A stretch of DNA of 64,000 nucleotides, taken from an uncultured Lachnospiraceae bacterium (GTDB taxonomy: Bacteria; Bacillota; Clostridia; Lachnospirales; Lachnospiraceae). Shown here piece after piece: positions 1 to 64,000 of this stretch. The number at the start of each line of letters is the position of its first letter. Within the stretch, counting starts at the first letter, position 1. Location of the stretch: the NCBI GenBank assembly GCA_944383765.1, contig CALWQT010000001.1, positions 310,001 through 374,000 on the forward strand. The letters run 5' to 3'. The notes beneath the pieces are model-generated. The model was not told the DNA's origin. It ran no database searches and saw nothing but the letters and a program-made list of their open reading frames with translations. A program made the position numbers and the translations under genes.

Positions 1-242
1 CAGGGACGAAATCTTTTGAGCAGGCTCAGATATGCTGCGGCGGTGTGGATACTTCCCAGGTAGACAGCAGGACGATGGAGTCCAGAATCCTTCCGGGGTT
101 TTACCTGACCGGTGAGATCCTGGATGTGGACGGCATATGCGGTGGTTACAATCTTCAATGGGCATGGTCCACCGGTATCCTGGCAGGCAGGGCGGCAGCA
201 GGAGCGAATAAGGAAACGAGGGAAACAGATGATCAGAATTAA
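1..242 (+). CDS. NAD(P)/FAD-dependent oxidoreductase, HI0933/BaiN-like family (3' end only)
   Basis: The 5' part lies outside the window; about 79 C-terminal residues are visible, ending at the TAA at 240-242. The visible piece contains GGVDTSQVDSRTMES, then LPGFYLTGEILDVDG and CGGYNLQWAWSTGILAGR. This is the typical end of HI0933-like flavoproteins, where the TGE-x-L-D-x-D-G and GGYN-x-Q-x-A segments close the FAD site. The family contains flavoproteins of mostly unknown substrate; BaiN, proposed in bile acid metabolism, belongs here, but that cannot be assigned from this fragment. The next gene starts 14 bases before this one stops, so the two flavoproteins are probably translationally coupled. 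The family call is firm; substrate unknown. Confidence 0.85.
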   Translation, partial: GTKSFEQAQICCGGVDTSQVDSRTMESRILPGFYLTGEILDVDGICGGYNLQWAWSTGILAGRAAAGANKETRETDDQN

Positions 243-1950
243 TCAGTTAAAACTTCCGGTAAGGCATACCTCTGCCGATCTGGAAAGAAAAATAGAGAAA
301 ACATTGAAAGTTTCTCCGGGAAAGCTGAAAAGCTGGAAGATTGTAAGGCAGTCGGTAGATGCCAGACATAAAGAAGAATTGAAATTTATTTATTCCATAG
401 ATGTGGAGGAAGACAGGGAGAAGGAACTGGTCCGGCAGGCAAGATACAGAGATGTCCAGCTGGTAAAAGAAATCCGTTATTGTTTTCCGGAACCGGGAGA
501 GACCCCTCTGCTTCACAGACCGGTAATCGTGGGAGATGGCCCTGCCGGATTATTCTGCGGACTGATGCTTGCCAGAAACGGGTATTGTCCCATCATTCTG
601 GAACGGGGAGAGTGTGTGGAAGAACGAACAAAAAGAGTAGCGGAATTCTGGGAAACTGGGGTTCTCAATCCTTCTTCCAATGTTCAGTTTGGTGAGGGAG
701 GAGCAGGGACCTTTTCAGATGGAAAACTGAATACCCTGGTGAAAGACCCGGTAGGCAGGAACCGGAAGGTGTTGGAGATTTTTACAGAATTTGGGGCAGA
801 ACCGGAAATCGTATATCAGGCAAAACCTCATATCGGCACCGATGTGCTGTCAGGAATCGTCCGTTCTATGCGGGAGGAAATCCTGAGCCTGGGCGGTGAA
901 GTGAGATTTTCTACACAGGTAACGGAACTGGTGGTCTGTGAAGGAAGCGTAAAGGCTGTTGTGACAGAGCAGGGGGAAACCATACCGTCAGAAGTCGTGG
1001 TACTGGCAGTGGGACACAGTGCCAGGGATACGTTTCAGATGTTGTTGGAAAAAGGAATTCCCATGGAGCAGAAACCATTTGCTGTAGGTTTAAGAATCCA
1101 GCATCCTCAGGAGATGATCAACCGGTCCCAGTATGGGGAAGAGGGCGCTCAGTGGCTGGGGGCAGCCAGTTATAAGCTGACCTATCAGGCATCTACAGGA
1201 CGGGGAATTTATTCCTTCTGTATGTGTCCGGGAGGATATGTGGTAAATGCCTCTTCTGAAGAAGGGCGGCTGGCAGTAAATGGAATGAGTAATCATGCCA
1301 GAGACGGCCAAAATGCCAACAGTGCTCTGATCGTTACGGTGACGCCGGAAGATTTTGGCGGAGACAGTCCGTTAGCCGGGGTGGAATACCAGAGACGGCT
1401 GGAAGAAAGAGCTTATCAATTGGGAAATGGCAGAATACCGATCCAGCTTTATGGGGATTTTGCAGCCGGAAAAAAGACGAAAGAATTTGGCGAGGTCCGG
1501 CCTCAGATGATGGGAGCCTATGCTTTTGCTGATTTAAGGGAGCTATTGTCGGAAGACATTTGTCAGACTATGATAGAGGGAATGGAAGCTTTCGGAAAGA
1601 AGATAAAGGGATTTGACCGGGCAGATGCGATTTTGGCCGGAGTAGAAAGCCGGACCTCGTCCCCAGTGCGTATTCCCAGAAACAGCAGTCTGGAAAGCGA
1701 TGTAAAAGGATTGTTTCCCTGTGGAGAAGGGGCAGGTTACGCTGGAGGTATTACATCGGCTGCTATGGACGGACTCAGGGTAGCAGAGGAGATCGGAAAA
1801 CGATATGCGCCGTTTAACAGAGAGATACAGAAGAAAAGAAATGTTGAAGGAGGCAGACATGGAGAAGTTGAGAAAAACATACATGCAGGGGAAAAAACGG
1901 ATCGTGATCAAAATAGGTTCGTCTTCCCTGACCCATCATCAGACAGGTGA
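229..1950 (+). CDS. FAD-dependent dehydrogenase (COG2509-type), with C-terminal extension into proB
   Basis: A 573-residue flavoprotein. I chose the ATG at 229 because a purine-rich AACGAGGG-type site lies upstream and the family begins with a short helical N-terminal domain (MIRINQLKLPV). Residues about 100-130 hold the dinucleotide fold (VIVGDGPAGLFCGLMLA), followed by ERG and the family block NVQFGEGGAGTFSDGKLNT. The C-terminal FAD motif is FPCGEGAGYAGGITSAAMDG. Substrate is unknown for the family. The recognisable protein ends near VAEEIGKRYAPF at about 1815, yet the frame stays open for 44 more residues and overlaps proB by 92 bases; the tail is charged and probably nonconserved. Stops in the +2 frame at 1815 and 1845 would give a normal end, so a lost base is possible. 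Confidence 0.88.
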   Translation: MIRINQLKLPVRHTSADLERKIEKTLKVSPGKLKSWKIVRQSVDARHKEELKFIYSIDVEEDREKELVRQARYRDVQLVKEIRYCFPEPGETPLLHRPVIVGDGPAGLFCGLMLARNGYCPIILERGECVEERTKRVAEFWETGVLNPSSNVQFGEGGAGTFSDGKLNTLVKDPVGRNRKVLEIFTEFGAEPEIVYQAKPHIGTDVLSGIVRSMREEILSLGGEVRFSTQVTELVVCEGSVKAVVTEQGETIPSEVVVLAVGHSARDTFQMLLEKGIPMEQKPFAVGLRIQHPQEMINRSQYGEEGAQWLGAASYKLTYQASTGRGIYSFCMCPGGYVVNASSEEGRLAVNGMSNHARDGQNANSALIVTVTPEDFGGDSPLAGVEYQRRLEERAYQLGNGRIPIQLYGDFAAGKKTKEFGEVRPQMMGAYAFADLRELLSEDICQTMIEGMEAFGKKIKGFDRADAILAGVESRTSSPVRIPRNSSLESDVKGLFPCGEGAGYAGGITSAAMDGLRVAEEIGKRYAPFNREIQKKRNVEGGRHGEVEKNIHAGEKTDRDQNRFVFPDPSSDR

Positions 1951-2710
1951 GTTAAATCTGATGAAAATAGAAAAGCTGGTGAGAGTGATCTGTGACCTGA
2001 AAGGTGAGGGAAGAGAAGTTGTACTGGTCTCTTCCGGAGCCATAGCTGCCGGGAGGCAGGCTTTAGGTGGGAAAAAACGTCCGGAAACCGTATCGGAGAA
2101 ACAGGCGTATGCAGCAGTCGGTCAGGCCAGGCTGATGATGGTGTATCAGAAACTGTTCTCTGAGTATAATCAGACGGCTGCCCAGGTTCTGATGACGAAA
2201 AATACGATTATCGGAGAAGATTCCAGATATAATGCACAAAATACGTTTGATGAGCTTTTAAAACTGGGAACTATCCCTATAGTCAATGAAAATGATACAG
2301 TATCTACCCATGAAATCCAGTTTGGAGATAATGACCGGCTGTCTGCCATTGTAGCGGCTTTGATCGGGGCTGACCTTCTGATTCTTTTATCAGATATTGA
2401 CGGACTTTATTCCGATGACCCGAAGAGCAATCCCAAGGCGGAGTTTATCAGCCTGGTGAAAGAGATTACTCCGGAATTTCTCCAAATGGGGAAGAATACG
2501 ACAGGCAGTGATGTAGGAACAGGAGGAATGTCAGCAAAGCTGGCGGCTGCCAGGATTGCTACCGATGCAGGATCTGATATGGTGATCGCCAATGGGGAAT
2601 CCGTAGAAATTGTGGAAGATATTGTAAATGGAGAAGACAGGGGAACCTTGTTCCTGGCTCATGAAAACTTGGATTTTGATCTGATCCATTATATTACGAA
2701 TGAATATTAA
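1859..2710 (+). CDS. proB: Glutamate 5-kinase
   Basis: Catalyses ATP-dependent phosphorylation of glutamate to gamma-glutamyl phosphate, the first step of proline synthesis. The 283-residue protein is an amino-acid kinase fold: IVIKIGSSSLT near the N-terminus, VSSGAIAAG, then IVNENDTVS and FGDNDRLSAIVAALIGADLLILLSDIDGLY, and GTGGMSAKLAAARIA near the end. The ATG at 1859 sits just after AAGGAGG. It stops before the C-terminal PUA domain present in E. coli ProB (367 residues), so this is the short form. Its partner proA lies two genes downstream, with the DUF896 and cyclo-ligase genes between, all on the same strand with small gaps, so one transcript is likely. Feedback inhibition by proline is known for the family but cannot be judged here. 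Confidence 0.95.
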   Translation: MEKLRKTYMQGKKRIVIKIGSSSLTHHQTGELNLMKIEKLVRVICDLKGEGREVVLVSSGAIAAGRQALGGKKRPETVSEKQAYAAVGQARLMMVYQKLFSEYNQTAAQVLMTKNTIIGEDSRYNAQNTFDELLKLGTIPIVNENDTVSTHEIQFGDNDRLSAIVAALIGADLLILLSDIDGLYSDDPKSNPKAEFISLVKEITPEFLQMGKNTTGSDVGTGGMSAKLAAARIATDAGSDMVIANGESVEIVEDIVNGEDRGTLFLAHENLDFDLIHYITNEY

Positions 2711-2731
2711 TCAGAGGAGGAGCCGGCAGAT

Positions 2732-2953
2732 ATGAAACAGGAAAAGATAGACAGGATCAATGCGCTCTACCATAAATCACAAAGTGTAGGGTTGACGGAA
2801 GAAGAAAAGAAAGAGCAGGATAGTCTCAGAAAAGAGTATGTGGCTGCTATCCGTGCCAGCCTGCGTGGAAGCCTTAACAATATTTCCATTCAGGAAAAGG
2901 ACGGGACGATTACGGACCTGGGGAAAAAATATGGCGGTGTGAAGGACTGCTGA
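2732..2953 (+). CDS. DUF896 (UPF0291, YnzC-like) small protein
   Basis: A 73-residue charged helical protein. MKQEKIDRINALYHKS is followed by GLTEEEKKEQDSLRKEY and RASLRGSLNNI, which is the DUF896 signature; Bacillus YnzC has the same two-helix hairpin layout. The C-terminal third (IQEKDGTITDLGKKYGG) also fits the family. Function is not established; YnzC was linked to the SOS-regulated yneA operon in Bacillus, but here the gene sits in a proline operon, far from lexA. The ATG at 2732 is preceded by AGAGGAGGAGC. It lies 21 bases after proB and 5 bases before the cyclo-ligase gene, so it is co-transcribed with them. Confidence 0.9.
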   Translation: MKQEKIDRINALYHKSQSVGLTEEEKKEQDSLRKEYVAAIRASLRGSLNNISIQEKDGTITDLGKKYGGVKDC

Positions 2954-2958
2954 GAATC

Positions 2959-3591
2959 ATGAAAAGTAAACATGACGTCCGCAGAGAAATCCGGTTAAAA
3001 AGGGAATCCCTGACAGAAGAAGAAAAAGTAAGGCGGAGCCTGCTGGTGGCGGCCCGAGTATTGGAATTGCTGGAAAAGGAAGAACAGGTATATGTTTACA
3101 TAGATCTTGAAAAAGAGGCAGGAACAAGAGACCTCATCACCCGGTTATGGGAAAACGGGATCCGGGTGGCTGCCCCAAGAGTAGAAGGAAAAGAACTCAG
3201 GTTTTATGAAATCCGGTCAGAAGAAGAACTGACAGCAGGATTTCATGGGATTCCTGAGCCCAAACTTGGATGCATGGAGGCTGCCTGGCCACAGGCGCCG
3301 GTCATCGTACCGGGAGTGGCCTTTGACCCGAAAGGCGGACGGACCGGTTATGGAGGAGGATATTATGACAGGTTCCTGCAAAGAGAGCCGGAACACAGGA
3401 TAATAGGATATTGTTTTCAGTTTCAGATTTATGAGGAAGGTCTGGAGATGGAATCCCATGACCGGATCATGGATGTGGTTGTGACTGATGAAAGGATATA
3501 CGAGAAAAGGGGGAATTCTTATGAATCTGGAAGAAATAGGTCTGAGAGCGAAAGCAGCTTCAAGAGCTCTGGGAAATATGGGACAGAATGA
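2959..3591 (+). CDS. 5-formyltetrahydrofolate cyclo-ligase
   Basis: Converts 5-formyl-THF to 5,10-methenyl-THF with ATP, returning a storage folate to one-carbon metabolism. The diagnostic ATP/folate motif is visible as [19 protein letters not shown] around residues 117-135, preceded by the basic N-terminal helix [15 protein letters not shown]. The family normally ends about 185 residues in, after VVVTDERIY. Here the frame continues for 23 more Ser/Glu-rich residues and overlaps proA by 71 bases. One extra G in the GGGGG run at 3509-3513 would create a TGA overlapping the proA ATG (ATGA), which is the junction expected in such operons. A recent deletion or a read error is therefore possible; the enzyme core is intact either way. 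Confidence 0.92.
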
Positions 3592-4765
3592 AAAAAAACA
3601 GGGATTGCGGGCAGCAGCGGAATGCCTTCTTGCGAATCAGCAAAAGATTTTATCTGCCAATGAAAAAGACGTGTTGAAGGCTGAGAAAGGTGGTATGAGC
3701 CCTGGAATGGTAGATCGTCTCCGGCTGACGGTGGAGAGAATTGAGGCCATGGCTGAGGGAATGCTCCAGGTTGCGGAACTGGAGGATCCGATAGGGGAAG
3801 TGGAAGAAATGAAAAAACGTCCCAATGGCCTGCTGATCGGAAAAAAGAGAGTTCCTTTAGGAGTAGTGGGGATCATCTATGAAGCAAGACCCAATGTAAC
3901 AGCGGATGCGTTTGCCCTCTGTTTTAAGACAGGTAATGCGGTGATCTTGAGAGGAGGCAGCGATGCCCTTCATTCCAATATAGCCGTAGTAGAAGCATTG
4001 AAAGAAGGCCTGCATCAACAGGGCCTGACGGAAGATTCGGTTCAGCTGATCACAGATACGGACAGGGAAACTGTGAAAAAACTGATGAAGATGAATGAGT
4101 ATGTGGATGTGCTGATTCCCAGGGGAGGAGCAGGTCTGATCCGAACGGTGGTGGAGAACAGTACGGTTCCTGTCATCGAAACAGGGACCGGAAACTGTCA
4201 TATTTATGTGGATGAAAGCGCTGATTTTCAAATGGCATTGGATATTATCTTTAATGCGAAAACACAGAGGATCGGGGTCTGCAATGCCTGTGAGTCTTTG
4301 CTGGTTCACAGAAAGATTGCCGAAGAGTTCCTGCCTCTTTTAAAAAACAGGCTGGATGAAAAACATGTGGAAATCAGGGCGGATCAGGATGCAATGGGGA
4401 TTGTTCCTTCCTTTATTCCAGCAACCGAACAGGATTGGGGAACGGAATATCTGGACTATATCGTATCTTTGAAACTTGTGGACAGTGTGGAGGAAGCCAT
4501 CACCCACATTAACCGTTATAATACAGGGCATTCAGAGGCTATCATTACAAAAGATTATGGAAATGCCCAGAAATTTTTAGATGAAGTAGATGCGGCAGCC
4601 GTATATGTGAATGCATCTACCAGGTTTACAGACGGGTTTGAATTTGGCTTTGGAGCAGAGATCGGTATCAGCACGCAGAAACTTCATGCCAGAGGTCCTA
4701 TGGGGCTTAAGGAACTGACAACTACAAAATACATTATTTACGGAAATGGTCAGGTGAGAAAGTGA
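3521..4765 (+). CDS. proA: Gamma-glutamyl phosphate reductase (glutamate-5-semialdehyde dehydrogenase)
   Basis: Reduces gamma-glutamyl phosphate to glutamate semialdehyde with NADPH, the second step of proline synthesis after ProB. The protein has 414 residues, usual for the family. Landmarks are [30 protein letters not shown], the PRGGAGLI segment, the catalytic-cysteine region [19 protein letters not shown], and the end [23 protein letters not shown] chose the ATG at 3521 because AAAAGGGGGAA precedes it at good distance; an in-frame upstream ATG lies inside the preceding gene. No terminator is obvious after it; the next gene has its own promoter-like sequence at 4777-4806. Confidence 0.96.
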
Positions 4766-4776
4766 TCATGAAAGGA

Positions 4777-4806
4777 TTGACCATTTGGCTGAGTTTCCAT
4801 TATAAT
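4777..4806 (+). promoter_or_regulatory. Sigma-A-type promoter before deoD
   Basis: TTGACC at 4777-4782 and TATAAT at 4801-4806 are separated by 18 bases. The likely transcript starts near 4813, leaving a leader of about 60 bases that contains a small GC hairpin (GGGCG 4837-4841 with CGCCC 4849-4853) ahead of the AGGAGG site. No purine riboswitch core was found. Confidence 0.7.
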
Positions 4807-4875
4807 CGGATTATACAGAATGATAAATCATGAATCGGGCGGCTTAGACGCCCCGGAAAATAGGAGGAAAATAAT

Positions 4876-5595
4876 ATGGGAACACCACACAATGAAGCTG
4901 CTGTAGGAGAGATTGCGAAGACAGTCCTTATGCCGGGAGATCCTCTCCGCGCAAAATTTATTGCAGAAACCTATCTGGAAGATGTGACCTGTTTCAACCA
5001 TGTAAGAAATATGTTTGGATTTACAGGAACCTACAAGGGGATAAAAGTGTCAGTGATGGGAAGCGGAATGGGAATGCCGTCTATAGGATTGTATTCTTAT
5101 GAACTGTATCATCATTACGGGGTAGAAAACATTATGCGTATCGGAAGCGCCGGTTCTATCTCTGATGAGGTTCAGGTAAAGGATATCATCCTTGCTATGG
5201 GGGCCTGCACGGACTCCAATTACGCATATCAGTACAGAACCAATGGAATCTTTGCTCCTATTGCAGATTATAAACTTTTGAAAAATGCAGAGGAGCAGGC
5301 GCTGAAACTGGGAATTTCTCCGAAAGTAGGAAATATTCTTTCCTCAGATATCTTCTATCATGATGATCCGGAAGTGAATGCGCCTTGGGCAAAGATGGGA
5401 ATCATGGCAGTGGAAATGGAAGCAGCAGCTCTTTATATGAATGCTGCCAGAGCAGGAAAGAGAGCTCTCTGTATGCTGACCGTTTCTGACCATATCCTGA
5501 AAGGAATTTCCCTTTCTGCGGAGGAGAGACAGACAGGATTCCGCCAGATGATGGAAGTTGCTCTGAATACAGCTGTGGCTGTGGACAATCTGTAG
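4876..5595 (+). CDS. deoD: Purine-nucleoside phosphorylase, DeoD type
   Basis: Phosphorolysis of purine (deoxy)nucleosides to free base and (deoxy)ribose 1-phosphate. At 239 residues it matches the hexameric DeoD class. Visible are MPGDPLRAKFIAETYLED near the start, NMFGFTGTYKG, the phosphate-site region IMRIGSAGSI, the nucleoside-binding VEMEAAALYMNA near residue 180, and the catalytic aspartate segment TVSDHILKG. The His-Asn of the N-terminal TPHNEA block, which reaches a neighbouring subunit, is also present. Guanine deaminase follows after 9 bases, so the pair would take guanosine to guanine and on to xanthine. Confidence 0.95.
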   Translation: MGTPHNEAAVGEIAKTVLMPGDPLRAKFIAETYLEDVTCFNHVRNMFGFTGTYKGIKVSVMGSGMGMPSIGLYSYELYHHYGVENIMRIGSAGSISDEVQVKDIILAMGACTDSNYAYQYRTNGIFAPIADYKLLKNAEEQALKLGISPKVGNILSSDIFYHDDPEVNAPWAKMGIMAVEMEAAALYMNAARAGKRALCMLTVSDHILKGISLSAEERQTGFRQMMEVALNTAVAVDNL

Positions 5596-5604
5596 GAGGA
5601 TTCC

Positions 5605-6870
5605 ATGAAAGGAACCATAATTTTAAAAGGAAATATTATAGATACGCCTACCAAAGACCAGTTCCGGTGTGTGGAAAACGGGTATCTGGTAGCTGTAGAT
5701 AATGAGATCAAAGGCGTATTCCAGGAACTTCCGGCAGAATATGCAAAAGAAGAAGTGACGGATTATGGGAATCTCCTGATTATACCGGGAATGTATGATA
5801 TGCATGTCCATGCGCCCCAGTTTGTGTACCGGGGGCTGGGTCTGGATATGCAGCTGATGCAGTGGCTGGAAACCTATGCATTCCCTACAGAGAGCCGTTT
5901 TTCGGATGAAGAATATGCCAGAACGTATTACCGGGCTTTTGTTCAGACCTTAAAGAAAAATGGAACAGCGAGAGCTGTCGTTTTTGGTACTATCCATGTT
6001 CCTGCTGCCGAAATTCTCATGGATATTATGGAAGAGGAAAAAGTAGGCGGTTTTGCAGGGAAGATCAATATGGATACGTTGTGCCCGGACTTTCTGAGAG
6101 AAGACAGCCAGCAGTCAGTGGCAGATACCAGAGAGTGGCTGGAGCGTAATGTGAGCAAACGTACTCTGGTAAAGCCGGCGGTTACTCCAAGGTTTATTCC
6201 AACCTGTACCAGCCAGGTTCTGGAGGGATTGGGAAAACTGGTAAAAGAATATCAGGTACCAGTCCATTCCCATATTTCGGAAGATATTGGAGAGATGGAT
6301 ATTGTAAGAGGACGGTATCCGGAGTATGCCCATGATGGAGCGGTATATGACCATTTTGGATTGCTGACAGATAAGACGGTGATGGCTCATTTTGTCTATC
6401 CGGCAGAAGAAGAACTGGAACTGATCCGTGACCGGGGTGTCACGATTGCCCACTGTCCTCAGTCTAATGGTAATGTGGCTGCGGGGATTCCTCCTATCCG
6501 GAAAATGCTGGATATGGGGATTAAGGTAGGTTTGGGATCTGATATCGCAGGAGGATACAGCCCCTGCCTGTTCCGTGCCATGTCAGAAGCCGTATATCTG
6601 TCCAAGTTAAAATGGCTGGAAAGCGGCAAAGAAGAAGATTTCCTGTCCGTTCCGGAAGCGTTTTATCTGGGAACAAAAGGCGGCGGACAATTTTTTGGTA
6701 AAGTGGGAAGTTTTGAAGAAGGATATGAGCTGGACGCTCTGGTCCTTGACGATACTTCTTTATCAGTCAGCTTGGATCATTTCAGCCTGACAGAACGGCT
6801 GGAACGGCTGATTCACGTGGGGGACGACAGAAATATTACTGCAAGATATGTTGCAGGAGAAAAGGCTTGA
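5605..6870 (+). CDS. guaD: Guanine deaminase (amidohydrolase family)
   Basis: Zinc hydrolase converting guanine to xanthine and ammonia. The metal ligands are visible in order: HVHAPQ (residues about 72-77), HSHISE, the histidine of TIAHCPQSNGNV, and the aspartate of GLGSDIAGG. The block YRGLGLDMQLMQWLETYAFPTESRF after HVHAPQ, and PRFIPTC, are typical of guanine deaminases rather than other amidohydrolases. Length (421 residues) fits. It follows deoD closely with AGGAGG before the ATG, and a strong terminator comes directly after, so deoD-guaD is a two-gene unit. Confidence 0.93.
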   Translation: MKGTIILKGNIIDTPTKDQFRCVENGYLVAVDNEIKGVFQELPAEYAKEEVTDYGNLLIIPGMYDMHVHAPQFVYRGLGLDMQLMQWLETYAFPTESRFSDEEYARTYYRAFVQTLKKNGTARAVVFGTIHVPAAEILMDIMEEEKVGGFAGKINMDTLCPDFLREDSQQSVADTREWLERNVSKRTLVKPAVTPRFIPTCTSQVLEGLGKLVKEYQVPVHSHISEDIGEMDIVRGRYPEYAHDGAVYDHFGLLTDKTVMAHFVYPAEEELELIRDRGVTIAHCPQSNGNVAAGIPPIRKMLDMGIKVGLGSDIAGGYSPCLFRAMSEAVYLSKLKWLESGKEEDFLSVPEAFYLGTKGGGQFFGKVGSFEEGYELDALVLDDTSLSVSLDHFSLTERLERLIHVGDDRNITARYVAGEKA

Positions 6871-6871
6871 T

Positions 6872-6899
6872 AAAAAGGCAGGAAATTTTCCTGCCTTTT
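6872..6899 (+). terminator. Rho-independent terminator after guaD
   Basis: Self-complementary AAAAGGCAGGAAA and TTTCCTGCCTTTT arms (6873-6885 and 6887-6899) run almost into each other, so the real loop uses the central A/T bases. A T-rich 3' side follows. Confidence 0.9.
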
Positions 6900-6932
6900 C
6901 TGTTATCTATATGTAGTTTTATGTAAAATCAT

Positions 6933-6961
6933 TTGACCGGATTTCATTTCTGATTTATAAT
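6933..6961 (+). promoter_or_regulatory. Sigma-A promoter before miaB
   Basis: TTGACC at 6933-6938, a 17-base spacer and TATAAT at 6956-6961. It lies just beyond the guaD terminator and probably drives miaB-mutS-mutL. The leader of about 55 bases shows no obvious folded element. Confidence 0.8.
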
Positions 6962-7022
6962 TTAATGATGTATGCCCAGTTGAAGGGGCAGCAGAAACAG
7001 AATAAAAAGCAGAGGAAAACAG

Positions 7023-8474
7023 ATGGAACATAGAGAGTTTTATGATAAAAATTATGGGGAGATTCTGGACCATGCTCCTGATAGAGAACCGGAACGCCAG
7101 TACTATTTCCTGGACCAGTTAAAAGAAATAATCGAAAAAAAGAAAAGAGAGGGAGGTTATCAGGCAACCTTCCATATTGAGACCTATGGCTGTCAGATGA
7201 ATGCCAAAGATTCGGAAAAACTGTGCGGAATCTTACGCCAGGCAGGATTTACGGAGGTAGATACGGAACAGGCAGACCTGGTTCTTTATAACACCTGTAC
7301 GGTACGGGAAAATGCGAACCTGAAAGTGTATGGACATCTGGGGTATGTCCACAGCCTGAAGAAAAAAAATCCGGGTATGCTGGTGGCACTCTGCGGATGT
7401 ATGATGCAGGAGCCGGAAGTAGTGGCAAAAATAAAGAAAGATTACCGTTTTGTGGATGTGGTATTTGGAACTCACAATATTTTTAAACTGGCAGAGCTGT
7501 TATATGACCGGTTGATGAGCGGCCATATGGAGGTAGATATCTGGGAAGGAACAACAGAGATTGTAGAGGACCTTCCGGCAGAGAGAAAATATCCGTTTAA
7601 ATCCGGTGTGAACATTATGTTCGGGTGCAATAATTTCTGCAGTTATTGTATCGTGCCTTATGTAAGAGGAAGGGAGAGGAGCCGGGAGCCGGAGGAAATC
7701 ATCCGGGAAGTGGAACAGCTGGCGGCAGACGGTGTGGTGGAGATCATGCTCCTGGGACAGAATGTAAATTCTTATGGAAAGACCCTGGAACATCCCATCA
7801 GCTTTGCAGAGCTTCTTCGCCGGGTGGAGAAAGTAGACGGAATTGAACGGATCCGTTTTATGACGTCTCACCCGAAAGATCTGTCAGATGAACTCATCCA
7901 GGTGATGAAAGATTCCAAAAAGATCTGCCGTCATCTCCATCTTCCGGTTCAGTCGGGAAGTACGGAGATTTTAACAAAAATGAACCGCCGTTATACGAAG
8001 GAACAGTATCTGGAACTGGTAAGGAAAATTAAGGAAGCCATGCCGGATATTTCCCTTACAACGGATATTATTGTGGGATTTCCGGGAGAGACGGAAGCAG
8101 ATTTTAATGATACCATGGATGTGGTCAGACAGGTACGATACGACAGTGCCTTTACCTTTATTTATTCCAAACGGACCGGAACACCGGCAGCAAAGATGGA
8201 GCCAGTTCCGGAAGATGTGGTAAAAGACCGGTTTGACCGGCTTCTGAAGCTGGTTCAGGAGATTTCCGGCGAGGTGTGCGGACGGGATGTGCATACCGTC
8301 CAGAAAGTTCTGGTGGAGGAGAAAAACTCTCATCTGGAAGGATATGTGACGGGACGTCTCGGCAACAACACTCTGGTACATTTTCCGGGAGGATCTGACC
8401 TGATCGGGAAAATTGTGGATGTATATCTGGAAGAATCCAAAGGCTTTTACTATATGGGACGCCAGGAGGGTTAA
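7023..8474 (+). CDS. miaB: tRNA-2-methylthio-N6-dimethylallyladenosine synthase
   Basis: Radical SAM methylthiotransferase acting on i6A37 of tRNAs reading UNN codons; MiaA, encoded downstream in the window, makes its substrate. The 483-residue protein shows the N-terminal UPF0004 domain with its three cluster cysteines (TYGCQMNAKDSE, YNTCTVRENA, ALCGCMMQEPE), then the radical SAM core with CNNFCSYCIVPYVRGRERSR near residues 200-220, and a C-terminal TRAM-like segment (VLVEEKNSHLEGYVTGRLGNN). An N-terminal extension of about 45 residues precedes the first domain, as in many clostridial members. mutS starts 2 bases after its stop. Confidence 0.96.
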   Translation: MEHREFYDKNYGEILDHAPDREPERQYYFLDQLKEIIEKKKREGGYQATFHIETYGCQMNAKDSEKLCGILRQAGFTEVDTEQADLVLYNTCTVRENANLKVYGHLGYVHSLKKKNPGMLVALCGCMMQEPEVVAKIKKDYRFVDVVFGTHNIFKLAELLYDRLMSGHMEVDIWEGTTEIVEDLPAERKYPFKSGVNIMFGCNNFCSYCIVPYVRGRERSREPEEIIREVEQLAADGVVEIMLLGQNVNSYGKTLEHPISFAELLRRVEKVDGIERIRFMTSHPKDLSDELIQVMKDSKKICRHLHLPVQSGSTEILTKMNRRYTKEQYLELVRKIKEAMPDISLTTDIIVGFPGETEADFNDTMDVVRQVRYDSAFTFIYSKRTGTPAAKMEPVPEDVVKDRFDRLLKLVQEISGEVCGRDVHTVQKVLVEEKNSHLEGYVTGRLGNNTLVHFPGGSDLIGKIVDVYLEESKGFYYMGRQEG

Positions 8475-8476
8475 AA

Positions 8477-11137
8477 GTGGCAAAATTATCACCAATGATG
8501 ACGGAATATATGAAGACAAAAGAACAGTACAAGGACTGTATCCTGTTTTACCGTCTGGGAGATTTCTATGAAATGTTTTTTGATGATGCGCTGACAGCAT
8601 CAAAGGAACTGGAGATCACCCTGACGGGGAAGGAATGCGGACTGGAGGAACGGGCTCCCATGTGCGGTGTGCCGTTCCATGCGGTGGAAACTTATCTCAC
8701 CAGGCTGGTGCAGAAAGGTTATAAAGTTGCCATTGCAGAACAGATGGAAGATCCCAAACAGGCAAAAGGACTGGTAAAAAGAGAGGTAGTCAGGATTGTG
8801 ACTCCTGGAACGGTTACCAGTGCCCAGGCTTTGGATGAAACGAAGAATAATTTCCTTATGGGAATCGTGTATCTGGGAGATATGTTCGGAATTGCTTCCG
8901 CTGATATCAGTACAGGAGATTTCTTTGTTACCGAGGTGGAGTCAGAACGGGACCTTTTGGATGAGATTCTTCATTTCTCCCCGTCGGAAATCGTGTGCAA
9001 CGAAGCGTTCTATATGTCCGGAATTGAGATTGATGAATTAAAAAACCGGTTTCATACGGTCATTTCTTCCCTGGATTCCCGATTTTTTGCAGATGATGCC
9101 TGCCGGAAAATCTTGAAGGAACATTATCACCTTGGTGCCTTGGAGGGACTTGGGCTGGGGGATTATACCAATGGTGTGATCGCTGCCGGTGCAGTGATGC
9201 AGTATCTTTATGAGACGCAGAAGAGTGACTTATCCCATATTACCTCCCTGACCCCTTATTCTACGAAACAGTATATGGTGATCGATGCCTCTACCAGAAG
9301 AAATCTGGAACTTCTGGAAACCATGAGGGAGAAACAGAAGAGAGGGACTCTGTTATGGGTGCTGGATAAGACGAAAACGGCCATGGGGGCAAGACATCTC
9401 AGAAGTCTGATCGAGCAGCCGCTGATTTTAAAGAATGAGATCCAGAAGCGCCAGGATGCTGTGGAGGAACTGAATTCCAACTTTATTTCCCGTGAGGAAA
9501 TAAGGGAATATCTGAATTCTATCTATGACCTGGAACGTCTGATGGGCAGGATCAGCTACAAAACGGCGAATCCCAGGGATCTTCTGGCGTTTAAGAATTC
9601 TCTGGAGATGGTTCCTTATATTAAGAGACTGCTGGGAGAATTCCACAGTACGGTCCTGCAGGAAATTTATGAGGATATGGATCCGCTGGAAGATGTGTGT
9701 GACCTGATAGACCGTGCCATTGTAGACGATCCTCCTGTTTCTGTCCGGGACGGAGGCATGATCCGGGATGGTTTTCATGAGGAGACGGACCGACTTCGTC
9801 AGGCAAAAACAGAAGGAAAAGACTGGCTTGCCGGGCTGGAAGCGGAAGAACGGGAAAAGACAGGGATCAAAAACCTGAAGATTAAGTACAATAAAGTCTT
9901 TGGATATTATTTTGAAGTAACCAATTCTTTTAAAGATATGGTTCCGGAATACTTTATCCGGAAACAGACCCTTGCCAATGCGGAACGGTATACCACAGAC
10001 CGCCTAAAGGAACTGGAAGATATTATTCTGGGAGCGGAGGATAAACTGGTCTCTCTGGAATATGACCTGTTTTGTCAGGTACGGGACCAGATTGGGGCAG
10101 AAGTCTTAAGGATACAGAAAACGGCGAAAGCGATTGCGGGAATTGACGTATTCGCTTCTTTGTCACTGGTGGCAACAAGAAATAATTATGTAAGGCCGAA
10201 GATCAATGAAAAAGGCGTGATCCACATTAAAAATGGCCGTCATCCGGTGGTAGAACAGATGATGCGGGATGATCTGTTTGTAGCCAATGATACTTATCTG
10301 GATAATGGGAAGAACCGTGTTTCGATTATCACAGGACCGAATATGGCAGGAAAGTCTACTTATATGAGACAGACTGCGTTGATTGTACTTATGGCACAGA
10401 CAGGGAGCTTTGTACCGGCAGAAGAGGCGGATATCGGTATCTGCGACCGTATCTTTACCCGGGTAGGTGCTTCCGATGATCTGGCATCTGGGCAGAGTAC
10501 CTTTATGGTGGAAATGACGGAAGTTGCCAATATCCTGAGAAATGCCACGAAAAACAGTCTCCTGATCCTGGATGAGATTGGAAGGGGGACCAGTACCTTT
10601 GACGGGCTGTCGATTGCGTGGGCGGTGGTGGAACACATCAGCAATACCAGGCTTTTAGGAGCAAAAACATTATTTGCGACCCATTACCATGAGCTGACAG
10701 AGCTGGAAGGAACTCTGAACGGGGTGAATAACTATTGTATCGCAGTCAAGGAACAGGGAGATGATATTGTATTCCTGAGAAAGATTGTGAAAGGCGGAGC
10801 AGATAAGAGTTATGGAATCCAGGTAGCCAAACTGGCAGGAGTACCGGATTCTGTCATTGAGCGGGCAAAGGAACTGGTGGAGGAACTGAGCAACGCAGAT
10901 ATCACAGCAAGGGCGAAAGAAATTGCAGAAAAGAACATTTCTGCCCCGTCCAGGAAACCGGTGCCGAAACCGGACGATGTGGAGCTTTCCCAGCTGACTC
11001 TGTTTGATACCGTGAAGGAAGATGACATTATCCAGGAGATTGGAGACATGGAGCTGGGAAGCATGACACCTATCGATGCCCTGAACACTCTGTATCGTCT
11101 GCAGACAAAACTGAAAAACAGATGGAATGGAAAATAG
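8477..11137 (+). CDS. mutS: DNA mismatch repair protein MutS
   Basis: Recognises mismatches and signals to MutL. It starts at a GTG (8477) placed 6-7 bases after AGGAGGG. The 886-residue protein begins with the mismatch-contact domain carrying the Phe-x-Glu motif (LGDFYEMFFDDA, residues about 28-39). It continues through connector and clamp regions to the ATPase with Walker A GPNMAGKSTYMRQ near residue 620. Further motifs are DDLASGQSTFMVEM, LLILDEIGRGTSTFDG (Walker B) and THYHEL. The C-terminal end includes the tail seen in long MutS1 proteins. All expected parts are intact, so it should be functional with the adjacent mutL. Confidence 0.97.
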   Translation: MAKLSPMMTEYMKTKEQYKDCILFYRLGDFYEMFFDDALTASKELEITLTGKECGLEERAPMCGVPFHAVETYLTRLVQKGYKVAIAEQMEDPKQAKGLVKREVVRIVTPGTVTSAQALDETKNNFLMGIVYLGDMFGIASADISTGDFFVTEVESERDLLDEILHFSPSEIVCNEAFYMSGIEIDELKNRFHTVISSLDSRFFADDACRKILKEHYHLGALEGLGLGDYTNGVIAAGAVMQYLYETQKSDLSHITSLTPYSTKQYMVIDASTRRNLELLETMREKQKRGTLLWVLDKTKTAMGARHLRSLIEQPLILKNEIQKRQDAVEELNSNFISREEIREYLNSIYDLERLMGRISYKTANPRDLLAFKNSLEMVPYIKRLLGEFHSTVLQEIYEDMDPLEDVCDLIDRAIVDDPPVSVRDGGMIRDGFHEETDRLRQAKTEGKDWLAGLEAEEREKTGIKNLKIKYNKVFGYYFEVTNSFKDMVPEYFIRKQTLANAERYTTDRLKELEDIILGAEDKLVSLEYDLFCQVRDQIGAEVLRIQKTAKAIAGIDVFASLSLVATRNNYVRPKINEKGVIHIKNGRHPVVEQMMRDDLFVANDTYLDNGKNRVSIITGPNMAGKSTYMRQTALIVLMAQTGSFVPAEEADIGICDRIFTRVGASDDLASGQSTFMVEMTEVANILRNATKNSLLILDEIGRGTSTFDGLSIAWAVVEHISNTRLLGAKTLFATHYHELTELEGTLNGVNNYCIAVKEQGDDIVFLRKIVKGGADKSYGIQVAKLAGVPDSVIERAKELVEELSNADITARAKEIAEKNISAPSRKPVPKPDDVELSQLTLFDTVKEDDIIQEIGDMELGSMTPIDALNTLYRLQTKLKNRWNGK

Positions 11138-11147
11138 GAGGAGACAT

Positions 11148-13079
11148 ATGCCTCATATCACAGTATTAGACCAGAATACGATCAATAAGATTGCAGCCGG
11201 AGAAGTGATTGAGAGACCGGCGTCGGTGGTAAAAGAACTTCTGGAAAATGCCATTGATGCCAGGGCTACGGCAGTGACGGTGGAAATCCGGGAAGGCGGC
11301 ATTTCTTTTATCCGGGTTACGGATAATGGCTGTGGAATCCCGAAAGAAGAAGTACCGACTGCTTTTCTCCGTCATTCCACCAGTAAAATATCATCGGTGG
11401 AAGATTTGTTTACTATATCTTCTTTGGGTTTCCGGGGAGAGGCTCTTTCCAGTATTGCAGCGGTTTCTCAGGTGGAAGTGATCACAAAGACCAGCCAGGA
11501 CCTGACAGGGGTCCGTTACCAGATTGAAGGCGGAGTAGAGAAATCCATGGAAGAGGTAGGAGCTCCGGAAGGAACTACGTTTATAGCCAGGAACCTGTTT
11601 TATAATACTCCTGTCCGGAGAAAGTTTTTAAAAACTGCCCAGACAGAGGGTGCACATGTGGCGGAACTGGTGGAGAAAATTGCTCTGTCCCATCCGGAAG
11701 TATCGATCCGCTTTATTCAGAATAATCAGAACAAACTTCATACTTCCGGAAACCATAATCTGAAGGATATTATCTATACGGTTTTTGGGAGGGAGATTGC
11801 TGCCAATCTGATTCAGGTAGAAGCTTCCGGAGGACCGGTAAAGATCCGGGGCTTCATAGGAAAGCCGGTGATAGCCAGGAGTAACCGGAATTATGAGAAT
11901 TACTATATCAATGGCAGGTATATTAAAAGTGCTATCATAGCCAAGGCAATCGAAGAGGCATACCGGCCGTTTATGATGCAGCATAAATATCCGTTTACCC
12001 TTCTTCATTTTGAGATAGAACCGGGATTCCTGGACGTAAATGTCCACCCGACCAAAATGGAATTACGCTTTCAGGATGGGGAAGGAATCTATCATATGGT
12101 CCTGACAGCTCTTCAGAATGCCCTGGCCCATAAAGAACTGATCCCTTCGGTAGAACTGGAAGATGGCAGAGAAAAAAAAGAAGCGGAACAGTTAAGGCGG
12201 GAAGCAGAGAAACTGGTAGAGCCTTTTGAGAAAGAAAGGCTGGAAAAACTTCATATGGTAAAGCAGGAGAGAGAAGCAGTTGCAGGGGAAACGAAACTCA
12301 GGGAAACGGGAGCTTTTTACGGATTTCATCAGAAACCTGTGCCAGCAGAGAACAGAAAAACTCTTCAATCGGATCCGGTGGTGCAGAAAGAAAATCCAGT
12401 CACGCCCGCAAAGCTGGCAAACAGTCAGGGAGAAAACAGGGAAAGGCATGAAGGGAAACAGCTGGATCTGTTTGGGGGAAAGCTTCTGGAGCCATCTTCC
12501 AGGCTGCGTCATCGTCTGATCGGACAGCTGTTTGATACTTACTGGCTGGTAGAATTTGATAACCAGCTGTTTATCATTGACCAGCATGCTGCTCATGAAA
12601 AAGTGTTATATGAAAAGACTATGAAATCCCTGAAAGACAGAGAATATACCACACAGGCAGTGAGCCCGCCCATTATTCTGACTCTCAATGACAATGAACA
12701 GCTGCTGCTGGAAAAACATATGGAATCTTTTACAAAGATTGGATTTGAAATAGAGCCTTTTGGAGGAAGGGAATATGCAGTCAGTGGTGTTCCTGGAAAT
12801 CTGTTTTCCATTGCAAAAAAAGAACTTCTGATGGAAATGATTGACCAGCTGTCAGAGGATACTGCCGCAACGGGAGCGGAGATGATATGGGAACGGGTGG
12901 CTTCCATGTCCTGTAAGGCAGCGGTAAAGGGAAACCATGCCATGTCTCCTGCTGAAGCAGACCATCTGATTGACCAGCTGCTGCAGCTGGAAAATCCGTA
13001 TGCCTGTCCCCACGGAAGGCCGACCATCATTTCTATGAGCCGTTATGAAATTGAAAAAAAATTCAAACGCATTGTATAG
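11148..13079 (+). CDS. mutL: DNA mismatch repair protein MutL
   Basis: GHKL ATPase that links MutS to strand incision. I took the ATG at 11148, after AGGAGGAG, since the protein then begins MPHITVLDQNTINKIAAGEV as usual; an upstream ATG lies inside mutS. The ATPase motifs ELLENAIDA, TDNGCGIP, STSKI and LGFRGEALSSIAAV are present, then the transducer end DVNVHPTKMELRF near residue 300. A charged linker leads to the dimerisation/nuclease domain, which carries DQHAAHEKVLYE (the metal-binding endonuclease motif) and CPHGRPT. This MutL is therefore predicted to nick DNA itself, as in organisms lacking MutH. Total 643 residues. Confidence 0.97.
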   Translation: MPHITVLDQNTINKIAAGEVIERPASVVKELLENAIDARATAVTVEIREGGISFIRVTDNGCGIPKEEVPTAFLRHSTSKISSVEDLFTISSLGFRGEALSSIAAVSQVEVITKTSQDLTGVRYQIEGGVEKSMEEVGAPEGTTFIARNLFYNTPVRRKFLKTAQTEGAHVAELVEKIALSHPEVSIRFIQNNQNKLHTSGNHNLKDIIYTVFGREIAANLIQVEASGGPVKIRGFIGKPVIARSNRNYENYYINGRYIKSAIIAKAIEEAYRPFMMQHKYPFTLLHFEIEPGFLDVNVHPTKMELRFQDGEGIYHMVLTALQNALAHKELIPSVELEDGREKKEAEQLRREAEKLVEPFEKERLEKLHMVKQEREAVAGETKLRETGAFYGFHQKPVPAENRKTLQSDPVVQKENPVTPAKLANSQGENRERHEGKQLDLFGGKLLEPSSRLRHRLIGQLFDTYWLVEFDNQLFIIDQHAAHEKVLYEKTMKSLKDREYTTQAVSPPIILTLNDNEQLLLEKHMESFTKIGFEIEPFGGREYAVSGVPGNLFSIAKKELLMEMIDQLSEDTAATGAEMIWERVASMSCKAAVKGNHAMSPAEADHLIDQLLQLENPYACPHGRPTIISMSRYEIEKKFKRIV

Positions 13080-13130
13080 AGGTAGACATAAAAAAATTAT
13101 GTAAATCTCAAGAATAAAGAGCTTCTATTT

Positions 13131-13158
13131 TTGTGAGAACTGTCATATATTGTATACA
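13131..13158 (+). promoter_or_regulatory. Possible sigma-A promoter before the HD hydrolase gene
   Basis: TTGTGA at 13131-13136, 16-base spacer, TATACA at 13153-13158. Moderate match only. The gap between mutL and the HD gene (13080-13187) has no clear terminator. Confidence 0.5.
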
Positions 13159-13187
13159 GTACCATTGGGTACAAAAGAGGAGATTAT

Positions 13188-13763
13188 ATGGATATCGTAA
13201 AACTGATCGATGTTATGGCTGTAGCAGAACAGTTGAAAAATAATACCCGTCATTCCTGGACGTCTTCCGGGAGACATGAAAGCGTTGCGGAACATAGCTG
13301 GCGTCTGGCTTTATTGGCATTTTTTGTCAGGGACGAATATCCGGAACTTGACATGGACAAGGTGTTGCAGATGTGCCTGATCCATGATCTGGGAGAAGCT
13401 TTTACCGGGGATATTCCGGCTTTTGTAAAGACGGAAGAAGATGAGAAAAAAGAGGCAGATCTATTGAACCAGTGGGTAGATTCTCTTCCGATTCCATACT
13501 GTCAGGAGATGAAAGCCTTATATCTGGAAATGGAACAGCAACAGACAAAAGAGGCAAAGCTCTATAAAGCACTGGACCGTATGGAAGCAATCATACAGCA
13601 TAATGAGGCGCCGATTTCTACCTGGCTTCCTTTGGAATATGAAAAAAATCAGGTGTATGGAAAGGAAGAATGCGGATTTTCTGATTACACCAGACATCTT
13701 CAGGAAACTCTCCGAGATAACTGTATCAAAAAGATCGCAGAGGAGGGAGAGCGGCAGGAATGA
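13188..13763 (+). CDS. HD-domain hydrolase, YfbR/HDDC2-like (probable 5'-nucleotidase)
   Basis: A 191-residue metal-dependent phosphohydrolase. The HD ligands are visible as SVAEHSWRLALLA (first His) and CLIHDLGEAFTGDIP (His-Asp), with a later aspartate in KALDRMEAIIQHNEA. This arrangement is that of YfbR and HDDC2, which remove phosphate from deoxynucleoside 5'-monophosphates; substrate here is inferred. AGAGGAG precedes the ATG. Its stop overlaps the miaA start by 4 bases (ATGA), indicating coupled translation with miaA, though no functional link to tRNA modification is evident. Confidence 0.85.
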   Translation: MDIVKLIDVMAVAEQLKNNTRHSWTSSGRHESVAEHSWRLALLAFFVRDEYPELDMDKVLQMCLIHDLGEAFTGDIPAFVKTEEDEKKEADLLNQWVDSLPIPYCQEMKALYLEMEQQQTKEAKLYKALDRMEAIIQHNEAPISTWLPLEYEKNQVYGKEECGFSDYTRHLQETLRDNCIKKIAEEGERQE

Positions 13764-14725
13764 AGGAGGAGACCATAAAGAAAAGACCCCTGTTAATCAT
13801 TACCGGTCCAACTGCGGTGGGAAAGACTTCCCTATCCATTCAGGCGGCCAAAATATTTGATGGTGAAATCATCAGCGCAGACTCCATGCAGGTCTACCGG
13901 GGAATGGATATTGGTTCTGCAAAAGTTACAAAAGAGGAAATGGAAGGGATTCCCCATCATCTGATTGATATTCTGGATCCCTGGGAAGAGTTTGATGTGG
14001 CTGCTTTTCAGAAAATGGCAAAGCAGGTAATCGAGGACATATACAGCCGGGGGAAACTCCCTGTGATAGCCGGAGGAACGGGCTTTTATATCCAGGCTCT
14101 GCTTTACGACATCAATTTCCAGGAGACAGAAGATGATGGTTCAATTCGAAAAGAACTGGAAAATCTGGAACGGGAAAAAGGAGCGGAATATCTGCATCAG
14201 ATGCTGGAGAGTATAGATCCGGAATCGGCAGAAACCATCCATGCAAATAATGTGAAACGGGTGATCCGTGCTATCGAGTATTACCGGCAGACCGGGAAAA
14301 AGATTTCCCAGCATAACCAGGAAGAACGGCAAAAAACCTCTCCTTATGATTTTCTCTATTATGTGGTGAATATGGACAGAGAGAAGCTGTATAGGAGAAT
14401 TGAAGCCAGAGTCGATCAGATGATGGCCCATGGTCTGGTGGAAGAAGTAAGAAAGCTTAAGGAAATGGGCTGTACCCGGGATATGGTGTCCATGCAGGGA
14501 CTGGGATATAAAGAAATCCTGGATTATTTAAACGGAGTGTGCACGTTGGAAGAAGCAGTGTATGTGATCAAGCGGGATACCCGCCATTTTGCAAAACGCC
14601 AGCTTACCTGGTTCCGCCGGGAACGGGATACCCGTATCCTGAACATGGAAGATTATGAAAATGACCAGAAAAAAATCCTGCAAAAGATAAAGAAGGATTG
14701 CGAGGAGGAGAAACAGTGGAGATGA
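13760..14725 (+). CDS. miaA: tRNA dimethylallyltransferase
   Basis: Adds the isopentenyl group to A37 of tRNA; MiaB then methylthiolates it. The P-loop is IITGPTAVGKTSLSIQAA (residues about 12-29), followed by ISADSMQVYRGMDIGSAK, HHLIDILDPWEEFDVAAF, the IAGGTGFYIQALL segment, NNVKRVIRAIEYY, and the C-terminal MQGLGYKEILDYL and RDTRHFAKRQLTWFRRE. All catalytic blocks are present in 321 residues. The start overlaps the HD gene by 4 bases, and the following gene starts 10 bases before its stop. Confidence 0.96.
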   Translation: MKEETIKKRPLLIITGPTAVGKTSLSIQAAKIFDGEIISADSMQVYRGMDIGSAKVTKEEMEGIPHHLIDILDPWEEFDVAAFQKMAKQVIEDIYSRGKLPVIAGGTGFYIQALLYDINFQETEDDGSIRKELENLEREKGAEYLHQMLESIDPESAETIHANNVKRVIRAIEYYRQTGKKISQHNQEERQKTSPYDFLYYVVNMDREKLYRRIEARVDQMMAHGLVEEVRKLKEMGCTRDMVSMQGLGYKEILDYLNGVCTLEEAVYVIKRDTRHFAKRQLTWFRRERDTRILNMEDYENDQKKILQKIKKDCEEEKQWR

Positions 14726-15996
14726 AAGAAATGTACGAAAGTCTGGGTATCTGTGATCAGGTACTGGATTTCGGATTCCAGATAGAAAAAAAGTTAAAAG
14801 AACGGTTTGATCAGATTGATGCTACAGCGGAATATAACCAGATGAAGGTGCTGAAAGCCATGCAGGATTGCAGAGTCAGCGATATTCATTTTGCGGCCAC
14901 TACAGGCTATGGCTATAATGATCTGGGAAGAGATGTGCTGGAGGAAGTGTATGCAAAGGCGTTTCATGGAGAAAGTGCTCTGGTCCGCCCTCAGCTGATG
15001 AGTGGAACCCATGCCCTCCATGTGGCGTTGTCTGCCAATCTGCGCCCGGGAGATGAACTTTTGTCACCGGTGGGAAAACCTTATGACACCCTGGAAGAAG
15101 TGATCGGAATCAGAGATTCTGCCGGTTCCCTGAAGGAATATGGGGTTTCCTACCGGCAGGTAGACCTCCTTCCAGATGGTTCTTTTGATTTTGAAGGAAT
15201 CCGGAATGCGATCAATGAAAAAACAAAGCTGGTGACCATACAGAGGTCCAAAGGATATGCTACCAGACCCACATTATCCGTGGCAAAGATCGGGGAACTG
15301 GTTTCTTTTATCAAAAGCGTAAAACCGGAAGTCATTTGCATGGTAGATAACTGCTATGGAGAATTTGTAGAAAGAATAGAGCCATTGGATGTAGGCGCTG
15401 ACATGATTGTAGGTTCTCTGATCAAGAATCCAGGAGGCGGTCTGGCACCGATCGGCGGATATATTGTAGGACGTAAAGACCTGATTGATATGGCATCTTA
15501 TCGCCTTTCTGCTCCCGGACTGGGAAAAGAGGTGGGAGCAAGCCTGGGACTCAACCAGCCTTTATTCCAGGGATTTTTCCTGGCGCCGACTGTAGTAGCC
15601 GGGGCTTTGAAGGGAGCAATTTTTGCTGCAAATATCTATGAATCTTTGGGATTTCCGGTTGTTCCCAATGGAACAGAATCCCGTCATGATATTATCCAGG
15701 CTGTGACGTTTGGAACCCCAGAGGGAGTGATCGCATTCTGTCAGGGAATCCAGGCGGCTGCACCTGTGGACAGTTTTGTATCTCCAGAGCCATGGGATAT
15801 GCCAGGATATGATGCTCCGGTGATCATGGCAGCAGGAGCCTTTGTGCAGGGCTCTTCCATTGAACTGTCCGCGGACGGACCCATAAAACCTCCGTATGCC
15901 GTGTATTTTCAGGGAGGTCTTACCTGGTATCATGCGAAATTAGGTATCCTGATGTCCCTTCAGAAACTGTTGGAGGCTGGGATCGTCACCCTGTAA
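14716..15996 (+). CDS. Methionine gamma-lyase family PLP protein (YnbB/COG4100, 'aluminium resistance')
   Basis: PLP-dependent enzyme of the cystathionine gamma-synthase fold, usually found next to miaA in Firmicutes. I prefer the GTG at 14716 because GAGGAGGAG ends about 7 bases before it; an in-frame ATG at 14722 is the alternative. Seen are FAATTGYGYNDLGRDVLEEVYA, RPQLMSGTHALHVAL, VGKPYDTLEEVIG, MVDNCYGEFVE and the PLP-lysine region GSLIKNPGGGLAPIGGYIVGR. Length about 426 residues, complete. The 'aluminium resistance' name is historical; the physiological reaction is not established. It overlaps miaA by 10 bases. Confidence 0.88.
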   Translation: MEMKEMYESLGICDQVLDFGFQIEKKLKERFDQIDATAEYNQMKVLKAMQDCRVSDIHFAATTGYGYNDLGRDVLEEVYAKAFHGESALVRPQLMSGTHALHVALSANLRPGDELLSPVGKPYDTLEEVIGIRDSAGSLKEYGVSYRQVDLLPDGSFDFEGIRNAINEKTKLVTIQRSKGYATRPTLSVAKIGELVSFIKSVKPEVICMVDNCYGEFVERIEPLDVGADMIVGSLIKNPGGGLAPIGGYIVGRKDLIDMASYRLSAPGLGKEVGASLGLNQPLFQGFFLAPTVVAGALKGAIFAANIYESLGFPVVPNGTESRHDIIQAVTFGTPEGVIAFCQGIQAAAPVDSFVSPEPWDMPGYDAPVIMAAGAFVQGSSIELSADGPIKPPYAVYFQGGLTWYHAKLGILMSLQKLLEAGIVTL

Positions 15997-16062
15997 AACA
16001 GACTATACACAAGAAAGAACTTGTGATAGAATAGTACGAATGAAAATGGGGGAATGATACCA

Positions 16063-16314
16063 ATGAGAAATAAAAATTTTTGGATTCTATTATTGCTTCT
16101 GCTGGCAGGAATCGTGTTGGGAGGCTTTATCGGAAACATGACCCAGAATATAGCCGGTCTTTCCTGGCTGAGTTTCGGACAGTCGTTCGGAATCAATCCT
16201 CCCATCAACCTGGATTTGGGAATTTTAGTCATTACTTTTGGTATCAGCATTAAAATCACTATGGCAAGTATTCTTGGGATTGTCTTAGCCGTGCTGATTT
16301 TCCGCTGGATCTGA
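16063..16314 (+). CDS. DUF4321 small membrane protein
   Basis: An 83-residue protein with two predicted membrane helices: WILLLLLLAGIVLGGFIG near the N-terminus and ITMASILGIVLAVLIF at the C-terminus, with INPPINLDLGILVITFGISI between them. This is the layout of DUF4321, often encoded just before radC/mre genes in Clostridia. I use the ATG at 16063 because GGGGGA at 16048-16052 is 9-10 bases upstream; the ATG at 16054 abuts that site. Function unknown. A small CACAAG/CTTGTG hairpin lies upstream at about 16012-16029. Confidence 0.75.
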   Translation: MRNKNFWILLLLLLAGIVLGGFIGNMTQNIAGLSWLSFGQSFGINPPINLDLGILVITFGISIKITMASILGIVLAVLIFRWI

Positions 16315-16369
16315 ACATATAAGAGCTCCTGGACAGAGACTTGGAGAGTCACGGAAAACAGGAGGGAAG

Positions 16370-17062
16370 ATGAAACAGGTCACGATGAAAACGCTTCCGA
16401 AGGCAGAGCGGCCGTATGAAAAATGTCTTCAGTATGGTACTGCAGGGTTGAGCGATGCAGAGCTGCTGGCAGTGATCATACGTACCGGTTCGCCGGAAGA
16501 AACGTCTTTGGAATTATCCAAAAAAGTTTTAGGCGGAGGCTGTGAGGGAGAAGGGCTTTTGAATCTTCTTCACAGATCAGTGCCTGAGTTAATGGAGATT
16601 AAAGGGATAGGACCGGTGAAAGCCAGTCAGCTGTTATGTATCGGAGAGTTATCCAGAAGAATATGGCGCCAGGCAGCAGGGAAAAGACTGACCTTTCATG
16701 ATCCGGAGACAATTGCCGGATATTATATGGAAGAAATGCGCCATAAAGAGCAGGAAGAACTTCACGTCATGTTTTTTAACAACAGGCAGGCGATGATACA
16801 GGAGGTACTGGTTTCCAGAGGCACTGTAAATGCTTCTCTGGCCACGCCCAGAGAAATCCTGATAGAGGCACTGCGCTACCGGGCAGTGAACATGGTGCTG
16901 GTCCATAACCATCCAAGCGGAGACCCGTCTCCCAGCAGGGAAGACGTGACATTTACAAAAAGGGTCCGCATGGCAGGAGAGATGGTGGGGATTGGACTTT
17001 TGGATCACATTATTATAGGTGATAATTTATATTTGAGTTTAAAAGAACGAGGAATGTTATAA
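16370..17062 (+). CDS. radC: RadC family protein (JAB/MPN domain)
   Basis: A 230-residue protein named after a disproved DNA repair role. The N-terminal helix-hairpin-helix segment (LMEIKGIGPVKASQL) is followed by the MPN domain with the metal motif HNHPSGDPSPSREDV near residues 185-199 and upstream ELHVMFFNNRQ. The layout is canonical. Biochemical role is unsettled. Its TAA is directly followed by the mreC ATG with no gap, the position where mreB is normally found in related genomes. Confidence 0.93.
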   Translation: MKQVTMKTLPKAERPYEKCLQYGTAGLSDAELLAVIIRTGSPEETSLELSKKVLGGGCEGEGLLNLLHRSVPELMEIKGIGPVKASQLLCIGELSRRIWRQAAGKRLTFHDPETIAGYYMEEMRHKEQEELHVMFFNNRQAMIQEVLVSRGTVNASLATPREILIEALRYRAVNMVLVHNHPSGDPSPSREDVTFTKRVRMAGEMVGIGLLDHIIIGDNLYLSLKERGML

Positions 17063-17992
17063 ATGGAATCAAAACGCAGCAAATATATTTTAATCGGATT
17101 AACCGTTTTTTGCATCCTGCTGATCGGAATCAGTTCCATTGGAGATGGGTTTCTGTCTCCTCTCCGGTCGGGAGTAGGATATGTGCTGACCCCCATTCAG
17201 TCTGGGGTCAATAAAGTAGGGGCAGCTGTTTATGAAAAGATCAGCAATTTTTCCAGCCTTCAGGAAGCCCAGGATGAGAATAAACGGCTGCGTGACCAGA
17301 TTGATGCACTGGCTGAGGATAATAACAGGCTGCAGCAGGAACGTTTTGAACTGGAACGTCTGAGAAGTCTGTATGACCTGGATCAGGAATATATGGAATA
17401 TCATAAAGTGGGAGCCAGAGTGATTGCTAAAAATTCCGGTGAATGGTTCCAGGTGTTCCGGATTGATAAAGGAGCCAATGATGGTATCCGGAAGGATATG
17501 AACGTAATTGCGGGGGGAGGACTGGTAGGAATTGTAACCGATGTGGGGGCCAATTATGCTACTGTAAGGGCAATTATAGATGATTCCAGTGAGGTGTATG
17601 GTATGGCCATGCAGTCCGGTTCTAACTGTGTGGTGGAAGGAGACCTTACGCTGTATAAAGAAGGGCGTCTCCGTCTTACCCATATTCCCCAGGATGGCGA
17701 TATTAAAGAGGGTGACCGTATCGTTACTTCGAATATCAGTTCTGTGTTCCTTCCTGGCCTGCTGATCGGATATGCTTCTGATATAACCGTGGACAGCAAC
17801 CGGGTAACGAAATCCGGTTATCTGATTCCGGTGGCCCAGTTTGACACTCTTCAGGAGGTACTGGTGATCACAGATCTGAAATCCGACTTGCAGCAGGAAG
17901 CGACCGGTGAGACAGCAGGAGAAACCGCTGTGGAAAGCGAGGCAGCACAGGAAACGGTTTCCCCGGCAGAAAGTGCAGAAGGTGAATCATGA
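17063..17992 (+). CDS. mreC: Rod shape-determining protein MreC
   Basis: Bitopic membrane protein of the elongation complex that activates PBP2/RodA. Residues about 8-28 form the membrane helix (YILIGLTVFCILLIGISSI), then a coiled coil (EAQDENKRLRDQIDALAEDN and onward), then the paired beta-barrel domain with RVIAKNSGEWFQVFRIDKG, GLVGIVTDVGANYATVRAI and GDRIVTSNISSVFLPGLLIG. The last 35 residues are Glu/Ala/Thr-rich and probably disordered. MreD overlaps by 4 bases. Complete at 309 residues. Confidence 0.94.
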   Translation: MESKRSKYILIGLTVFCILLIGISSIGDGFLSPLRSGVGYVLTPIQSGVNKVGAAVYEKISNFSSLQEAQDENKRLRDQIDALAEDNNRLQQERFELERLRSLYDLDQEYMEYHKVGARVIAKNSGEWFQVFRIDKGANDGIRKDMNVIAGGGLVGIVTDVGANYATVRAIIDDSSEVYGMAMQSGSNCVVEGDLTLYKEGRLRLTHIPQDGDIKEGDRIVTSNISSVFLPGLLIGYASDITVDSNRVTKSGYLIPVAQFDTLQEVLVITDLKSDLQQEATGETAGETAVESEAAQETVSPAESAEGES

Positions 17993-18507
17993 AACGGATA
18001 CTGATCAATCTTGTGCTGGTAATTCTGGCATTTACGATTCAGAATTGTATATTTCCCCAGATCCCATTTCTGTCAGCATCGCCTAATCTGCTGCTGATCC
18101 TGACTTTTTCTTTTGGGTTCATCTGTGGCAAAGATGCGGGAATGCTGTGTGGATTTATTTCCGGTGTTTTGATGGATCTATTCTATGCAGGTCCGTTTGG
18201 ATTCTATACGCTTTTTTTTGTATATGTAGGATATGTAAATGGGATTTTTACAAAATATTATTATGAAGATTATATCACACTGCCTTTGATCCTAAGTGTA
18301 TTTAACGAGTTGGCTTATAATATTTACATTTATATATTCCAGTTCCTGATCAGAAACCGGCTGGATTTTCTGTTTTATCTCAGAGAAATCATAGTTCCGG
18401 AAACCATCTTTACGGTGCTGGTCACGCTGCTGGTTTACCGCATCTTCCTGATCATTACAAGAAAAATGGAAGAACTGGAAAAAAGGAGAGATACTGATTT
18501 TGTTTAG
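17989..18507 (+). CDS. mreD: Rod shape-determining protein MreD
   Basis: Polytopic membrane protein, 172 residues, with five or six predicted helices. NLVLVILAFTIQNCIF and the block ASPNLLLILTFSFGFICGKDAGMLCGFISGVLMDLFY are characteristic of MreD. It starts inside the end of mreC (ATGA overlap) and its own stop lies 8 bases beyond the TTG start of the PBP2 gene, so the three are translationally coupled. Role: partner of MreC in lateral wall synthesis. Confidence 0.92.
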   Translation: MKRILINLVLVILAFTIQNCIFPQIPFLSASPNLLLILTFSFGFICGKDAGMLCGFISGVLMDLFYAGPFGFYTLFFVYVGYVNGIFTKYYYEDYITLPLILSVFNELAYNIYIYIFQFLIRNRLDFLFYLREIIVPETIFTVLVTLLVYRIFLIITRKMEELEKRRDTDFV

Positions 18508-21379
18508 AGATTTTCTTGACCTGATAAAGACGCTGGGGAAAAAAATGATGTCCTCCAGACTGGTTGTTCTTGGGATTCTATTTTCCTGTATGTTTCTGGT
18601 CCTGGTACTGAAACTGTTCCAGCTTCAGATCGTGAATGGAGAACAGTATTTGCGGGATTATATACAGAAAACAGAAAAAGAAGTGACGACGCCTGGTACA
18701 AGGGGGAATATTTATGACCGGAATGGGAATGTTCTGGCATATAATGAACTGGCTTATGTAGTGACTATACAGGATACCGGCGATTATACTTCTGTGGAAG
18801 AAAAAAATGCCATGATCCTGAGACTGGTACGGATATTAAATAAACATGGCGAAAAAGTGGAAGGCAGATTTGAAGTGGGAATTGATGAAAACGGAGAGAT
18901 GTATTATACTTCTGCTTCCGAAACTGCCAGAAAGCGTTTTTTAAGCGATCTGTATGGTTTAAAAACAATCGAAGAGCTGACTGGGCCGGATGGAAAATAT
19001 CCATCTGATATTACGGCATACGAACTGTTCCAGGATAGATTCCAATATTATGAACTGGACAAACTGAAAGATCAGAACGGTGAACCGGAACAGTTGACGG
19101 ATGAAGAAGCACTTCAGATTGTGAATATCCGTTATACCATGGGTTTGACGGCTTACAGGAAATATGAGTCTACCCAGATCACGTCCTACATCAGCGAGGA
19201 GACCATGGCGGATATTACGGAACATTCTGCTGAATTATTGGGAGTATCGGTAGAAGAGACAACGATCAGGAAATATAATGACAGTATCTACTTTGCCCCT
19301 ATTATCGGTTATACGGGAAAAGTCCAGGAAGACCAGCTGGAAGAATTGAAGAAGGAAAACGAAGATTATGAATTGACGGATATTGTGGGAAGAACAGGAA
19401 TCGAAGCTACTATGGAGACCACGTTGCAGGGACAGAAAGGACATCAGACCATTTGCGTGGACAACATGGGAAGGGTTATGGAAGTACTGTCCCAGACGGA
19501 TCCAGTGGCAGGTCAGGATGTTTATCTGACTTTAGACAGAGATCTGCAGGTGGGTATTTATTATTTGATTGAGCAGCAACTGGCAGGAATTCTTGCCTCT
19601 AAACTGGTCAATGCGGATGACAGCATCAATGAGAACAAAGACTCTTCCAGTATGATGATTCCGATCAAAGATGCTTATTTCCAGCTGATCAATAATAATG
19701 TACTGTCTATGTCCCATTTTGAATCGGAAGAAGCTTCTGCTGTGGAACAGAATATTTTTCAGAAATTCAGCAGGGAAAAAGAACAGGTATTTGAACGGCT
19801 GAGAGCGGAATTATACAGTGAGCATCCTACAGCGTTCCAGGATCTGCCGGAAGATATGCAGGATTATATGTCGTATATCAGCACGTATCTGGCATCAGAT
19901 GGAGTAAATATTCTGGTTTCCGGGAATATTGACAGAAACAGCCAGGAATATCTGGCATGGAGAGACGGGACCTGCAGCCTTCGGGAGTATCTGTATACCG
20001 GGATTGCCAACAGCTGGATTGATACGACCAAACTTGATGTTGACAGTAAATATTCTAATGCGGATGATATTTATGGAGTTTTGGTGGAAGCTGCATTGAC
20101 AGGAATTCAGGACGATAAGGCATTTGATAAAAAGATTTATCAGCATCTGATTGATGCCGGTACAGTGACAGGAAGAGAACTCTGCCTGGCTCTTTATGAT
20201 CAGGGAGTTCTGGAATATGACAGTAATCAGGTTGCACTTTTAAATGCGAATGGAGAGGAATATGCGTACACCTTTATCAAGGAAAAAATCTCCAATCTGG
20301 AACTGACACCGGCTCAGATGGCACTGGATCCTTGTACAGCAGGTGTGGTGGTAACAGATGTGAATACCGGAGAGGTCAGAGCGCTGGTGACATACCCGAG
20401 CTATGATAATAACAGGCTGTCTGGAACCATGGATACGGAATATTATACGCAGCTTTTAAATGACTTGTCCAATCCTCTTTATAATAATGCTACCCAGGTA
20501 CTGAAAGCTCCCGGTTCTACCTTTAAACCCATAGCAGCTGTGGCTGCTCTGGCGGAGGGAGTTGTGACCATAGATGAACAGATTGATTGTACCGGGCGGT
20601 ATGAACTGGCATCCCCGCCATTGAAATGTGCGGTGTATCCGGGACATCATGGAAATCAGACTATGGTAGAAGGTATTCAGAATTCCTGCAATTATTATTT
20701 CGCGGAGCTGGGGCACCGACTGGCGACGGATGAAAACGGCAATTATAATGCAGAACAGGGACTGGAGACCATAAGAAAATATGCATCCATGTTTGGGCTG
20801 GACCATACTTCGGGAGTGGAGATTCCAGAAGTTGCCCCCAATCTGACTACAGAAGACCCGGAACGTTCCGTCATCGGACAGGGTACCAATGCTTATACAA
20901 ACGTCCAGCTTTCCCGCTATGTGGCAGCAATTGCCAATAGAGGAACGGTATATGAATTAAGTCTTATTGATAAAGTTACAGATTCTGATGGAAATCTGGT
21001 GGAAGAATATACACCGGAAGTATATTCCCATATTGATATTGATGATTCTATCTGGGATACGGTACAGGAAGGTATGAGACGGGTAATTGCCAATGGATCT
21101 GCCAATAAGATTTTCAATGACCTGGAGGTAAATGTAGCAGGAAAGACAGGAACGGCCCAGGAATCCAAAAACAGGGCGAACCATGCATTTTTTATTTCTT
21201 ATGGACCATATGAGAACCCGGATATCTGTGTGACGGTGAATATTCCCAATGGATATACATCAGGAAACGCAGCGTCTCTGGCAAAGAACGTTTACCGATT
21301 CTATTTTGGATATACAGATCTGGATTATATTCTGAATACAGGTGCGTTGGAAGCGACTAATGTTAATATCAGAGACTGA
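18500..21379 (+). CDS. mrdA: Penicillin-binding protein 2 (elongation transpeptidase), long form
   Basis: Class B transpeptidase that pairs with RodA. It begins at a TTG (18500) about 10 bases after AAAAAGGAGAG. Membrane helix at residues about 20-42 (VVLGILFSCMFLVLVLKLFQLQI), pedestal with TPGTRGNIYDRNGNVLA, then the transpeptidase motifs: STFK near residue 672 (KAPGSTFKPIAAV), SCN near 727 (IQNSCNYYFAELG) and KTGT near 881 (NVAGKTGTAQES). At 959 residues it is much longer than E. coli PBP2 (about 630). Roughly 230 residues between about 367 and 598 sit between the opening of the transpeptidase domain and the TPAQMALDPCTAGVVV segment. Confidence 0.95.
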   Translation: MFRDFLDLIKTLGKKMMSSRLVVLGILFSCMFLVLVLKLFQLQIVNGEQYLRDYIQKTEKEVTTPGTRGNIYDRNGNVLAYNELAYVVTIQDTGDYTSVEEKNAMILRLVRILNKHGEKVEGRFEVGIDENGEMYYTSASETARKRFLSDLYGLKTIEELTGPDGKYPSDITAYELFQDRFQYYELDKLKDQNGEPEQLTDEEALQIVNIRYTMGLTAYRKYESTQITSYISEETMADITEHSAELLGVSVEETTIRKYNDSIYFAPIIGYTGKVQEDQLEELKKENEDYELTDIVGRTGIEATMETTLQGQKGHQTICVDNMGRVMEVLSQTDPVAGQDVYLTLDRDLQVGIYYLIEQQLAGILASKLVNADDSINENKDSSSMMIPIKDAYFQLINNNVLSMSHFESEEASAVEQNIFQKFSREKEQVFERLRAELYSEHPTAFQDLPEDMQDYMSYISTYLASDGVNILVSGNIDRNSQEYLAWRDGTCSLREYLYTGIANSWIDTTKLDVDSKYSNADDIYGVLVEAALTGIQDDKAFDKKIYQHLIDAGTVTGRELCLALYDQGVLEYDSNQVALLNANGEEYAYTFIKEKISNLELTPAQMALDPCTAGVVVTDVNTGEVRALVTYPSYDNNRLSGTMDTEYYTQLLNDLSNPLYNNATQVLKAPGSTFKPIAAVAALAEGVVTIDEQIDCTGRYELASPPLKCAVYPGHHGNQTMVEGIQNSCNYYFAELGHRLATDENGNYNAEQGLETIRKYASMFGLDHTSGVEIPEVAPNLTTEDPERSVIGQGTNAYTNVQLSRYVAAIANRGTVYELSLIDKVTDSDGNLVEEYTPEVYSHIDIDDSIWDTVQEGMRRVIANGSANKIFNDLEVNVAGKTGTAQESKNRANHAFFISYGPYENPDICVTVNIPNGYTSGNAASLAKNVYRFYFGYTDLDYILNTGALEATNVNIRD

Positions 21380-21403
21380 TAGTATCTGGGAGGTTTTAAA
21401 GTT

Positions 21404-22069
21404 ATGCACAATACTGTGGTAATCAAAGGAAATAAGTCGGGGCTGACCGTTTATCTGGACCCAGCCCCTGCTTTTCAGGAAATCCTGTCAGATGTGGCAG
21501 ATAAATTTCGGGAAAGCGCAAAATTCTGGGGATCTGTACAGATGGCGCTGACTTTGGAAGGAAGAGATATGACGGCAGCAGAGGAATTTGCTGTGGTCAA
21601 TACGATTACAGAAAATTCCCAGATTGAAATCCTGTGCCTGCTGGATCATGATATCAACAGGATTGAGCGGTGTGAAAAGGCGTTAAATGAAAAGCTTATG
21701 GAATTAAATTCCAGGACAGGCCAGTTTTATAAAGGGAATCTGTCAGCCGGAGAGACTTTGGAGGCAGAAGCAAGCATTGTCGTCATAGGAGATGTGGAAA
21801 AAGGCGGCAGAGTGATATCCAAAGGCAATATTATCGTATTGGGAGAGCTGAGAGGCTTTGCCCATGCCGGAGCATCAGGAAATTACGAGGCTGTAGTGAC
21901 AGCACTGGAAATGGCCCCGTCTCAGCTGAAGATTGCAGATATCCAGCAAAAATATGGGGATAGAGGGAAAAAATTGGGAAAAGGGCCAATGATCGCCGGC
22001 ATTGCAGATGAGCATATTGAAGTAAAAACTTTAAAGAAAAGTTTCCTGAATCGGATAAATTTTATTTAA
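21404..22069 (+). CDS. minC: Septum site-determining protein MinC
   Basis: FtsZ-assembly inhibitor. The N-terminal domain (VVIKGNKSGLTVYLD) is followed by a linker and the C-terminal beta-helix with GETLEAEASIVVIGDVEKGG, SKGNIIVLGELRGFAHAG and a final MAPSQLKIADIQQKYG. The glycine-rich beta-helix that binds MinD is intact. 221 residues. Located between PBP2 and minD, with a 79-base gap to minD that holds an AT-rich stretch (TATAAT at about 22113) that may be a weak promoter. Confidence 0.94.
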   Translation: MHNTVVIKGNKSGLTVYLDPAPAFQEILSDVADKFRESAKFWGSVQMALTLEGRDMTAAEEFAVVNTITENSQIEILCLLDHDINRIERCEKALNEKLMELNSRTGQFYKGNLSAGETLEAEASIVVIGDVEKGGRVISKGNIIVLGELRGFAHAGASGNYEAVVTALEMAPSQLKIADIQQKYGDRGKKLGKGPMIAGIADEHIEVKTLKKSFLNRINFI

Positions 22070-22148
22070 TAATGGAAAAATACTGGAAAAAGTATCAAAA
22101 ATAAGTTACAATATAATATGGCAATTTTATATCAGGAGGATATTCATT

Positions 22149-22940
22149 ATGAGTGAAGTCATTGTGATTACTTCCGGAAAAGGCGGGGTAGGTAAAACAA
22201 CCACCTCTGCGAATGTAGGAACAGGCCTGGCTATTTTGGGGTACAAAGTAGTTCTGATCGATACAGATATCGGACTGCGTAACCTTGATGTGGTAATGGG
22301 ACTGGAAAACCGCATTGTCTACAATCTGGTGGACGTCGTGGAGGGAAACTGCAGAATCAAGCAGGCCCTGATAAAAGACAAAAGATATCCAAACCTGTAT
22401 TTGCTGCCATCTGCTCAGACACGGGATAAGTCAGCGGTAAGCCCTGGGCAGATGAAAAAACTGGTAAGTGACTTAAGAGGAGAATTTGACTACATACTGT
22501 TGGATTGTCCGGCAGGAATTGAAAGAGGATTTAAAAATGCGGTAGCTGGAGCGGACAGGGCTTTTGTGGTGACAACTCCAGAAGTATCTGCCATCCGAGA
22601 TGCAGACCGTATCATTGGGCTTCTGGAAGCGGAAGACATGGGAGAGATCGATCTGATCGTGAACCGGGTCCGTATGGATATGGTTCGAAGAGGTGATATG
22701 ATGTCGGTAGGGGATGTGGTGGATATTCTTTCCGTGAATATGATAGGCGCCATACCGGATGATGAGGACATTGTCATTGCAACGAACCAGGGCGAGCCTC
22801 TTGCCGGAAGTGATTCTCTTTCTGGACAGGCTTATATGAATATTTGCCGGAGAATAGTAGGAGAGAGTGTACCCTTTATGAATCTGGAAGGTTCCAGAGG
22901 GTTGTTACGCCGCTTGTCCGGGCTGTTGAAACGGGCATAA
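22149..22940 (+). CDS. minD: Septum site-determining protein MinD
   Basis: Membrane-associated ATPase that recruits MinC. Deviant Walker A is ITSGKGGVGKTTTSANVG (residues about 6-23, both lysines present), switch I DTDIGLRNLDVVMGLENR, and Walker B DYILLDCPAGIERGF. The C-terminal amphipathic membrane-targeting helix is present as LLRRLSGLLKRA. 263 residues, complete. AGGAGGATATTC lies before the ATG. Confidence 0.97.
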   Translation: MSEVIVITSGKGGVGKTTTSANVGTGLAILGYKVVLIDTDIGLRNLDVVMGLENRIVYNLVDVVEGNCRIKQALIKDKRYPNLYLLPSAQTRDKSAVSPGQMKKLVSDLRGEFDYILLDCPAGIERGFKNAVAGADRAFVVTTPEVSAIRDADRIIGLLEAEDMGEIDLIVNRVRMDMVRRGDMMSVGDVVDILSVNMIGAIPDDEDIVIATNQGEPLAGSDSLSGQAYMNICRRIVGESVPFMNLEGSRGLLRRLSGLLKRA

Positions 22941-22954
22941 AGGGAGGGAGTTTT

Positions 22955-23230
22955 ATGAAACTTTTTCCCAGGTTACACAGAAGAAATTCGGGAGAACTGG
23001 CAAAAAAGCGTTTAAAAGCCGTCCTGTCGGCCGACAGGACAGACTGTTCTCCCGAAATGATTGAAATGGTAAAAGAGGACCTGGTGGTTACAGTTTCCAA
23101 ATATATGGAAGTGGACCAGGGGGGAATAGAAATACAAATCCGACAGGAAGATGCTGCAAATGGCAGAAAAAAACCAGCCCTTTATGCCAATATTCCAATC
23201 TTAAATATGGGAAATAAGGGGATATTTTAG
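22955..23230 (+). CDS. minE: Cell division topological specificity factor MinE
   Basis: Stimulates MinD ATPase and drives pole-to-pole oscillation. I took the ATG at 22955, preceded by AGGGAGGGAG; the frame is open upstream inside minD. The 91-residue protein has the MinD-binding segment (AKKRLKAVLSADRTDCSPEMIEMVKEDL split over residues about 17-44) and the dimer core VVTVSKYMEVDQGGIEIQI. Its presence means this cell uses an oscillating Min system rather than, or in addition to, the DivIVA type. The rodA ATG follows directly after its stop. Confidence 0.93.
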   Translation: MKLFPRLHRRNSGELAKKRLKAVLSADRTDCSPEMIEMVKEDLVVTVSKYMEVDQGGIEIQIRQEDAANGRKKPALYANIPILNMGNKGIF

Positions 23231-24358
23231 ATGTTGCTGAATTATGATTTTAAAAACTACAATTTCAGACTGATTTTGTATGTGTTGGCACTGAATGTGA
23301 TAGGAGTTCTGGTGATCAACAGTGCGTCTAATCAGGACGCTGGTATGGTGGGAAAACAGATTGCAGGAATTGCGGTTGGCCTTGTACTGGCGATCATTGT
23401 TTCTTTGATTCCCTATCAGAAGATTCTGACTTTCAGTTGGGGAATTTATGCTGGTTGTATTTTAATCCTGATTGCCGTTCTGATTTTTGGAAAGAATGTA
23501 AATGGAGCGACACGATGGATTGTTCTTCCAGGAAACATACAGTTTCAGCCTTCCGAATTTGTGAAGCAGGGGATGATCCTGTTTGCGGCATGGCTGCTGA
23601 CCAAATACCATGATTCTATCAATACGTTGCGGACGCTTGCTATGGCAGCCGGTCTGTTCGCTGTTCCGGCCTTTCTGATTTTGGAAGAACCAAATCTTTC
23701 CACAACATTGGTCATCTTGTTTGTGCTGGTCTGCATGGTGTTTGCAGCCGGTTTAAGCTATAGATGGATTTTCGGGACTTTGGCCGTCCTGCTGCCTGTG
23801 GGCGGGCTATTGATCTATTTGGCCAGATTTACAGATATTCTTACTAAAATTCCCTTTCTTCAGGGGTATCAGGTACGACGGGTGCTTGCCTGGCTGAATC
23901 CGGATGAATATGTTTCTACCGGTTATCAGCAGGCGAATTCAATCATGGCCATTGGCTCCGGAATGCTGAAGGGAAAAGGACTAAATAATAATACGCTTGC
24001 ATCCGTGAAGAACGGAAATTTTCTTTCCGAAGAGCAGACAGATTTTATTTTTGCTGTGATTGGCGAGGAATTGGGGTTTATTGGCTGCGTCGTTGTGATC
24101 GCGCTATTTGCCGTACTGGTGTTTGAGTGCCTGTATCTGGCGCACAAGGCAAAGGATTTATCAGGAAGGCTGATTTGCTGCGGGGTGGCGGCACTTCTGG
24201 CCTTCCAGGCTTTTTCTAATATTGCGGTGGCTACTGGGATTTTTCCTAATACCGGGCTCCCGCTTCCGTTCATCAGCTATGGCGTCAGTTCGTTGGTCAG
24301 TATGTACCTCGGACTGGGAGTTCTTCTGAATATAGGGCTCCAGAGAATTAAACGATAA
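23231..24358 (+). CDS. rodA: SEDS peptidoglycan polymerase RodA
   Basis: A ten-helix SEDS glycosyltransferase, 375 residues. Motifs: INSASNQDAGMVGKQ, NVNGATRWI, IQFQPSEFVKQGMILF, EEPNLSTTLVILF, YQQANSIMAIGSGMLKGKG, EEQTDFIFAVIGEELGF and NTGLPLPFISYGVSSLVS. I call it RodA and not FtsW/SpoVE because it lies with mreCD and PBP2 genes; sequence alone does not fully separate the paralogs. AATAAGGGG precedes the ATG; no gap to minE. Confidence 0.9.
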   Translation: MLLNYDFKNYNFRLILYVLALNVIGVLVINSASNQDAGMVGKQIAGIAVGLVLAIIVSLIPYQKILTFSWGIYAGCILILIAVLIFGKNVNGATRWIVLPGNIQFQPSEFVKQGMILFAAWLLTKYHDSINTLRTLAMAAGLFAVPAFLILEEPNLSTTLVILFVLVCMVFAAGLSYRWIFGTLAVLLPVGGLLIYLARFTDILTKIPFLQGYQVRRVLAWLNPDEYVSTGYQQANSIMAIGSGMLKGKGLNNNTLASVKNGNFLSEEQTDFIFAVIGEELGFIGCVVVIALFAVLVFECLYLAHKAKDLSGRLICCGVAALLAFQAFSNIAVATGIFPNTGLPLPFISYGVSSLVSMYLGLGVLLNIGLQRIKR

Positions 24359-24376
24359 GAGAAGGAGGATTTCGGA

Positions 24377-24772
24377 ATGAATATTGGTTTAGTTGCACAT
24401 GATTCCAAAAAAAAGCTGATGCAGAATTTTTGCATTGCTTACAGGGGTGTGCTGAGCAAACATGATTTATATGCTACAGGAACAACAGGACGTTTGATTG
24501 AAGAGGTTACCAACCTGAATGTACGAAAGTTTCTGGCAGGTCATTTAGGGGGCAATAAGCAATTGAGCGCGGAGATTGAGCATAACACCATAGACCTGGT
24601 GATCTTTCTTAGAGATCCGCTGCATCCGAAGGAGCATGAACCAGATGTAAATGATGTGGTAAGGCTTTGCGACCTTTACAACATTCCTTTGGCTACCAAT
24701 GTAGCTACGGCAGAACTTTTGATCAAGGCTTTGGATCGTGGAGACATGGAATGGAGAGAAGCATACAGATAA
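24377..24772 (+). CDS. mgsA: Methylglyoxal synthase
   Basis: Converts dihydroxyacetone phosphate to methylglyoxal and phosphate, a bypass that relieves phosphate limitation in glycolysis. The 131-residue protein opens with IGLVAHDSKKKLMQNF, then LYATGTTGRLIEE, GGNKQLSAEI (substrate phosphate site), DLVIFLRDPLHPKEHEPDVN with the catalytic aspartates, and the end NIPLATNVATAELLI. All expected residues are present. The following carboxypeptidase gene starts 22 bases before its stop. Confidence 0.96.
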   Translation: MNIGLVAHDSKKKLMQNFCIAYRGVLSKHDLYATGTTGRLIEEVTNLNVRKFLAGHLGGNKQLSAEIEHNTIDLVIFLRDPLHPKEHEPDVNDVVRLCDLYNIPLATNVATAELLIKALDRGDMEWREAYR

Positions 24773-25737
24773 GATGGCTGCGGGGGAAAGCCGGTATTCT
24801 GGCATTTTGTCTGTCAGCCGGTTTTTTCCTGGCAGGGTGCGGCAGCGAAATACAAGAGCGGCCTTATGCCATAGGGGAGAGAGTCTGGGAGACGGCAGAA
24901 GAAAGTGGAAAGCGGGCGGAAGCTTTTGCTTCTGAACTTTGCGTTCCGGATGAAAGCGGCAGCTATGAGGACAGTGGGATCACTGCGGAGGCAGCAGCTT
25001 TGTTTTCTCTTGCTGATGGAACGGTTCCTTATTATAAAAATCCATATGAACGTCTTTATCCGGCCAGTATTACTAAGGTTATGACTGCTTTGGTGGCTAT
25101 CAGACATGGTAATTTATCGGATCAGGTGACGGTGACGGAAGATGCGGTTATCACAGAATCCGGAGCCTCCCTTTGCAATATTCATCCAGGAGATACGCTC
25201 ACTTTAGAGCAGCTTTTGTATGGTCTCATGTTGCCGTCAGGTAATGATGCGGGGGCTGCAATCGCTGTACATATTGCAGGCAGTATTGAGAAGTTTGCGG
25301 ATATGATGAATGAGGAAGCGAAAGCGCTGGGGGCGACCGGTACTCATTTTACAAATCCACATGGGCTTACAGATGAAAATCATTATACGACGGCTTATGA
25401 TCTGTATTTGATTTTTAATGAGGCAATGAAGGAACCGGAATTCAGAAAAGTGGTAGAGACTTCTTCCTACTATGCTGAGTATACGGATCGTGCAGGGGAA
25501 ACCGTAACACAGACATGGAAGGGCGGAAATCAGTTCCTGACAGGGGAACGGGCGGCTCCAGAGGGAGTTACTGTCACAGGAGGAAAGACGGGAACCACAA
25601 ATGCGGCAGGTTATTGCCTGATTACTTCCAGTGAAGATACTGCTGGAAATGAATATATTGCTGTAGTTCTGAAGGCAGAAAGCAGACCTTCTCTTTATGA
25701 CAATATGACAAATCTTATGAATAAAATTGTCAATTAG
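24751..25737 (+). CDS. D-alanyl-D-alanine carboxypeptidase, lipoprotein (peptidase S11)
   Basis: Trims the terminal D-Ala from peptidoglycan stem peptides. I chose the ATG at 24751 (MERSIQIRW), giving a lipoprotein signal with GILAFCLSAGFFLAGCGSE, where LAGC is the lipobox; the weak GGAG at 24740 is the likely ribosome site. The serine-hydrolase motifs are SITK (ASITKVMTAL), SGN (LPSGNDAGAAIA) and KTG (TGGKTGTTNAAG). 328 residues. Unlike E. coli DacA there is no C-terminal amphipathic anchor; the enzyme should be tethered by its N-terminal lipid. Overlap with mgsA is 22 bases. Confidence 0.92.
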   Translation: MERSIQIRWLRGKAGILAFCLSAGFFLAGCGSEIQERPYAIGERVWETAEESGKRAEAFASELCVPDESGSYEDSGITAEAAALFSLADGTVPYYKNPYERLYPASITKVMTALVAIRHGNLSDQVTVTEDAVITESGASLCNIHPGDTLTLEQLLYGLMLPSGNDAGAAIAVHIAGSIEKFADMMNEEAKALGATGTHFTNPHGLTDENHYTTAYDLYLIFNEAMKEPEFRKVVETSSYYAEYTDRAGETVTQTWKGGNQFLTGERAAPEGVTVTGGKTGTTNAAGYCLITSSEDTAGNEYIAVVLKAESRPSLYDNMTNLMNKIVN

Positions 25738-25740
25738 TTA

Positions 25741-25769
25741 TTGCCTTTTTTGAGAATTTGTTCTATAAT
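25741..25769 (+). promoter_or_regulatory. Sigma-A-type promoter before the P-loop protein gene
   Basis: TTGCCT at 25741-25746, 17-base spacer, TATAAT at 25764-25769, followed by a leader of about 55 bases and CAAGGAGGA before the ATG. Confidence 0.65.
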
Positions 25770-25828
25770 TATGATAATAAATTTGAAATTTTTATGCAAG
25801 TTTAATAAAACTCAAGGAGGATATTGCT

Positions 25829-26248
25829 ATGGTTCAGATTATTGCAGGAGAAAAGGGTAAGGGAAAGACAAAACATCTGTTGGATAAGGCCAACGCAGCA
25901 GTAAAGGAGTCGAAAGGGTCTATCGTATACCTGGATAAGAGTTCCAAGCATATGTACGAATTGAACAACAGGATCCGCCTGATCAATGTAAAGGAATACC
26001 CGTTACCGTCAAGTGAAGCATTTATTGGTTTTATATGTGGAATTATTTCTCAGGATCATGACCTGGAAATGATGTTTTTAGACAGCTTTTTAAAGTTAGC
26101 TGCTCTGGAAGGAGAAGACATCACTGAGGTCATCACTACTTTGGAAAATATTGGCGAAAAATATCATGTAACGTTTGTATTGAGCGTTTCCATGAATAAA
26201 GAGGATATGCCGGCAAATGCACAGGCTGACGTAATCATCGCATTATAA
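25829..26248 (+). CDS. Small P-loop protein of unknown function
   Basis: A 139-residue soluble protein. The N-terminus has a Walker A motif (IIAGEKGKGKTKHLL, residues about 4-18) after a beta strand, and EMMFLDSFLKL near residue 90 may serve as the Walker B region. The rest alternates strands and helices, ending in ANAQADVIIAL. It resembles proteins annotated loosely as 'PilT-like' in Lachnospiraceae, but no pilus genes are near and the PilT family motifs are absent, so I do not use that name. It has its own promoter and terminator and sits between a DD-carboxypeptidase gene and an HlyD-like gene. Confidence 0.8.
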   Translation: MVQIIAGEKGKGKTKHLLDKANAAVKESKGSIVYLDKSSKHMYELNNRIRLINVKEYPLPSSEAFIGFICGIISQDHDLEMMFLDSFLKLAALEGEDITEVITTLENIGEKYHVTFVLSVSMNKEDMPANAQADVIIAL

Positions 26249-26266
26249 TAAACAGTTAATTTCATA

Positions 26267-26297
26267 AGACCTCTGCAGACAGGCGGAGGTCTTTTTC
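26267..26297 (+). terminator. Rho-independent terminator
   Basis: AGACCTC (26267-26273) pairs with GAGGTCT (26286-26292), followed by TTTTTC. It closes the single-gene unit of the P-loop protein. Confidence 0.88.
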
Positions 26298-26326
26298 TTT
26301 GATATTGGCTTGGAGGCGTTTAACCC

Positions 26327-27784
26327 ATGGCAAAAAAGAAAGAACCGGCAGTTATCGATCTGAACAAAAGAAAAAAGAAAATGAAAAGAGGGGCTCATTT
26401 TAATATTGGGGCCATGATTTTTCTGCTGATTTTTATCTACATGACATTCTATGTATACACTTATATGACCAGAAAAAAAGTTCAGTTTTATGAAGTGGTA
26501 GAAGGAAGCATTGTGGAAGATCGAAAATATACGGGAATTGCTCTGAGAGAGGAGAAAGTTTATACAACAGACCAGGCGGGATATATCAATTATTATATTC
26601 GGGAAGGAAAACGGGCATCTGTGGGAGCAAGAATCTGTTCTCTCGATGAAACAGGCAGTATGGAGCAGTTTTTAGAAGAAAATGAAGCTGCGGCTGTGGA
26701 GCTGGAATCAGAGGATCTGTCTTCTTTAAAAAAACAGTTGGCATCCTTCAGTCTGTCTTATGATGATGAAAAATTTTCCCAGGTGGAAGATGGAAAATAT
26801 GCCCTGGAAGCTTCTATGATGGAGTACGTCAGTTTCAGTGCATTAGACAGTATGGAAGCGGCCATGGCGGAAGCTGGCGTAAATTTTCATCAGATACGGG
26901 CGGAACAGGCGGGAATTGTTTCTTATGGTGTGGACCAGTATACAGATGCCAGTGGAACAGCCTGCTCCTATTCTGACCTTACGCCGGCAGCGGTGACAGC
27001 AGAAGCTTTTGAACGTTCTGGATATAGCCGGATTCAGACAAAATCCGGTGATCTGGTAGAACAGGGGGCACCTATTTATAAGGTGATTACGTCTGATGAA
27101 TGGTCTTTGGTCTTTCCTATGGAAGAAGATGATATTGCTGATTATAGCGGAAAAGACAGTCTGACTGTTACATTTCCCGGATATGATCTGCAGCTGTCGG
27201 GGAAATTTTCTGTGATTACCGGAGCGGATGGAAAGTCTTATGGACAATTGGATTTTTCCAAATATATGGTTCAGTTTGAATCGGAACGGTTCCTGACTTT
27301 TGAAATCAGCGCAGATACTACAACCGGATTGAAAATTCCGAAGACAGCAGTCACACAAAAACAGTTTTATCTGGTTCCGGAAGATTATGTGACTCAAGGA
27401 GGAGATAGTTCTTCCCAGGGCTTTATGAAGGAAACTTATTCCCAGCAGGATGGATCTTCCTCCATTGTATTTGTTCCGACTACGATCTATTATTCAAAAG
27501 ATGGATATTATTATATTGAAATTTCTGATGAAAGTGAGATTAAAGCGGGAGATTATCTGGTGAAACCGGGATCAAGTGATCGTTTCCAGGTAGGACAGAG
27601 TGCAGCGTTGGATGGTGTCTATAACATTAATAAAGGCTATGCGGTTTTCCGGCAGATAGAGATCCTTACGTCTAATGAAGAGTATGATATTGTAGAAAAG
27701 GGAACTACCTACGGGCTTTCTGTTTATGACCATATCGTGTTGGATGCCTCTACGGTGACAGAAGGTACGATTATTTATCAGTAA
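26327..27784 (+). CDS. HlyD-like membrane-anchored protein
   Basis: A 485-residue protein with a basic N-terminus (NKRKKKMKRGAHF), one membrane helix at residues about 24-46 (IGAMIFLLIFIYMTFYVYTYM), and a large outer part. The segment YEVVEGSIVEDRKYTGIALREEKVYTTDQAGYINYY with GKRASVGARICSLDETG resembles the first half of a membrane-fusion-protein barrel. GIVSYGVDQYT, SGDLVEQGAPIYKVI and AGDYLVKPGS fit the returning barrel and biotinyl-like parts. It lacks long coiled-coil arms. No ABC or RND transporter gene accompanies it; instead it precedes yggS-sepF, a position seen in several Clostridia. Role is unknown; a scaffold or efflux adaptor are both possible. Confidence 0.72.
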   Translation: MAKKKEPAVIDLNKRKKKMKRGAHFNIGAMIFLLIFIYMTFYVYTYMTRKKVQFYEVVEGSIVEDRKYTGIALREEKVYTTDQAGYINYYIREGKRASVGARICSLDETGSMEQFLEENEAAAVELESEDLSSLKKQLASFSLSYDDEKFSQVEDGKYALEASMMEYVSFSALDSMEAAMAEAGVNFHQIRAEQAGIVSYGVDQYTDASGTACSYSDLTPAAVTAEAFERSGYSRIQTKSGDLVEQGAPIYKVITSDEWSLVFPMEEDDIADYSGKDSLTVTFPGYDLQLSGKFSVITGADGKSYGQLDFSKYMVQFESERFLTFEISADTTTGLKIPKTAVTQKQFYLVPEDYVTQGGDSSSQGFMKETYSQQDGSSSIVFVPTTIYYSKDGYYYIEISDESEIKAGDYLVKPGSSDRFQVGQSAALDGVYNINKGYAVFRQIEILTSNEEYDIVEKGTTYGLSVYDHIVLDASTVTEGTIIYQ

Positions 27785-27798
27785 AAGGAGAGTTAGAT

Positions 27799-28485
27799 AT
27801 GACTATGGTTATGGAAAATCTCATGGAGGTAAGAAAGAATATGGAGAAAGCCTGCCGCAGGGCGGGAAGAGATCCAAAAGAGGTGACGCTGATCGCAGTC
27901 AGTAAAACGAAACCTCTTTCCATGCTGCAGGAAGCTTATGAAGCAGGTGCCAGAGATTTCGGGGAAAATAAGGTTCAGGAGATTCTGGAAAAGTATCCTG
28001 GTATGCCTGCTGATGCAAAATTTCATATGATCGGACATCTTCAGAGAAATAAAGTACGACAGGTGATTGATAAGGTGTGCCTGATCCATTCGGTGGATTC
28101 CATTCGTCTGGCGGAGCAGATTGAGGCAGAAGCGGAAAAAAAGAATCTGCAGGTAGATATTCTGCTGGAAGTGAATGTGGCCAGGGAAGAAAGCAAGTAT
28201 GGATTTTTTCTGGAGGAACTGGAAAATGCTGTGATTCAGATTTCTAAATTTTCCCATATCAGGATCAAAGGACTTATGACGATTGCGCCCTTTGTGGAGA
28301 ATCCAGAAGAAAATCGCGATATTTTTCAAAAATTGAATCATTTTTTTATTGACATGAAAAGTAAAAACATTGATAATGTTAGTATGAGTGTGCTTTCTAT
28401 GGGAATGACCGGTGATTACCAAGTGGCCATTGAAGAAGGCAGCACCATGATAAGAGTTGGCACCGGGATTTTTGGTGCCAGATAG
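27799..28485 (+). CDS. YggS/PLPBP family PLP homeostasis protein
   Basis: A 228-residue PLP-binding protein without known catalysis; it buffers PLP and affects amino-acid pools. Signature pieces are VTLIAVSKTKPLSML (lysine binding PLP), ARDFGENKVQEILEKY, FHMIGHLQRNKV, IHSVDSIRLAEQI, GLMTIAPF and LSMGMTGDYQVAIEEGSTMIRVGTGIFG. It is the ylmE equivalent of the division locus and precedes sepF by 12 bases. AAAGGAGAG lies before the ATG. Confidence 0.94.
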   Translation: MTMVMENLMEVRKNMEKACRRAGRDPKEVTLIAVSKTKPLSMLQEAYEAGARDFGENKVQEILEKYPGMPADAKFHMIGHLQRNKVRQVIDKVCLIHSVDSIRLAEQIEAEAEKKNLQVDILLEVNVAREESKYGFFLEELENAVIQISKFSHIRIKGLMTIAPFVENPEENRDIFQKLNHFFIDMKSKNIDNVSMSVLSMGMTGDYQVAIEEGSTMIRVGTGIFGAR

Positions 28486-28497
28486 GAGAGAGTTAGA

Positions 28498-29028
28498 ATG
28501 AGTCTTTTTGGAAAGTTTATGGATACCATGAGATTAACTGACACGGATGACGATGATGATTACTTCTTAGATGATGATTACGAAGATGAAAAACCGGCCA
28601 GAAAAGGTTTCTTTTCCAGAAATAATGATTATGATGAGGAAGAGGACGAGCCTGCATCGGCAAGACCGAAGTTCCTTGGCCGTTCCAATAATAACAGTAA
28701 GGTAGTTCCTATGAGACGGGGAGGAATGGAAGTATCCCTTGTCAAACCAACTTCTATGGAAGATTCCAGGGATATCTGTGATTATCTTTTGGCTGGGAAG
28801 GCTGTCGTGCTGAACATGGAAGGAATACATACAGAAGTTGCTCAGAGGATTATTGATTTTACCTCAGGTGCCACCTATTCCATGAACGGGAATCTGCAGA
28901 AGATTTCCAATTATATTTTCATTGCCACACCGGAGTCTGTAGAGTTATCAGGAGATTTCCAGGACCTGTTATCTGCAAGTGCAAGTTCCCTTGATGTATC
29001 CGGTCTGAATGTACATTTTAACAGCTGA
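28498..29028 (+). CDS. sepF: Cell division protein SepF
   Basis: Membrane anchor and bundler of FtsZ. The N-terminal amphipathic helix (MSLFGKFMDTMRL) targets the membrane. It is followed by an Asp/Glu-rich linker (residues about 16-55), and the C-terminal SepF domain starts at EVSLVKPTSMEDSRDICDYL and contains VVLNMEGIHTEVAQRIIDFTSGATY. 176 residues. AGGAGAG precedes the ATG. The gene order yggS-sepF-ylmH matches the ylm cluster, but ylmG and divIVA are absent; MinCDE is encoded upstream. Confidence 0.94.
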   Translation: MSLFGKFMDTMRLTDTDDDDDYFLDDDYEDEKPARKGFFSRNNDYDEEEDEPASARPKFLGRSNNNSKVVPMRRGGMEVSLVKPTSMEDSRDICDYLLAGKAVVLNMEGIHTEVAQRIIDFTSGATYSMNGNLQKISNYIFIATPESVELSGDFQDLLSASASSLDVSGLNVHFNS

Positions 29029-29035
29029 ACCGGAT

Positions 29036-29788
29036 ATGGAAAAAGAGGAAGCATTATTACGAAAGAGAATTGAGGAATTAGCCCGGGTCTGTTATCAAAG
29101 GGACATTCCTACCCATACGGATTTTTTGAATTTGAATGAGCAGACAATTTTTCATTCCATGATCCGGAGTATTCCGGAAGTAAGGCATTTCCTGACAGGC
29201 GGTTATGCCATGGCGGAGAGAAAAGTTGTTTGCTTTCTTCCGTCCTATGCCCTGGATGAGGAAGCACCAATCTCCTGTATGGAAGTGGAACCATTGAATG
29301 CCAGGTTTGCGGAAGAATTAAGCCATAGAGACTATCTGGGAGCGCTTATGAACCTGGGGATTGACCGTTCCAAAATAGGAGACATCCTGGTCCAGGATAA
29401 GAAAGCATATGTGTTTGTGATGGACGATATGTCAGCTTATCTTGCAGAAAATCTGATTTCTGTGAGAAAAACTACTGTTAAGACAAAGATCAGTCCGGCT
29501 ATGGAAATGTCCATTGAGCCCAGATTTGAACAGATGGAAGGCAGTATTGCATCAGAAAGACTGGACAATATCCTGGCATTTGTTTACCGGTGTTCCCGGG
29601 GAAAGATTGTTCCTTATGTGGAAGGAGAAAAGGTATTCGTCAATGGCAGATTGACTGTGAAAAGCAGTGCGGTCTTAAAGCCGGGAGATATTGTTTCAGT
29701 CCGTGGATTGGGCAAATTCAGATACCTTGGGATACAGAATGAGACGAAAAAAGGGCGCCTGTTCGTGGCAGCAGAGCGGTTTATATAA
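29036..29788 (+). CDS. YlmH-type S4-domain RNA-binding protein
   Basis: A 250-residue protein with the YlmH architecture: a leading helical region (EALLRKRIEELARVCYQRDI), a central domain with HRDYLGALMNLGIDRSKIGDILV, and a C-terminal S4 RNA-binding fold (ASERLDNILAFVYRCSR and VFVNGRLTVKSSAVLKPGDIVSVRGLGKF). Family members bind ribosomes, and YlmH has been reported in rescue of stalled ribosomes. The start is uncertain: the ATG at 29036 gives the usual beginning but has no strong ribosome site, so it may rely on coupling to sepF 7 bases upstream; an in-frame ATG at 29009 overlaps sepF. Confidence 0.88.
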   Translation: MEKEEALLRKRIEELARVCYQRDIPTHTDFLNLNEQTIFHSMIRSIPEVRHFLTGGYAMAERKVVCFLPSYALDEEAPISCMEVEPLNARFAEELSHRDYLGALMNLGIDRSKIGDILVQDKKAYVFVMDDMSAYLAENLISVRKTTVKTKISPAMEMSIEPRFEQMEGSIASERLDNILAFVYRCSRGKIVPYVEGEKVFVNGRLTVKSSAVLKPGDIVSVRGLGKFRYLGIQNETKKGRLFVAAERFI

Positions 29789-29800
29789 GGAGGACGGAAC

Positions 29801-30886
29801 ATGGCGGAGAGAATGACGATACATTTGGACGGACGCTCCATATATGATATTGTACTGGAGACTTCTTTTGAAAATCTGGGAAAAGAGGCCTCCCGTTTTG
29901 TTGATGGCAGAAAAGTTTGTATTGTTACGGACTCTAATGTAGCAGATTTTTATCTGGAGGAAGTAAAGACCATATTAGCTTCCTGCTGCAGACAGGTGAT
30001 AACATTTATTTTTCCAGCAGGAGAAGAACAGAAGAACCTGGGAACGGTCCAGCAGCTTTATGAGATTCTGATCCGGGAACAATTTGACAGAAAAGATGTT
30101 CTGGTAGCATTAGGCGGGGGAGTTGCCGGAGACCTCTGCGGCTTCGCAGCTGCTACTTATTTAAGGGGAGTCCCGTTTATCCAGGTGCCTACCAGTTTGC
30201 TCGCTCAGGTTGACAGCAGTATTGGCGGAAAAACAGGAGTGGATTTTCAATCCTATAAAAATATGGTAGGAGCTTTTCATATGCCCTGCCTGGTGTACAG
30301 CAATATTGCCACACTGAAGACCCTTCCGGAAGAACAGTTTGCGTCCGGAATGGGGGAGATTCTGAAACATGGTCTGATCCAGAATGCAGACTATTATCAG
30401 TGGCTGGAAACCTGCAGGGAAGAAATTTTGGCGAGAGACCTGCAGACTTGTGAGACGATGATTCTGTCCAGTGATATGATCAAGCAGAAAGTAGTGGAAG
30501 AGGATCCGAAAGAACAGGGAGTCAGGGCGCTGCTGAATTTTGGACATACTCTGGGTCATGCTATCGAAAAAGAAATGAATTTTACTATGCTTCATGGACA
30601 GTGTGTGGGGCTGGGATGTCTGGCAGCTGCTTATATTTCCTTGTCCAGAGGAAAGCTGTCTGTTGACGAGGTAGAGCATTTGAAAAATATGCTGGTTCGC
30701 TTTGGACTTCCGGTCAGTGTAGCAGGTCTGTCCCCGGAACGTGTGATCGAAGCGACCAAAAATGATAAGAAAATGGATAAGGGAAGTGTCAAATTCGTTC
30801 TTTTAGAGCGGATAGGAGATGCTTATGTGGACCGCAGTGTTACAGAGGAAGAAATGCTTCAGGGACTGTCCCATATCCTGAAATAA
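29801..30886 (+). CDS. aroB: 3-dehydroquinate synthase
   Basis: Second step of the shikimate pathway, cyclising DAHP to 3-dehydroquinate with NAD and a metal ion. Motifs: CIVTDSNVADFY, FPAGEEQKNL, VALGGGVAGDLCGFAAATYLRG, PTSLLAQVDSSIGGKTGVD, and the metal-ligand stretches EILKHGLI, LLNFGHTLGHAIE and LHGQCVGLG. 361 residues, complete. It is placed between ylmH and lspA, which are often neighbours in related genomes, so aroB appears to be an insertion into that order. AAGGAGGA precedes its ATG. Confidence 0.96.
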   Translation: MAERMTIHLDGRSIYDIVLETSFENLGKEASRFVDGRKVCIVTDSNVADFYLEEVKTILASCCRQVITFIFPAGEEQKNLGTVQQLYEILIREQFDRKDVLVALGGGVAGDLCGFAAATYLRGVPFIQVPTSLLAQVDSSIGGKTGVDFQSYKNMVGAFHMPCLVYSNIATLKTLPEEQFASGMGEILKHGLIQNADYYQWLETCREEILARDLQTCETMILSSDMIKQKVVEEDPKEQGVRALLNFGHTLGHAIEKEMNFTMLHGQCVGLGCLAAAYISLSRGKLSVDEVEHLKNMLVRFGLPVSVAGLSPERVIEATKNDKKMDKGSVKFVLLERIGDAYVDRSVTEEEMLQGLSHILK

Positions 30887-30896
30887 GGAGAAGAAC

Positions 30897-31415
30897 ATGA
30901 GAGAAAAATGGAAACAGATTGCGGTGTTTTTTATCAGCTGCGGTATCCTGATCGGTCTCGACCAATGGACAAAGTTTCTGGCAGTCAATCATTTAAAAGG
31001 ACAGAATCCAATTGTGTTAATAGAGGGAGTATTTGAACTGGCTTATCTGGAAAACAGAGGGGCAGCTTTTGGTATGCTCCAGGGAAGGCAGGGCTTTTTC
31101 TTTGCGATCGCAGTAGCAGTTGTGATTGCTGCCATATTCGTTGTCTGGCGTATGCCGGCGAAAAAGCAGTACATTCCTTTGTATTGCTGTACAGTCGCTA
31201 TTGTTGCCGGAGCGGTGGGGAACATGATCGACCGCTTGATGCAGGGATATGTAGTGGATTTCCTGTCATTCTGCCTGATTCATTTTCCTGTCTTTAATGT
31301 GGCAGACTGCTATGTGACCATAGGGGCAGCAGCATTGATGCTGCTTGTGATGTTCCGTTACAAAGAAAGCGATTTTGAGCCGTTTTCTTTAAAAAAGAAA
31401 GGAGAATCTCTTTGA
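30897..31415 (+). CDS. lspA: Lipoprotein signal peptidase (signal peptidase II)
   Basis: Cleaves prolipoproteins before the lipid-modified cysteine; substrates in this window would include the lipoprotein carboxypeptidase. Four membrane helices, with GLDQWTKFLAVNHL, the ENRGAAFGMLQG block, and the two catalytic aspartates in GNMIDRLMQGYVVDFL and FNVADCYVTIGA. 172 residues. Its stop overlaps the TTG start of the next gene (TTGA). Confidence 0.95.
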   Translation: MREKWKQIAVFFISCGILIGLDQWTKFLAVNHLKGQNPIVLIEGVFELAYLENRGAAFGMLQGRQGFFFAIAVAVVIAAIFVVWRMPAKKQYIPLYCCTVAIVAGAVGNMIDRLMQGYVVDFLSFCLIHFPVFNVADCYVTIGAAALMLLVMFRYKESDFEPFSLKKKGESL

Positions 31416-32323
31416 AGCGGAGTTTTCAGGTGACAGAAGAGGGGAAGGACTCCAGGCTTGATGCCTATCTGGGCAGGCAGCTGGAGGACCTTTCCCGTTC
31501 TTATATTCAGAAAGTGTTGAAAAATGGAGGTGTCCTGGTCAATGGTAAGGCTGTAAAAAGCAGCTATAAAGTGACTGTTGGAGATCAGATAGAAATAGAA
31601 GTTCCAGAGGCAGTGGAACCGGAAATCACAGCAGAGGAAATGCCGTTAGATATTCTTTATGAAGACCAGGATATTATTCTGATCAATAAACCGAAAGGGA
31701 TGGTGGTACATCCTGCTGCCGGCCATTACAGCGGAACTTTAGTAAATGGGTTAATGGCCCACTGTAAGGATGATTTGTCCGGAATTAATGGGGTCATGCG
31801 ACCGGGCATTGTACATAGAATTGATATGGATACTACGGGAGTACTGATCGTATGTAAAAATGATGTATCGCATCGCTGCATTGCTGACCAGCTGAAAGCC
31901 CATTCGATTACAAGAAAATATTATGCAATCGTCCATGGCGTGATCAGGGAAGAAGAAGGGACCATAGATGCCCCAATAGGAAGACATCCTGTTGACAGAA
32001 AAAAAATGTCCATCAATGAAAAAAATGGAAAAGAAGCGGTGACTCATTACCGGGTGCTGAAGCGGTTTGAGAGATATACTTACGTGGAATGTCAGCTGGA
32101 GACAGGACGAACGCACCAGATCCGTGTTCATATGGCAAGTATCCATCATCCGCTTTTAGGAGACAATGTTTACGGACCAGCCAAATGCCCGTTTCCAGAC
32201 CTGGAAGGTCAGACACTTCATGCCGGTGTTCTGGGTATCATTCATCCGCGGACTGGGGAATATATGGAGTTTTCTGCCCCATTGCCAGACTATTTTCAGA
32301 AACTGCTGTTAAAATTAAAATAA
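31412..32323 (+). CDS. rluD: RluA/RluD family 23S rRNA pseudouridine synthase
   Basis: Starts at a TTG (31412) with AAAGGAGAA upstream and a 4-base overlap with lspA. The N-terminal S4 domain (RLDAYLGRQLEDLSRSYIQK, VLVNGKAVKSSYKV) leads into the catalytic domain with INKPKGMVVHPAAGH, the active-site block PGIVHRIDMDTTGVLIVCK (HRxDxxTxG), and ETGRTHQIRVHMASI. 303 residues. Which uridines are modified cannot be told; the S4 domain and position after lspA fit the YlyB/RluD group. Confidence 0.92.
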   Translation: MKRSFQVTEEGKDSRLDAYLGRQLEDLSRSYIQKVLKNGGVLVNGKAVKSSYKVTVGDQIEIEVPEAVEPEITAEEMPLDILYEDQDIILINKPKGMVVHPAAGHYSGTLVNGLMAHCKDDLSGINGVMRPGIVHRIDMDTTGVLIVCKNDVSHRCIADQLKAHSITRKYYAIVHGVIREEEGTIDAPIGRHPVDRKKMSINEKNGKEAVTHYRVLKRFERYTYVECQLETGRTHQIRVHMASIHHPLLGDNVYGPAKCPFPDLEGQTLHAGVLGIIHPRTGEYMEFSAPLPDYFQKLLLKLK

Positions 32324-32326
32324 TTA

Positions 32327-32355
32327 TGTACATTATCCATGTTTTGTTGTATAAT
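32327..32355 (+). promoter_or_regulatory. Possible promoter before the cytidylate-kinase-like gene
   Basis: TGTACA at 32327-32332 (4 of 6 consensus), 17-base spacer, perfect TATAAT at 32350-32355. The following leader runs about 65 bases to the AAAGGAG site. Confidence 0.5.
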
Positions 32356-32428
32356 AATGATAATGAAAAACAGATCTGATATCTGCGAAAGACGTATAGA
32401 TTCAGGGCAGGAAAGGAGCGGGTGGATC

Positions 32429-33055
32429 ATGAGTAATAATTTGATTATCACTATTGGAAGACAGTCAGGAAGTGGTGGAAAAGAAATTGGTCAAAAACTG
32501 GCAAAAAAGCTGGGCATTAATTGTTATGATAAAGAACTTCTGGCGTTAGCTGCGAAGGATAGCGGTCTGTGTGAAGAACTGTTTGAAAACAATGATGAAA
32601 AACCGACGAGAAGCTTTTTATATTCTCTGGTCATGGATTCCTATTCATTTGGTTATTCTTCTTCCGGATATATGGATATGCCGATCAATCATAAAATTTT
32701 TCTGGCTCAGTTTGATGCTATCAAATCCCTGGCAGAAAGGGAGTCCTGTGTGATCGTAGGCAGATGTGCCGATTATGCTTTGGAAAATTTTCCCAATATG
32801 GTCAGTGTCTTTATTATCGGTGATGATGAAGTGAAAATCAAACGCCTTGCAGAACTGAATCAGGTCAGCGAGGCGAAGGCCAAAGAAATCATGATGAAGA
32901 CGGATAAAGAACGTTCCAGTTACTATAATTATTATTCCAGTAAGAAATGGGGAGACTGCAGAAGCTATGACTTATGCATCAATAGCAGTGTTCTGGGAAT
33001 TGATGGAACGGTAGAAATGATCCGAACTTTTGCAGAAGCAAAAATGAAGAAATAA
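32429..33055 (+). CDS. Cytidylate kinase-like family protein
   Basis: A 208-residue P-loop kinase. The ATG at 32429 follows AAAGGAGCGGG. Walker A is GRQSGSGGKEIGQKLA (residues about 9-24), then NCYDKELLALAA. Later parts include SCVIVGRCADYALENF and FIIGDDEVKIKRLAE, with DKERSSYYNYYSSKKWGD as a lid-like basic/aromatic segment and YDLCINSSVLGID at the end. This is the 'cytidylate kinase-like' family common in gut Firmicutes. It is distinct from the true CMP kinase, and its substrate is not known. Confidence 0.82.
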   Translation: MSNNLIITIGRQSGSGGKEIGQKLAKKLGINCYDKELLALAAKDSGLCEELFENNDEKPTRSFLYSLVMDSYSFGYSSSGYMDMPINHKIFLAQFDAIKSLAERESCVIVGRCADYALENFPNMVSVFIIGDDEVKIKRLAELNQVSEAKAKEIMMKTDKERSSYYNYYSSKKWGDCRSYDLCINSSVLGIDGTVEMIRTFAEAKMKK

Positions 33056-33069
33056 AAGATACAGATAAG

Positions 33070-33119
33070 AAAAGCCTTTCGGAAAAGAGGTGATCCCTGG
33101 TTTCCGGAAGGCTTTTTCT
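33070..33119. terminator. Shared bidirectional terminator
   Basis: AAAGCCTTTCGGAAA pairs with TTTCCGGAAGGCTTT (one T-G wobble) around a loop of about 17 bases, with A's before and T's after. It ends the kinase-like gene on + and glmS on -. Confidence 0.88.
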
Positions 33120-33121
33120 AG

Positions 33122-34939
33122 TTATTCTACGGTGACAGATTTAGCCAGATTTCTTGGCTGGTCTACATTAAGACCTTTTAAACAGGTGGTATAGTAAGCA
33201 ATCAGCTGAAGAACAACTGCTATGGGAAATACGGTAAAATGATCCGAAATTTCCGGAATCTTAATATGGATATCAGCAAGCTCTGCATCCACATGAGCAT
33301 GTTCTCTGGTAATCAGGATTACATAAGCACCCCTGGCCTTTACTTCACGAACATTGGAAATTGTTTTGGCAAAGACGCTGTCCTGAGTGGCAATGGCGAT
33401 TACAGGAATTCCGTTTTCAATGAGGGCAATGGTTCCGTGCTTTAATTCTCCAGCAGGATAAGCTTCTGCATGAATATAAGAGATCTCTTTCAGCTTCAGG
33501 GAACCTTCCAGGGAAAAAGCATAGTCCAGATTCCGCCCGATAAAAAATACATCGGAATGGGAAATAAGGTGTGACGCCAGCTCCTGGATAGTTTTTGTCT
33601 GGTGGAGCATTGTTTCCATGGAGGGGATAGCGTCCATAAGCATCTGAATGAAGTTGGCCGCATCTTCCAAAGAAAACGCTTTCCTGACGTAAGCCATCCG
33701 GCATGCAATCAGATAAAGAATGGAAAGCTGGACGGAGTAAGCTTTTGTGCTGGCGACAGCAATCTCAGGACCTGCATGAGTATACAGGACATAATCACTT
33801 TCCCTGGCTATGGTAGAACCTTTAACATTTACAATAGCCAGAGTCTTTGAACCCATTGATGCGCTCAGGCGCATGGCTGCCAGTGTATCAATGGTTTCTC
33901 CAGACTGGGAAATCACCAGAGTCAGGGTTTTTTCATTCATCAGAGGCTGCTCATAGCGGAATTCAGAAGCAATCGAGACGGTAACAGGAATGCGGAGTAA
34001 AGGTTCCATAATCGCTTTTGCAACCATACCGGCATACATGGCAGTACCGCAGGCTACAATTTGTATTTTGTCACATTCAGAAAATAAAGTATCCGGGATA
34101 CCATCATCAGAAAAATCAGGAATTCCTTTTACCAGCCGGGGAAGTATAGTCTTCTTCAGAGCTTCCGGCTGTTCATGGATTTCCTTTAACATAAAATGGG
34201 GGAAACCGTTTTTCATGGCAGCATCCGAGTCCCAGTTTACCTTGCTGTATTCCGGAGTGATCTGTTTACCGTCATGATTATACAGACAGATCTGATAAGC
34301 CGTTAACTTTGCTATGGTGTATTCCGGAAGTACGAAATAAGACCGGGTGTATGGGATCAGAGCCGTCAGGTCGGAAGCAATCATGGAACCTGAGGGAGTG
34401 TAAGCCGCTACCAGAGGGCTGACATTGCGGACTCCATAAATTTCACCAGGGCGGTCGGAAAACAGGATACAAAAGCCATAGGAGCCCTGCAGCATAGGAA
34501 GGAATTTCTGTATTGCTGTGAAAGGATCTCCTTCATAGAGGCTGTTAAGCACCCAGGCAGCCACTTCACTGTCTGTTTGTGAGACCAGTTTATCTTCCAG
34601 ATGAAATTCCTGGGTAAGCTGATGATAATTTTCAATGATTCCATTGTGGATCAACGTAACGTTCCCAGCCTGATGAGGGTGGGCGTTTTCCACAGTAACG
34701 CCACCGTGGGTAGCCCATCTGGTATGCCCGATCCCACAATGGGAATCTTCCAGCCTATTTGCACAAAGAGATTGTAAACTGGTCACTTTTCCAACAGATT
34801 TTTTAATCTGAATCGTCTGGTTGTCATCAAAACAGGCAAGACCAGCGCTGTCATAACCCCGGTATTCCAGCTGCGCCAGTCCGTCTAAAATTATTTTTTT
34901 TGCGGATAAAGGTCCGGCATATCCAATAATTCCACACAT
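33122..34939 (-). CDS. glmS: Glutamine-fructose-6-phosphate aminotransferase (isomerising)
   Basis: Makes glucosamine 6-phosphate, the entry to peptidoglycan amino sugars. I placed the start at 34939 so that the nucleophile Cys follows the initiator Met (MCGIIGYAGP); GGGAGA lies 8 bases upstream, while the in-frame ATG three codons earlier abuts that site. The glutaminase domain has LEYRGYDSAG, HTRWATHGGV and NAHPH. The two SIS domains have CGTAMYAGMVAKAI, SQSGETIDTLAAM, EIAVASTKAYSVQL, and the end KGLNVDQPRNLAKSVTVE. 605 residues, complete. Confidence 0.97.
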   Translation of the reverse strand: MCGIIGYAGPLSAKKIILDGLAQLEYRGYDSAGLACFDDNQTIQIKKSVGKVTSLQSLCANRLEDSHCGIGHTRWATHGGVTVENAHPHQAGNVTLIHNGIIENYHQLTQEFHLEDKLVSQTDSEVAAWVLNSLYEGDPFTAIQKFLPMLQGSYGFCILFSDRPGEIYGVRNVSPLVAAYTPSGSMIASDLTALIPYTRSYFVLPEYTIAKLTAYQICLYNHDGKQITPEYSKVNWDSDAAMKNGFPHFMLKEIHEQPEALKKTILPRLVKGIPDFSDDGIPDTLFSECDKIQIVACGTAMYAGMVAKAIMEPLLRIPVTVSIASEFRYEQPLMNEKTLTLVISQSGETIDTLAAMRLSASMGSKTLAIVNVKGSTIARESDYVLYTHAGPEIAVASTKAYSVQLSILYLIACRMAYVRKAFSLEDAANFIQMLMDAIPSMETMLHQTKTIQELASHLISHSDVFFIGRNLDYAFSLEGSLKLKEISYIHAEAYPAGELKHGTIALIENGIPVIAIATQDSVFAKTISNVREVKARGAYVILITREHAHVDAELADIHIKIPEISDHFTVFPIAVVLQLIAYYTTCLKGLNVDQPRNLAKSVTVE

Positions 34940-34972
34940 TTCAAACATCTCCCATCTAAAATAATAGGTACA

Positions 34973-35001
34973 ATTATAAATATTCAGAAGATTTCCGTCA
35001 A
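34973..35001 (-). promoter_or_regulatory. Sigma-A promoter of glmS
   Basis: On the minus strand, TTGACG (35001-34996), 17-base spacer and TATAAT (34978-34973). The transcript would begin near 34966, only about 27 bases before the start codon. That is too short for a glmS ribozyme, and none of its conserved core is seen. Confidence 0.8.
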
Positions 35002-35140
35002 TATCCCTGATCTGATAAGATTGCCGAAAAATTCAGTTCTTGCATTTTTTAAATAAAAATTAAGGGTTTAGGACTGTTTTTGTTGGCTGTTATGTGATAT
35101 AGTTTTAGATTGGATAATTGTAAAAAGGATGAATTTATAT

Positions 35141-36853
35141 ATGAACAAAAGAGTAAATCCCCATATTCTGGGAATGATTGCCATGGTCGCCGGGAGTGTT
35201 TTGGCCATTCGATTGTCCGGTATGGTTCCGCAGAAGGCAGAGATACCGGAAACAGTAGCAGCGACGGTATCAGAAGTCCCAGAGGTTAAAGAACCGGAGA
35301 CTATCGTTCCGGAACGAGAAGTGCGACCGGATACATTGAACCTGGTATATGAGTTTCCGGAAGGAGCAGACGGATCCAATGTGCTTAACAGCATAATGGG
35401 AGAGATTTATCAGGAGTTAGAAATCATGGATCAAAACTGGCTGGAGAATATTTATAATCTGTCAGGCATGACGCCGGAGCAGATGGCCCAGACATTAGGA
35501 AGACCTGTTGAAACGGTGAGAGGGAGTTATGACCCGAGGAATGCTAATCAGAACAAAGAGGATCCAGCCACTTGGAAAATTGAAGATTGGAAGAGGATTC
35601 AGATTACCATATTAGATGGAGAACAGACCCAGGCCCAGGGAGATTCCAATGTAAAGAAAATTCTGTCTATGGCAAATGTCTATTCTTATTATCACGATTA
35701 CAGAGATAAAGAACTGTTTCTGGAATATGCAAAAGAATTGTGGAATGCTTCTCACAGCTATACCGTTACCATGAGTGATGTTTATTACTGTGATGGCTGT
35801 CTGGACAAAACCGAGGAAGAAGAACTGGAAGAGGAAATTGCCCAGATGGAATCGGAAGAACGCAATGGATTTGGACAGGGAAATGACCAGCAGGAAGCAC
35901 AGCTAATAAGTCAGGAAACGGCAGGAATATCTGAAACATCTGCGGCAGTGGTGTCTGCGGAAAATACGGGTTCTCCGGAAGAATTAGGTGATGTTCCTCA
36001 GGAGGTCATATACAGTCAGTCGGCTGTTTCTACCGCTTCAGAAATGTCAGGTCCCGGAGTCAGAATCCAGGAACTGGAAAATCAGGAAGCTACAGAAGAG
36101 GCTACAGAAGCAGCCGCAGAGGAGGTACAGGAGGAAACTTATCTGTGCCCGGGCCATATTGATCTGAATATTACTGTACATATAATGGGAGCGGAAGATG
36201 AAGAAAGCTTGTATCGCCTGGACAGCCGCGGAAATACTGCCACAGAAAACTGGCCGGGGTGGACGGAAGAGACCAGGGGATATGTAAACAGCCTTATGGC
36301 ACAGGATTGGTATGAGGAATATGGATTGACGATTTCGGATATTTCTCTTCAGCCTCCTATATCCAGTGAGCAAATCGATGCTTATATGGCAGATCTTCCG
36401 GAGGGAACTTCCCAGGAACGCAAGAATATTGTTCAGTTCGCATTGGAGTCAGTCGGAAGAATTCCTTATTATTGGGGAGGAAAACCAGTGACAAAAGGAT
36501 ATCTGGGAAATATGTTCGGAACCGTTACAGAACCGGATCATGCAGGAAGAAATAGAAAAGGGTTGGATTGTTCCGGCTGGATCAACTGGGTATACTGGTC
36601 AGTAACCGGAGAATGTCCTACACAGGAGGGAACATCAGGTCTGATCCGCTGCGGTACTGGTATTCCCAGAAGCCAGCTGCAGCCGGGAGATATTGTGGTC
36701 CGTACTGGTTCCAATGCCCATGTGATCATGTTTTTAAATTGGACGGCTGATGGGAAAATGAGATGTGTTCATGAAACCAGTGGGGCTTTTAATAATGTAG
36801 TTGTCAGCGAGATGGACGCTAACTGGAAATATTGCAGAAATCTGTTGGATTAA
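35141..36853 (+). CDS. Secreted NlpC/P60 peptidase-like cell-wall protein
   Basis: A 570-residue exported protein. I use the ATG at 35141 because AAAAAGGA lies about 11 bases upstream; the ATG at 35129 touches it. An N-terminal signal/anchor (ILGMIAMVAGSVLAIRLSG) is followed by a Pro/Glu/Val-rich linker and a central region of unknown fold. An acidic low-complexity stretch comes next (about residues 225-330), and the NlpC/P60 domain occupies about residues 425-570. The catalytic Cys is in RKGLDCSGWINWVYW, and the His in SNAHVIMFLNW, with LQPGDIVVRTG between. Probably a peptidoglycan endopeptidase or amidase. The LCP gene follows 25 bases downstream, so the two are likely co-expressed. Confidence 0.85.
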   Translation: MNKRVNPHILGMIAMVAGSVLAIRLSGMVPQKAEIPETVAATVSEVPEVKEPETIVPEREVRPDTLNLVYEFPEGADGSNVLNSIMGEIYQELEIMDQNWLENIYNLSGMTPEQMAQTLGRPVETVRGSYDPRNANQNKEDPATWKIEDWKRIQITILDGEQTQAQGDSNVKKILSMANVYSYYHDYRDKELFLEYAKELWNASHSYTVTMSDVYYCDGCLDKTEEEELEEEIAQMESEERNGFGQGNDQQEAQLISQETAGISETSAAVVSAENTGSPEELGDVPQEVIYSQSAVSTASEMSGPGVRIQELENQEATEEATEAAAEEVQEETYLCPGHIDLNITVHIMGAEDEESLYRLDSRGNTATENWPGWTEETRGYVNSLMAQDWYEEYGLTISDISLQPPISSEQIDAYMADLPEGTSQERKNIVQFALESVGRIPYYWGGKPVTKGYLGNMFGTVTEPDHAGRNRKGLDCSGWINWVYWSVTGECPTQEGTSGLIRCGTGIPRSQLQPGDIVVRTGSNAHVIMFLNWTADGKMRCVHETSGAFNNVVVSEMDANWKYCRNLLD

Positions 36854-36878
36854 ACATAAAAATCGTGGAGGAAGTCAA

Positions 36879-38345
36879 ATGGGTTACGAATATGAAGATG
36901 AATTGGAACGGATGAAAAAGCGGAGGTCTGCATCCCGCAGAAAAGAGAGTGATTTTATCAATCGCCGTCAGGATCAGTTTGAAGAGAGGAAAATCCGAAG
37001 GGCAAGAGCTCTCAGAAAAAGAAGAAAAAAACAAAAAATGATGCGTATAGCTGCAGTGATAGCTGTAGTGCTGGTGATTTTTGCCGGAATCAGCCTGTTC
37101 AAAGGACTGACAGATGATGGCTACTGGACGATAGCAGTTTTTGGTGTGGATTCCAGAGATGGTAATCTGGAAAAAGGAGCCCTATCTGATGTGGAGATGA
37201 TCTGCAATATTGATAAGAAGACTGGGGAGATCCAGTTGGTATCCGTATATCGTGACACCTATTTGAAAATTGATTCGGATGGTACTTATCACAAAATCAA
37301 TGAAGCATATTTAAAAGGAGGGCATGAGCAGGCGGTCAGTGCCCTGGAAGAAAATCTGGATCTGAAATTTGATAATTATGCTACGTTTAACTGGAAAGCA
37401 GTAGCCGATGCTATTAATATTCTAGGAGGAATTGATCTGGAGTTAAGTGATGCGGAATTTGCCTATATCAATTCTTTTATTACAGAAACTGTGGAATCTA
37501 CCGGAATTCCTTCCCAGCATCTGGAGCATGCAGGAATGAACCATCTGGATGGTGTACAGGCTGTTGCCTATGCCAGACTGCGTTTGATGGATACCGATTT
37601 TAATCGTACTGCCAGACAGCGGAAAGTGATTACTCTGGCCATGGAAAAGGCAAAAACGGCAAGCTTTTCAGAACTGAATAATATTCTGGTTACCGTTCTT
37701 CCTCAGATTTCCACAGACCTGGGAATTGGAGATCTGATTCCGTTGGCTAAAAATGTAAATAAATATACGATTACAGAGACAACAGGTTTTCCGTTCTCCA
37801 GGGAAACGAAAAAGATTGGAAAAATGGATTGTGTCATACCAACTACGTTGGAAAGCAATGTAGTAGAGCTCCATAAACTGTTATATGGAGATGAATCTTA
37901 TACAGCGCCGGAATCGGTGAAAAAGATCAGCCGGAAAATCGGAGAGGACAGTGGACTGACAGAAGCAGGTGAAAAGGCTCCGGAAGCAGGAACAGGCGGA
38001 GGCAAGGTTCCTTCCAAAACAGAAGCTGTTCCTGAGACTGAGCCGGTTACAGAACCAAGTACAGAAGAGTCTTCCAGTGAATCTATGTCAGAACCGGAGA
38101 CCATAGAGCCCAATGATCTGGAAACTGAAGAAAGCAAGGAACAGGAAACAGAATCAGAGGAAAATGGCCCTGGAAGTGATTTAAAGCCGTCTGTACCGGA
38201 AACTGAGGAATCCAAAGAATCAAAACCGGCGGAAACTACAAAAGCCCAGGAAGAAACCCAGGATCCCAATTATGGAAAAGATTCTGTGGTTACGGAACCT
38301 GCATCGGAAGATTCAGCCGGAGGACCAGGGGAAAGCGTTTCCTGA
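36879..38345 (+). CDS. LCP (LytR-CpsA-Psr) family protein
   Basis: LCP enzymes transfer undecaprenyl-linked glycopolymers to peptidoglycan. The ATG at 36879 follows GTGGAGGAAG. A strongly basic cytoplasmic segment (residues 1-48) precedes one membrane helix (MRIAAVIAVVLVIFAGISLF). The LCP domain follows with FGVDSRDGNLEKGALSDVEMI, VSVYRDTYLKI, HKINEAYLKGG, LDGVQAVAYARLRLMDTDFNRTARQRKVI, which contain the expected Asp/Arg positions. The last roughly 130 residues are rich in Glu, Ser, Thr and Pro and probably disordered. 488 residues. The older name 'LytR transcriptional regulator' does not apply. Confidence 0.9.
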   Translation: MGYEYEDELERMKKRRSASRRKESDFINRRQDQFEERKIRRARALRKRRKKQKMMRIAAVIAVVLVIFAGISLFKGLTDDGYWTIAVFGVDSRDGNLEKGALSDVEMICNIDKKTGEIQLVSVYRDTYLKIDSDGTYHKINEAYLKGGHEQAVSALEENLDLKFDNYATFNWKAVADAINILGGIDLELSDAEFAYINSFITETVESTGIPSQHLEHAGMNHLDGVQAVAYARLRLMDTDFNRTARQRKVITLAMEKAKTASFSELNNILVTVLPQISTDLGIGDLIPLAKNVNKYTITETTGFPFSRETKKIGKMDCVIPTTLESNVVELHKLLYGDESYTAPESVKKISRKIGEDSGLTEAGEKAPEAGTGGGKVPSKTEAVPETEPVTEPSTEESSSESMSEPETIEPNDLETEESKEQETESEENGPGSDLKPSVPETEESKESKPAETTKAQEETQDPNYGKDSVVTEPASEDSAGGPGESVS

Positions 38346-38376
38346 TTGATTGTTTTATAAAATGAGTTGGCTTTTT

Positions 38377-38418
38377 CAATCTGGACTTTGATGACAGAAA
38401 ATGCCAAAGTTCAGATTG
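38377..38418. repeat. 14-bp inverted repeat upstream of ttcA
   Basis: CAATCTGGACTTTG (38377-38390) and CAAAGTTCAGATTG (38405-38418) pair over all 14 positions with one G-T wobble, around a 14-base loop. No T-run follows on either strand, so it is not a standard terminator. It may be an RNA structure or an LCP-gene 3' end stabiliser. Confidence 0.7.
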
Positions 38419-38433
38419 GAGATTATTAGATAT

Positions 38434-38455
38434 AACTATTCGCGAAAGAATAGTT
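38434..38455. repeat. 8-bp inverted repeat upstream of ttcA
   Basis: AACTATTC (38434-38441) and GAATAGTT (38448-38455) are perfectly complementary around GCGAAA, which contains a GCGA/GAAA-like tetraloop. It lies 15 bases after the longer inverted repeat and about 50 bases before the ttcA start. It could be an operator dyad or a stable RNA hairpin. Confidence 0.6.
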
Positions 38456-38505
38456 TAACGCATAGTTTCAAAAGAAAGTACTGGAAAGGCGGTTGATTCC
38501 CTATT

Positions 38506-39234
38506 ATGGATTTACAGCGACTGATGAGCCTGACCCGTCAGGCGATTGACAAATATCATATGATTGAGGACGGTGATCATATTGCCATTGGAGTTTCCGG
38601 AGGTAAAGACAGCCTGACCCTGTTGTATGCGTTGCATGGCTTACAAAGATTTTATCCGAAAAAATTTCAGTTATCTGCCATAACAGTGGATCTGGGACTG
38701 GGAAATATGAACCTCTCTCCTGTTGAGGCTTTATGTGAAGAACTAGGTGTTCCTTACACCATCATTCCTACCGAAATTGGAGCAATCTTATTCCAGGTAC
38801 GGGAAGAATCCAATCCCTGTTCCCTTTGTGCAAAAATGCGGAAAGGTGCTTTGAATGAAAAAGCCAAGGAATTGGGCTGTAATAAAGTAGCTTATGCCCA
38901 TCATAAGGAGGACCTGATTGAAACGATGCTGATGTCTTTGATCTATGAAGGCAGATTTCATGCATTCTCTCCTTACACCTATCTGGATCGTATGGATCTG
39001 ACTGTAATCCGTCCACTTATGATGGTTCCGGAGTCAGATGTGATTGGATTTCAGCGAAAATATAATCTTCCCGTTTGCAAAAATCCCTGTCCCATGGACG
39101 GTCATACGAAACGGGAATATGTTAAAAATTTGACAAAACAGCTGGAACGGGAGAATCCAGGCGTAAAATCCAGATTATTCCGTGCCATCCTGGAAGGAAA
39201 AATAAACGGCTGGCCGCTGGTGGAGGAAAAATAA
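38506..39234 (+). CDS. ttcA: TtcA-like tRNA 2-thiolation protein
   Basis: PP-loop ATPase of the TtcA/TtuA group, which thiolate tRNA bases using a 4Fe-4S cluster. The PP-loop is IAIGVSGGKDSLTLLYAL (residues about 27-44). A CxxC appears in NPCSLCAKMRKGAL, then GCNKVAYAHHKEDLIETMLMSL and a C-terminal PVCKNPCPMDG that may supply the third cysteine. 242 residues. Target base (2-thiocytidine 32 or other) cannot be told from sequence. AAAGGCGG lies about 11 bases before the ATG. A 160-base leader with two hairpins precedes it. Confidence 0.82.
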   Translation: MDLQRLMSLTRQAIDKYHMIEDGDHIAIGVSGGKDSLTLLYALHGLQRFYPKKFQLSAITVDLGLGNMNLSPVEALCEELGVPYTIIPTEIGAILFQVREESNPCSLCAKMRKGALNEKAKELGCNKVAYAHHKEDLIETMLMSLIYEGRFHAFSPYTYLDRMDLTVIRPLMMVPESDVIGFQRKYNLPVCKNPCPMDGHTKREYVKNLTKQLERENPGVKSRLFRAILEGKINGWPLVEEK

Positions 39235-39235
39235 G

Positions 39236-40291
39236 ATGTCCAATCTGCCTTATTACGAACAGAAAGATATTGAAAACGTGAAAAAACTGAGAGATCTGAT
39301 CCGTGAACTGCCGCCCTTCTGTGCTGAATTTTTCAGAGGGATTGAGCCTCGTACGTCATCCAGGACCAGGATTGCATACGCATATGACCTGAAAATCTTT
39401 TTTGAATTCTTACAGAAAGAGAATCCGGTACTCTCCCATCTGTCTGTCCGGGAAATCTCTCTGGACCATCTGGAGCAGCTTACTGTCACAGATCTGGAAG
39501 AATATATGGAGTATCTGAAATACCGTTTTAATGAAAAAAATCAGGAAGTGGTCAATAAAGAACGGGGAATTATGAGGAAAATCTCTTCGCTGAAAAGTTT
39601 CTATAACTATTTTTTCCGTAATGAAAAGATACGCACGAATCCGGCTGCCCTGGTTCGTATGCCCAAGCTTCATGAGAAAGAAATTATCCGTCTGGATATT
39701 GATGAAGTGGCCGAACTTCTTGATGAAGTGGAACAGGGAAATTCCCTGACAGATAAACAAAAGGCATTTCATGAAAAGACGAAGGTAAGAGATCTGGCCA
39801 TTCTTACTCTTCTGCTGGGAACGGGAATCCGTGTATCAGAATGTGTAGGACTGGATATCGCCGATGTGGATTTTAAAAATGGTGGAATCCGGATACACAG
39901 AAAAGGAGGAAAGGAAGTAACGGTATACTTTGGTGACGAAGTAGAAGAAGCACTTCTCTCCTATCTGGAAGAACGGGAGGGGGTTCAGCCGGAAAGCGGT
40001 CATGAAGAGGCCCTGTTCCTTTCTCTTCAGAGGAAACGGATGTCTGTCCGCAGCGTGGAAAATCTGGTAAAAAAATATGCGAAGATCGTGACACCGTTGA
40101 AAAAAATCACGCCCCATAAGCTGAGAAGTACTTACGGCACCAATCTGTACCGTGAAACAGGAGATATTTATCTGGTGGCCGATGTTCTGGGACATTCCGA
40201 TGTAAATACGACGAAAAAGCATTATGCAGCCCTGGAAGATGAGCGACGCCGAAGCGCCAGAAATGCAGTGCGGCTCAGGGAGCAGGAATAA
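39236..40291 (+). CDS. Xer-type tyrosine recombinase
   Basis: A 351-residue site-specific recombinase. The N-terminal SAM-like core-binding domain (residues about 10-130) includes SSRTRIAYAYDLKIFFEFL. The catalytic domain has the Arg in LGTGIRVSECVGLDIADV, a Lys in IHRKGGKEVTVYF, HKLR (TPHKLRSTYGTNLY), and the closing LGHSDVNTTKKHYAAL with the nucleophile Tyr. All catalytic residues are present. It starts 1 base after ttcA (GGAGGAAAA upstream) and ends at a strong terminator; no attachment sites, phage or integron genes are nearby. It may be the chromosome-dimer resolvase or a paralog; no dif-like site was recognised. Confidence 0.85.
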   Translation: MSNLPYYEQKDIENVKKLRDLIRELPPFCAEFFRGIEPRTSSRTRIAYAYDLKIFFEFLQKENPVLSHLSVREISLDHLEQLTVTDLEEYMEYLKYRFNEKNQEVVNKERGIMRKISSLKSFYNYFFRNEKIRTNPAALVRMPKLHEKEIIRLDIDEVAELLDEVEQGNSLTDKQKAFHEKTKVRDLAILTLLLGTGIRVSECVGLDIADVDFKNGGIRIHRKGGKEVTVYFGDEVEEALLSYLEEREGVQPESGHEEALFLSLQRKRMSVRSVENLVKKYAKIVTPLKKITPHKLRSTYGTNLYRETGDIYLVADVLGHSDVNTTKKHYAALEDERRRSARNAVRLREQE

Positions 40292-40295
40292 AAGA

Positions 40296-40323
40296 AAAGC
40301 AGCCAATCATGGCTGCTTTTTGT
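40296..40323. terminator. Bidirectional terminator between recombinase and helical-bundle gene
   Basis: AGCAGCC (40298-40304) pairs with GGCTGCT (40311-40317) around AATCAT, flanked by AAAA and TTTTT, so it works for both convergent genes. Confidence 0.9.
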
Positions 40324-40327
40324 TTTC

Positions 40328-40762
40328 CTACAAAAACCGGCTGATATCCACAGCCAATGTCCGTTCCAGCTGAATCAAACGTTTGGCGATATCCTTGGAG
40401 GATTCACTGGCTGCCTGATACTGATTCAGATATCGGCTCAGAGATTTGACGCCCATATTGCATCCGTCAGTAATCAGATCTGCTATGGTCTGGTCAGATT
40501 CATTGATCACCAGTTTTGCATTGGTTTTTATCCAGGACATACTTTTGGCAATCGGATTTGGGTCTTTTCCATCGTCATGGTAATCACTGAGCAGAGCCTG
40601 GATTTTGTTGCCTAATCGATTATGTTCTTCCTTACATTTGGAAAGGGACGCCTGCAGACTGGGATCTTTTACATATTCTAGAACATCACTGATAGCGGAA
40701 ACTCCCATTTTAATCCCAGCATCACATTCCCGGAGTAATTTTATGGTATCATCTTCGATCAT
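40328..40762 (-). CDS. Predicted helical-bundle protein of unknown function
   Basis: A 144-residue, almost wholly helical soluble protein. Helices run through DDTIKLLRECDAGIKMGVSAI, the QASLSKCKEEHNRLGNKIQALL segment, MSWIKTNAKLVINES, then TIADLITDGCNMGVKSLSRYLNQY and a last helix SSKDIAKRLIQLERTL. This spacing recalls ferritin-like four-helix bundles such as DUF2383, but a full metal-ligand set (ExxH pairs) is not evident: KEEHNRLG gives only one. AGAAGGAGAG precedes the start. It lies downstream of the Tet-like gene on the same strand. Confidence 0.7.
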   Translation of the reverse strand: MIEDDTIKLLRECDAGIKMGVSAISDVLEYVKDPSLQASLSKCKEEHNRLGNKIQALLSDYHDDGKDPNPIAKSMSWIKTNAKLVINESDQTIADLITDGCNMGVKSLSRYLNQYQAASESSKDIAKRLIQLERTLAVDISRFL

Positions 40763-40827
40763 AGTAGGTTCTCTCCTTCTTGTTTCGTCTGTAGAGAGTA
40801 TTCCCAGCTGTTATAATGGTTATTCCT

Positions 40828-42783
40828 TTATTTTTTCAGGCAATGCATCTGTGCCTCGGCTTCTTCCCAGGGAACAATAACGGCAGAGCCTTTTCTGCAG
40901 AAAACAGAAGAGGCAGGGGCTTCCAGATCATGGTCAGGCTGATAGCCGGTTTTCTGAATGACGTCATCTGAGTTATGACACGGGCGGTATCCATCAAAAT
41001 CCAGAGCCAGTACCCCGGTTCCGTGGCTTAAGATTGCCAGTTCTTCACCATAGTTCATAAATTCAGAAGCCGGGCCTGTTCCAGTTATTTCGGTCATTTC
41101 TCCATCGGTGGACGGAGGCTGAAAATCGCCATGATATTTGGAAATATCAGTCAGTATTTTTCCGGTATATTCAGACGGAACATGAATAGAAAAACGGTAA
41201 TACGGCTCCAGGAGGATATTTTCTGCCTTATGAAGGCCATGGCGGATGGCCCGATATAAGGCCTCTCTGAAATCACCGCCTTCCGTATGTTTTATGTGGT
41301 ACAGGCCATCTATAAGCACGATGTGGACGTCAGTAAGAGGAGAACCAGTGAGAATGCCTTTATGTTCTTTTTCAAAAACATGGGTCTGTATCAGGCTTTG
41401 ATAATTTGCAGGAAGACGGTCCACATGGCATTCGCTGGAAAAGGTAATACCGGATCCGGGATTTCCCGGTTCCAGACGAATGGCAGCTTCTGCATAATGC
41501 CTGAGAGGTTCAAAATGTCCATATCCCATGACTGGAGAAGCGATGGTTTCCATATAGAGGACTTCCGGTGAAGAAAAACTGACGGTGATCCCGAAACGCC
41601 GTAACAGGGAATCAGTCAGTACTTCCAACTGTATCCGTCCCATTACATGAATGGTAAGCTGATGGAGAGAGTTATCCCACTTTACCTGCAGCTCCGGCTC
41701 TTCCGCTTCCAGAATGGAAAATGCATGAAGAATATCCTGGATAGAGACAGCAGGATCAAAATTTACTTTTGCCTGAAGGACAGCGCTTCCATGGTGTTCT
41801 GACGCATTTGAAGCCTCTCCAATACCCTCTCCTGCTTTTAAGGAAGAAATTCCCGTTACAGCAATCAAATCCCCGGCACAGGCCTGTGATACAGTTGTAT
41901 AACGGTGCCCGCTGTAAAGGCGTATCTGGTTGACTTTTTCTGTGTTCAGAAGGCTGCGGACCGATAGATGTCCGCCGGTTAACTTTAAGAATGTCAGGCG
42001 TTCTCCATCTCCGCTGTGGCGTATTTTATATACACGCCCGGATAAAGGGCTGCCTTTCTGGTAATCTGTATTTACAAGAGAAGAAAAGAGAGAGAGGAAA
42101 TTTGGGATTCCGTCTCCCCTGAGTGCGGATCCGCCCATACAGGGATAGCAATGACAATTTTGTATCATGGAAAGCAATACGGGACGAAGCCGGAGAAAAT
42201 CCAGATTCCCTTCCAGATAATCTTCCAGAATGGCTGGCTCCTCTTCTGCTGCAGCCATGATCAGAGACTCCGGAAATTCCGGATTGCAGTCTGTTGCATC
42301 AAAAGTATCCTGAAGAGACTTAAAATCACAGATGCAAGGAGAAAAACGTTCCTGAAGCTGAGCCAGGACCTGGCTATAGTCAGCGTTGTCACGATCCAGT
42401 TTATTGATAAAAAAGAATACAGGAATGTTTCTGGTATGGAACAGATTCCATAAAGTTTCTGTGTGAGGCTGTATACCGTCAGTTCCGCTGATCAGCATGA
42501 CAGCATAATCGATAATATCCAGCGTACGGTACACGTCAGAGGAAAAATCTGCATGCCCGGGAGTATCGATTAAAAAGAAAGTATTTTCTCCCAGCTGAAA
42601 TACAGCCTGTTCCGAAAACACGGTAATACCTCTTTCTTTTTCGATATCGTTGCAGTCAAAAAGGCTGTTTTGCTCATTCACATTTCCTGGCAGCCTCACA
42701 GCTCCTGCCTGAAACAGTAACTGATCGGAAAAGGTAGTCTTGCCGGAATCTACGTGGGCAAAAATTCCAAATGTAATTTTCAT
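40828..42783 (-). CDS. Tet(M)-like ribosomal GTPase (EF-G paralog)
   Basis: A 651-residue translational GTPase with the length and layout of ribosomal-protection proteins. G motifs: GIFAHVDSGKTTF (G1), ERGITVFS (G2), LIDTPGHADFSSDVYR (G3) and FFINKLDRDNADY (G4). Domains II-V follow, with QVKWDNSLHQLTIHVMGRIQLEVL in domain III. In domain IV, the loop that in Tet(M)/Tet(O) reads YSPVSTPADF and reaches the tetracycline site is replaced by HIKHTEGGDF. The C-terminal tail also differs from Tet(M). Tetracycline protection is therefore doubtful; a housekeeping or stress role on the ribosome is as likely. No transfer genes flank it. Confidence 0.85.
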   Translation of the reverse strand: MKITFGIFAHVDSGKTTFSDQLLFQAGAVRLPGNVNEQNSLFDCNDIEKERGITVFSEQAVFQLGENTFFLIDTPGHADFSSDVYRTLDIIDYAVMLISGTDGIQPHTETLWNLFHTRNIPVFFFINKLDRDNADYSQVLAQLQERFSPCICDFKSLQDTFDATDCNPEFPESLIMAAAEEEPAILEDYLEGNLDFLRLRPVLLSMIQNCHCYPCMGGSALRGDGIPNFLSLFSSLVNTDYQKGSPLSGRVYKIRHSGDGERLTFLKLTGGHLSVRSLLNTEKVNQIRLYSGHRYTTVSQACAGDLIAVTGISSLKAGEGIGEASNASEHHGSAVLQAKVNFDPAVSIQDILHAFSILEAEEPELQVKWDNSLHQLTIHVMGRIQLEVLTDSLLRRFGITVSFSSPEVLYMETIASPVMGYGHFEPLRHYAEAAIRLEPGNPGSGITFSSECHVDRLPANYQSLIQTHVFEKEHKGILTGSPLTDVHIVLIDGLYHIKHTEGGDFREALYRAIRHGLHKAENILLEPYYRFSIHVPSEYTGKILTDISKYHGDFQPPSTDGEMTEITGTGPASEFMNYGEELAILSHGTGVLALDFDGYRPCHNSDDVIQKTGYQPDHDLEAPASSVFCRKGSAVIVPWEEAEAQMHCLKK

Positions 42784-42861
42784 ATTAAACTCCTCGGTAT
42801 GAAGTCATGATATAGCAATACCATATATATACCACGAAAAAGGAATTCTGCCCAGAGAAAA

Positions 42862-43146
42862 TCATTCAAAATATACGACAGTAAGATACTGCCCGCTGTG
42901 AATGGTATCTGAGGAAAGACGGTTCATAGACCGGAGTTCGGACATATACTCTTCCACTGTCATGAATCCATTATGATATTCCTGAGCTATGCTCCACAGA
43001 CTGTCTCCGGATTCAATCAGGATGCTTTTATAATAACGATTGCAGGAAACAGGAGATTCTTTTGCCATAACGTGATCCAGGGAACGTCCCAACAAAGAGA
43101 TACTGATAAAAATGACAAGGAAAAAAAATACGAACAGCTTTTTCAT
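42862..43146 (-). CDS. YneA-like LysM protein, probable SOS-induced division inhibitor
   Basis: A 94-residue protein read divergently from lexA. The ATG at 43146 follows TTGGAGGGAG; the frame is open upstream but that region is promoter. An N-terminal membrane helix (LFVFFFLVIFISISLLG) is followed by a short spacer and a LysM domain: SILIESGDSLWSIAQEYH, YMSELRSMNRL and IHSGQYLTVVYFE. Bacillus YneA has the same design, genomic place and LexA control, and blocks septation during DNA damage. The identification rests on architecture and regulation rather than close sequence identity. Confidence 0.85.
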   Translation of the reverse strand: MKKLFVFFFLVIFISISLLGRSLDHVMAKESPVSCNRYYKSILIESGDSLWSIAQEYHNGFMTVEEYMSELRSMNRLSSDTIHSGQYLTVVYFE

Positions 43147-43173
43147 AACTAACACTCCCTCCAACATTAAATA

Positions 43174-43187
43174 CGAACATATGTTCT
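43174..43187. promoter_or_regulatory. LexA (SOS) box 1
   Basis: CGAACATATGTTCT at 43174-43187, 13 of 14 to the palindrome CGAACATATGTTCG. It lies about 28 bases before the yneA-like start, inside its leader. Confidence 0.9.
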
Positions 43188-43197
43188 TTATGGCGTT

Positions 43198-43226
43198 ATT
43201 ATAACACTCGAACATATGTTTGTCAA
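43198..43226 (-). promoter_or_regulatory. Consensus sigma-A promoter of the yneA-like gene
   Basis: On the minus strand TTGACA (43226-43221), exactly 17 bases, and TATAAT (43203-43198): both hexamers perfect. LexA box 2 covers part of the -35 and the spacer, so LexA binding should block RNA polymerase. Confidence 0.92.
43209..43222. promoter_or_regulatory. LexA (SOS) box 2
   Basis: CGAACATATGTTTG at 43209-43222, overlapping the -35 and spacer of the yneA-like promoter. Confidence 0.92.
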
Positions 43227-43245
43227 TGATAAGAGAGAGGAAAAT

Positions 43246-43259
43246 CGAACAAAGGTTTG
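43246..43259. promoter_or_regulatory. LexA (SOS) box 3, weaker
   Basis: CGAACAAAGGTTTG at 43246-43259. The half-sites are kept but the centre departs from CATATG. It touches the lexA -35 at 43257. Confidence 0.75.
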
Positions 43260-43285
43260 CTTTTTTATCGAACATATGTTACTAT
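43257..43285 (+). promoter_or_regulatory. Promoter of lexA
   Basis: TTGCTT (43257-43262), 17-base spacer, TACTAT (43280-43285). LexA boxes 3 and 4 overlap both ends, as expected for autoregulation. Confidence 0.7.
43269..43282. promoter_or_regulatory. LexA (SOS) box 4
   Basis: CGAACATATGTTAC at 43269-43282, within the lexA promoter spacer and reaching its -10. Confidence 0.88.
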
Positions 43286-43317
43286 AGAAACAGAATATTA
43301 TGTTGAAGGAGAGCTTT

Positions 43318-43935
43318 ATGAGCCAGGAAAAGATTACGGCAAAGCAGAATGAAATTTTAGAATATATAAAAGAATGTGTATTAAAAAAGGGCTATCCCCC
43401 TTCAGTGCGAGAAATCTGTGAAGCGGTACATTTAAAGTCCACTTCTTCTGTTCATTCCCATCTGGCAACCCTGGAAGAAAAAGGATACATAAGGAGAGAT
43501 CCAACCAAACCCAGAACCATAGAAATCATAGATGAAGAATTTAATCCTTCACGAAGAGAACTGTACAGTGTGCCGCTGGTGGGAACGGTTGCAGCAGGTC
43601 AGCCGATTCTGGCGGAGCAGAATATATCGGATTATTTCCCGATTCCTGCAGATATGCTTCCGAATGGGGAGGTATTCATGCTGGAAGTCAAAGGGGAAAG
43701 TATGGTAAATGCCGGAATTCTGAATGGGGACAAGGTGATTGTCCAGATGCAGAATACTGCCAGAAACGGGGAAATGGTGGTGGCTCTTTTGGAAGATTCT
43801 GCTACAGTCAAAACTTTTTATAAAGAAAACGGTCATTTCCGCCTTCAGCCGGAAAATGATCATATGGATCCGATTATTGCAGATGACGTTCAGATTATGG
43901 GGAAAGTAATCGGTGTATTTCGGATGTTTTCCTGA
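43318..43935 (+). CDS. lexA: SOS repressor LexA
   Basis: Repressor that self-cleaves on contact with RecA filaments. The ATG at 43318 follows AAGGAGAG. The winged helix N-terminal domain has ITAKQNEILEYIKE, GYPPSVREICEAVHLKSTSSVHSHL and KGYIRRDPTKPRTIEI. The cleavage site is Ala-Gly in LVGTVAAGQPILAEQ, the catalytic Ser is in LEVKGESMVNAGI, and the Lys in SATVKTFYKE. 205 residues, intact. The helix-turn-helix and the four boxes upstream are of the Gram-positive type. Confidence 0.97.
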   Translation: MSQEKITAKQNEILEYIKECVLKKGYPPSVREICEAVHLKSTSSVHSHLATLEEKGYIRRDPTKPRTIEIIDEEFNPSRRELYSVPLVGTVAAGQPILAEQNISDYFPIPADMLPNGEVFMLEVKGESMVNAGILNGDKVIVQMQNTARNGEMVVALLEDSATVKTFYKENGHFRLQPENDHMDPIIADDVQIMGKVIGVFRMFS

Positions 43936-43972
43936 TTACCAGCATAAAAGCAATTTTATGGAAAAGCGACAA

Positions 43973-44008
43973 AAAACAGCAGCGAGCTTTTAAACCCGCT
44001 GCTGTTTT
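43973..44008. terminator. Bidirectional terminator between lexA and rsfS
   Basis: AAAACAGCAGCG (43973-43984) pairs with CGCTGCTGTTTT (43997-44008) over 12 bases with a 12-base loop. It closes lexA on + and the obgE-to-rsfS run on -. Confidence 0.92.
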
Positions 44009-44018
44009 GGCTTTTCAT

Positions 44019-44372
44019 TTATAATTCAGATACATCTACGATGGTTTTTCCATCTCTCCAGATACGTTCCAGATCATAGAAGAGACGGTCATCTCTGGAA
44101 AAGGCATGTATGATCACATCGCCGTAATCCATCAGGATCCAGCTGGCATTCTGATAGCCTTCAATCTGACGGCATACATATCCTGCTTTTCCCAGCACCT
44201 CTTCTACATTATCTGCCATAGCCTGTACCTGGCTGGCATTGTTTCCATCCGCAATGATGAAATAGTCTGCCAGTACCGATACATCATGGATATCTATGAT
44301 TTTAATGTCTTCCCCTTTTTTATCTTCCAGGGCAGAGACTGCAAGTTTTACCATTTCTTTTGAGTCATTCAT
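44019..44372 (-). CDS. rsfS: Ribosome silencing factor RsfS
   Basis: Binds L14 and blocks subunit joining in starvation. 117 residues with AVSALEDKKGEDIKIIDI, SVLADYFIIADGNNASQVQAMADNV, GYQNASWILMDYGDVIIHAF and FYDLERIWRDG, all family hallmarks. It is the last gene of the obgE-yhbY-nadD-yqeK-rsfS run; GGAGAAC precedes its start. Confidence 0.95.
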   Translation of the reverse strand: MNDSKEMVKLAVSALEDKKGEDIKIIDIHDVSVLADYFIIADGNNASQVQAMADNVEEVLGKAGYVCRQIEGYQNASWILMDYGDVIIHAFSRDDRLFYDLERIWRDGKTIVDVSEL

Positions 44373-44400
44373 AAATTTCTGTTCTCCTTTATTTCATGAA

Positions 44401-44988
44401 TCAGGTAATAGGATTGGTAACCAGATCCCGGTAATACAAATAGGCTTCGTTGGTCATGGGATCAATCTTTCCATTTTTGCTTCCCAGATAATTTAAAGTT
44501 CCTTCCAGAATCGTGTACATAGTACAGTCCAGATTTTCAAATGCCATTTTCCTCACCGTGGGAAGATCTGCTGCTTTATAGCGTCTTGGCTCGATATAAT
44601 CGGCAATGTAAATGATTTTTTCCAGCGTGGACATGGCAGCTTTTCCCGTAGTATGCCATCGAATGGCAGACAGGATTTCCGGATCAGAAATTCCGTATCT
44701 GCGTTCTGCTAACCAGGCTCCATATTTGGCATGGAGTACAGCAGGTGCATTTTGTTCCGCATCCGTTACTTCAAGATGATGTTTCCTGCATTTTGCGATG
44801 ATTTCCGTATCCGGGAGAAATTTAGCGCAGTCATGGAGCAACCCCGCCAGTTCTGCTTTGTCCAGGTCATAGCCATAGCGCATGGCCAGAGCCATGGCAG
44901 TGTAAGAAACACCGAGAGAATGTTCATATCTCATAGGGGGAAGTTTTTCCTTCAAACGTTCCCGGAAATAAGGAATCTGTTCATTCAT
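44401..44988 (-). CDS. yqeK: YqeK-type HD hydrolase (symmetrical Ap4A hydrolase)
   Basis: Splits diadenosine tetraphosphate into two ADP; YqeK enzymes do this with a di-iron centre. The start at 44988 (MNEQIPYFRE) follows AAAGGAC and overlaps nadD by 8 bases. HD ligands: MRYEHSLGVSYTAMALA, AGLLHDCAKFLPD, HAKYGAWLA and IRWHTTGKAAMSTLEKIIYIADYIEPRR. 195 residues, complete. Confidence 0.93.
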   Translation of the reverse strand: MNEQIPYFRERLKEKLPPMRYEHSLGVSYTAMALAMRYGYDLDKAELAGLLHDCAKFLPDTEIIAKCRKHHLEVTDAEQNAPAVLHAKYGAWLAERRYGISDPEILSAIRWHTTGKAAMSTLEKIIYIADYIEPRRYKAADLPTVRKMAFENLDCTMYTILEGTLNYLGSKNGKIDPMTNEAYLYYRDLVTNPIT

Positions 44989-45610
44989 GGTATTCGTCCT
45001 TTCTTGCCCCATACAATCGGTTTGCACAGATATACGCTTCCACAGCCTGGGGCAGGTATGGTGACGGAGATTTTCCTTCCTGAATCAGTTTCCGTATTTC
45101 TGCAGAGGAAATATCCATTTCCTCTGAATGAAGGCGGTATATCGTTCCGTGATATGTTTCTTTCAGATATTCTATTTGTTCTGCCATTGTCCTGGAAGCT
45201 TTTGCGTACTCTCTTCCCGCAACTAGGAGAACGGCTTGTTTCATGATTTCTTCCGGGTGGAACCAGTTCTCGATTTCAAACAGGGAATCTGCACCGATAA
45301 TGAAAAAGAACTGACTGTCCGGATAATAAGAAGTAAGAAGGGACAAAGTCTTGGCAGTATAGGTATTACCAGCCCTTTTTACTTCAAAATCAGAAAATTG
45401 AAAATAGGGATAATCAGTTATGGCCAGTTTTGTCATAGCACATCGATGTACGGCATCTGTGACAAAATGGTCTTTTTTATGAGGCGGATGCCCGGATGGC
45501 ATAAACCATACTTCGTCCAGATGATATTCCAGATAGGCCTGTTTTCCAATCGATAAGTGTCCATTGTGTATGGGGTCAAAAGTTCCGCCCATGATTCCAA
45601 TCTTTTTCAT
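44981..45610 (-). CDS. nadD: Nicotinate-nucleotide adenylyltransferase
   Basis: Forms deamido-NAD from nicotinate mononucleotide and ATP. The nucleotidyltransferase signature is IGIMGGTFDPIHNGHLSIG at the N-terminus, with WFMPSGHPPHK (substrate loop), FFIIGADSLFEIENWF and the ISSAEIRKLI motif (ISSxxIR) at the C-terminal end. 209 residues. yqeK overlaps its end. Confidence 0.96.
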   Translation of the reverse strand: MKKIGIMGGTFDPIHNGHLSIGKQAYLEYHLDEVWFMPSGHPPHKKDHFVTDAVHRCAMTKLAITDYPYFQFSDFEVKRAGNTYTAKTLSLLTSYYPDSQFFFIIGADSLFEIENWFHPEEIMKQAVLLVAGREYAKASRTMAEQIEYLKETYHGTIYRLHSEEMDISSAEIRKLIQEGKSPSPYLPQAVEAYICANRLYGARKDEYHE

Positions 45611-45633
45611 AACTGCCTCATGAAGGCCGGGAC

Positions 45634-45927
45634 TCAGGGAAGTACGATCTTACGCTTCTTTTCGTCCTTGGCCTGTTTGTAAAGTACAATTTTTTTACCG
45701 ATGACCTGAACAACCTCAGAACGGGTCCTTTCTGCCAGAACCTGGGCAATGGCATTTCCATCGTCCATACAGTTTTTGAGTACACTCAGCTTGATCAGTT
45801 CTCTGGCTTCCAGAGCTTCCGCTACTGCTTCTGTCAGTTCAGGGGTAACACTGCTTTTTCCAATCTGAAAAATGGGGTCCAGATTCATGGCAAGACCTTT
45901 CAGATAAGAACGCTGCTTACTTGTCAT
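45634..45927 (-). CDS. yhbY: YhbY-type CRM-domain ribosome assembly protein
   Basis: Small RNA-binding protein associated with 50S assembly. 97 residues: LTSKQRSYLKGLAM-like start (MTSKQRSYLKGLAMNLDPIF), IGKSSVTPELTEAVAEALE, ELIKLSVLKN and the GxxG-type loop in VVQVIGKKIVLYK. Lies between obgE and nadD as in most Firmicutes. Confidence 0.94.
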   Translation of the reverse strand: MTSKQRSYLKGLAMNLDPIFQIGKSSVTPELTEAVAEALEARELIKLSVLKNCMDDGNAIAQVLAERTRSEVVQVIGKKIVLYKQAKDEKKRKIVLP

Positions 45928-45938
45928 AGCTTTTCTCC

Positions 45939-47225
45939 TTATTTGTAATAATCAAATTCTAACCCGTACATACGGACTGTTTCGCCTTCCTGTATGCCAA
46001 GCTCTTCCAATCTGTCCAGAATCCCGTTTTCCCGCAGGAAATTCTGGAAAAATACAAATCCCTTTTCGGATTCCAGATTGGTGTAGCCCAGCATTTTTTC
46101 AATCCTGGGACCTTCCACCACATAAACTCCGTCCACAACTTCCACAGTATATGGAAGGGATTCTGTATTTCTCAGGGCATTGGTGTCGAACTCTTTTTCA
46201 AAGATCACAGGAGTCTGGTCTACAGTCTGAAGCTTATCATAAATCGCATAGAGAAGTTCCTTGATTCCCTGACCGGTAACTCCGGAAATGGAATATACTG
46301 GAATATCCGGTTCAAATTCTGCTTTCAGGCGTGCAATTGGATCTTCCTGTCCATCTTCCAGATAGATGCAGTCTGTTTTATTTGCGGCAATCAGCTGAGG
46401 CCGCTTTAACAGCTCCGGATTATAAGCTTCCAGTTCATGACAAATGGCTTTGATATCTTCTACCGGATCCCGTCCTTCGGTAGAGGCTGCATCGACGACA
46501 TGAACCAGTACTTTGGTACGTTCAATGTGCCGGAGGAAATCGTATCCCAGACCGACGCCCTGGGAGGCGCCTTCGATCAGGCCGGGAATATCAGCCATGA
46601 CAAAGCCTTTTCCTTCACTGAGATCCACAACTCCCAGATGAGGATCCAGAGTGGTAAAATGATAATTGGCTACTTTCGGTTTCGCATTGCTGACACGGGA
46701 AATCAGAGTGGATTTTCCCACATTAGGGAACCCTACCAGACCTACATCAGCAATTACCTTTAATTCCAGCTGAACCCAAAGTTCCTGGCCGGGCTGACCG
46801 GGCTGGGCATATTTGGGAGCCTGCATGGTGGCAGTGGCATAGTTCATATTTCCAAGACCGCCTTTTCCGCCTTTTAAGATTACTTCTCTTCTATTTTCAC
46901 CGGACATATCAGCAATGACTTTTCCGGATTCAAAATCTTTGATTACGGTCCCTTCCGGCACCTTGATGATCAGATCTTCCGCACTTTTCCCGGAGCATCT
47001 TTTTTTGCCTCCCGGTTCACCGCTTTTTGCCACATATTTTCTTACCTGACGGAAATCTGTCAGCGTATTCAGACCATCATCTACTTCAAAGATGATGTCA
47101 CCGCCTTTTCCGCCGTTCCCACCGTCAGGGCCGCCGGCGGGCACAAACAATTCCCGGCGGAAGCTGACGTGGCCATCGCCGCCGTTTCCTGATTTTATGA
47201 ATATTTTTGCTCTGTCGGCAAACAT
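45939..47225 (-). CDS. obgE: GTPase Obg
   Basis: GTPase needed for late 50S assembly. I start at 47225 (MFADRAKIFIKSGNGGDGHV) after AAAAGGAATTGG; upstream frame includes the rpmA terminator. The glycine-rich Obg fold covers residues 1-158, then the G domain: GFPNVGKSTLISRVSNAKPK, TTLDPHLGV, DIPGLIEGA and NKTD. A C-terminal OCT domain (FDTNALRNTESLPY to YGLEFDYYK) is present. 428 residues. Confidence 0.96.
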   Translation of the reverse strand: MFADRAKIFIKSGNGGDGHVSFRRELFVPAGGPDGGNGGKGGDIIFEVDDGLNTLTDFRQVRKYVAKSGEPGGKKRCSGKSAEDLIIKVPEGTVIKDFESGKVIADMSGENRREVILKGGKGGLGNMNYATATMQAPKYAQPGQPGQELWVQLELKVIADVGLVGFPNVGKSTLISRVSNAKPKVANYHFTTLDPHLGVVDLSEGKGFVMADIPGLIEGASQGVGLGYDFLRHIERTKVLVHVVDAASTEGRDPVEDIKAICHELEAYNPELLKRPQLIAANKTDCIYLEDGQEDPIARLKAEFEPDIPVYSISGVTGQGIKELLYAIYDKLQTVDQTPVIFEKEFDTNALRNTESLPYTVEVVDGVYVVEGPRIEKMLGYTNLESEKGFVFFQNFLRENGILDRLEELGIQEGETVRMYGLEFDYYK

Positions 47226-47283
47226 ACTATCACCAATTCCTTTTCCAGCGCCGTGTGCTCTGTTATCAGGCGCTTCCATTTGA

Positions 47284-47318
47284 AAAAAGGCTTCATACAC
47301 GGTTTGGTATGAAGCCTT
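47284..47318 (-). terminator. Terminator between rpmA and obgE
   Basis: A perfect 12-bp stem: AAGGCTTCATAC (47287-47298) and GTATGAAGCCTT (47307-47318), 8-base loop. On the minus strand it is followed by TTTTTTC. It separates the rplU-prp-rpmA unit from obgE, implying read-through or a separate obgE promoter. Confidence 0.92.
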
Positions 47319-47324
47319 CTAAGA

Positions 47325-47615
47325 TTATTCGTTGATGGTTCTCGGATATACAGAAACCTGCTTTTTGTCTCTGCCTTTTCTCTCAAATCTAACGATACCG
47401 TCTGCGGTTGCGAATAAAGTATCATCACCGCCACGGCCAACGTTCAGACCTGGATGAATCTTTGTTCCACGCTGTCTGTACAGAATGTTTCCAGCCAGAA
47501 CGAACTGTCCGTCTGCTCTCTTGGCACCAAGTCTCTTGGACTCAGAATCTCTACCGTTCTTAGTAGAACCAACACCTTTTTTATGAGCGAATAACTGAAG
47601 GTTCATTTTAAACAT
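47325..47615 (-). CDS. rpmA: 50S ribosomal protein L27 with cleavable N-terminus
   Basis: 96 residues. The protein begins [10 protein letters not shown] before [14 protein letters not shown]; Firmicute L27 carries this short leader, which Prp removes after the Ala so the mature N-terminus can reach the peptidyl transferase centre. The rest ([36 protein letters not shown] in two parts) is standard L27. GAGGAGG lies inside the end of prp, 8 bases before the ATG. Confidence 0.96.
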
Positions 47616-47618
47616 GAC

Positions 47619-47948
47619 TTACACCTCCTCAAGTCTGATATGAATATATTGTTCTCCGTACTCATCCCTGATATTCGTAAGTCCAAACACCAGAGATTTC
47701 ATAAGAAGCTGTGATTCTTTGCTTATTTCACCGGTGAAGCGAAAAGAAAAGCGACCGCCCTCTTCTGCCACGTCTCCGGAAAAACCATCTTCTGTGAATG
47801 TTTCTACAGAACCAGCCATATTAAGGACTAAAGCAGAAACAGCGGCACATACAATGTCCTCACCTTCTTCTGCATATCCAGCATGACCATCCAGTTCTAT
47901 CCCGCAGTAACGGTGCAAAGAATCTTCAAATACTGTCACCTGAATCAT
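47619..47948 (-). CDS. prp: Ribosomal-processing cysteine protease Prp
   Basis: Cleaves the L27 leader. 109 residues with the catalytic His in ELDGHAGYAEEGEDIVCAA (GHAGYA) and the catalytic Cys ten to twelve residues later (IVCAAVSAL). Located between rplU and rpmA as in Staphylococcus and Bacillus, where it was first called YsxB. The pairing with an L27 that carries the leader supports the function. Confidence 0.95.
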   Translation of the reverse strand: MIQVTVFEDSLHRYCGIELDGHAGYAEEGEDIVCAAVSALVLNMAGSVETFTEDGFSGDVAEEGGRFSFRFTGEISKESQLLMKSLVFGLTNIRDEYGEQYIHIRLEEV

Positions 47949-47956
47949 GGCCCTTA

Positions 47957-48265
47957 TTAAGCGTTGATCTTATCAATCTTAACCTGGGTAAAGAGCTGTC
48001 TGTGGCCATTCTTCTTGTGATAGCCTGTTTTTCTCTTATACTTGTAAACGATGACTTTCTTGCCCTTGCCTTCCTTTACTACGGAAGCGGTAACGGTAGC
48101 TCCTGCTACAGTCGGGCATCCAACCTGTAATTCACCGTTGTTCACAGCAAGAACCTGGTCAAAAGTAACCGTCTCGCCAGCTGCAACACCCAGCTTTTCT
48201 ACGTTAATGATATCGCCCTCGCATACTTTGTACTGCTTTCCGCCAGTTGCAATAATTGCGTACAT
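47957..48265 (-). CDS. rplU: 50S ribosomal protein L21
   Basis: 102 residues: MYAIIATGGKQYKVCEGDII, VTFDQVLAV, and the C-terminal RNA-binding KVIVYKYKRKTGYHKKNGHRQLFTQVKID, here split by positions 71-100. I start at 48265 (GTAGGAGG upstream), not at the longer open frame. A structured leader lies between its promoter and the start, probably autoregulatory. Confidence 0.96.
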   Translation of the reverse strand: MYAIIATGGKQYKVCEGDIINVEKLGVAAGETVTFDQVLAVNNGELQVGCPTVAGATVTASVVKEGKGKKVIVYKYKRKTGYHKKNGHRQLFTQVKIDKINA

Positions 48266-48356
48266 ATGGCACCTCCTACTATCATTACTCGCCAACTTCG
48301 GTGTCTGTCCTGCTTTGGACAGAACTTTCCAACCTCATTGTGCGGCATACCTTAGT
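48266..48356 (-). promoter_or_regulatory. Probable L21 mRNA leader (ribosomal protein leader)
   Basis: The roughly 85-base leader holds a perfect 7-bp hairpin (TCTGTCC 48304-48310 with GGACAGA 48317-48323) and conserved-looking GGTTGG and GAAGTTGGCGAG pieces ahead of the ribosome site. L21 leaders are known in Firmicutes upstream of rplU-prp-rpmA; assignment here is by position and fold, not by covariance model. Confidence 0.6.
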
Positions 48357-48385
48357 ATAATAGCATTAAAGCAAAGGATTGTCAA
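48357..48385 (-). promoter_or_regulatory. Sigma-A promoter of rplU-prp-rpmA
   Basis: Minus strand TTGACA (48385-48380), 17-base spacer, TATTAT (48362-48357). It overlaps the last codons of rng by a few bases. Confidence 0.82.
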
Positions 48386-49578
48386 TGAAAAAGTAAGGCT
48401 TTTTTCATTTCATGAAGAGGCTTTTTCAGCTTTTTTCTGGTGATTTCCATCAGGTTCAGGGCTGTCATATCCACTACGGTGGTTTTTATGGGATCTTTCT
48501 GGCAGATGGACCTCATTTTTTCCAACAGTTCGTTACGGTTCTCCTGGTCTTCCATATCGATAAAATCTATGAGGATAATGCCGGAAAGGTTTCGCAGGAT
48601 CAGCTGCCGTCCGATTTCCTCTGCTGCTTCCAGGTTAATGGACCGTATGGTTTCTTTTGCATTTTTCTTTCCGGAATATTTTCCGGTATTTACATCAATT
48701 ACCGTCAGAGCTTCCGTAGGTTCGATCACCAGATACCCTCCGGATTTTAACCAGACCTGTTTTCTTAAAGCAGTTTCCATCACTGTTTCCAGAGAATAAA
48801 GTTTGGACAGGGGAAGGAGCTTATCCTCATACAGACGAAGCTTTCCGGTATATTCCGGCTGAAATGCTTTGAGGTAATCTTCTGCTTCCTGGAAAATGGC
48901 AGGGATGTCCGTAATGATTTCTCCCAGGGAGGAAGAATCCAGGTCTCTGATAGCTGTCAGATAAGAAGACGGCGCTTCATCCAGCCTGGAACCGGAAATC
49001 CGGCAGCAGGCTTTTTCCAGAAGTTCCTGCTTCTTTTCATACAGCAGGGAAAGTTCTGTGGACAGAGTTTCCTGAGAAACCGGATAGGCATTGGTGCGGA
49101 CGATGAGTCCGCAGCCATCCGGTATGGTGGTCTCTAACATTTCCCTGATTTCACTCTTCCACTCCCTGTCTGTGATTTTCGAAGAAAATCCGATTCCGCT
49201 CTTTCCCATGGTAAGGACCAGATATTTGCCGGGAAAACTCAGCTTTCCGGTGAGCACAGGCGCTTTTGTCTTCACAGCATCTTTTGCCACCTGGACCACA
49301 ATCTCATCTCCCGGTTTTGGGATTTGTGAAGACAGACCATGAGAAGTATAAAAATGTTCCCTGTTTTCGGTCAGGCTGTAATAGCCTATGATTCCGTCCT
49401 GAATCTCCACAAAGGCGGCGTTAATATTTTTTACAACATTTTTTACTTTTCCCACATAAATACGATTTAAGAGGGAGGGGGATTCCTGCTCTTCCAGAGA
49501 CAGACGGGTGATGGTTCCGTCTGTCCACAGAGCTGTGAGAATCTGCCCCTCCCACTCAGTAAAAATCAGTTTATTCAA
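48382..49578 (-). CDS. rng: Ribonuclease E/G family protein
   Basis: Single-strand endoribonuclease acting in rRNA and mRNA processing. I use the TTG at 49578, with GGGAGA 7 bases upstream and an 8-base overlap with the gene before; the in-frame ATG at 49596 lacks a ribosome site. 398 residues: S1 domain (IYVGKVKNVVKNINAAFVEI), RNase H-like and catalytic domain with VIDVNTGKYSGKKNAKETI and IILIDFIDMEDQENR (catalytic Asp positions), then LMEITRKKLKKPL. The zinc-link and small domain are short, closer to RNase G than RNase E. Confidence 0.92.
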   Translation of the reverse strand: MNKLIFTEWEGQILTALWTDGTITRLSLEEQESPSLLNRIYVGKVKNVVKNINAAFVEIQDGIIGYYSLTENREHFYTSHGLSSQIPKPGDEIVVQVAKDAVKTKAPVLTGKLSFPGKYLVLTMGKSGIGFSSKITDREWKSEIREMLETTIPDGCGLIVRTNAYPVSQETLSTELSLLYEKKQELLEKACCRISGSRLDEAPSSYLTAIRDLDSSSLGEIITDIPAIFQEAEDYLKAFQPEYTGKLRLYEDKLLPLSKLYSLETVMETALRKQVWLKSGGYLVIEPTEALTVIDVNTGKYSGKKNAKETIRSINLEAAEEIGRQLILRNLSGIILIDFIDMEDQENRNELLEKMRSICQKDPIKTTVVDMTALNLMEITRKKLKKPLHEMKKALLFH

Positions 49579-50269
49579 TGTTTTCTCCCAGATCATTTAA
49601 CGGGACAAAGCCCGGTGCATAGATTTCCTCCCGCTGGATTTCAAACGTAAATGGGCTGAAAGGAAATCCGCATTCGTTGCAGTAGGTTTCCAGGAACAGT
49701 TCCGGTTTTACATTATTGCTGCTGCCGGTGGATACTTTTACGAAAATGGAAGGAGTTTCACCTCTGGTTACCTGACAGGCATAAACAAGAGGTTTCAGAT
49801 CCATTTCTTTTTCTCCTTTTTTCGTTTTCTTGATAATGGGAATGGAAGGCCTGCTGTAAAACGCTTCCAGTCCGCTTAAAAAGCTTTCCATATCTTCCGG
49901 CTCATATCCTTTGCGGAAGGTAAGCGTATAGTCAGCGGAATCAACCAGAGACATGGCGTTTCCTGCGTCATCTCCCAGTTTTTTCCAGCTGAGGATCTGG
50001 AATCCTTCCACCATGACATCATTCAGCTTCCGGATCATTTCTTCGGAAGAACCGGTGGAATGGACTTCAATATCCAGATATTCTCCGTTGCTGGTAAGCC
50101 CTACGCCTAAAGGAGCCGCAAAGGACATGATCTGATGAGGGCTGAAGCCTTCGCTGTAGCGGATATCCACATCGGCCCGGCGCATGGCTTTCTGGAAATA
50201 CCGCATCACATCCAGATGACCAATAAATTTCATTGTGCCGTGTTTTGCAAATTTAATTCTTATTTTCAA
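49571..50269 (-). CDS. TIGR03936/DUF2344 protein paired with radical SAM partner
   Basis: 232 residues. The TTG at 50269 is favoured: GGAGG ends 9 bases before it, whereas the GTG at 50278 directly abuts that site. The sequence KIRIKFAKHGTMKFIGHLDVMRYFQKAMRRA with RYSEGFSPHQIMSFAAPL is the DUF2344 signature. In many Firmicutes this domain is fused to, or follows, the TIGR03960 radical SAM protein, as here with a 17-base overlap. The reaction is not known to me from sequence; tRNA or ribosome modification has been supposed for the pair. Confidence 0.9.
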   Translation of the reverse strand: MKIRIKFAKHGTMKFIGHLDVMRYFQKAMRRADVDIRYSEGFSPHQIMSFAAPLGVGLTSNGEYLDIEVHSTGSSEEMIRKLNDVMVEGFQILSWKKLGDDAGNAMSLVDSADYTLTFRKGYEPEDMESFLSGLEAFYSRPSIPIIKKTKKGEKEMDLKPLVYACQVTRGETPSIFVKVSTGSSNNVKPELFLETYCNECGFPFSPFTFEIQREEIYAPGFVPLNDLGENIE

Positions 50270-52121
50270 AGCAGACACCTCCTTTGAATTTCATAGCGCC
50301 GCAGGCAGAACATTTCTGGCGGCAGTTGGGCGTTACCTGAGCTTCCATTGCCTGCTTCCATTCCCGGATCAGGAATTTCTTGGAAACGCCGCAGTCGATG
50401 AAATCCCATGGGAAGATTTCGTCCAGGGAACGTTCCCTGGTGGTGTAAAAATCAATAGACAGACCGCAGGTCTCAAACGCTTTCATCCAGATGTCATTTT
50501 TGAAATGTTCCGACCAGGAGTCATAAAGAGCTCCATTTTTATAGGCTTCTTCCACTACAGCCGCCACTTTCCGGTCTCCTCGGGCAAGAACGCCTTCCAG
50601 AACGGTCAGGTCGGCTTCGTGCCAGTTGTATTTCAGGCTCTTGTAATTGAGCATTTCCTTAAATTTATTGCGTACAATATAGGCTCTTTCCAGAAATTCT
50701 TCTTTCGTACACATTTTTGCCCACTGGAACGGGGTGAATGGTTTTGGAACAAAGAAGGAAGAGCTGGCTACTACCTGTACTTTTCCATGACGTTCTGATT
50801 TCGGAATTTCCTCGTAGTAGGTTTCTGCCACTTTTTCCGCCAGGAGGGCAATGCCTTCCATATCCTCCACGGTTTCCGTAGGAAGTCCCAGCATGAAATA
50901 CAGCTTGACCCGGTTCCAGCCGCCATGGAATGCATCGGCAGCACCTTTTAAAATCACTTCTTCCGTAAGCCCTTTGTTGATCACGTCCCTCAGACGCTGG
51001 GAACCGGCTTCCGGAGCGAAGGTGAGACTGGACTTTCTCACGTCTTGGACTTTGCTCATAACATCCAGAGAAAAAGCATCGATTCGCAGGGATGGCAGAG
51101 AAATATTTATGCCCTTTCCCTTAAATTCCTCCATCAGATAATTAACCAGGCCTTCCAGCTTACTGTAATCGCTGGAGCTGAGAGAACTTAAGGAAATTTC
51201 TTCGTGTCCCGTACTCTTTAGCATCTGGTTGGCATAGTCCTTTAAATATTCCAGGCTGTGTTCCCGTAAAGGACGGTATACATTTCCTGCCTGGCAGAAA
51301 CGGCAGCCCCGGATACAGCCTCTCATGATCTCCAGGACCACCCGGTCCTGGGTAACCTTGATAAAAGGCACGACAGGCTTACGGATATAAGGAGCACTAT
51401 CCATATCCATTACCAGTTCTTTGGTGATCACTGGTTTCGCATGGCTGTTGATGGGGCGGAAGGCTGCAATGGTACCGTCTTCTTTGTAATCCACTTCATA
51501 AAATCCAGGAACGTAGATTCCCGGAAGTTCTGCGGCTTTTTCCAGAAAATCCTTCCGGCTTCCCCCCTGTTTCTTATTTGCCTTATACAGGTCAAAGATT
51601 TCATCGTAGAGAGTTTCTCCTTCTCCCATGTAAAAAAGGTCAAAAAATACTGCCAGCGGTTCCGGATTATAGGCACAGGGACCGCCGCCGATCACAATGG
51701 GGTCCTCTTCTCCTCTCTCGTCTGCATGAAGGGGAATTCCGGAAAGTTCCAGAACCTGAAGGATATTGGTATAGCACATTTCATACTGGAGGGTAATGCC
51801 AAGGAAATCAAAATCTTTTACCGGGTCCTGACTTTCCAGGGCAAACAGAGGGATATTCTTTTCTCTCATGATACGGTCCAGGTCAACCCAGGGAGAAAAT
51901 ACTCGTTCACAATATACGTCATCCCTGCGGTTGAACATATCATAGAGGATCTGAAGACCCAGATGGGACATACTGATTTCGTACACGTCCGGAAAGCACA
52001 TAGCAAAGCGGATGTCCACCTTCTCCGGGTCCTTCATCACGGAATTGACTTCGCCGCCGATATACCGGGCAGGCTTGTCCACACTTAATAAAATTTCATC
52101 GCTTAAAGCAAGTTTTCTCAT
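50253..52121 (-). CDS. TIGR03960-family radical SAM protein with B12-binding-like domain
   Basis: 622 residues. The N-terminal half (about 60-200) is a B12-binding-like Rossmann region (FDFLGITLQYEMCYTNIL, PIVIGGGPCAYNPEPLA). The radical SAM core has the cluster motif RGCIRGCRFCQAGNVYRP (CxxxCxxC), followed by SLSSSDYSKLEGLV and SLPSLRIDAFSLDVM. The C-terminal part holds EIFPWDFIDCGVSKKFLIREW and a cysteine pair in CRQKCSACGAMKF. Stands first in the conserved block leading to rng and rplU. Substrate unknown. Confidence 0.92.
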   Translation of the reverse strand: MRKLALSDEILLSVDKPARYIGGEVNSVMKDPEKVDIRFAMCFPDVYEISMSHLGLQILYDMFNRRDDVYCERVFSPWVDLDRIMREKNIPLFALESQDPVKDFDFLGITLQYEMCYTNILQVLELSGIPLHADERGEEDPIVIGGGPCAYNPEPLAVFFDLFYMGEGETLYDEIFDLYKANKKQGGSRKDFLEKAAELPGIYVPGFYEVDYKEDGTIAAFRPINSHAKPVITKELVMDMDSAPYIRKPVVPFIKVTQDRVVLEIMRGCIRGCRFCQAGNVYRPLREHSLEYLKDYANQMLKSTGHEEISLSSLSSSDYSKLEGLVNYLMEEFKGKGINISLPSLRIDAFSLDVMSKVQDVRKSSLTFAPEAGSQRLRDVINKGLTEEVILKGAADAFHGGWNRVKLYFMLGLPTETVEDMEGIALLAEKVAETYYEEIPKSERHGKVQVVASSSFFVPKPFTPFQWAKMCTKEEFLERAYIVRNKFKEMLNYKSLKYNWHEADLTVLEGVLARGDRKVAAVVEEAYKNGALYDSWSEHFKNDIWMKAFETCGLSIDFYTTRERSLDEIFPWDFIDCGVSKKFLIREWKQAMEAQVTPNCRQKCSACGAMKFKGGVCFENKN

Positions 52122-52175
52122 GTTAAAAACACCTTACACAATTCATTATTTTATGGTTGGTCTCGCACCGCTTAA

Positions 52176-52204
52176 ATTGTACTATATGCCTTTTAATATG
52201 TCAA
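52176..52204 (-). promoter_or_regulatory. Sigma-A promoter of the radical SAM-rng unit
   Basis: Minus strand TTGACA (52204-52199), 17-base spacer, TACAAT (52181-52176); about 48 bases of leader to the start codon. Confidence 0.8.
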
Positions 52205-52234
52205 AGCGTTCTTTTAGATACAACTGCATGAAGA

Positions 52235-52277
52235 AAGACCTGGATGAGGTTCTGATACAGAAGCGATACCAGGTCTT
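52235..52277 (-). terminator. Terminator after the unknown membrane-anchored protein gene
   Basis: AAGACCTGG (52235-52243) pairs with CCAGGTCTT (52269-52277), with an inner TTCTG/CAGAA mini-hairpin (52250-52262). On the minus strand TTTCTT follows the stem. Confidence 0.75.
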
Positions 52278-52295
52278 ATAAAAAGTTCATATTAG

Positions 52296-53120
52296 TCATA
52301 ACATCAGGATACCAAGAATGATCAGTGCTGTTATAAGAACAATGCCCCATATAAATGCAAGAAACAGTAACGTACGTTTCGACTGAAATTTCAGGTCTTG
52401 TTTCATCTGTTCCGCTTCCTTATTGATGGATGCCAGGATTTCTGTTCCCGATTCAAAATTGTCGGTAATCCAGTTTTTATTGTAAAAACGATTGTTTTTG
52501 CTGTAAGAGTAGCTTATGGTAGTTGCTCGTTTACCGGATACTGCCTGTCCCTGGTTGGCATAGTTTCTCGCATCAAAATAGATGACAAAAAAAGACAGGA
52601 TTATGTTCAGGTCACTGTATTCTTCCAGCAGGAACAAATAATAACAATCCAGATTGTTGGATACGGACAGAGGCTTTACAATTTCAGCAATCTGACAATC
52701 GTCCAGATAAACAGAAAGATTTCTTGTCCGCCCCACAGCAATATCGTAGCACTGGAAGACCTGGGGTCCAAATTCAATCACATATTTGGAATTCATAAAT
52801 CCGTTAGTCAGATGATAAAATCGACCGCAAATCTGCTTTTCCTGGTCTAATACATCAAAAATCTGGGTTTTATCTTTCCCTGTAAACGCCCATCTCATGG
52901 GTACCGCATCCTGAATGATATTCTCGGTGAAGGGATAGGCAGTGGTATAGCAAAGTTTGCCGTGGATGTCTGTCATGGTGCAGGGACGGAGCCTGTCAGC
53001 CTGCAGGGGCACCTGAAGGCTCAGCCAGGGAGCATCCGCCAGGTAGGTGGTCTGACCATTGATTTTAATTTCAAATCTATTTTTAAAATTGGCCTTGGTT
53101 TGTTGGATTGTGACGAGCAT
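52296..53120 (-). CDS. Unknown beta-rich protein with C-terminal membrane anchor
   Basis: 274 residues, not recognised with certainty. About 200 residues of alternating short strands (NRFEIKINGQTTYLADAPWL, MRWAFTGKDKTQIFDVLDQE, KYVIEFGPQVFQCYDIAVG) resemble the tubby/LURP-one/scramblase-like barrel, in which a central helix is buried; FFVIYFDARNYANQG could be that helix. A charged linker then leads to one C-terminal membrane helix (LLFLAFIWGIVLITALIILGILML in two parts), giving a tail-anchored topology with the domain inside the cell. Its own terminator lies downstream. Confidence 0.7.
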   Translation of the reverse strand: MLVTIQQTKANFKNRFEIKINGQTTYLADAPWLSLQVPLQADRLRPCTMTDIHGKLCYTTAYPFTENIIQDAVPMRWAFTGKDKTQIFDVLDQEKQICGRFYHLTNGFMNSKYVIEFGPQVFQCYDIAVGRTRNLSVYLDDCQIAEIVKPLSVSNNLDCYYLFLLEEYSDLNIILSFFVIYFDARNYANQGQAVSGKRATTISYSYSKNNRFYNKNWITDNFESGTEILASINKEAEQMKQDLKFQSKRTLLFLAFIWGIVLITALIILGILML

Positions 53121-53216
53121 CTTTTATTCTCTCCATTTTTATATACAACCTGTGAAACATCCGTATTATACCATATATAGAACATTTATGGAAGAAACAT
53201 AAAGTGCCGCATCAGT

Positions 53217-53260
53217 GGTAATGAAAAACTCCATTACCGGTTTTAAAGGCTATGGAGTTT
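53217..53260. repeat. Overlapping inverted repeats upstream of the GNAT gene
   Basis: GGTAATG (53217-53223) can pair with CATTACC (53232-53238), while AAACTCCAT (53226-53234) can pair with ATGGAGTTT (53252-53260). The two stems share CAT and exclude each other. They lie upstream of the predicted GNAT promoter, so a DNA-level role or remnant is as likely as an RNA switch. Confidence 0.6.
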
Positions 53261-53268
53261 CAAACATT

Positions 53269-53297
53269 TTGCATTTGAAAATAGATAGATTTATATT
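53269..53297 (+). promoter_or_regulatory. Sigma-A-type promoter of the GNAT gene
   Basis: TTGCAT (53269-53274), 17-base spacer, TATATT (53292-53297). Leader about 65 bases; GTAAGGAG before the ATG. Confidence 0.65.
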
Positions 53298-53369
53298 CTT
53301 GTGATAAAATTTATTGCAGTGAAAGAATTTGCCCAACAGAGAACACATTAAATGTAAGGAGAAAAAACT

Positions 53370-53819
53370 ATGACTATTCGCGAATATCAATCATCCGATT
53401 GTAAAGAAATCACGGAATTATTCTACCATACGGTACACACCGTCAATGCCAGAGACTATACGAAAGAACAGCTGAATGCGTGGGCTCCCGGGCAGCCGGA
53501 TCCAGACAGATGGGACCGGCTGCTTCAGGAACACTATAGTATTGTTGCGGTTCAGAATGAGATCATTGTAGGCTTTGGAGATATCGATGAAACAGGTTAT
53601 CTCGATCATCTGTTCGTTCATGCAGAATATCAGGGAAAAGGAATTGCCACGGCTATTTGTGATCAGTTAGAACAGGCTGTTTCAGGAACGGTCACAACCC
53701 ATGCTTCCATCACCGCACGGCCTTTTTTTGAAAAAAGAGGATATAAAGTGATACAAGAACAACAGGTGAAGCGCCGGGGGGTTATCCTTAACAATTTTGT
53801 GATGGAGAAAAAAAGATAG
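53370..53819 (+). CDS. GNAT family N-acetyltransferase
   Basis: 149 residues. MTIREYQSSDCKEITELFYHTV is the usual GNAT opening. The acetyl-CoA site is HLFVHAEYQGKGIATAICDQL (motif A, Q-G-K-G-I-A), followed by FEKRGYKVIQEQ. Close in layout to YafP/ElaA-like or putative small-molecule acetyltransferases; substrate unknown. It stands alone on the plus strand between two minus-strand genes and ends 15 bases from the end of hemB, with no terminator seen. Confidence 0.9.
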   Translation: MTIREYQSSDCKEITELFYHTVHTVNARDYTKEQLNAWAPGQPDPDRWDRLLQEHYSIVAVQNEIIVGFGDIDETGYLDHLFVHAEYQGKGIATAICDQLEQAVSGTVTTHASITARPFFEKRGYKVIQEQQVKRRGVILNNFVMEKKR

Positions 53820-53834
53820 AGGGGTGCCGTTTCA

Positions 53835-54818
53835 TCAGCCAATCAGCCCTTTATCCATATATCCGGCAAGTTCTTTGGCAAAATAGGTCAGAAGGATATT
53901 GCAGCCTGCCCGGTAAATGCTGGTAGCTGTTTCACAGACCAGCTTCTCTTCTTCAATATAGCCTAATTTTCCTCCAGCCTTGATCATGGCATATTCTCCG
54001 CTGACACTGTAGGCAGCTACAGGAACATCAATGGCATCCGCAGTTTCCCGGATAATATCCAGATAGGACAGAGCTGGTTTGATCATAATAATATCAGCGC
54101 CCTCTTCCAGATCGGCATATACTTCTTTCATAGCTTCTTTTCGGTTATGGTAATCCATCTGATAGGATTTCCGGTCTCCGAAAGACGGAGCAGAGCCTGC
54201 TGCATCCCGGAATGGTCCGTAAAAGCCGGATGCATATTTCGCTGCATATGACATGATCGGGACGGTACAGTATCCGTTTTCATCTAATATGTGACGGATT
54301 GCAGCAACCCGTCCGTCCATCATATCGGAAGGTGCAACCATATCGGCTCCTGCCTGAACCTGGGACAGGGCAATTTTGGCCAGATATTCCAGGGTTTTGT
54401 CATTGTCCACGTAGTCACCGTTTAAAATCCCGCAGTGTCCATGGGACGTATATTCACACATGCAGACATCGCCAATCATATACAGTTCCGGAACGGTTTC
54501 TTTTGCTTTCCGGAATGCTTTCTGTATGATTCCGTCTTCTGCCCATGCACCGCTTCCGCAGGCATCTTTATGGTCTGGTATTCCAAATAGCATGACACTG
54601 GGGACACCGGCATCTGCTACTTCTTCCAAGGCTTCCGGAAGGCGGTCCAGGCTGTAGCGATACTGGCCCGGCATAGTGGGGATTTCCTCTTTTATATTAG
54701 TTCCTTCCATTACGAACATGGGATAGATCAGGGAGGATTTATCCATTCTGGTCTCTCTTACCATTTTTCTCAGTACGGGGCTGGTACGCAGCCTCCGCGG
54801 TCTTTGAATCATATCCAT
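53835..54818 (-). CDS. hemB: Porphobilinogen synthase (delta-aminolevulinic acid dehydratase)
   Basis: Condenses two 5-aminolevulinate to porphobilinogen. 327 residues: RRLRTSPVLRKMVRET, the zinc-type cysteine cluster DVCMCEYTSHGHCG near residue 115, VAPSDMMDGRVAAIR, the Schiff-base lysine regions SYAAKYASGFYGPFRDA and IMIKPALSYLDII, and VSGEYAMIKA. Last gene of the operon that starts at hemA; the usual hemL does not follow, as the next gene is on the other strand. Confidence 0.96.
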   Translation of the reverse strand: MDMIQRPRRLRTSPVLRKMVRETRMDKSSLIYPMFVMEGTNIKEEIPTMPGQYRYSLDRLPEALEEVADAGVPSVMLFGIPDHKDACGSGAWAEDGIIQKAFRKAKETVPELYMIGDVCMCEYTSHGHCGILNGDYVDNDKTLEYLAKIALSQVQAGADMVAPSDMMDGRVAAIRHILDENGYCTVPIMSYAAKYASGFYGPFRDAAGSAPSFGDRKSYQMDYHNRKEAMKEVYADLEEGADIIMIKPALSYLDIIRETADAIDVPVAAYSVSGEYAMIKAGGKLGYIEEEKLVCETATSIYRAGCNILLTYFAKELAGYMDKGLIG

Positions 54819-54850
54819 ATCTGCTTTACCTCCATTTTCTTTTGCAGAAT

Positions 54851-56371
54851 TTAATTTGCCTGTCCGGCCACATCAGTCAGAATGGCCTCTACCATTCCAG
54901 GAATGCTGAAGGTACCAGCTACAAGATCGGCTTCTCTTCCGTAATCAGCCAGGGCCTTTGCCGTAATATCTCCGATACAGACTACTTTCAGATTGTCTAA
55001 CTGTTTTCGGCATTCAGAAGACAGTCCGTCAAAGAAAGCAGTAACGCCGGAAGCACTGGCAAATGTAAGGTAATCGGAAACAGCCAGGCTGTCTTCCATG
55101 GATGATTCTTTTTGCCTGCTGATTACATCATAAAGAATAATATCGTCATAAGGAATCTGATGACAGTCCAGAATCTGGTTCAAGATCTTGGAACCGCCTG
55201 AAGAACGGGGAATGAGCAGCCTGTCTTTGGGAGTAACCATATGGGACAGACCTTCTGCCAGATCTTCCACCTGATACCGGTCCGGCATGTAATCGGCATG
55301 GAAACCGAACTGGCGCAGTTCCCTTGCAGTTCCTTTTCCTACCACCGCCATCTTTAAATTTCCCAGGCAGCGAAAATCCTTTCCGGACTCCATCAGACCC
55401 TGAAAAAACAGACGGACTGCATTGGCGCTGGTGAAAATGACCCAGGTGTAAGCTTCCAATTTTTCATAAGCCTTCTGAATCGGCTCTTCATTCAGGTGGG
55501 ATATCATTCCCAAACCGCAGATGCATTCCGCATAAGCACCCAGGTCTTTCAGGGAATCCATCAGTTTCTCCGTGAAATTATCGGTTCCGGTCACACTGAT
55601 CCGGATCCCTTTTAAAGGACGTTTTATGGTAGAACCCATCTCCAGAGTGATGGTATCTCCCACTGCAATAATGGCAGGCGTACCGATTCCAGCTTCTTTT
55701 ACTTTCTTCTCAATATCAGAAAGAGTTCCCCGGACACATACAGCTTCCGGAAGCGTTCCATTCTGAATGACCGCAGCAGGTGTATCTGCCGGTTTTCCGG
55801 CTTTGATCAGACCACTGACGATCAAAGGAAGATTCCCAAGCCCCATCAGAAAGATCAGGGTACCAGACAGACCTGCAAAATGAGAAAAATCCGGTGGAAG
55901 ACTGCCTTCTTCGGACAGTGTGTGTCCTGTCATAACATGAAAACTGCGGCTGACAGCCCTGTGGGTAACCGGTATGCCGGCACATTCCAAAGCAGCTACA
56001 GCAGAAGTTACTCCGGGAAGAACCTCATAAGGGATCCCTGCGCTTTGGAGAGCCAGGACTTCTTCTCCTCCCCTTCCAAAGACAAAAGGGTCTCCCCCTT
56101 TTAAACGAACTACGGTCTGTCCTTCCAGCCCAAGCTTTACAAGCAGCGTGTTGATTTCATCCTGAGACATGGAATGCCTGCCTGCCCGTTTCCCTACATA
56201 AATTTTTTCTGCCTGGGGAGCAAGGTCAAGAAGGCAGTCAGATGACAGGGAATCGTATACGACTGTGTCGCAGGATTTCAGACGACGGATACCGCCTGCA
56301 GTAATGAGTTCCGGGTCTCCCGGTCCTGCACCTACCAGGTAAACAACGCCTTTTCTTTCAGTTCCTGCCAT
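54851..56371 (-). CDS. cobA-hemD: Fusion of uroporphyrinogen-III C-methyltransferase and uroporphyrinogen-III synthase
   Basis: 506 residues carrying two enzymes. The first (about 1-245) is SUMT: VYLVGAGPGDPELITAGG, VRLKGGDPFVFGRGGEEV, LPGVTSAVAA, PVTHR; it methylates uroporphyrinogen III to precorrin-2. The second (about 255-506) is HemD-like (VIFTSANAVRLFF, VGKGTARELRQFGF, LIPRSS, ITAKALADYG), closing hydroxymethylbilane. I start at 56371 (MAGTERKG) after AAAGGAGGGC. Such fusions are common in Clostridia. Overlaps hemC by 14 bases. Confidence 0.94.
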   Translation of the reverse strand: MAGTERKGVVYLVGAGPGDPELITAGGIRRLKSCDTVVYDSLSSDCLLDLAPQAEKIYVGKRAGRHSMSQDEINTLLVKLGLEGQTVVRLKGGDPFVFGRGGEEVLALQSAGIPYEVLPGVTSAVAALECAGIPVTHRAVSRSFHVMTGHTLSEEGSLPPDFSHFAGLSGTLIFLMGLGNLPLIVSGLIKAGKPADTPAAVIQNGTLPEAVCVRGTLSDIEKKVKEAGIGTPAIIAVGDTITLEMGSTIKRPLKGIRISVTGTDNFTEKLMDSLKDLGAYAECICGLGMISHLNEEPIQKAYEKLEAYTWVIFTSANAVRLFFQGLMESGKDFRCLGNLKMAVVGKGTARELRQFGFHADYMPDRYQVEDLAEGLSHMVTPKDRLLIPRSSGGSKILNQILDCHQIPYDDIILYDVISRQKESSMEDSLAVSDYLTFASASGVTAFFDGLSSECRKQLDNLKVVCIGDITAKALADYGREADLVAGTFSIPGMVEAILTDVAGQAN

Positions 56372-57329
56372 AACTCTGCCCTCCTTTCTCTTCTTCCGTT
56401 TTCCTGTTGCCGCTAAGATGTTTTGCTGCCTGCATGGCCAGTGATTCCCATTGATCCATAGGAGCTGATAAATGAACTTTCCGGATCTGTCCATTTCTGC
56501 CGCAGATTCCGAAAAGTTCCAGTTCTTTTTCCTGTAATCTGGTATAAACACCAATGGGTTCATGACAGCCCGCATCTAAAAGCTTGAGAACCATACGTTC
56601 TGTTTGAAGGGAAAGCCGGGCAGCTTTATTTTCTGCTCCTGCACATAACGTTTTTGTACGGCTATCCTGCGCTCGCCCTTCAACTGCCAGGATTCCCTGT
56701 CCGCCTGCCGGAATAAATTCTTCACAGGACAGATATTGGAGAGAGAATGGTTCCAGTTCCTGAGAATCCTTTTCCAGAAATCCCAGACGTTTCAGACCGG
56801 CTGCGGCCAGTAAAATAGCATCATATCCGCCTTCCTGCAAACGTTTCAGACGGGTGTTCACATTTCCACGGAGATTTTCACATCGTATACAGGCATGTGG
56901 CCAAAGTTTTTTCCCAATTTCTTCTATCTGGACTTTCCTTCTGGGGCTGGAGGTTCCTATAATGATTTCTGTTTTTTGCGAAAGATCTTCCTTTTTCCTG
57001 GTGACCAGTACGTCTCTGGGGTCTTCCCTTTCCGGTACCGCAATGATTTCCAGGCCTTCCTTCAAGTCCATAGGCAGATCTTTTGCACTGTGGACTGCCA
57101 GGTCAATCTGCCCGTCTGCCAGTCCCTGCTCGAATTCCGACACAAAGACACCCTTTCCGCCAAATTCCAACAGGGGCTTATTCAAAATTTTATCTCCCAC
57201 AGTCTGCTTCAACACAAGCTGGGTCTGTATCTGTGGCTGCCCTTTTTCCAGTAAGCTTGCCACCAGCCTGGTCTGAGCTACAGCCAAGTCACTTTTTCTT
57301 GTACCAATACGAATGATTTCTACTGACAT
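56358..57329 (-). CDS. hemC: Hydroxymethylbilane synthase (porphobilinogen deaminase)
   Basis: Joins four porphobilinogens. 323 residues: IIRIGTRKSDLAVAQTRLV, GGKGVFVSEFEQGL, LAVHSAKDLP, IGTSSPRRK, ENLRGNVNTRLKRL, PAGGQGILAVEGR and the cofactor cysteine in DAGCHEPIGVY. The charged C-terminal end (EEEKGGQSYGRN) overlaps the next gene's ribosome site. Its start overlaps sirC by 10 bases. Confidence 0.96.
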   Translation of the reverse strand: MSVEIIRIGTRKSDLAVAQTRLVASLLEKGQPQIQTQLVLKQTVGDKILNKPLLEFGGKGVFVSEFEQGLADGQIDLAVHSAKDLPMDLKEGLEIIAVPEREDPRDVLVTRKKEDLSQKTEIIIGTSSPRRKVQIEEIGKKLWPHACIRCENLRGNVNTRLKRLQEGGYDAILLAAAGLKRLGFLEKDSQELEPFSLQYLSCEEFIPAGGQGILAVEGRAQDSRTKTLCAGAENKAARLSLQTERMVLKLLDAGCHEPIGVYTRLQEKELELFGICGRNGQIRKVHLSAPMDQWESLAMQAAKHLSGNRKTEEEKGGQSYGRN

Positions 57330-57961
57330 TCTTTTTGTTTCCTCCGAATGAGATCCTCTGCTTCTTCTCTGCTTAAATGACAGCCGCCGGCAATTCCCTG
57401 TTTTACCATTTCCCGGAAAATAGCTGTCCGGATATGGATATCGTCAACCCGGGATTTTACCAGATCCCGGTAACTTCCAAGCTGTATAGCCAAAGCCCCA
57501 AAACCTTCTGGAATGCACTCCCGAAAAGATGATTTCAGATACTGGGCGATAGTAGGGCTGCTGCCGCCGGTGGATATACCCACGGTAATATCCCCGTCTT
57601 TAATGAGAGCAGGAAAAATAAAGCTGCATTCTTCCTGTACATCTACTACATTGACTGGAATCTTTTTTTCTTTACACAGGGCAGAAATCCTGCGGTTTAA
57701 GGAAGAATCCTCTGTAGCTGCTATGACAAAATCGGCATGCTCAATATCCTGATCTTCAAATTTTCTTACATGTATCTGCAAACGTCCCTGATTATCATTA
57801 CGGACAAGATTTTTCAATGGTTCAATCACCTCAGGGGCTACAATCTGAATTTCAGGGCCAAAAGGGACCAGTACTTCGGCTTTCCGATATGCAACCATGC
57901 CGCCTCCCACAAGAAGGCAATGCTGTCCTTCTATATCAACGAAAAATGGAAAATAAGCCAA
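57320..57961 (-). CDS. Precorrin-2 dehydrogenase / sirohydrochlorin ferrochelatase (Met8/SirC-like)
   Basis: 213 residues. AYFPFFVDIEGQHCLLVGGGMVAYRKAEVLV is the NAD-binding opening of the CysG N-terminal/Met8 family, continuing with FVIAATEDSSLNRRISALCKEKKIPVNVVD and the GISTGGSSPTIAQYLKSSF block. It oxidises precorrin-2 to sirohydrochlorin; whether it also inserts iron cannot be decided from sequence. A gene of this kind, with CobA upstream, completes siroheme synthesis. Confidence 0.9.
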   Translation of the reverse strand: MAYFPFFVDIEGQHCLLVGGGMVAYRKAEVLVPFGPEIQIVAPEVIEPLKNLVRNDNQGRLQIHVRKFEDQDIEHADFVIAATEDSSLNRRISALCKEKKIPVNVVDVQEECSFIFPALIKDGDITVGISTGGSSPTIAQYLKSSFRECIPEGFGALAIQLGSYRDLVKSRVDDIHIRTAIFREMVKQGIAGGCHLSREEAEDLIRRKQKECQ

Positions 57962-57964
57962 ATT

Positions 57965-59128
57965 TTATTCCTCCTTGAGCCAAACTTTCAGTCCATCCAA
58001 TGTTCGGAGAATGACCTTTAAATCTTCACTGCTCACATGATCCCGTATCTGGTACAGTATGGTATCTGGACGTTTTTCTTCCAGAAGCTTTCGGATTTCA
58101 CCCATTTCACGGATATATGGGTGAAACATCATTTCTTTTACTGCTCCGTCCAGGTCTTCTTCCATAATTGCTTTTGCCCGGTCCAGCTCTCTGGTTTTGA
58201 TTTCTGTATTGTTTCTGGATAAAGTTTCAAAATAATCAATATCGTAAAGGGATAATCCTTCTATATTGCGAATTTCCGGATCCATATCAATAGGCACTGC
58301 TACATCCATAAAAAGCCGTTTTTTATTCGTTTTTAATACCGGACGAAGAGCCTCTCCGGTGACCGTATAATGAGGACCGGAAGTGGCGCTGACCACGATA
58401 TCCATATCGTCCATATACAGATATCGATCCTGATAATCCACTAATCGGATCTGGTCGCTTTTTACGTCCATGATAAATTCAGGCTTATGACTGCGGACTG
58501 TTCCGATTACCTGAATTCCCGGTTTACTCAAAATATTTTTTGTAATGGTACTTCCCATTTTTCCACTCATACCAATAACCATCACTTTTTTTTCTGTGTT
58601 ATCTTCTTTGGTAAAATGGAATACTTCATTGGCTACCAGTGTGGCAATGGATAACGGTGTCCGGGATAACTTAGTATCTGTTTTGATCCGTTTTGCAGCT
58701 GCTAATGCCCGCTGAAACAGTACATTCAGTTCATAATCAGCAGAATCTCTTTCAAGGGAAAACTGATAGGCATTTCTCACCTGACCCAGAATTTCATCTT
58801 CGCCTAACACCATAGAATCAAAACCACAGCAGACTTTGAACAGATGAGTAATTGCCTGTTCTCCGCTGTAAAGGTTCAGATATTTCAGGATTTCCTTCAA
58901 TACCAGATTTTTAAAGGCTGCCATTTCTTTCTGCAGTTCCCCTAATGCATGTTTGTTACCGGATATATAGATTTCACTGCGATTACAGGTGCACAGTACT
59001 ACACAGCCGGAAATTTCAGGATTCTGTTTCAGTCGTTTAATCAAAGCATCTTTCTCCTGTTCTGTCAGGGCAAATTTTTCCCGGATATTAACAGGAGCTT
59101 TTTTATGGCTGATACTTACGCAGTACAT
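57965..59128 (-). CDS. hemA: Glutamyl-tRNA reductase
   Basis: First committed enzyme of C5-pathway tetrapyrrole synthesis. 387 residues: ISHKKAPVNIREKFAL, the catalytic Cys in VVLCTCNRSEIYISG, GFDSMVLGEDEILGQVRNAY, the NADPH site VMVIGMSGKMGSTITKNIL, and VSATSGPHYTV. The last helix domain is shorter than in E. coli. First gene of its operon; only a weak ribosome site (AAGGAAATG) precedes the start and no clear promoter was found in the 60 bases before it. Confidence 0.95.
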   Translation of the reverse strand: MYCVSISHKKAPVNIREKFALTEQEKDALIKRLKQNPEISGCVVLCTCNRSEIYISGNKHALGELQKEMAAFKNLVLKEILKYLNLYSGEQAITHLFKVCCGFDSMVLGEDEILGQVRNAYQFSLERDSADYELNVLFQRALAAAKRIKTDTKLSRTPLSIATLVANEVFHFTKEDNTEKKVMVIGMSGKMGSTITKNILSKPGIQVIGTVRSHKPEFIMDVKSDQIRLVDYQDRYLYMDDMDIVVSATSGPHYTVTGEALRPVLKTNKKRLFMDVAVPIDMDPEIRNIEGLSLYDIDYFETLSRNNTEIKTRELDRAKAIMEEDLDGAVKEMMFHPYIREMGEIRKLLEEKRPDTILYQIRDHVSSEDLKVILRTLDGLKVWLKEE

Positions 59129-59186
59129 CAGTTCATTTCCTTCCGTATGATATGTTTAAGATTCCTTATCTGTATCTAAAACCTGC

Positions 59187-59210
59187 AAAAAGAAGGGAAA
59201 AATCCCTTCT
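59187..59210 (-). terminator. Terminator after asrC
   Basis: AGAAGGGA (59191-59198) pairs with TCCCTTCT (59203-59210) around AAAA. On the minus strand the stem is followed by TTTTTG. It separates asrABC from the hem operon, which therefore needs its own promoter or read-through. Confidence 0.88.
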
Positions 59211-59240
59211 TTCTGCAAATGTTTGAATATCTGAATCAAT

Positions 59241-60302
59241 TTATTTCTTTGCGAAAGAGTATCCTCTCTCTTCGGTAGGACCAGCAAACTTATGCTGGGA
59301 CAGAGGCATAACGTGCATATTTCCTCTCTGCTCATTCTCAGCCCAGTAAATATCGTCAGCCATCTTTGCTTCCGGATTGAATTCTACACCCTCAAAGATA
59401 TGTTTTACAAACTCTTTGTAGCCTACACGGTCGATCAGATGTCCGCCATGGAGATACTCAGGTTTATAGTCCAGAGCCCATGCAGAGAATTTCTGCCAGT
59501 TAGCAAACATTCCAAGTACAACATCTTCCGTTACCCAGTTCAGGAACAGTTTACCGGAACGTGGATTCTGCTTACCGGTACGGCCACCCAGAGTAACACG
59601 GTACAGCTGTTTTCCTCTGGACCATGCGCCGGTAGGACAGATCAGAGAACACTCACCGCAACCTACGCAGCAGCAGGTGTCTTTATCAATTTTTCCGTTG
59701 GCATTCAGGCTCAGTACGCCGGTAGCGTGATGTTCACAGGCTTCCACACAGGAACCGCATCCGATACAACGGTCAATATCATATACCTGTTTATGAACAC
59801 CCATAATACCGAAATCGTTAAAGTTAGCTTTTGCACAGTCGTTCGGACATCCGGCAACCGCTACTTTGATGTGATAATGGGACGGGAATACCAGTCTTTC
59901 GATCTTACGAGCCAGTTTGTAGGTATTGATATTACCTTTGATACAATGTGCATTACCGATACAGGAAATGATGTTTCTTGCACCGATAGTAGGATAACCT
60001 GCATCGTTAGATTCCATATCTACATCACACATTTCGATGTCTACGTCATGGATATAACCTTTGATGAATTTGTTTACTTCATCGATGTATTCATATTTGA
60101 TCCCAGGAATATTGAGAGTCTGTCTGGTTCCCATATGGAAGGTTCCGTTACCCCATCTCTCACAGATTTCCTGAACCATGCTTAAGTGTTTTGCATCGAT
60201 CAAAGCGCCAGGTACACGCAGCTGAAGCATGAACTCTCCGGCAACCTTGGACTGTCTGTAACAGTTGATACGAACTTTCTTGATATCAATATCGTGATTC
60301 AT
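59241..60302 (-). CDS. asrC: Anaerobic sulfite reductase subunit C (siroheme)
   Basis: Catalytic subunit reducing sulfite to sulfide. 353 residues. The siroheme/4Fe-4S ligands are in CIGNAHC (CxxxxxC) and GCPNDCAKANFNDFG (CxxxC). Two ferredoxin motifs follow, CIGCGSCVEACEHHATG and CVGCGECSLICPTGAW, as in Salmonella and Clostridium AsrC. The opening KKVRINCYRQSKVAGEFMLQLRVPG and MGTRQTLNIPG form the substrate half. A terminator closes the operon after it. Confidence 0.95.
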   Translation of the reverse strand: MNHDIDIKKVRINCYRQSKVAGEFMLQLRVPGALIDAKHLSMVQEICERWGNGTFHMGTRQTLNIPGIKYEYIDEVNKFIKGYIHDVDIEMCDVDMESNDAGYPTIGARNIISCIGNAHCIKGNINTYKLARKIERLVFPSHYHIKVAVAGCPNDCAKANFNDFGIMGVHKQVYDIDRCIGCGSCVEACEHHATGVLSLNANGKIDKDTCCCVGCGECSLICPTGAWSRGKQLYRVTLGGRTGKQNPRSGKLFLNWVTEDVVLGMFANWQKFSAWALDYKPEYLHGGHLIDRVGYKEFVKHIFEGVEFNPEAKMADDIYWAENEQRGNMHVMPLSQHKFAGPTEERGYSFAKK

Positions 60303-60320
60303 ATTTCCTTGCCCCTTTCC

Positions 60321-61112
60321 TTAGTCAACCAGATATTTGGCCTGTGTATAATTGAATACCGGACCGTCCAGGCATACGTAAACCTCGTCGATACGGCAAT
60401 GACCGCATTTGCCAACAGCGCAGGACATCTTACGCTCGAAGGAAACCCAGATCTTCTCTTCCTTTACACCACACTTGACAGCTTCAAGTCCGGTGAATTT
60501 CATCATTGGCGGCGGTCCTACGATTACTACTTCGTAGTCCTCTCCAAAATCCTTAAATGGAACCTTGGATACGAATTCTGTTACGAAACCAGTATTCCAG
60601 CCCTCTTTCTGATCTCTGTCAAGGGTATACATGGTTGTGAATTTTTCTTTCCATCTTTCCAGATCGTTCTTGAAGATGATGCCTTCTTCATTCTTGAAAC
60701 CACTGATCAAAGTCACGCTCTTTACATAGTCAGGATTATCATAGAACATATTCAGCATACTCTTTACAGGAGCCAGTCCGGTACCACCGGTAATGACTAC
60801 CATATGTTTGCCCTGGAATTTTTCTACCGGCCAGCCGTGACCATAAGCACCGCGCAGGAACAGAATATCTCCCGGCTTTTTGTCAAAAATCACATCAGTA
60901 ACTTTACCTACAGAACGGATCGTAAAATCCATCCAGCCGTCACCGTAACCGCTGACGGAAATAGGCGCCTCACCAACCTTCGGAATGGAAAGCTGTAAGA
61001 ACTGTCCATGGGAAGGTTTAATATCTGTTTCTACTTTAAATGTCCATTCATGTAAGCTTTCTTTCTTCACTTCAAGAATCTTGCAAGCGACAGGTTTAAC
61101 AATATTATTCAT
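60321..61112 (-). CDS. asrB: Anaerobic sulfite reductase subunit B (FAD/NAD(P)H)
   Basis: Electron-input subunit. 263 residues of ferredoxin-NADP reductase fold: HGQFLQLSIPKVGEAPISVS (FAD side), LRGAYGHGWPVE, the NAD(P) motif MVVITGGTGLAPVKSMLNM, YEVVIVGPPPMMKF, and the 2Fe-2S cysteines in SCAVGKCGHCRIDEVYVCLDGP. The same fold occurs in hydrogenase and dihydroorotate dehydrogenase partners, but position between asrA and asrC settles it. Confidence 0.95.
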   Translation of the reverse strand: MNNIVKPVACKILEVKKESLHEWTFKVETDIKPSHGQFLQLSIPKVGEAPISVSGYGDGWMDFTIRSVGKVTDVIFDKKPGDILFLRGAYGHGWPVEKFQGKHMVVITGGTGLAPVKSMLNMFYDNPDYVKSVTLISGFKNEEGIIFKNDLERWKEKFTTMYTLDRDQKEGWNTGFVTEFVSKVPFKDFGEDYEVVIVGPPPMMKFTGLEAVKCGVKEEKIWVSFERKMSCAVGKCGHCRIDEVYVCLDGPVFNYTQAKYLVD

Positions 61113-61133
61113 CCTTTATCCACCTCTCCCTGA

Positions 61134-62165
61134 TTATTTCTCTTCTGCTACAATCTCATCAATCGCTTTTGCCATCTTATCAACAGTAGCTGCAATGGAG
61201 ATATACTCAGGACATCTGTCAATACATCTGCCGCAGCCAACGCACATATGATAATCTTTAAAACGTGCTTTGTAATCGTGGAACTTGTGGAGCACTTTAT
61301 AACGCATTCTCTCACCAGCTGTATTACGGAAACTCATGCCGCCAGCCATATCGGTGAATCCTTTAATCTGACAGGATGCAGAGGTTCTCTTTCTCTCACC
61401 AACACTGCCGTTTTCATTGTATACGATGTCAGTGGTGGTAAAGCAGGTACAGGTACTGCAGGCAATGGTACAAGCGCCACAGGAAATACAACGTTTGTTG
61501 TACTCATTCCACATTGGATGAGATTTCAGTTTCAGAAGTACATCTTTGTTAGGGATTTCCGGAATCTCAACATGAAGTTCATTTTCTTTTACATAATCCG
61601 GTTTGAAGTCAGCAGAAGCCTGGCCTTCAAAATAAGGAGCAAAGTCAGCATCTTTCACATCCAGTGTCAGTTCTCCCTCACCAAAACGAACTGCCATGGA
61701 ATAATCTTCGCTCTTATTGGTTCCCATGCTTACACAGAAGCAGGTATCCCAGCCGGTGGTACATTCCATCATGACGATTTTTACTTTTTCGTTCATGCGC
61801 TTGTAGTACATATCAGTGAAGTCACCGTTAGAAAGGTAGATTTTCTCCTGATGATGCTGTGCGTGAATATCACACGGTCTCATGAAAATCAGTAATTTTT
61901 TCTTGGTTGCTTTGCTTTCGATGAACTCGTCCTCTGTAAAGTAGAACAGGGATTCCGTAATTGGGGTGAGCACTTCTTTTGCAGGGAAATCGGATTTCTC
62001 TTTGTATTCGATTTCTTCTACGGTATTCACCTTGTCGTATTTGATCATGTCAGTATCGGAATATCTTCCTCTTCCTACGAATCTTTTCGGTGCCCAGATT
62101 TCGTATTCATCCTGGAGCTTTGCAAAGATTTTGTTCGCTTCTTCAAAGCTTACTTTGTAACCCAT
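61134..62165 (-). CDS. asrA: Anaerobic sulfite reductase subunit A (ferredoxin-like)
   Basis: Electron-transfer subunit, 343 residues. An N-terminal domain (YKVSFEEANKIFAKLQDEYE, LLIFMRPCDIHAQHHQEK) resembles the beta subunits that feed Ni-Fe hydrogenases. Two 4Fe-4S motifs follow near the C-terminus: CISCGACTIACSTCTC and CVGCGRCIDRCPEYIS. AAAGGAGGATTC precedes the ATG. It lies 72 bases after the arylsulfotransferase gene, with no terminator visible between them. Confidence 0.95.
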   Translation of the reverse strand: MGYKVSFEEANKIFAKLQDEYEIWAPKRFVGRGRYSDTDMIKYDKVNTVEEIEYKEKSDFPAKEVLTPITESLFYFTEDEFIESKATKKKLLIFMRPCDIHAQHHQEKIYLSNGDFTDMYYKRMNEKVKIVMMECTTGWDTCFCVSMGTNKSEDYSMAVRFGEGELTLDVKDADFAPYFEGQASADFKPDYVKENELHVEIPEIPNKDVLLKLKSHPMWNEYNKRCISCGACTIACSTCTCFTTTDIVYNENGSVGERKRTSASCQIKGFTDMAGGMSFRNTAGERMRYKVLHKFHDYKARFKDYHMCVGCGRCIDRCPEYISIAATVDKMAKAIDEIVAEEK

Positions 62166-62237
62166 TGAGTGAATCCTCCTTTTTCTTCTAACTCCCTAAG
62201 TCTTATGTCATTGATGAACTTACAGAGAATATGCTGA

Positions 62238-64000
62238 CTAGAAAGTAACTTCTACTCCAGTTTCATATTTCTTATCATCAATGGTAACGGTAATCTTGTA
62301 GGTTCCCTGGATACCCTCACCGCTTACCGGGAACTCTACCGCCCTTGGATCATGATCCAGGAATGTGCCGACACACATTGCCAGGAACGGGCGTTTCGTG
62401 GTTGGTACAAAATAGTGCCTGTTCGGAGCCCCATTGATTCCTTCCAGATTCAGCATGACTAAAGTGCCTTTCTCAAAACTTGCCTTAAACACAAGGCGGT
62501 CAGCTTCTTTGGCAATCTTTGCATGATAATCATCAGGAATCATACCTGCTTCCTCAGCAGGCGCTTCTGTTAAGAATTCCTCTGTCACACCAAGGCTTCC
62601 CAGGCGTTCTCCGCAGCCAAAAGTCACTTCGTCAGCTTCATCATACAGATGAAGTTTTTCTGCACGGTAATAATTGGCAGGGAGATGCATTTCATACATA
62701 ACAACATCATCTTTTACTTCCACAGTGATGGAACTAAGCTGTACAGAACCGTTTTCGATTCCTTCAGACATAGAAGCACCTGGCACATTCAGATATTCAC
62801 CATCTTTTTTGCCGATACCACCGGAATGAACCAGATAGTGACCTTCTCCATAATATTCACAGTTACAGATATAAGTGGAGAAGAATTCCGCTCCTCTTTC
62901 TTTTCCATACTGCCATACCTGTTCGATGGTCATATCATCTGTATTGATACGATAGATAACACCACGGGAGAAGTTATCTTTTGCTTCCAGATACTGTTCC
63001 TTTATTTTGGAACGCCAATGACCATTATCAAAGCACATCACATCTCCGTTAGGCAGAATCATGCAGGCATGCTGTTCATACTGCCAGTCAAAATCTCCAT
63101 CTCCCACCGGCTTAAAGAAATATTTCTGCATATCTTCCGGCCAGCCGGTTGGATCGCCAATGATCCAGTTCAGTTTACCGGTTTCAAAATCACGGTTTAT
63201 GATGATATCCTGATGACGTCCGGAGAATGTCAGGGAATTTGTCTTTTTATCATACCAGACAGCATTATTATGGAACCAGTCATGGCTATCCTGACTTCCG
63301 GAACCGCCTACAGGGTATACGGGAAGTACATCCTGATGGTCCCACTCTTTCAAGATTTTACCTGTTTTTCTATCCACAAGCACACAGGCATCTTCTACAG
63401 TACCACGGGGAAGGTATTGCGTCAAGATTAAAATATCTCCATTTTCCATTTCCCACTCATCATGGTGGTACCCTCCCGGAACTCTATATTCCCGATATAC
63501 CTTTCCGATCATGCCCATCTCATAAATACCACTGGTGTGATAAGGCGGAGCAACCAGACGGTCCGTACCCATGAGCAAACGGCCATTTCTGGCACGTTTA
63601 ATATCAAATGCCAGGTTCAGGGTGTTATACCATCTGGCATCACCTGCATAATCATAAGCAGCTGTGTATGCTGGAGAAGTTGGGCTTACCATCATAACAA
63701 AATCCTGAAAATATTCGGAAGTTGTTTCCATACTGGTAGGCTTTTTCAATTTCTCACCGGCAGGCTCTGTTTTGATTTTAAGAGTAGCGGTTTCACCTGT
63801 GCTTAATTCGATGATTACCGTATTCTCATAATTTTCATACAGTCCGTAAATCGGAAGAACCATGTGTTCTGAATCACTTACCGGACGGTACATCATATCT
63901 CCTGCTTTTTCTTTGCCTTTCACGGTTACTTTCGCAAATGCTGGCTTTTCATTTTCGAACATTACCAGTGCCGTAAGAGGAGCAATCAAATAAGGATTCA
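62238..64000 (-). CDS. Aryl-sulfate sulfotransferase (N-terminus beyond window)
   Basis: PAPS-independent enzyme moving sulfate from one phenol to another. 587 residues are visible. The frame is open to the window edge (NPYLIAPLTALVMF), so the true start and any signal peptide lie outside; the in-frame TTG at 63989 is not taken as the start. A short N-terminal beta domain precedes a six-bladed propeller with SHDWFHNNAVWYD, GRHQDIIINRDFETGKLNWIIGDP, the QYEQHACMILPNGDVMCFDNGH block and GEGHYLVHSGG. Histidines in these blocks match the positions of the sulfate-transfer site in the E. coli enzyme family. Natural donors in the gut include phenol and tyrosine metabolites. asrABC follows on the same strand. 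Confidence 0.9.
   Translation of the reverse strand, partial: NPYLIAPLTALVMFENEKPAFAKVTVKGKEKAGDMMYRPVSDSEHMVLPIYGLYENYENTVIIELSTGETATLKIKTEPAGEKLKKPTSMETTSEYFQDFVMMVSPTSPAYTAAYDYAGDARWYNTLNLAFDIKRARNGRLLMGTDRLVAPPYHTSGIYEMGMIGKVYREYRVPGGYHHDEWEMENGDILILTQYLPRGTVEDACVLVDRKTGKILKEWDHQDVLPVYPVGGSGSQDSHDWFHNNAVWYDKKTNSLTFSGRHQDIIINRDFETGKLNWIIGDPTGWPEDMQKYFFKPVGDGDFDWQYEQHACMILPNGDVMCFDNGHWRSKIKEQYLEAKDNFSRGVIYRINTDDMTIEQVWQYGKERGAEFFSTYICNCEYYGEGHYLVHSGGIGKKDGEYLNVPGASMSEGIENGSVQLSSITVEVKDDVVMYEMHLPANYYRAEKLHLYDEADEVTFGCGERLGSLGVTEEFLTEAPAEEAGMIPDDYHAKIAKEADRLVFKASFEKGTLVMLNLEGINGAPNRHYFVPTTKRPFLAMCVGTFLDHDPRAVEFPVSGEGIQGTYKITVTIDDKKYETGVEVTF

Follow-up and report, generated by a model that had tools for sequence, protein, structure and literature searches.

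The closest described arrangement of an aryl-sulfate sulfotransferase (ASST) with a thioredoxin-fold protein is the assT-dsbL-dsbI operon of Escherichia coli CFT073, where a periplasmic ASST has its disulfide made by an oxidising partner (PMC13426309). The natural acceptors and the physiological role of bacterial aryl sulfotransferases are described as poorly understood in the same 2026 review, which mentions neither sulfite nor thioredoxin in the first part of its section 5, in its section 6 or under a term search of its main text. Enzymes of Cluster II (Desulfitobacterium, Hungatella), which belong to the same family as the proteins reported here and share most active-site residues with them, have been studied as biocatalysts. 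On the side of sulfite consumption, the feeds discussed for gut bacterial asrABC are sulfite, sulfate or taurine-derived, and the word "sulfotransferase" is absent from the main text of that paper (PMC9016944). The isethionate and taurine sulfite-lyase pathways also take organic sulfur through sulfite to sulfide in gut anaerobes, but are described as cleaving sulfonate C-S bonds by radical chemistry, whereas the locus described below would open an S-O ester. Among the matches viewed in a search of open-access journal papers, we found no report of a pathway combining an ASST, thioredoxin and sulfite reductase.

The window, a 64,000-nucleotide stretch of DNA from an uncultured Lachnospiraceae bacterium, ends in the gene order ASST1-asrA-asrB-asrC, all on the minus strand (table 1). 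The original prediction, an ASST and asrA-asrB-asrC on one strand with 72 bases between them, is borne out by the reading frames and profile matches; 586 of the 626 ASST1 codons lie inside the window, the remaining 118 bases beyond position 64000. As in gut asrABC loci, all three subunits, here adjacent, score above their NCBIfam equivalog cut-offs, and from this family membership and the adjoining siroheme genes we infer that AsrABC reduces sulfite to sulfide. The gap between ASST1 and asrA had been described as free of a visible terminator, with a terminator past asrC, and folding agrees: no significant fold was found in the gap (z 0.21), compared with -26.8 kcal/mol over 81 nt (z -5.65) for the stretch 3' of asrC that holds the hairpin. 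A simple scan listed no terminator and no promoter on the minus strand of the gap; its sites did not exceed those in shuffles, and it missed the asrC hairpin too. Rfam gave zero matches at the gathering threshold in the extended stretch (L014). The true start of cobA-hemD probably lies further inside its frame.

Table 1. Features of the ASST-asrABC stretch and the adjoining siroheme genes (window positions unless stated otherwise)
Feature	Position	Strand	Evidence
ASST1, aryl-sulfate sulfotransferase	62238..64000	-	PF05935 338.5 bits, PF17425 64.3 bits
ASST1, full 626-aa frame	4239-6119 of extended stretch L014	-	
ASST1-to-asrA gap, 72 bases, without hairpin	62166..62237	-	fold z 0.21
asrA	61134..62165	-	TIGR02910 445 bits, cut-off 323
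asrB	60321..61112	-	TIGR02911 339 bits, cut-off 289
asrC, siroheme sulfite reductase subunit, lower-scoring subtype	59241..60302	-	TIGR02912 376 bits, cut-off 324; NIR_SIR domains
Terminator-like hairpin 3' of asrC	59181..59220	-	18-bp stem, U-rich 3' side
hemA, glutamyl-tRNA reductase	57965..59128	-	PF05201 163 bits
Presumed precorrin-2 dehydrogenase-like gene (siroheme synthesis), our naming of the PF13241 match	57320..57961	-	PF13241 112.6 bits
hemC, porphobilinogen deaminase	56358..57329	-	PF01379 237.7 bits
cobA-hemD, fused uroporphyrinogen-III methylase and synthase	54851..56575	-	PF00590 and PF02602
hemB	53835..54818	-	PF00490 495 bits

Beyond the end of the window the cluster continues on the same strand with four further genes (a second ASST, a thioredoxin, a thioredoxin reductase and an anion transporter), giving the order transporter-trxB-trxA-ASST2-ASST1-asrA-asrB-asrC, with a divergent Crp/Fnr regulator gene upstream and the siroheme genes at the asrC end. 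The thioredoxin passes the Pfam cut-off (81.1 vs 23.5) and misses the NCBIfam equivalog (86.6 vs 96.8); the reductase, whose best NCBIfam model is the thioredoxin reductase equivalog, likewise stays below that cut-off (326.6 vs 343.45), with CAICDG present and HRRxxxR, the NADPH motif of thioredoxin reductase, absent. Judged from their sequences, TrxA and TrxB of this cluster appear to be a deviant subfamily of the thioredoxin system. An ASST fold, a catalytic histidine and a thioredoxin-fold gene in the cluster are common to this locus and that of E. coli CFT073 (PMC13426309). Here, however, inspection by eye shows no apparent export signal in the ASST N-termini, and in place of DsbL/DsbI stands a TrxA/TrxB pair that is probably reducing and is followed by a sulfite reductase. 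No DsbA/DsbB-like oxidant pair is found among the partner genes of the locus, which match PF00085 (thioredoxin) and Pyr_redox_2. The Crp/Fnr protein was considered as an aromatic sensor and set aside, its PDB sequence matches being NtcA, CRP and others, with no aromatic sensor recognised by molecule name.

Given the observed linkage we favour, with slightly better than even confidence, a reading of the locus as a dedicated organosulfate-to-sulfide module; the sulfite-forming chemistry is what we infer. The transporter would import an aryl (or other) sulfate ester, and the cytoplasmic ASST would accept the sulfuryl group of the ester on its catalytic histidine (H349 in ASST2), setting the phenol or alcohol free. 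From there the group would go, as an alternative or in addition to another phenol, to a thiol in the dedicated TrxA, either directly or via an ASST cysteine; the second TrxA cysteine would expel sulfite, the special TrxB would regenerate the thioredoxin, and AsrABC would convert the freed sulfite to sulfide. PAPS/APS reductase (CysH) works along such lines: the sulfuryl group goes to a thiol, thioredoxin frees sulfite, and sulfite reductase makes sulfide. The proposed step would be analogous, with a ready-made sulfate ester in place of ATP-activated sulfate; the logic of sulfuryl to thiol to sulfite to sulfide would be shared, whereas the locus has a beta-propeller with an expected sulfohistidine, no CysH domain and no ATP-activated donor. 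A precedent for the chemistry is the liberation of sulfite from S-sulfocysteine by the E. coli glutaredoxin Grx1 and NrdH (PMC3528435). The original prediction, which is partly supported, had allowed for a missing sulfatase or sulfite-forming step or for shared regulation. A sulfite-forming step out of view is retained, but the neighbouring trxB-trxA genes and ASST2 suggest thioredoxin, and not a sulfatase, as its agent, freeing sulfite from the sulfated enzyme.

To describe the extent of the linkage, we collected 48 related loci, the yield of one query that favours close relatives. Beside the ASST, trxA and trxB are both present in 43 and at least one of them in 44; all of asrA, asrB and asrC are present in 15 and a transporter in 38, and the gap between ASST1 and asrA measures 43-222 bases in 12 related loci. 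The linked TrxA carries TCGPC in 43/44 cases and the linked TrxB CA[IV]CDG in 44/45, with HRRxxxR in none of the 44 linked TrxB with a readable stretch. Among 299 family genomes, nine TrxB matches reach at least 62% identity, all within 1 kb of an ASST match (next best 46%), and asrC lies within 3.5 kb of the ASST in seven of the nine family genomes with this ASST clade. It should be noted that, by equal coordinates, this family draw shares genomes with the 48 loci (G015=G317, G033=G308, G046=G303, G059=G299, G217=G326) and that G228 and G322 have an identical ASST; the two samples are not independent. The linkage spans several families and also Desulfobulbaceae (taxon as given in the record titles), with varying gene order: asrABC is placed before the transporter in L121, ASST-trxB-trxA follows a PTS permease in L081-L085, L091 and L093, and ASST1-asrABC is separate from the trx cluster in L103.

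As a control, the best distant ASST of each of 20 genomes was taken in score order, and by BLAST the trx and asr genes of the cluster were found at none of these 20 loci, four of which (L123, L125, L127, L142) sit on contigs that limit the stretch to less than 15 kb. A thioredoxin regular expression is blind to the TCGPC type and missed its four positive controls, so for this type the control relies on BLAST; its sole control match, in L126, is by eye not a thioredoxin. In L141 there were zero matches to the reference proteins. Among 20 further loci from across the phylum, a second type of thioredoxin (CHVC) occurs near the ASST in five, four of them also with TrxB, and 13 have no thioredoxin beside the ASST (among the 20, the L203 stretch begins at the edge of its contig and the L219 contig is 3 kb long). 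A quick tree, with rows called linked by locus and ten first-set loci left out as near copies or fragments, has 10 changes between linked and unlinked, subject to long-branch warnings.

Neighbouring genes are often unrelated in function, and chance neighbourhood had been named as the plain alternative to a functional ASST-asr pairing, with a search for ASST beside asrA across Lachnospiraceae as the check. The pairing proves conserved in these loci and clade genomes, and because of this synteny we reject chance, which we regard as scarcely credible given the several families and Desulfobulbaceae, the differing gene orders and the empty control; nor does the quick tree suggest one recent transfer of all loci. 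The occurrence of asrABC and trx genes in one cluster at 15/48 loci would also suit a trx pair that serves AsrABC or some other redox partner, with the ASST as a passenger. This is improbable in our judgment: among the 43 loci that hold trxA together with trxB, 28 show no asrABC (some contigs being short), and five loci (L105, L106, L107, L109, L113) have asr beside siroheme genes without trx, in genomes that mostly keep trx with the ASST elsewhere. AsrA and AsrB, moreover, have electron transfer domains of their own.

Both ASSTs match PF05935 far above the cut-off of 24.2 (ASST2, 342.7 bits) and carry the N-terminal Ig-like PF17425. A model of the ASST2 homologue in L047 (93% identical; pLDDT 88.5) superimposes on E. 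coli ASST (4p04_B) with Z 35.3 and rmsd 2.8 over 431 residues. The E. coli active-site residues His436, His356, Asn358 and Arg374 correspond to H349, H282, N284 and R300 of ASST2, all invariant in 75/75 near relatives; a conserved histidine pair, H217/H218, lies near the region of E. coli His252, and Thr501 aligns with I418 (position counted on the alignment), an isoleucine in 77/77. C361, beside the catalytic histidine, was present in 69/69 linked sequences and 6/8 unlinked near relatives of the first set; as an obligate thiol it was rejected when valine was later found in the linked L201 and L202. C351 and C419 vary among ASSTs. On these alignments there is no strict tie of any active-site-blade ASST cysteine to trx linkage, and only "a thiol" is retained.

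An enzyme of this kind may also be an ordinary phenol sulfotransferase of detoxification or conjugate handling, the trx pair keeping its cysteines reduced and AsrABC being merely co-regulated, with sulfated aromatics as a signal of the gut niche. An ASST of Hungatella effluvii, a member of Cluster II, transfers sulfuryl groups to phenol and catechol at high rate, with kcat of 47 and 311 per second (PMC11576661), and ordinary phenol sulfotransfer is therefore possible; the genome of this species carries the cluster reported here (L052), and the assayed gene may be one of that cluster. C361 (73/75) and C579 (75/75) are conserved in the near clade, and the thioredoxin-fold DsbL serves the disulfide of E. 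coli ASST (PMC13426309). HhAST and NmAST were left out of a study that names negligible activity, low biomass or low specific activity as grounds without assigning one to each enzyme, and they are evidence for neither side (PMC11468790). We hold this explanation to be possible but rather unlikely. A sequence-distinct, private TrxA/TrxB in 44/48 loci exceeds the needs of upkeep because the window's genome has two other full thioredoxins (WCGPC) and a further TrxB (CATCDG with HRR); C361 is not universal among linked ASSTs; and the links to sulfite reductase and siroheme genes are left unexplained.

Alternatively, the ASST might hydrolyse its donor in the cell like a sulfatase, the sulfate then being activated and reduced to sulfite for Asr, and free sulfate is reported from an Aspergillus aryl sulfatase that also acts as a transferase; the Eubacterium A-44 enzyme, however, is described as transferring only, with no hydrolysis of its donor (PMC13426309). 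PF01507 (CysH/CysD) has no match in the window's genome, whereas 14/14 control genomes matched; among 10 genome entries searched, five had matches and the window's genome and four others had none, two of the negative entries (G015 and G317) appearing to be one genome. We rate such hydrolysis as very improbable.

Returning to thioredoxin-driven release, the conserved set of ASST, thioredoxin and sulfite reductase suggests a new route from sulfate esters to sulfite and hydrogen sulfide, and the private trx pair and sulfite reductase in the cluster offer a concrete, testable answer on acceptor and role. Against this reading weigh the ordinary activity of the H. effluvii enzyme, the isoleucine at the Thr501 position, the lack of an ASST cysteine strictly tied to the linkage, the 13 of 20 phylum-wide loci with no thioredoxin beside the ASST, the four PTS-type genomes with neither AsrC nor DsrA over the cut-off and the five genome entries that do match PF01507. 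The chances seem to us about even that in the cell the ASSTs of this clade supply the first part of an organosulfate reductase, in which a sulfohistidine enzyme and a private thioredoxin system would make sulfite from sulfate esters with no need of ATP. Gut Lachnospiraceae, Erysipelotrichaceae and some relatives of sulfate reducers could then use sulfate esters from the host or the diet to accept electrons, giving off sulfide. If true, this would identify the natural acceptor that is missing for these ASSTs; gut hydrogen sulfide could come directly from sulfate conjugates of host and diet (steroid, phenol, indoxyl and drug sulfates), the producing bacteria would need no sulfate-activation pathway, and desulfation by them would need no sulfatase.

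AsrC is encoded in 37/47 genomes of the related loci, and DsrA is over the cut-off in four of the other 10. Where no asr is adjacent, AsrC or DsrA occurs elsewhere in 26/32 genomes, and AsrC in 17/17 of those with the order trxB-trxA-ASST (leaving out L048, whose contig ends in ASST1); neither is over the cut-off in 4/7 PTS-type linked genomes. A regulator resembling that of the PTS-type loci was seen at the control locus L134. AsrC of the locus subtype is found in 7/9 genomes with the ASST clade and 5/290 others, kinship ignored; Fisher tests, which also ignore relatedness and are descriptive only, give 7e-10 for this subtype and 4e-6 for any AsrC.

The arrangement set out in the original prediction, an aryl-sulfate sulfotransferase (ASST) gene followed by the sulfite reductase genes asrA-asrB-asrC, was confirmed, with no hairpin of note in the 72-base gap between this gene (ASST1) and asrA (fold z 0.21) and a terminator-like hairpin after asrC. 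AsrC requires siroheme, the synthesis of which lies within the capacity of the hemA-to-hemB gene set past asrC. The source genome (2.58 Mb, 99.55% complete, 29 contigs) contains the window as bases 310001-374000 of contig C1, and the stretch L014 (C1:368000-387000) covers the region past the window end, where the cluster continues; the eight cluster genes on the same strand are separated by gaps of 18-87 bases, and the whole cluster is probably one transcript. ASST-family proteins are encoded in five places of this genome in total; at two of these other than the cluster, L015 (a 5.4-kb contig) and L016, an ASST of the same type lies by Crp-like regulators with no thioredoxin genes in view. The gap between the second ASST gene (ASST2) and ASST1, outside the window, holds a near-perfect hairpin of at least 14 bp with no U-tract (L014:6120-6196; z -6.08), which may set the ratio of both ASSTs; in relatives, 9 of 12 gaps measured fold at -19 kcal/mol or lower and 3 do not (no shuffles). 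A 238-aa protein, also outside the window (L014:11941-12657, plus strand), has at best weak phosphoribosyltransferase matches and turns up close to the ASST cluster at 15 of the 48 related loci described below.

Features of the ASST cluster within the window and past its end
Feature	Location	Strand	Remark
ASST1	62238-64000, cut by window end	minus	family match over curated cut-off
asrA, asrB, asrC	after ASST1	minus	family matches all over curated cut-offs
Strong terminator-like hairpin	59181-59220, past asrC	minus	folding
hemA, precorrin-2 dehydrogenase-like gene, hemC, fused cobA-hemD, hemB	beyond hairpin, in that order	minus	
ASST2, 623 aa	L014, upstream of ASST1	same as ASST1	
Thioredoxin (trxA), 103 aa	L014, upstream of ASST1	same as ASST1	
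Thioredoxin reductase (trxB), 308 aa	L014, upstream of ASST1	same as ASST1	
Anion transporter, citrate-transporter family	L014, upstream of ASST1	same as ASST1	PF03600
Crp/Fnr-type regulator	L014, upstream of ASST1	divergent	

A scan of the collected genomes with ASST2 as query found 48 related loci in 47 genomes. Both trxA and trxB are present in 43 of these loci and at least one of the two in 44 (L070, L072, L080, and L090 have neither), and the transporter is found in 38. The pairing of ASST with the asr genes recurs: asrABC is complete in 15 loci, in each of which asrA follows an ASST by 37-222 bases. The order transporter-trxB-trxA-ASST-ASST-asrABC has a single-ASST version (L065, L067, L092); L121 shows asrABC-transporter-trxB-trxA-ASST-ASST, and in L103 ASST1-asrABC is separate from the trx cluster. 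The order is transporter-ASST-trxB-trxA in L086 and L087 (a Desulfobulbaceae genome and another bacterium) and ASST-trxB-trxA in the Gracilibacteraceae loci L088 and L089, the latter stopping in trxB; Niameybacter L090 has a siroheme-type gene after ASST. In the PTS-type loci (L081-L085, L091, L093), ordered PTS permease-regulator-ASST-trxB-trxA, the PTS IIC/IIB pair and the sugar-binding domain of the regulator suggest a sulfated sugar-like substrate.

To what extent the thioredoxin pair is particular to ASST was seen in an even sample of 299 Lachnospiraceae genomes. ASST-family matches occur in 62 of these genomes, and in 9 of the 62 the match belongs to the high-scoring clade (>320 bits). 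Searching with the linked TrxB gave nine matches of at least 62% identity in eight genomes, all less than 1 kb from an ASST match; the ninth ASST-clade genome, G228, has no TrxB match at this identity. The next-best match in the sample stood at 46%, and the second TrxB of the window's genome at 41%. Judged by sequence motifs, the linked proteins are recognizably special: TCGPC occurs in 43 of 44 thioredoxins and CA[IV]CDG in 44 of 45 reductases (the remaining one is a fragment), and HRRxxxR is absent from all 44 reductases readable over that stretch. The two other full thioredoxins of the window's genome carry WCGPC, and its other reductase CATCDG and HRRDELR. We take HRRxxxR to be a mark of NADPH use, and the linked TrxB may have another electron donor. 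Twenty distant ASST loci, taken as a control together with some 9 kb of flanking sequence either way (less on shorter contigs), contained no relatives of trxA, trxB, the transporter, asr, or Crp by BLAST and no CHVC-type thioredoxin by pattern scan.

When aligned with the E. coli ASST of solved structure, ASST2 has H349 in place of the catalytic His436, a position confirmed by the deposited H436N variant; H282, N284, and R300 correspond to other named active-site residues (numbering: PMC13426309, available part) and are each kept in 75 of 75 close relatives, and the Thr501 position is Ile in ASST2. A predicted structure of the L047 homologue aligns with that of E. coli ASST over 431 residues at Z 35.3. 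The E. coli enzyme is periplasmic, whereas no export signal is apparent by eye in the N-terminal sequences of the window-locus ASSTs. At the level of sequence, the ASST-thioredoxin linkage, its specificity, and a mostly conserved active site are established.

ASST catalysis is described as ping-pong through a sulfohistidine, and an older proposal of a tyrosine is also told (PMC13426309, available part). Attack by a thiol, the presumed acceptor, on the sulfuryl group of the sulfohistidine would give Cys-S-SO3; in E. coli, thiol systems of the glutaredoxin type liberate sulfite from S-sulfocysteine (PMC3528435, available part). The private thioredoxin and reductase would then release sulfite as the ASST product and the sulfite reductase would consume it, and the PF03600 transporter presumably carries sulfate esters. 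This route fits closely, since the private pair lies beside ASST and the sulfite reductase behind it, and we favor it slightly. It is weakened by the phenol-sulfating activity of a Hungatella effluvii ASST (PMC11576661, available part), by the lack of an active-site-blade cysteine strictly bound to the linkage, by the existence of unlinked ASST relatives, and by four genomes of PTS type that lack a known sulfite reductase. Ordinary sulfotransfer by ASST, the thioredoxin pair serving redox upkeep, appears rather improbable as the alternative. All cluster components are of known families; no description of ASST combined with thioredoxin and sulfite reductase was found in the literature searched, and a 2026 review calls the natural acceptors and roles of bacterial aryl sulfotransferases poorly understood (PMC13426309, available part). 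We give even chances to the bolder reading, ATP-free organosulfate reduction.

AsrC, which would take up the sulfite, was found in 37 of the 47 genomes. These are the 15 whose locus includes asr, all 17 in which the order is trxB-trxA-ASST and asr is not adjacent (leaving out L048, whose contig ends in ASST1), and 5 others. Four of the ten genomes without AsrC have DsrA over the cut-off (Desulfobulbaceae, one other bacterium, two Gracilibacteraceae); the remaining six are those of L048 and L070, the latter without thioredoxin genes in the locus, and four of PTS type, which like that of L070 have weaker siroheme-enzyme matches (75-97 bits). Open frames of 880-918 aa in L099, L100, and L101, from genomes with the ASST type of the window locus but no AsrC, look like fusions of an NAD(P)/FAD oxidoreductase portion with one resembling a siroheme sulfite reductase (portions named by eye). 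Among the 299 genomes, the AsrC subtype of the window locus (349-390 bits) is present in 7 of the 9 ASST-clade genomes, within 3.5 kb of ASST in these, versus 5 of 290 others. Apart from two partial matches, AsrC matches to TIGR02912 in this sample fall into two score classes (~457-574 and ~350-390 bits), of which the lower alone was seen beside ASST. The window's genome has no match to PF01507 (the CysH and CysD family), so a CysH-type reductase is unlikely to feed AsrABC there; matches were found in 14 of 14 control genomes and in 5 of 10 searched genome handles, G015 and G317 among the other five being apparently one genome.

Across the phylum, the ASST type of the window locus was found at E 1e-80 or better in 14 of 398 genomes, including the window's. 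Neighborhoods of 20 ASST loci, all outside that genome, showed a TCGPC thioredoxin and TrxB beside ASST in two (L201, L202), a CHVC thioredoxin and TrxB (37-39% identity) in four (L208, L215, L216, L217), a CHVC thioredoxin and transporter without TrxB in L210, and neither thioredoxin type in 13, including L203 (beginning at a contig end) and L219 (a 3-kb contig). A quick tree of 95 ASSTs required 10 changes between linked and unlinked and split the CHVC type between two distinct branches; the linkage was therefore probably gained more than once or often lost. ASST1 and ASST2 belong to different branches, each thioredoxin-linked. A second, shorter ASST-family protein adjoins the ASST and thioredoxin genes in L215, L216, and L088 (PF05935 and PF14269 matches in L216 and L088, resemblance in L215), and in L204 a TauE/SafE-type gene, of a family annotated as sulfite exporter, directly precedes ASST.
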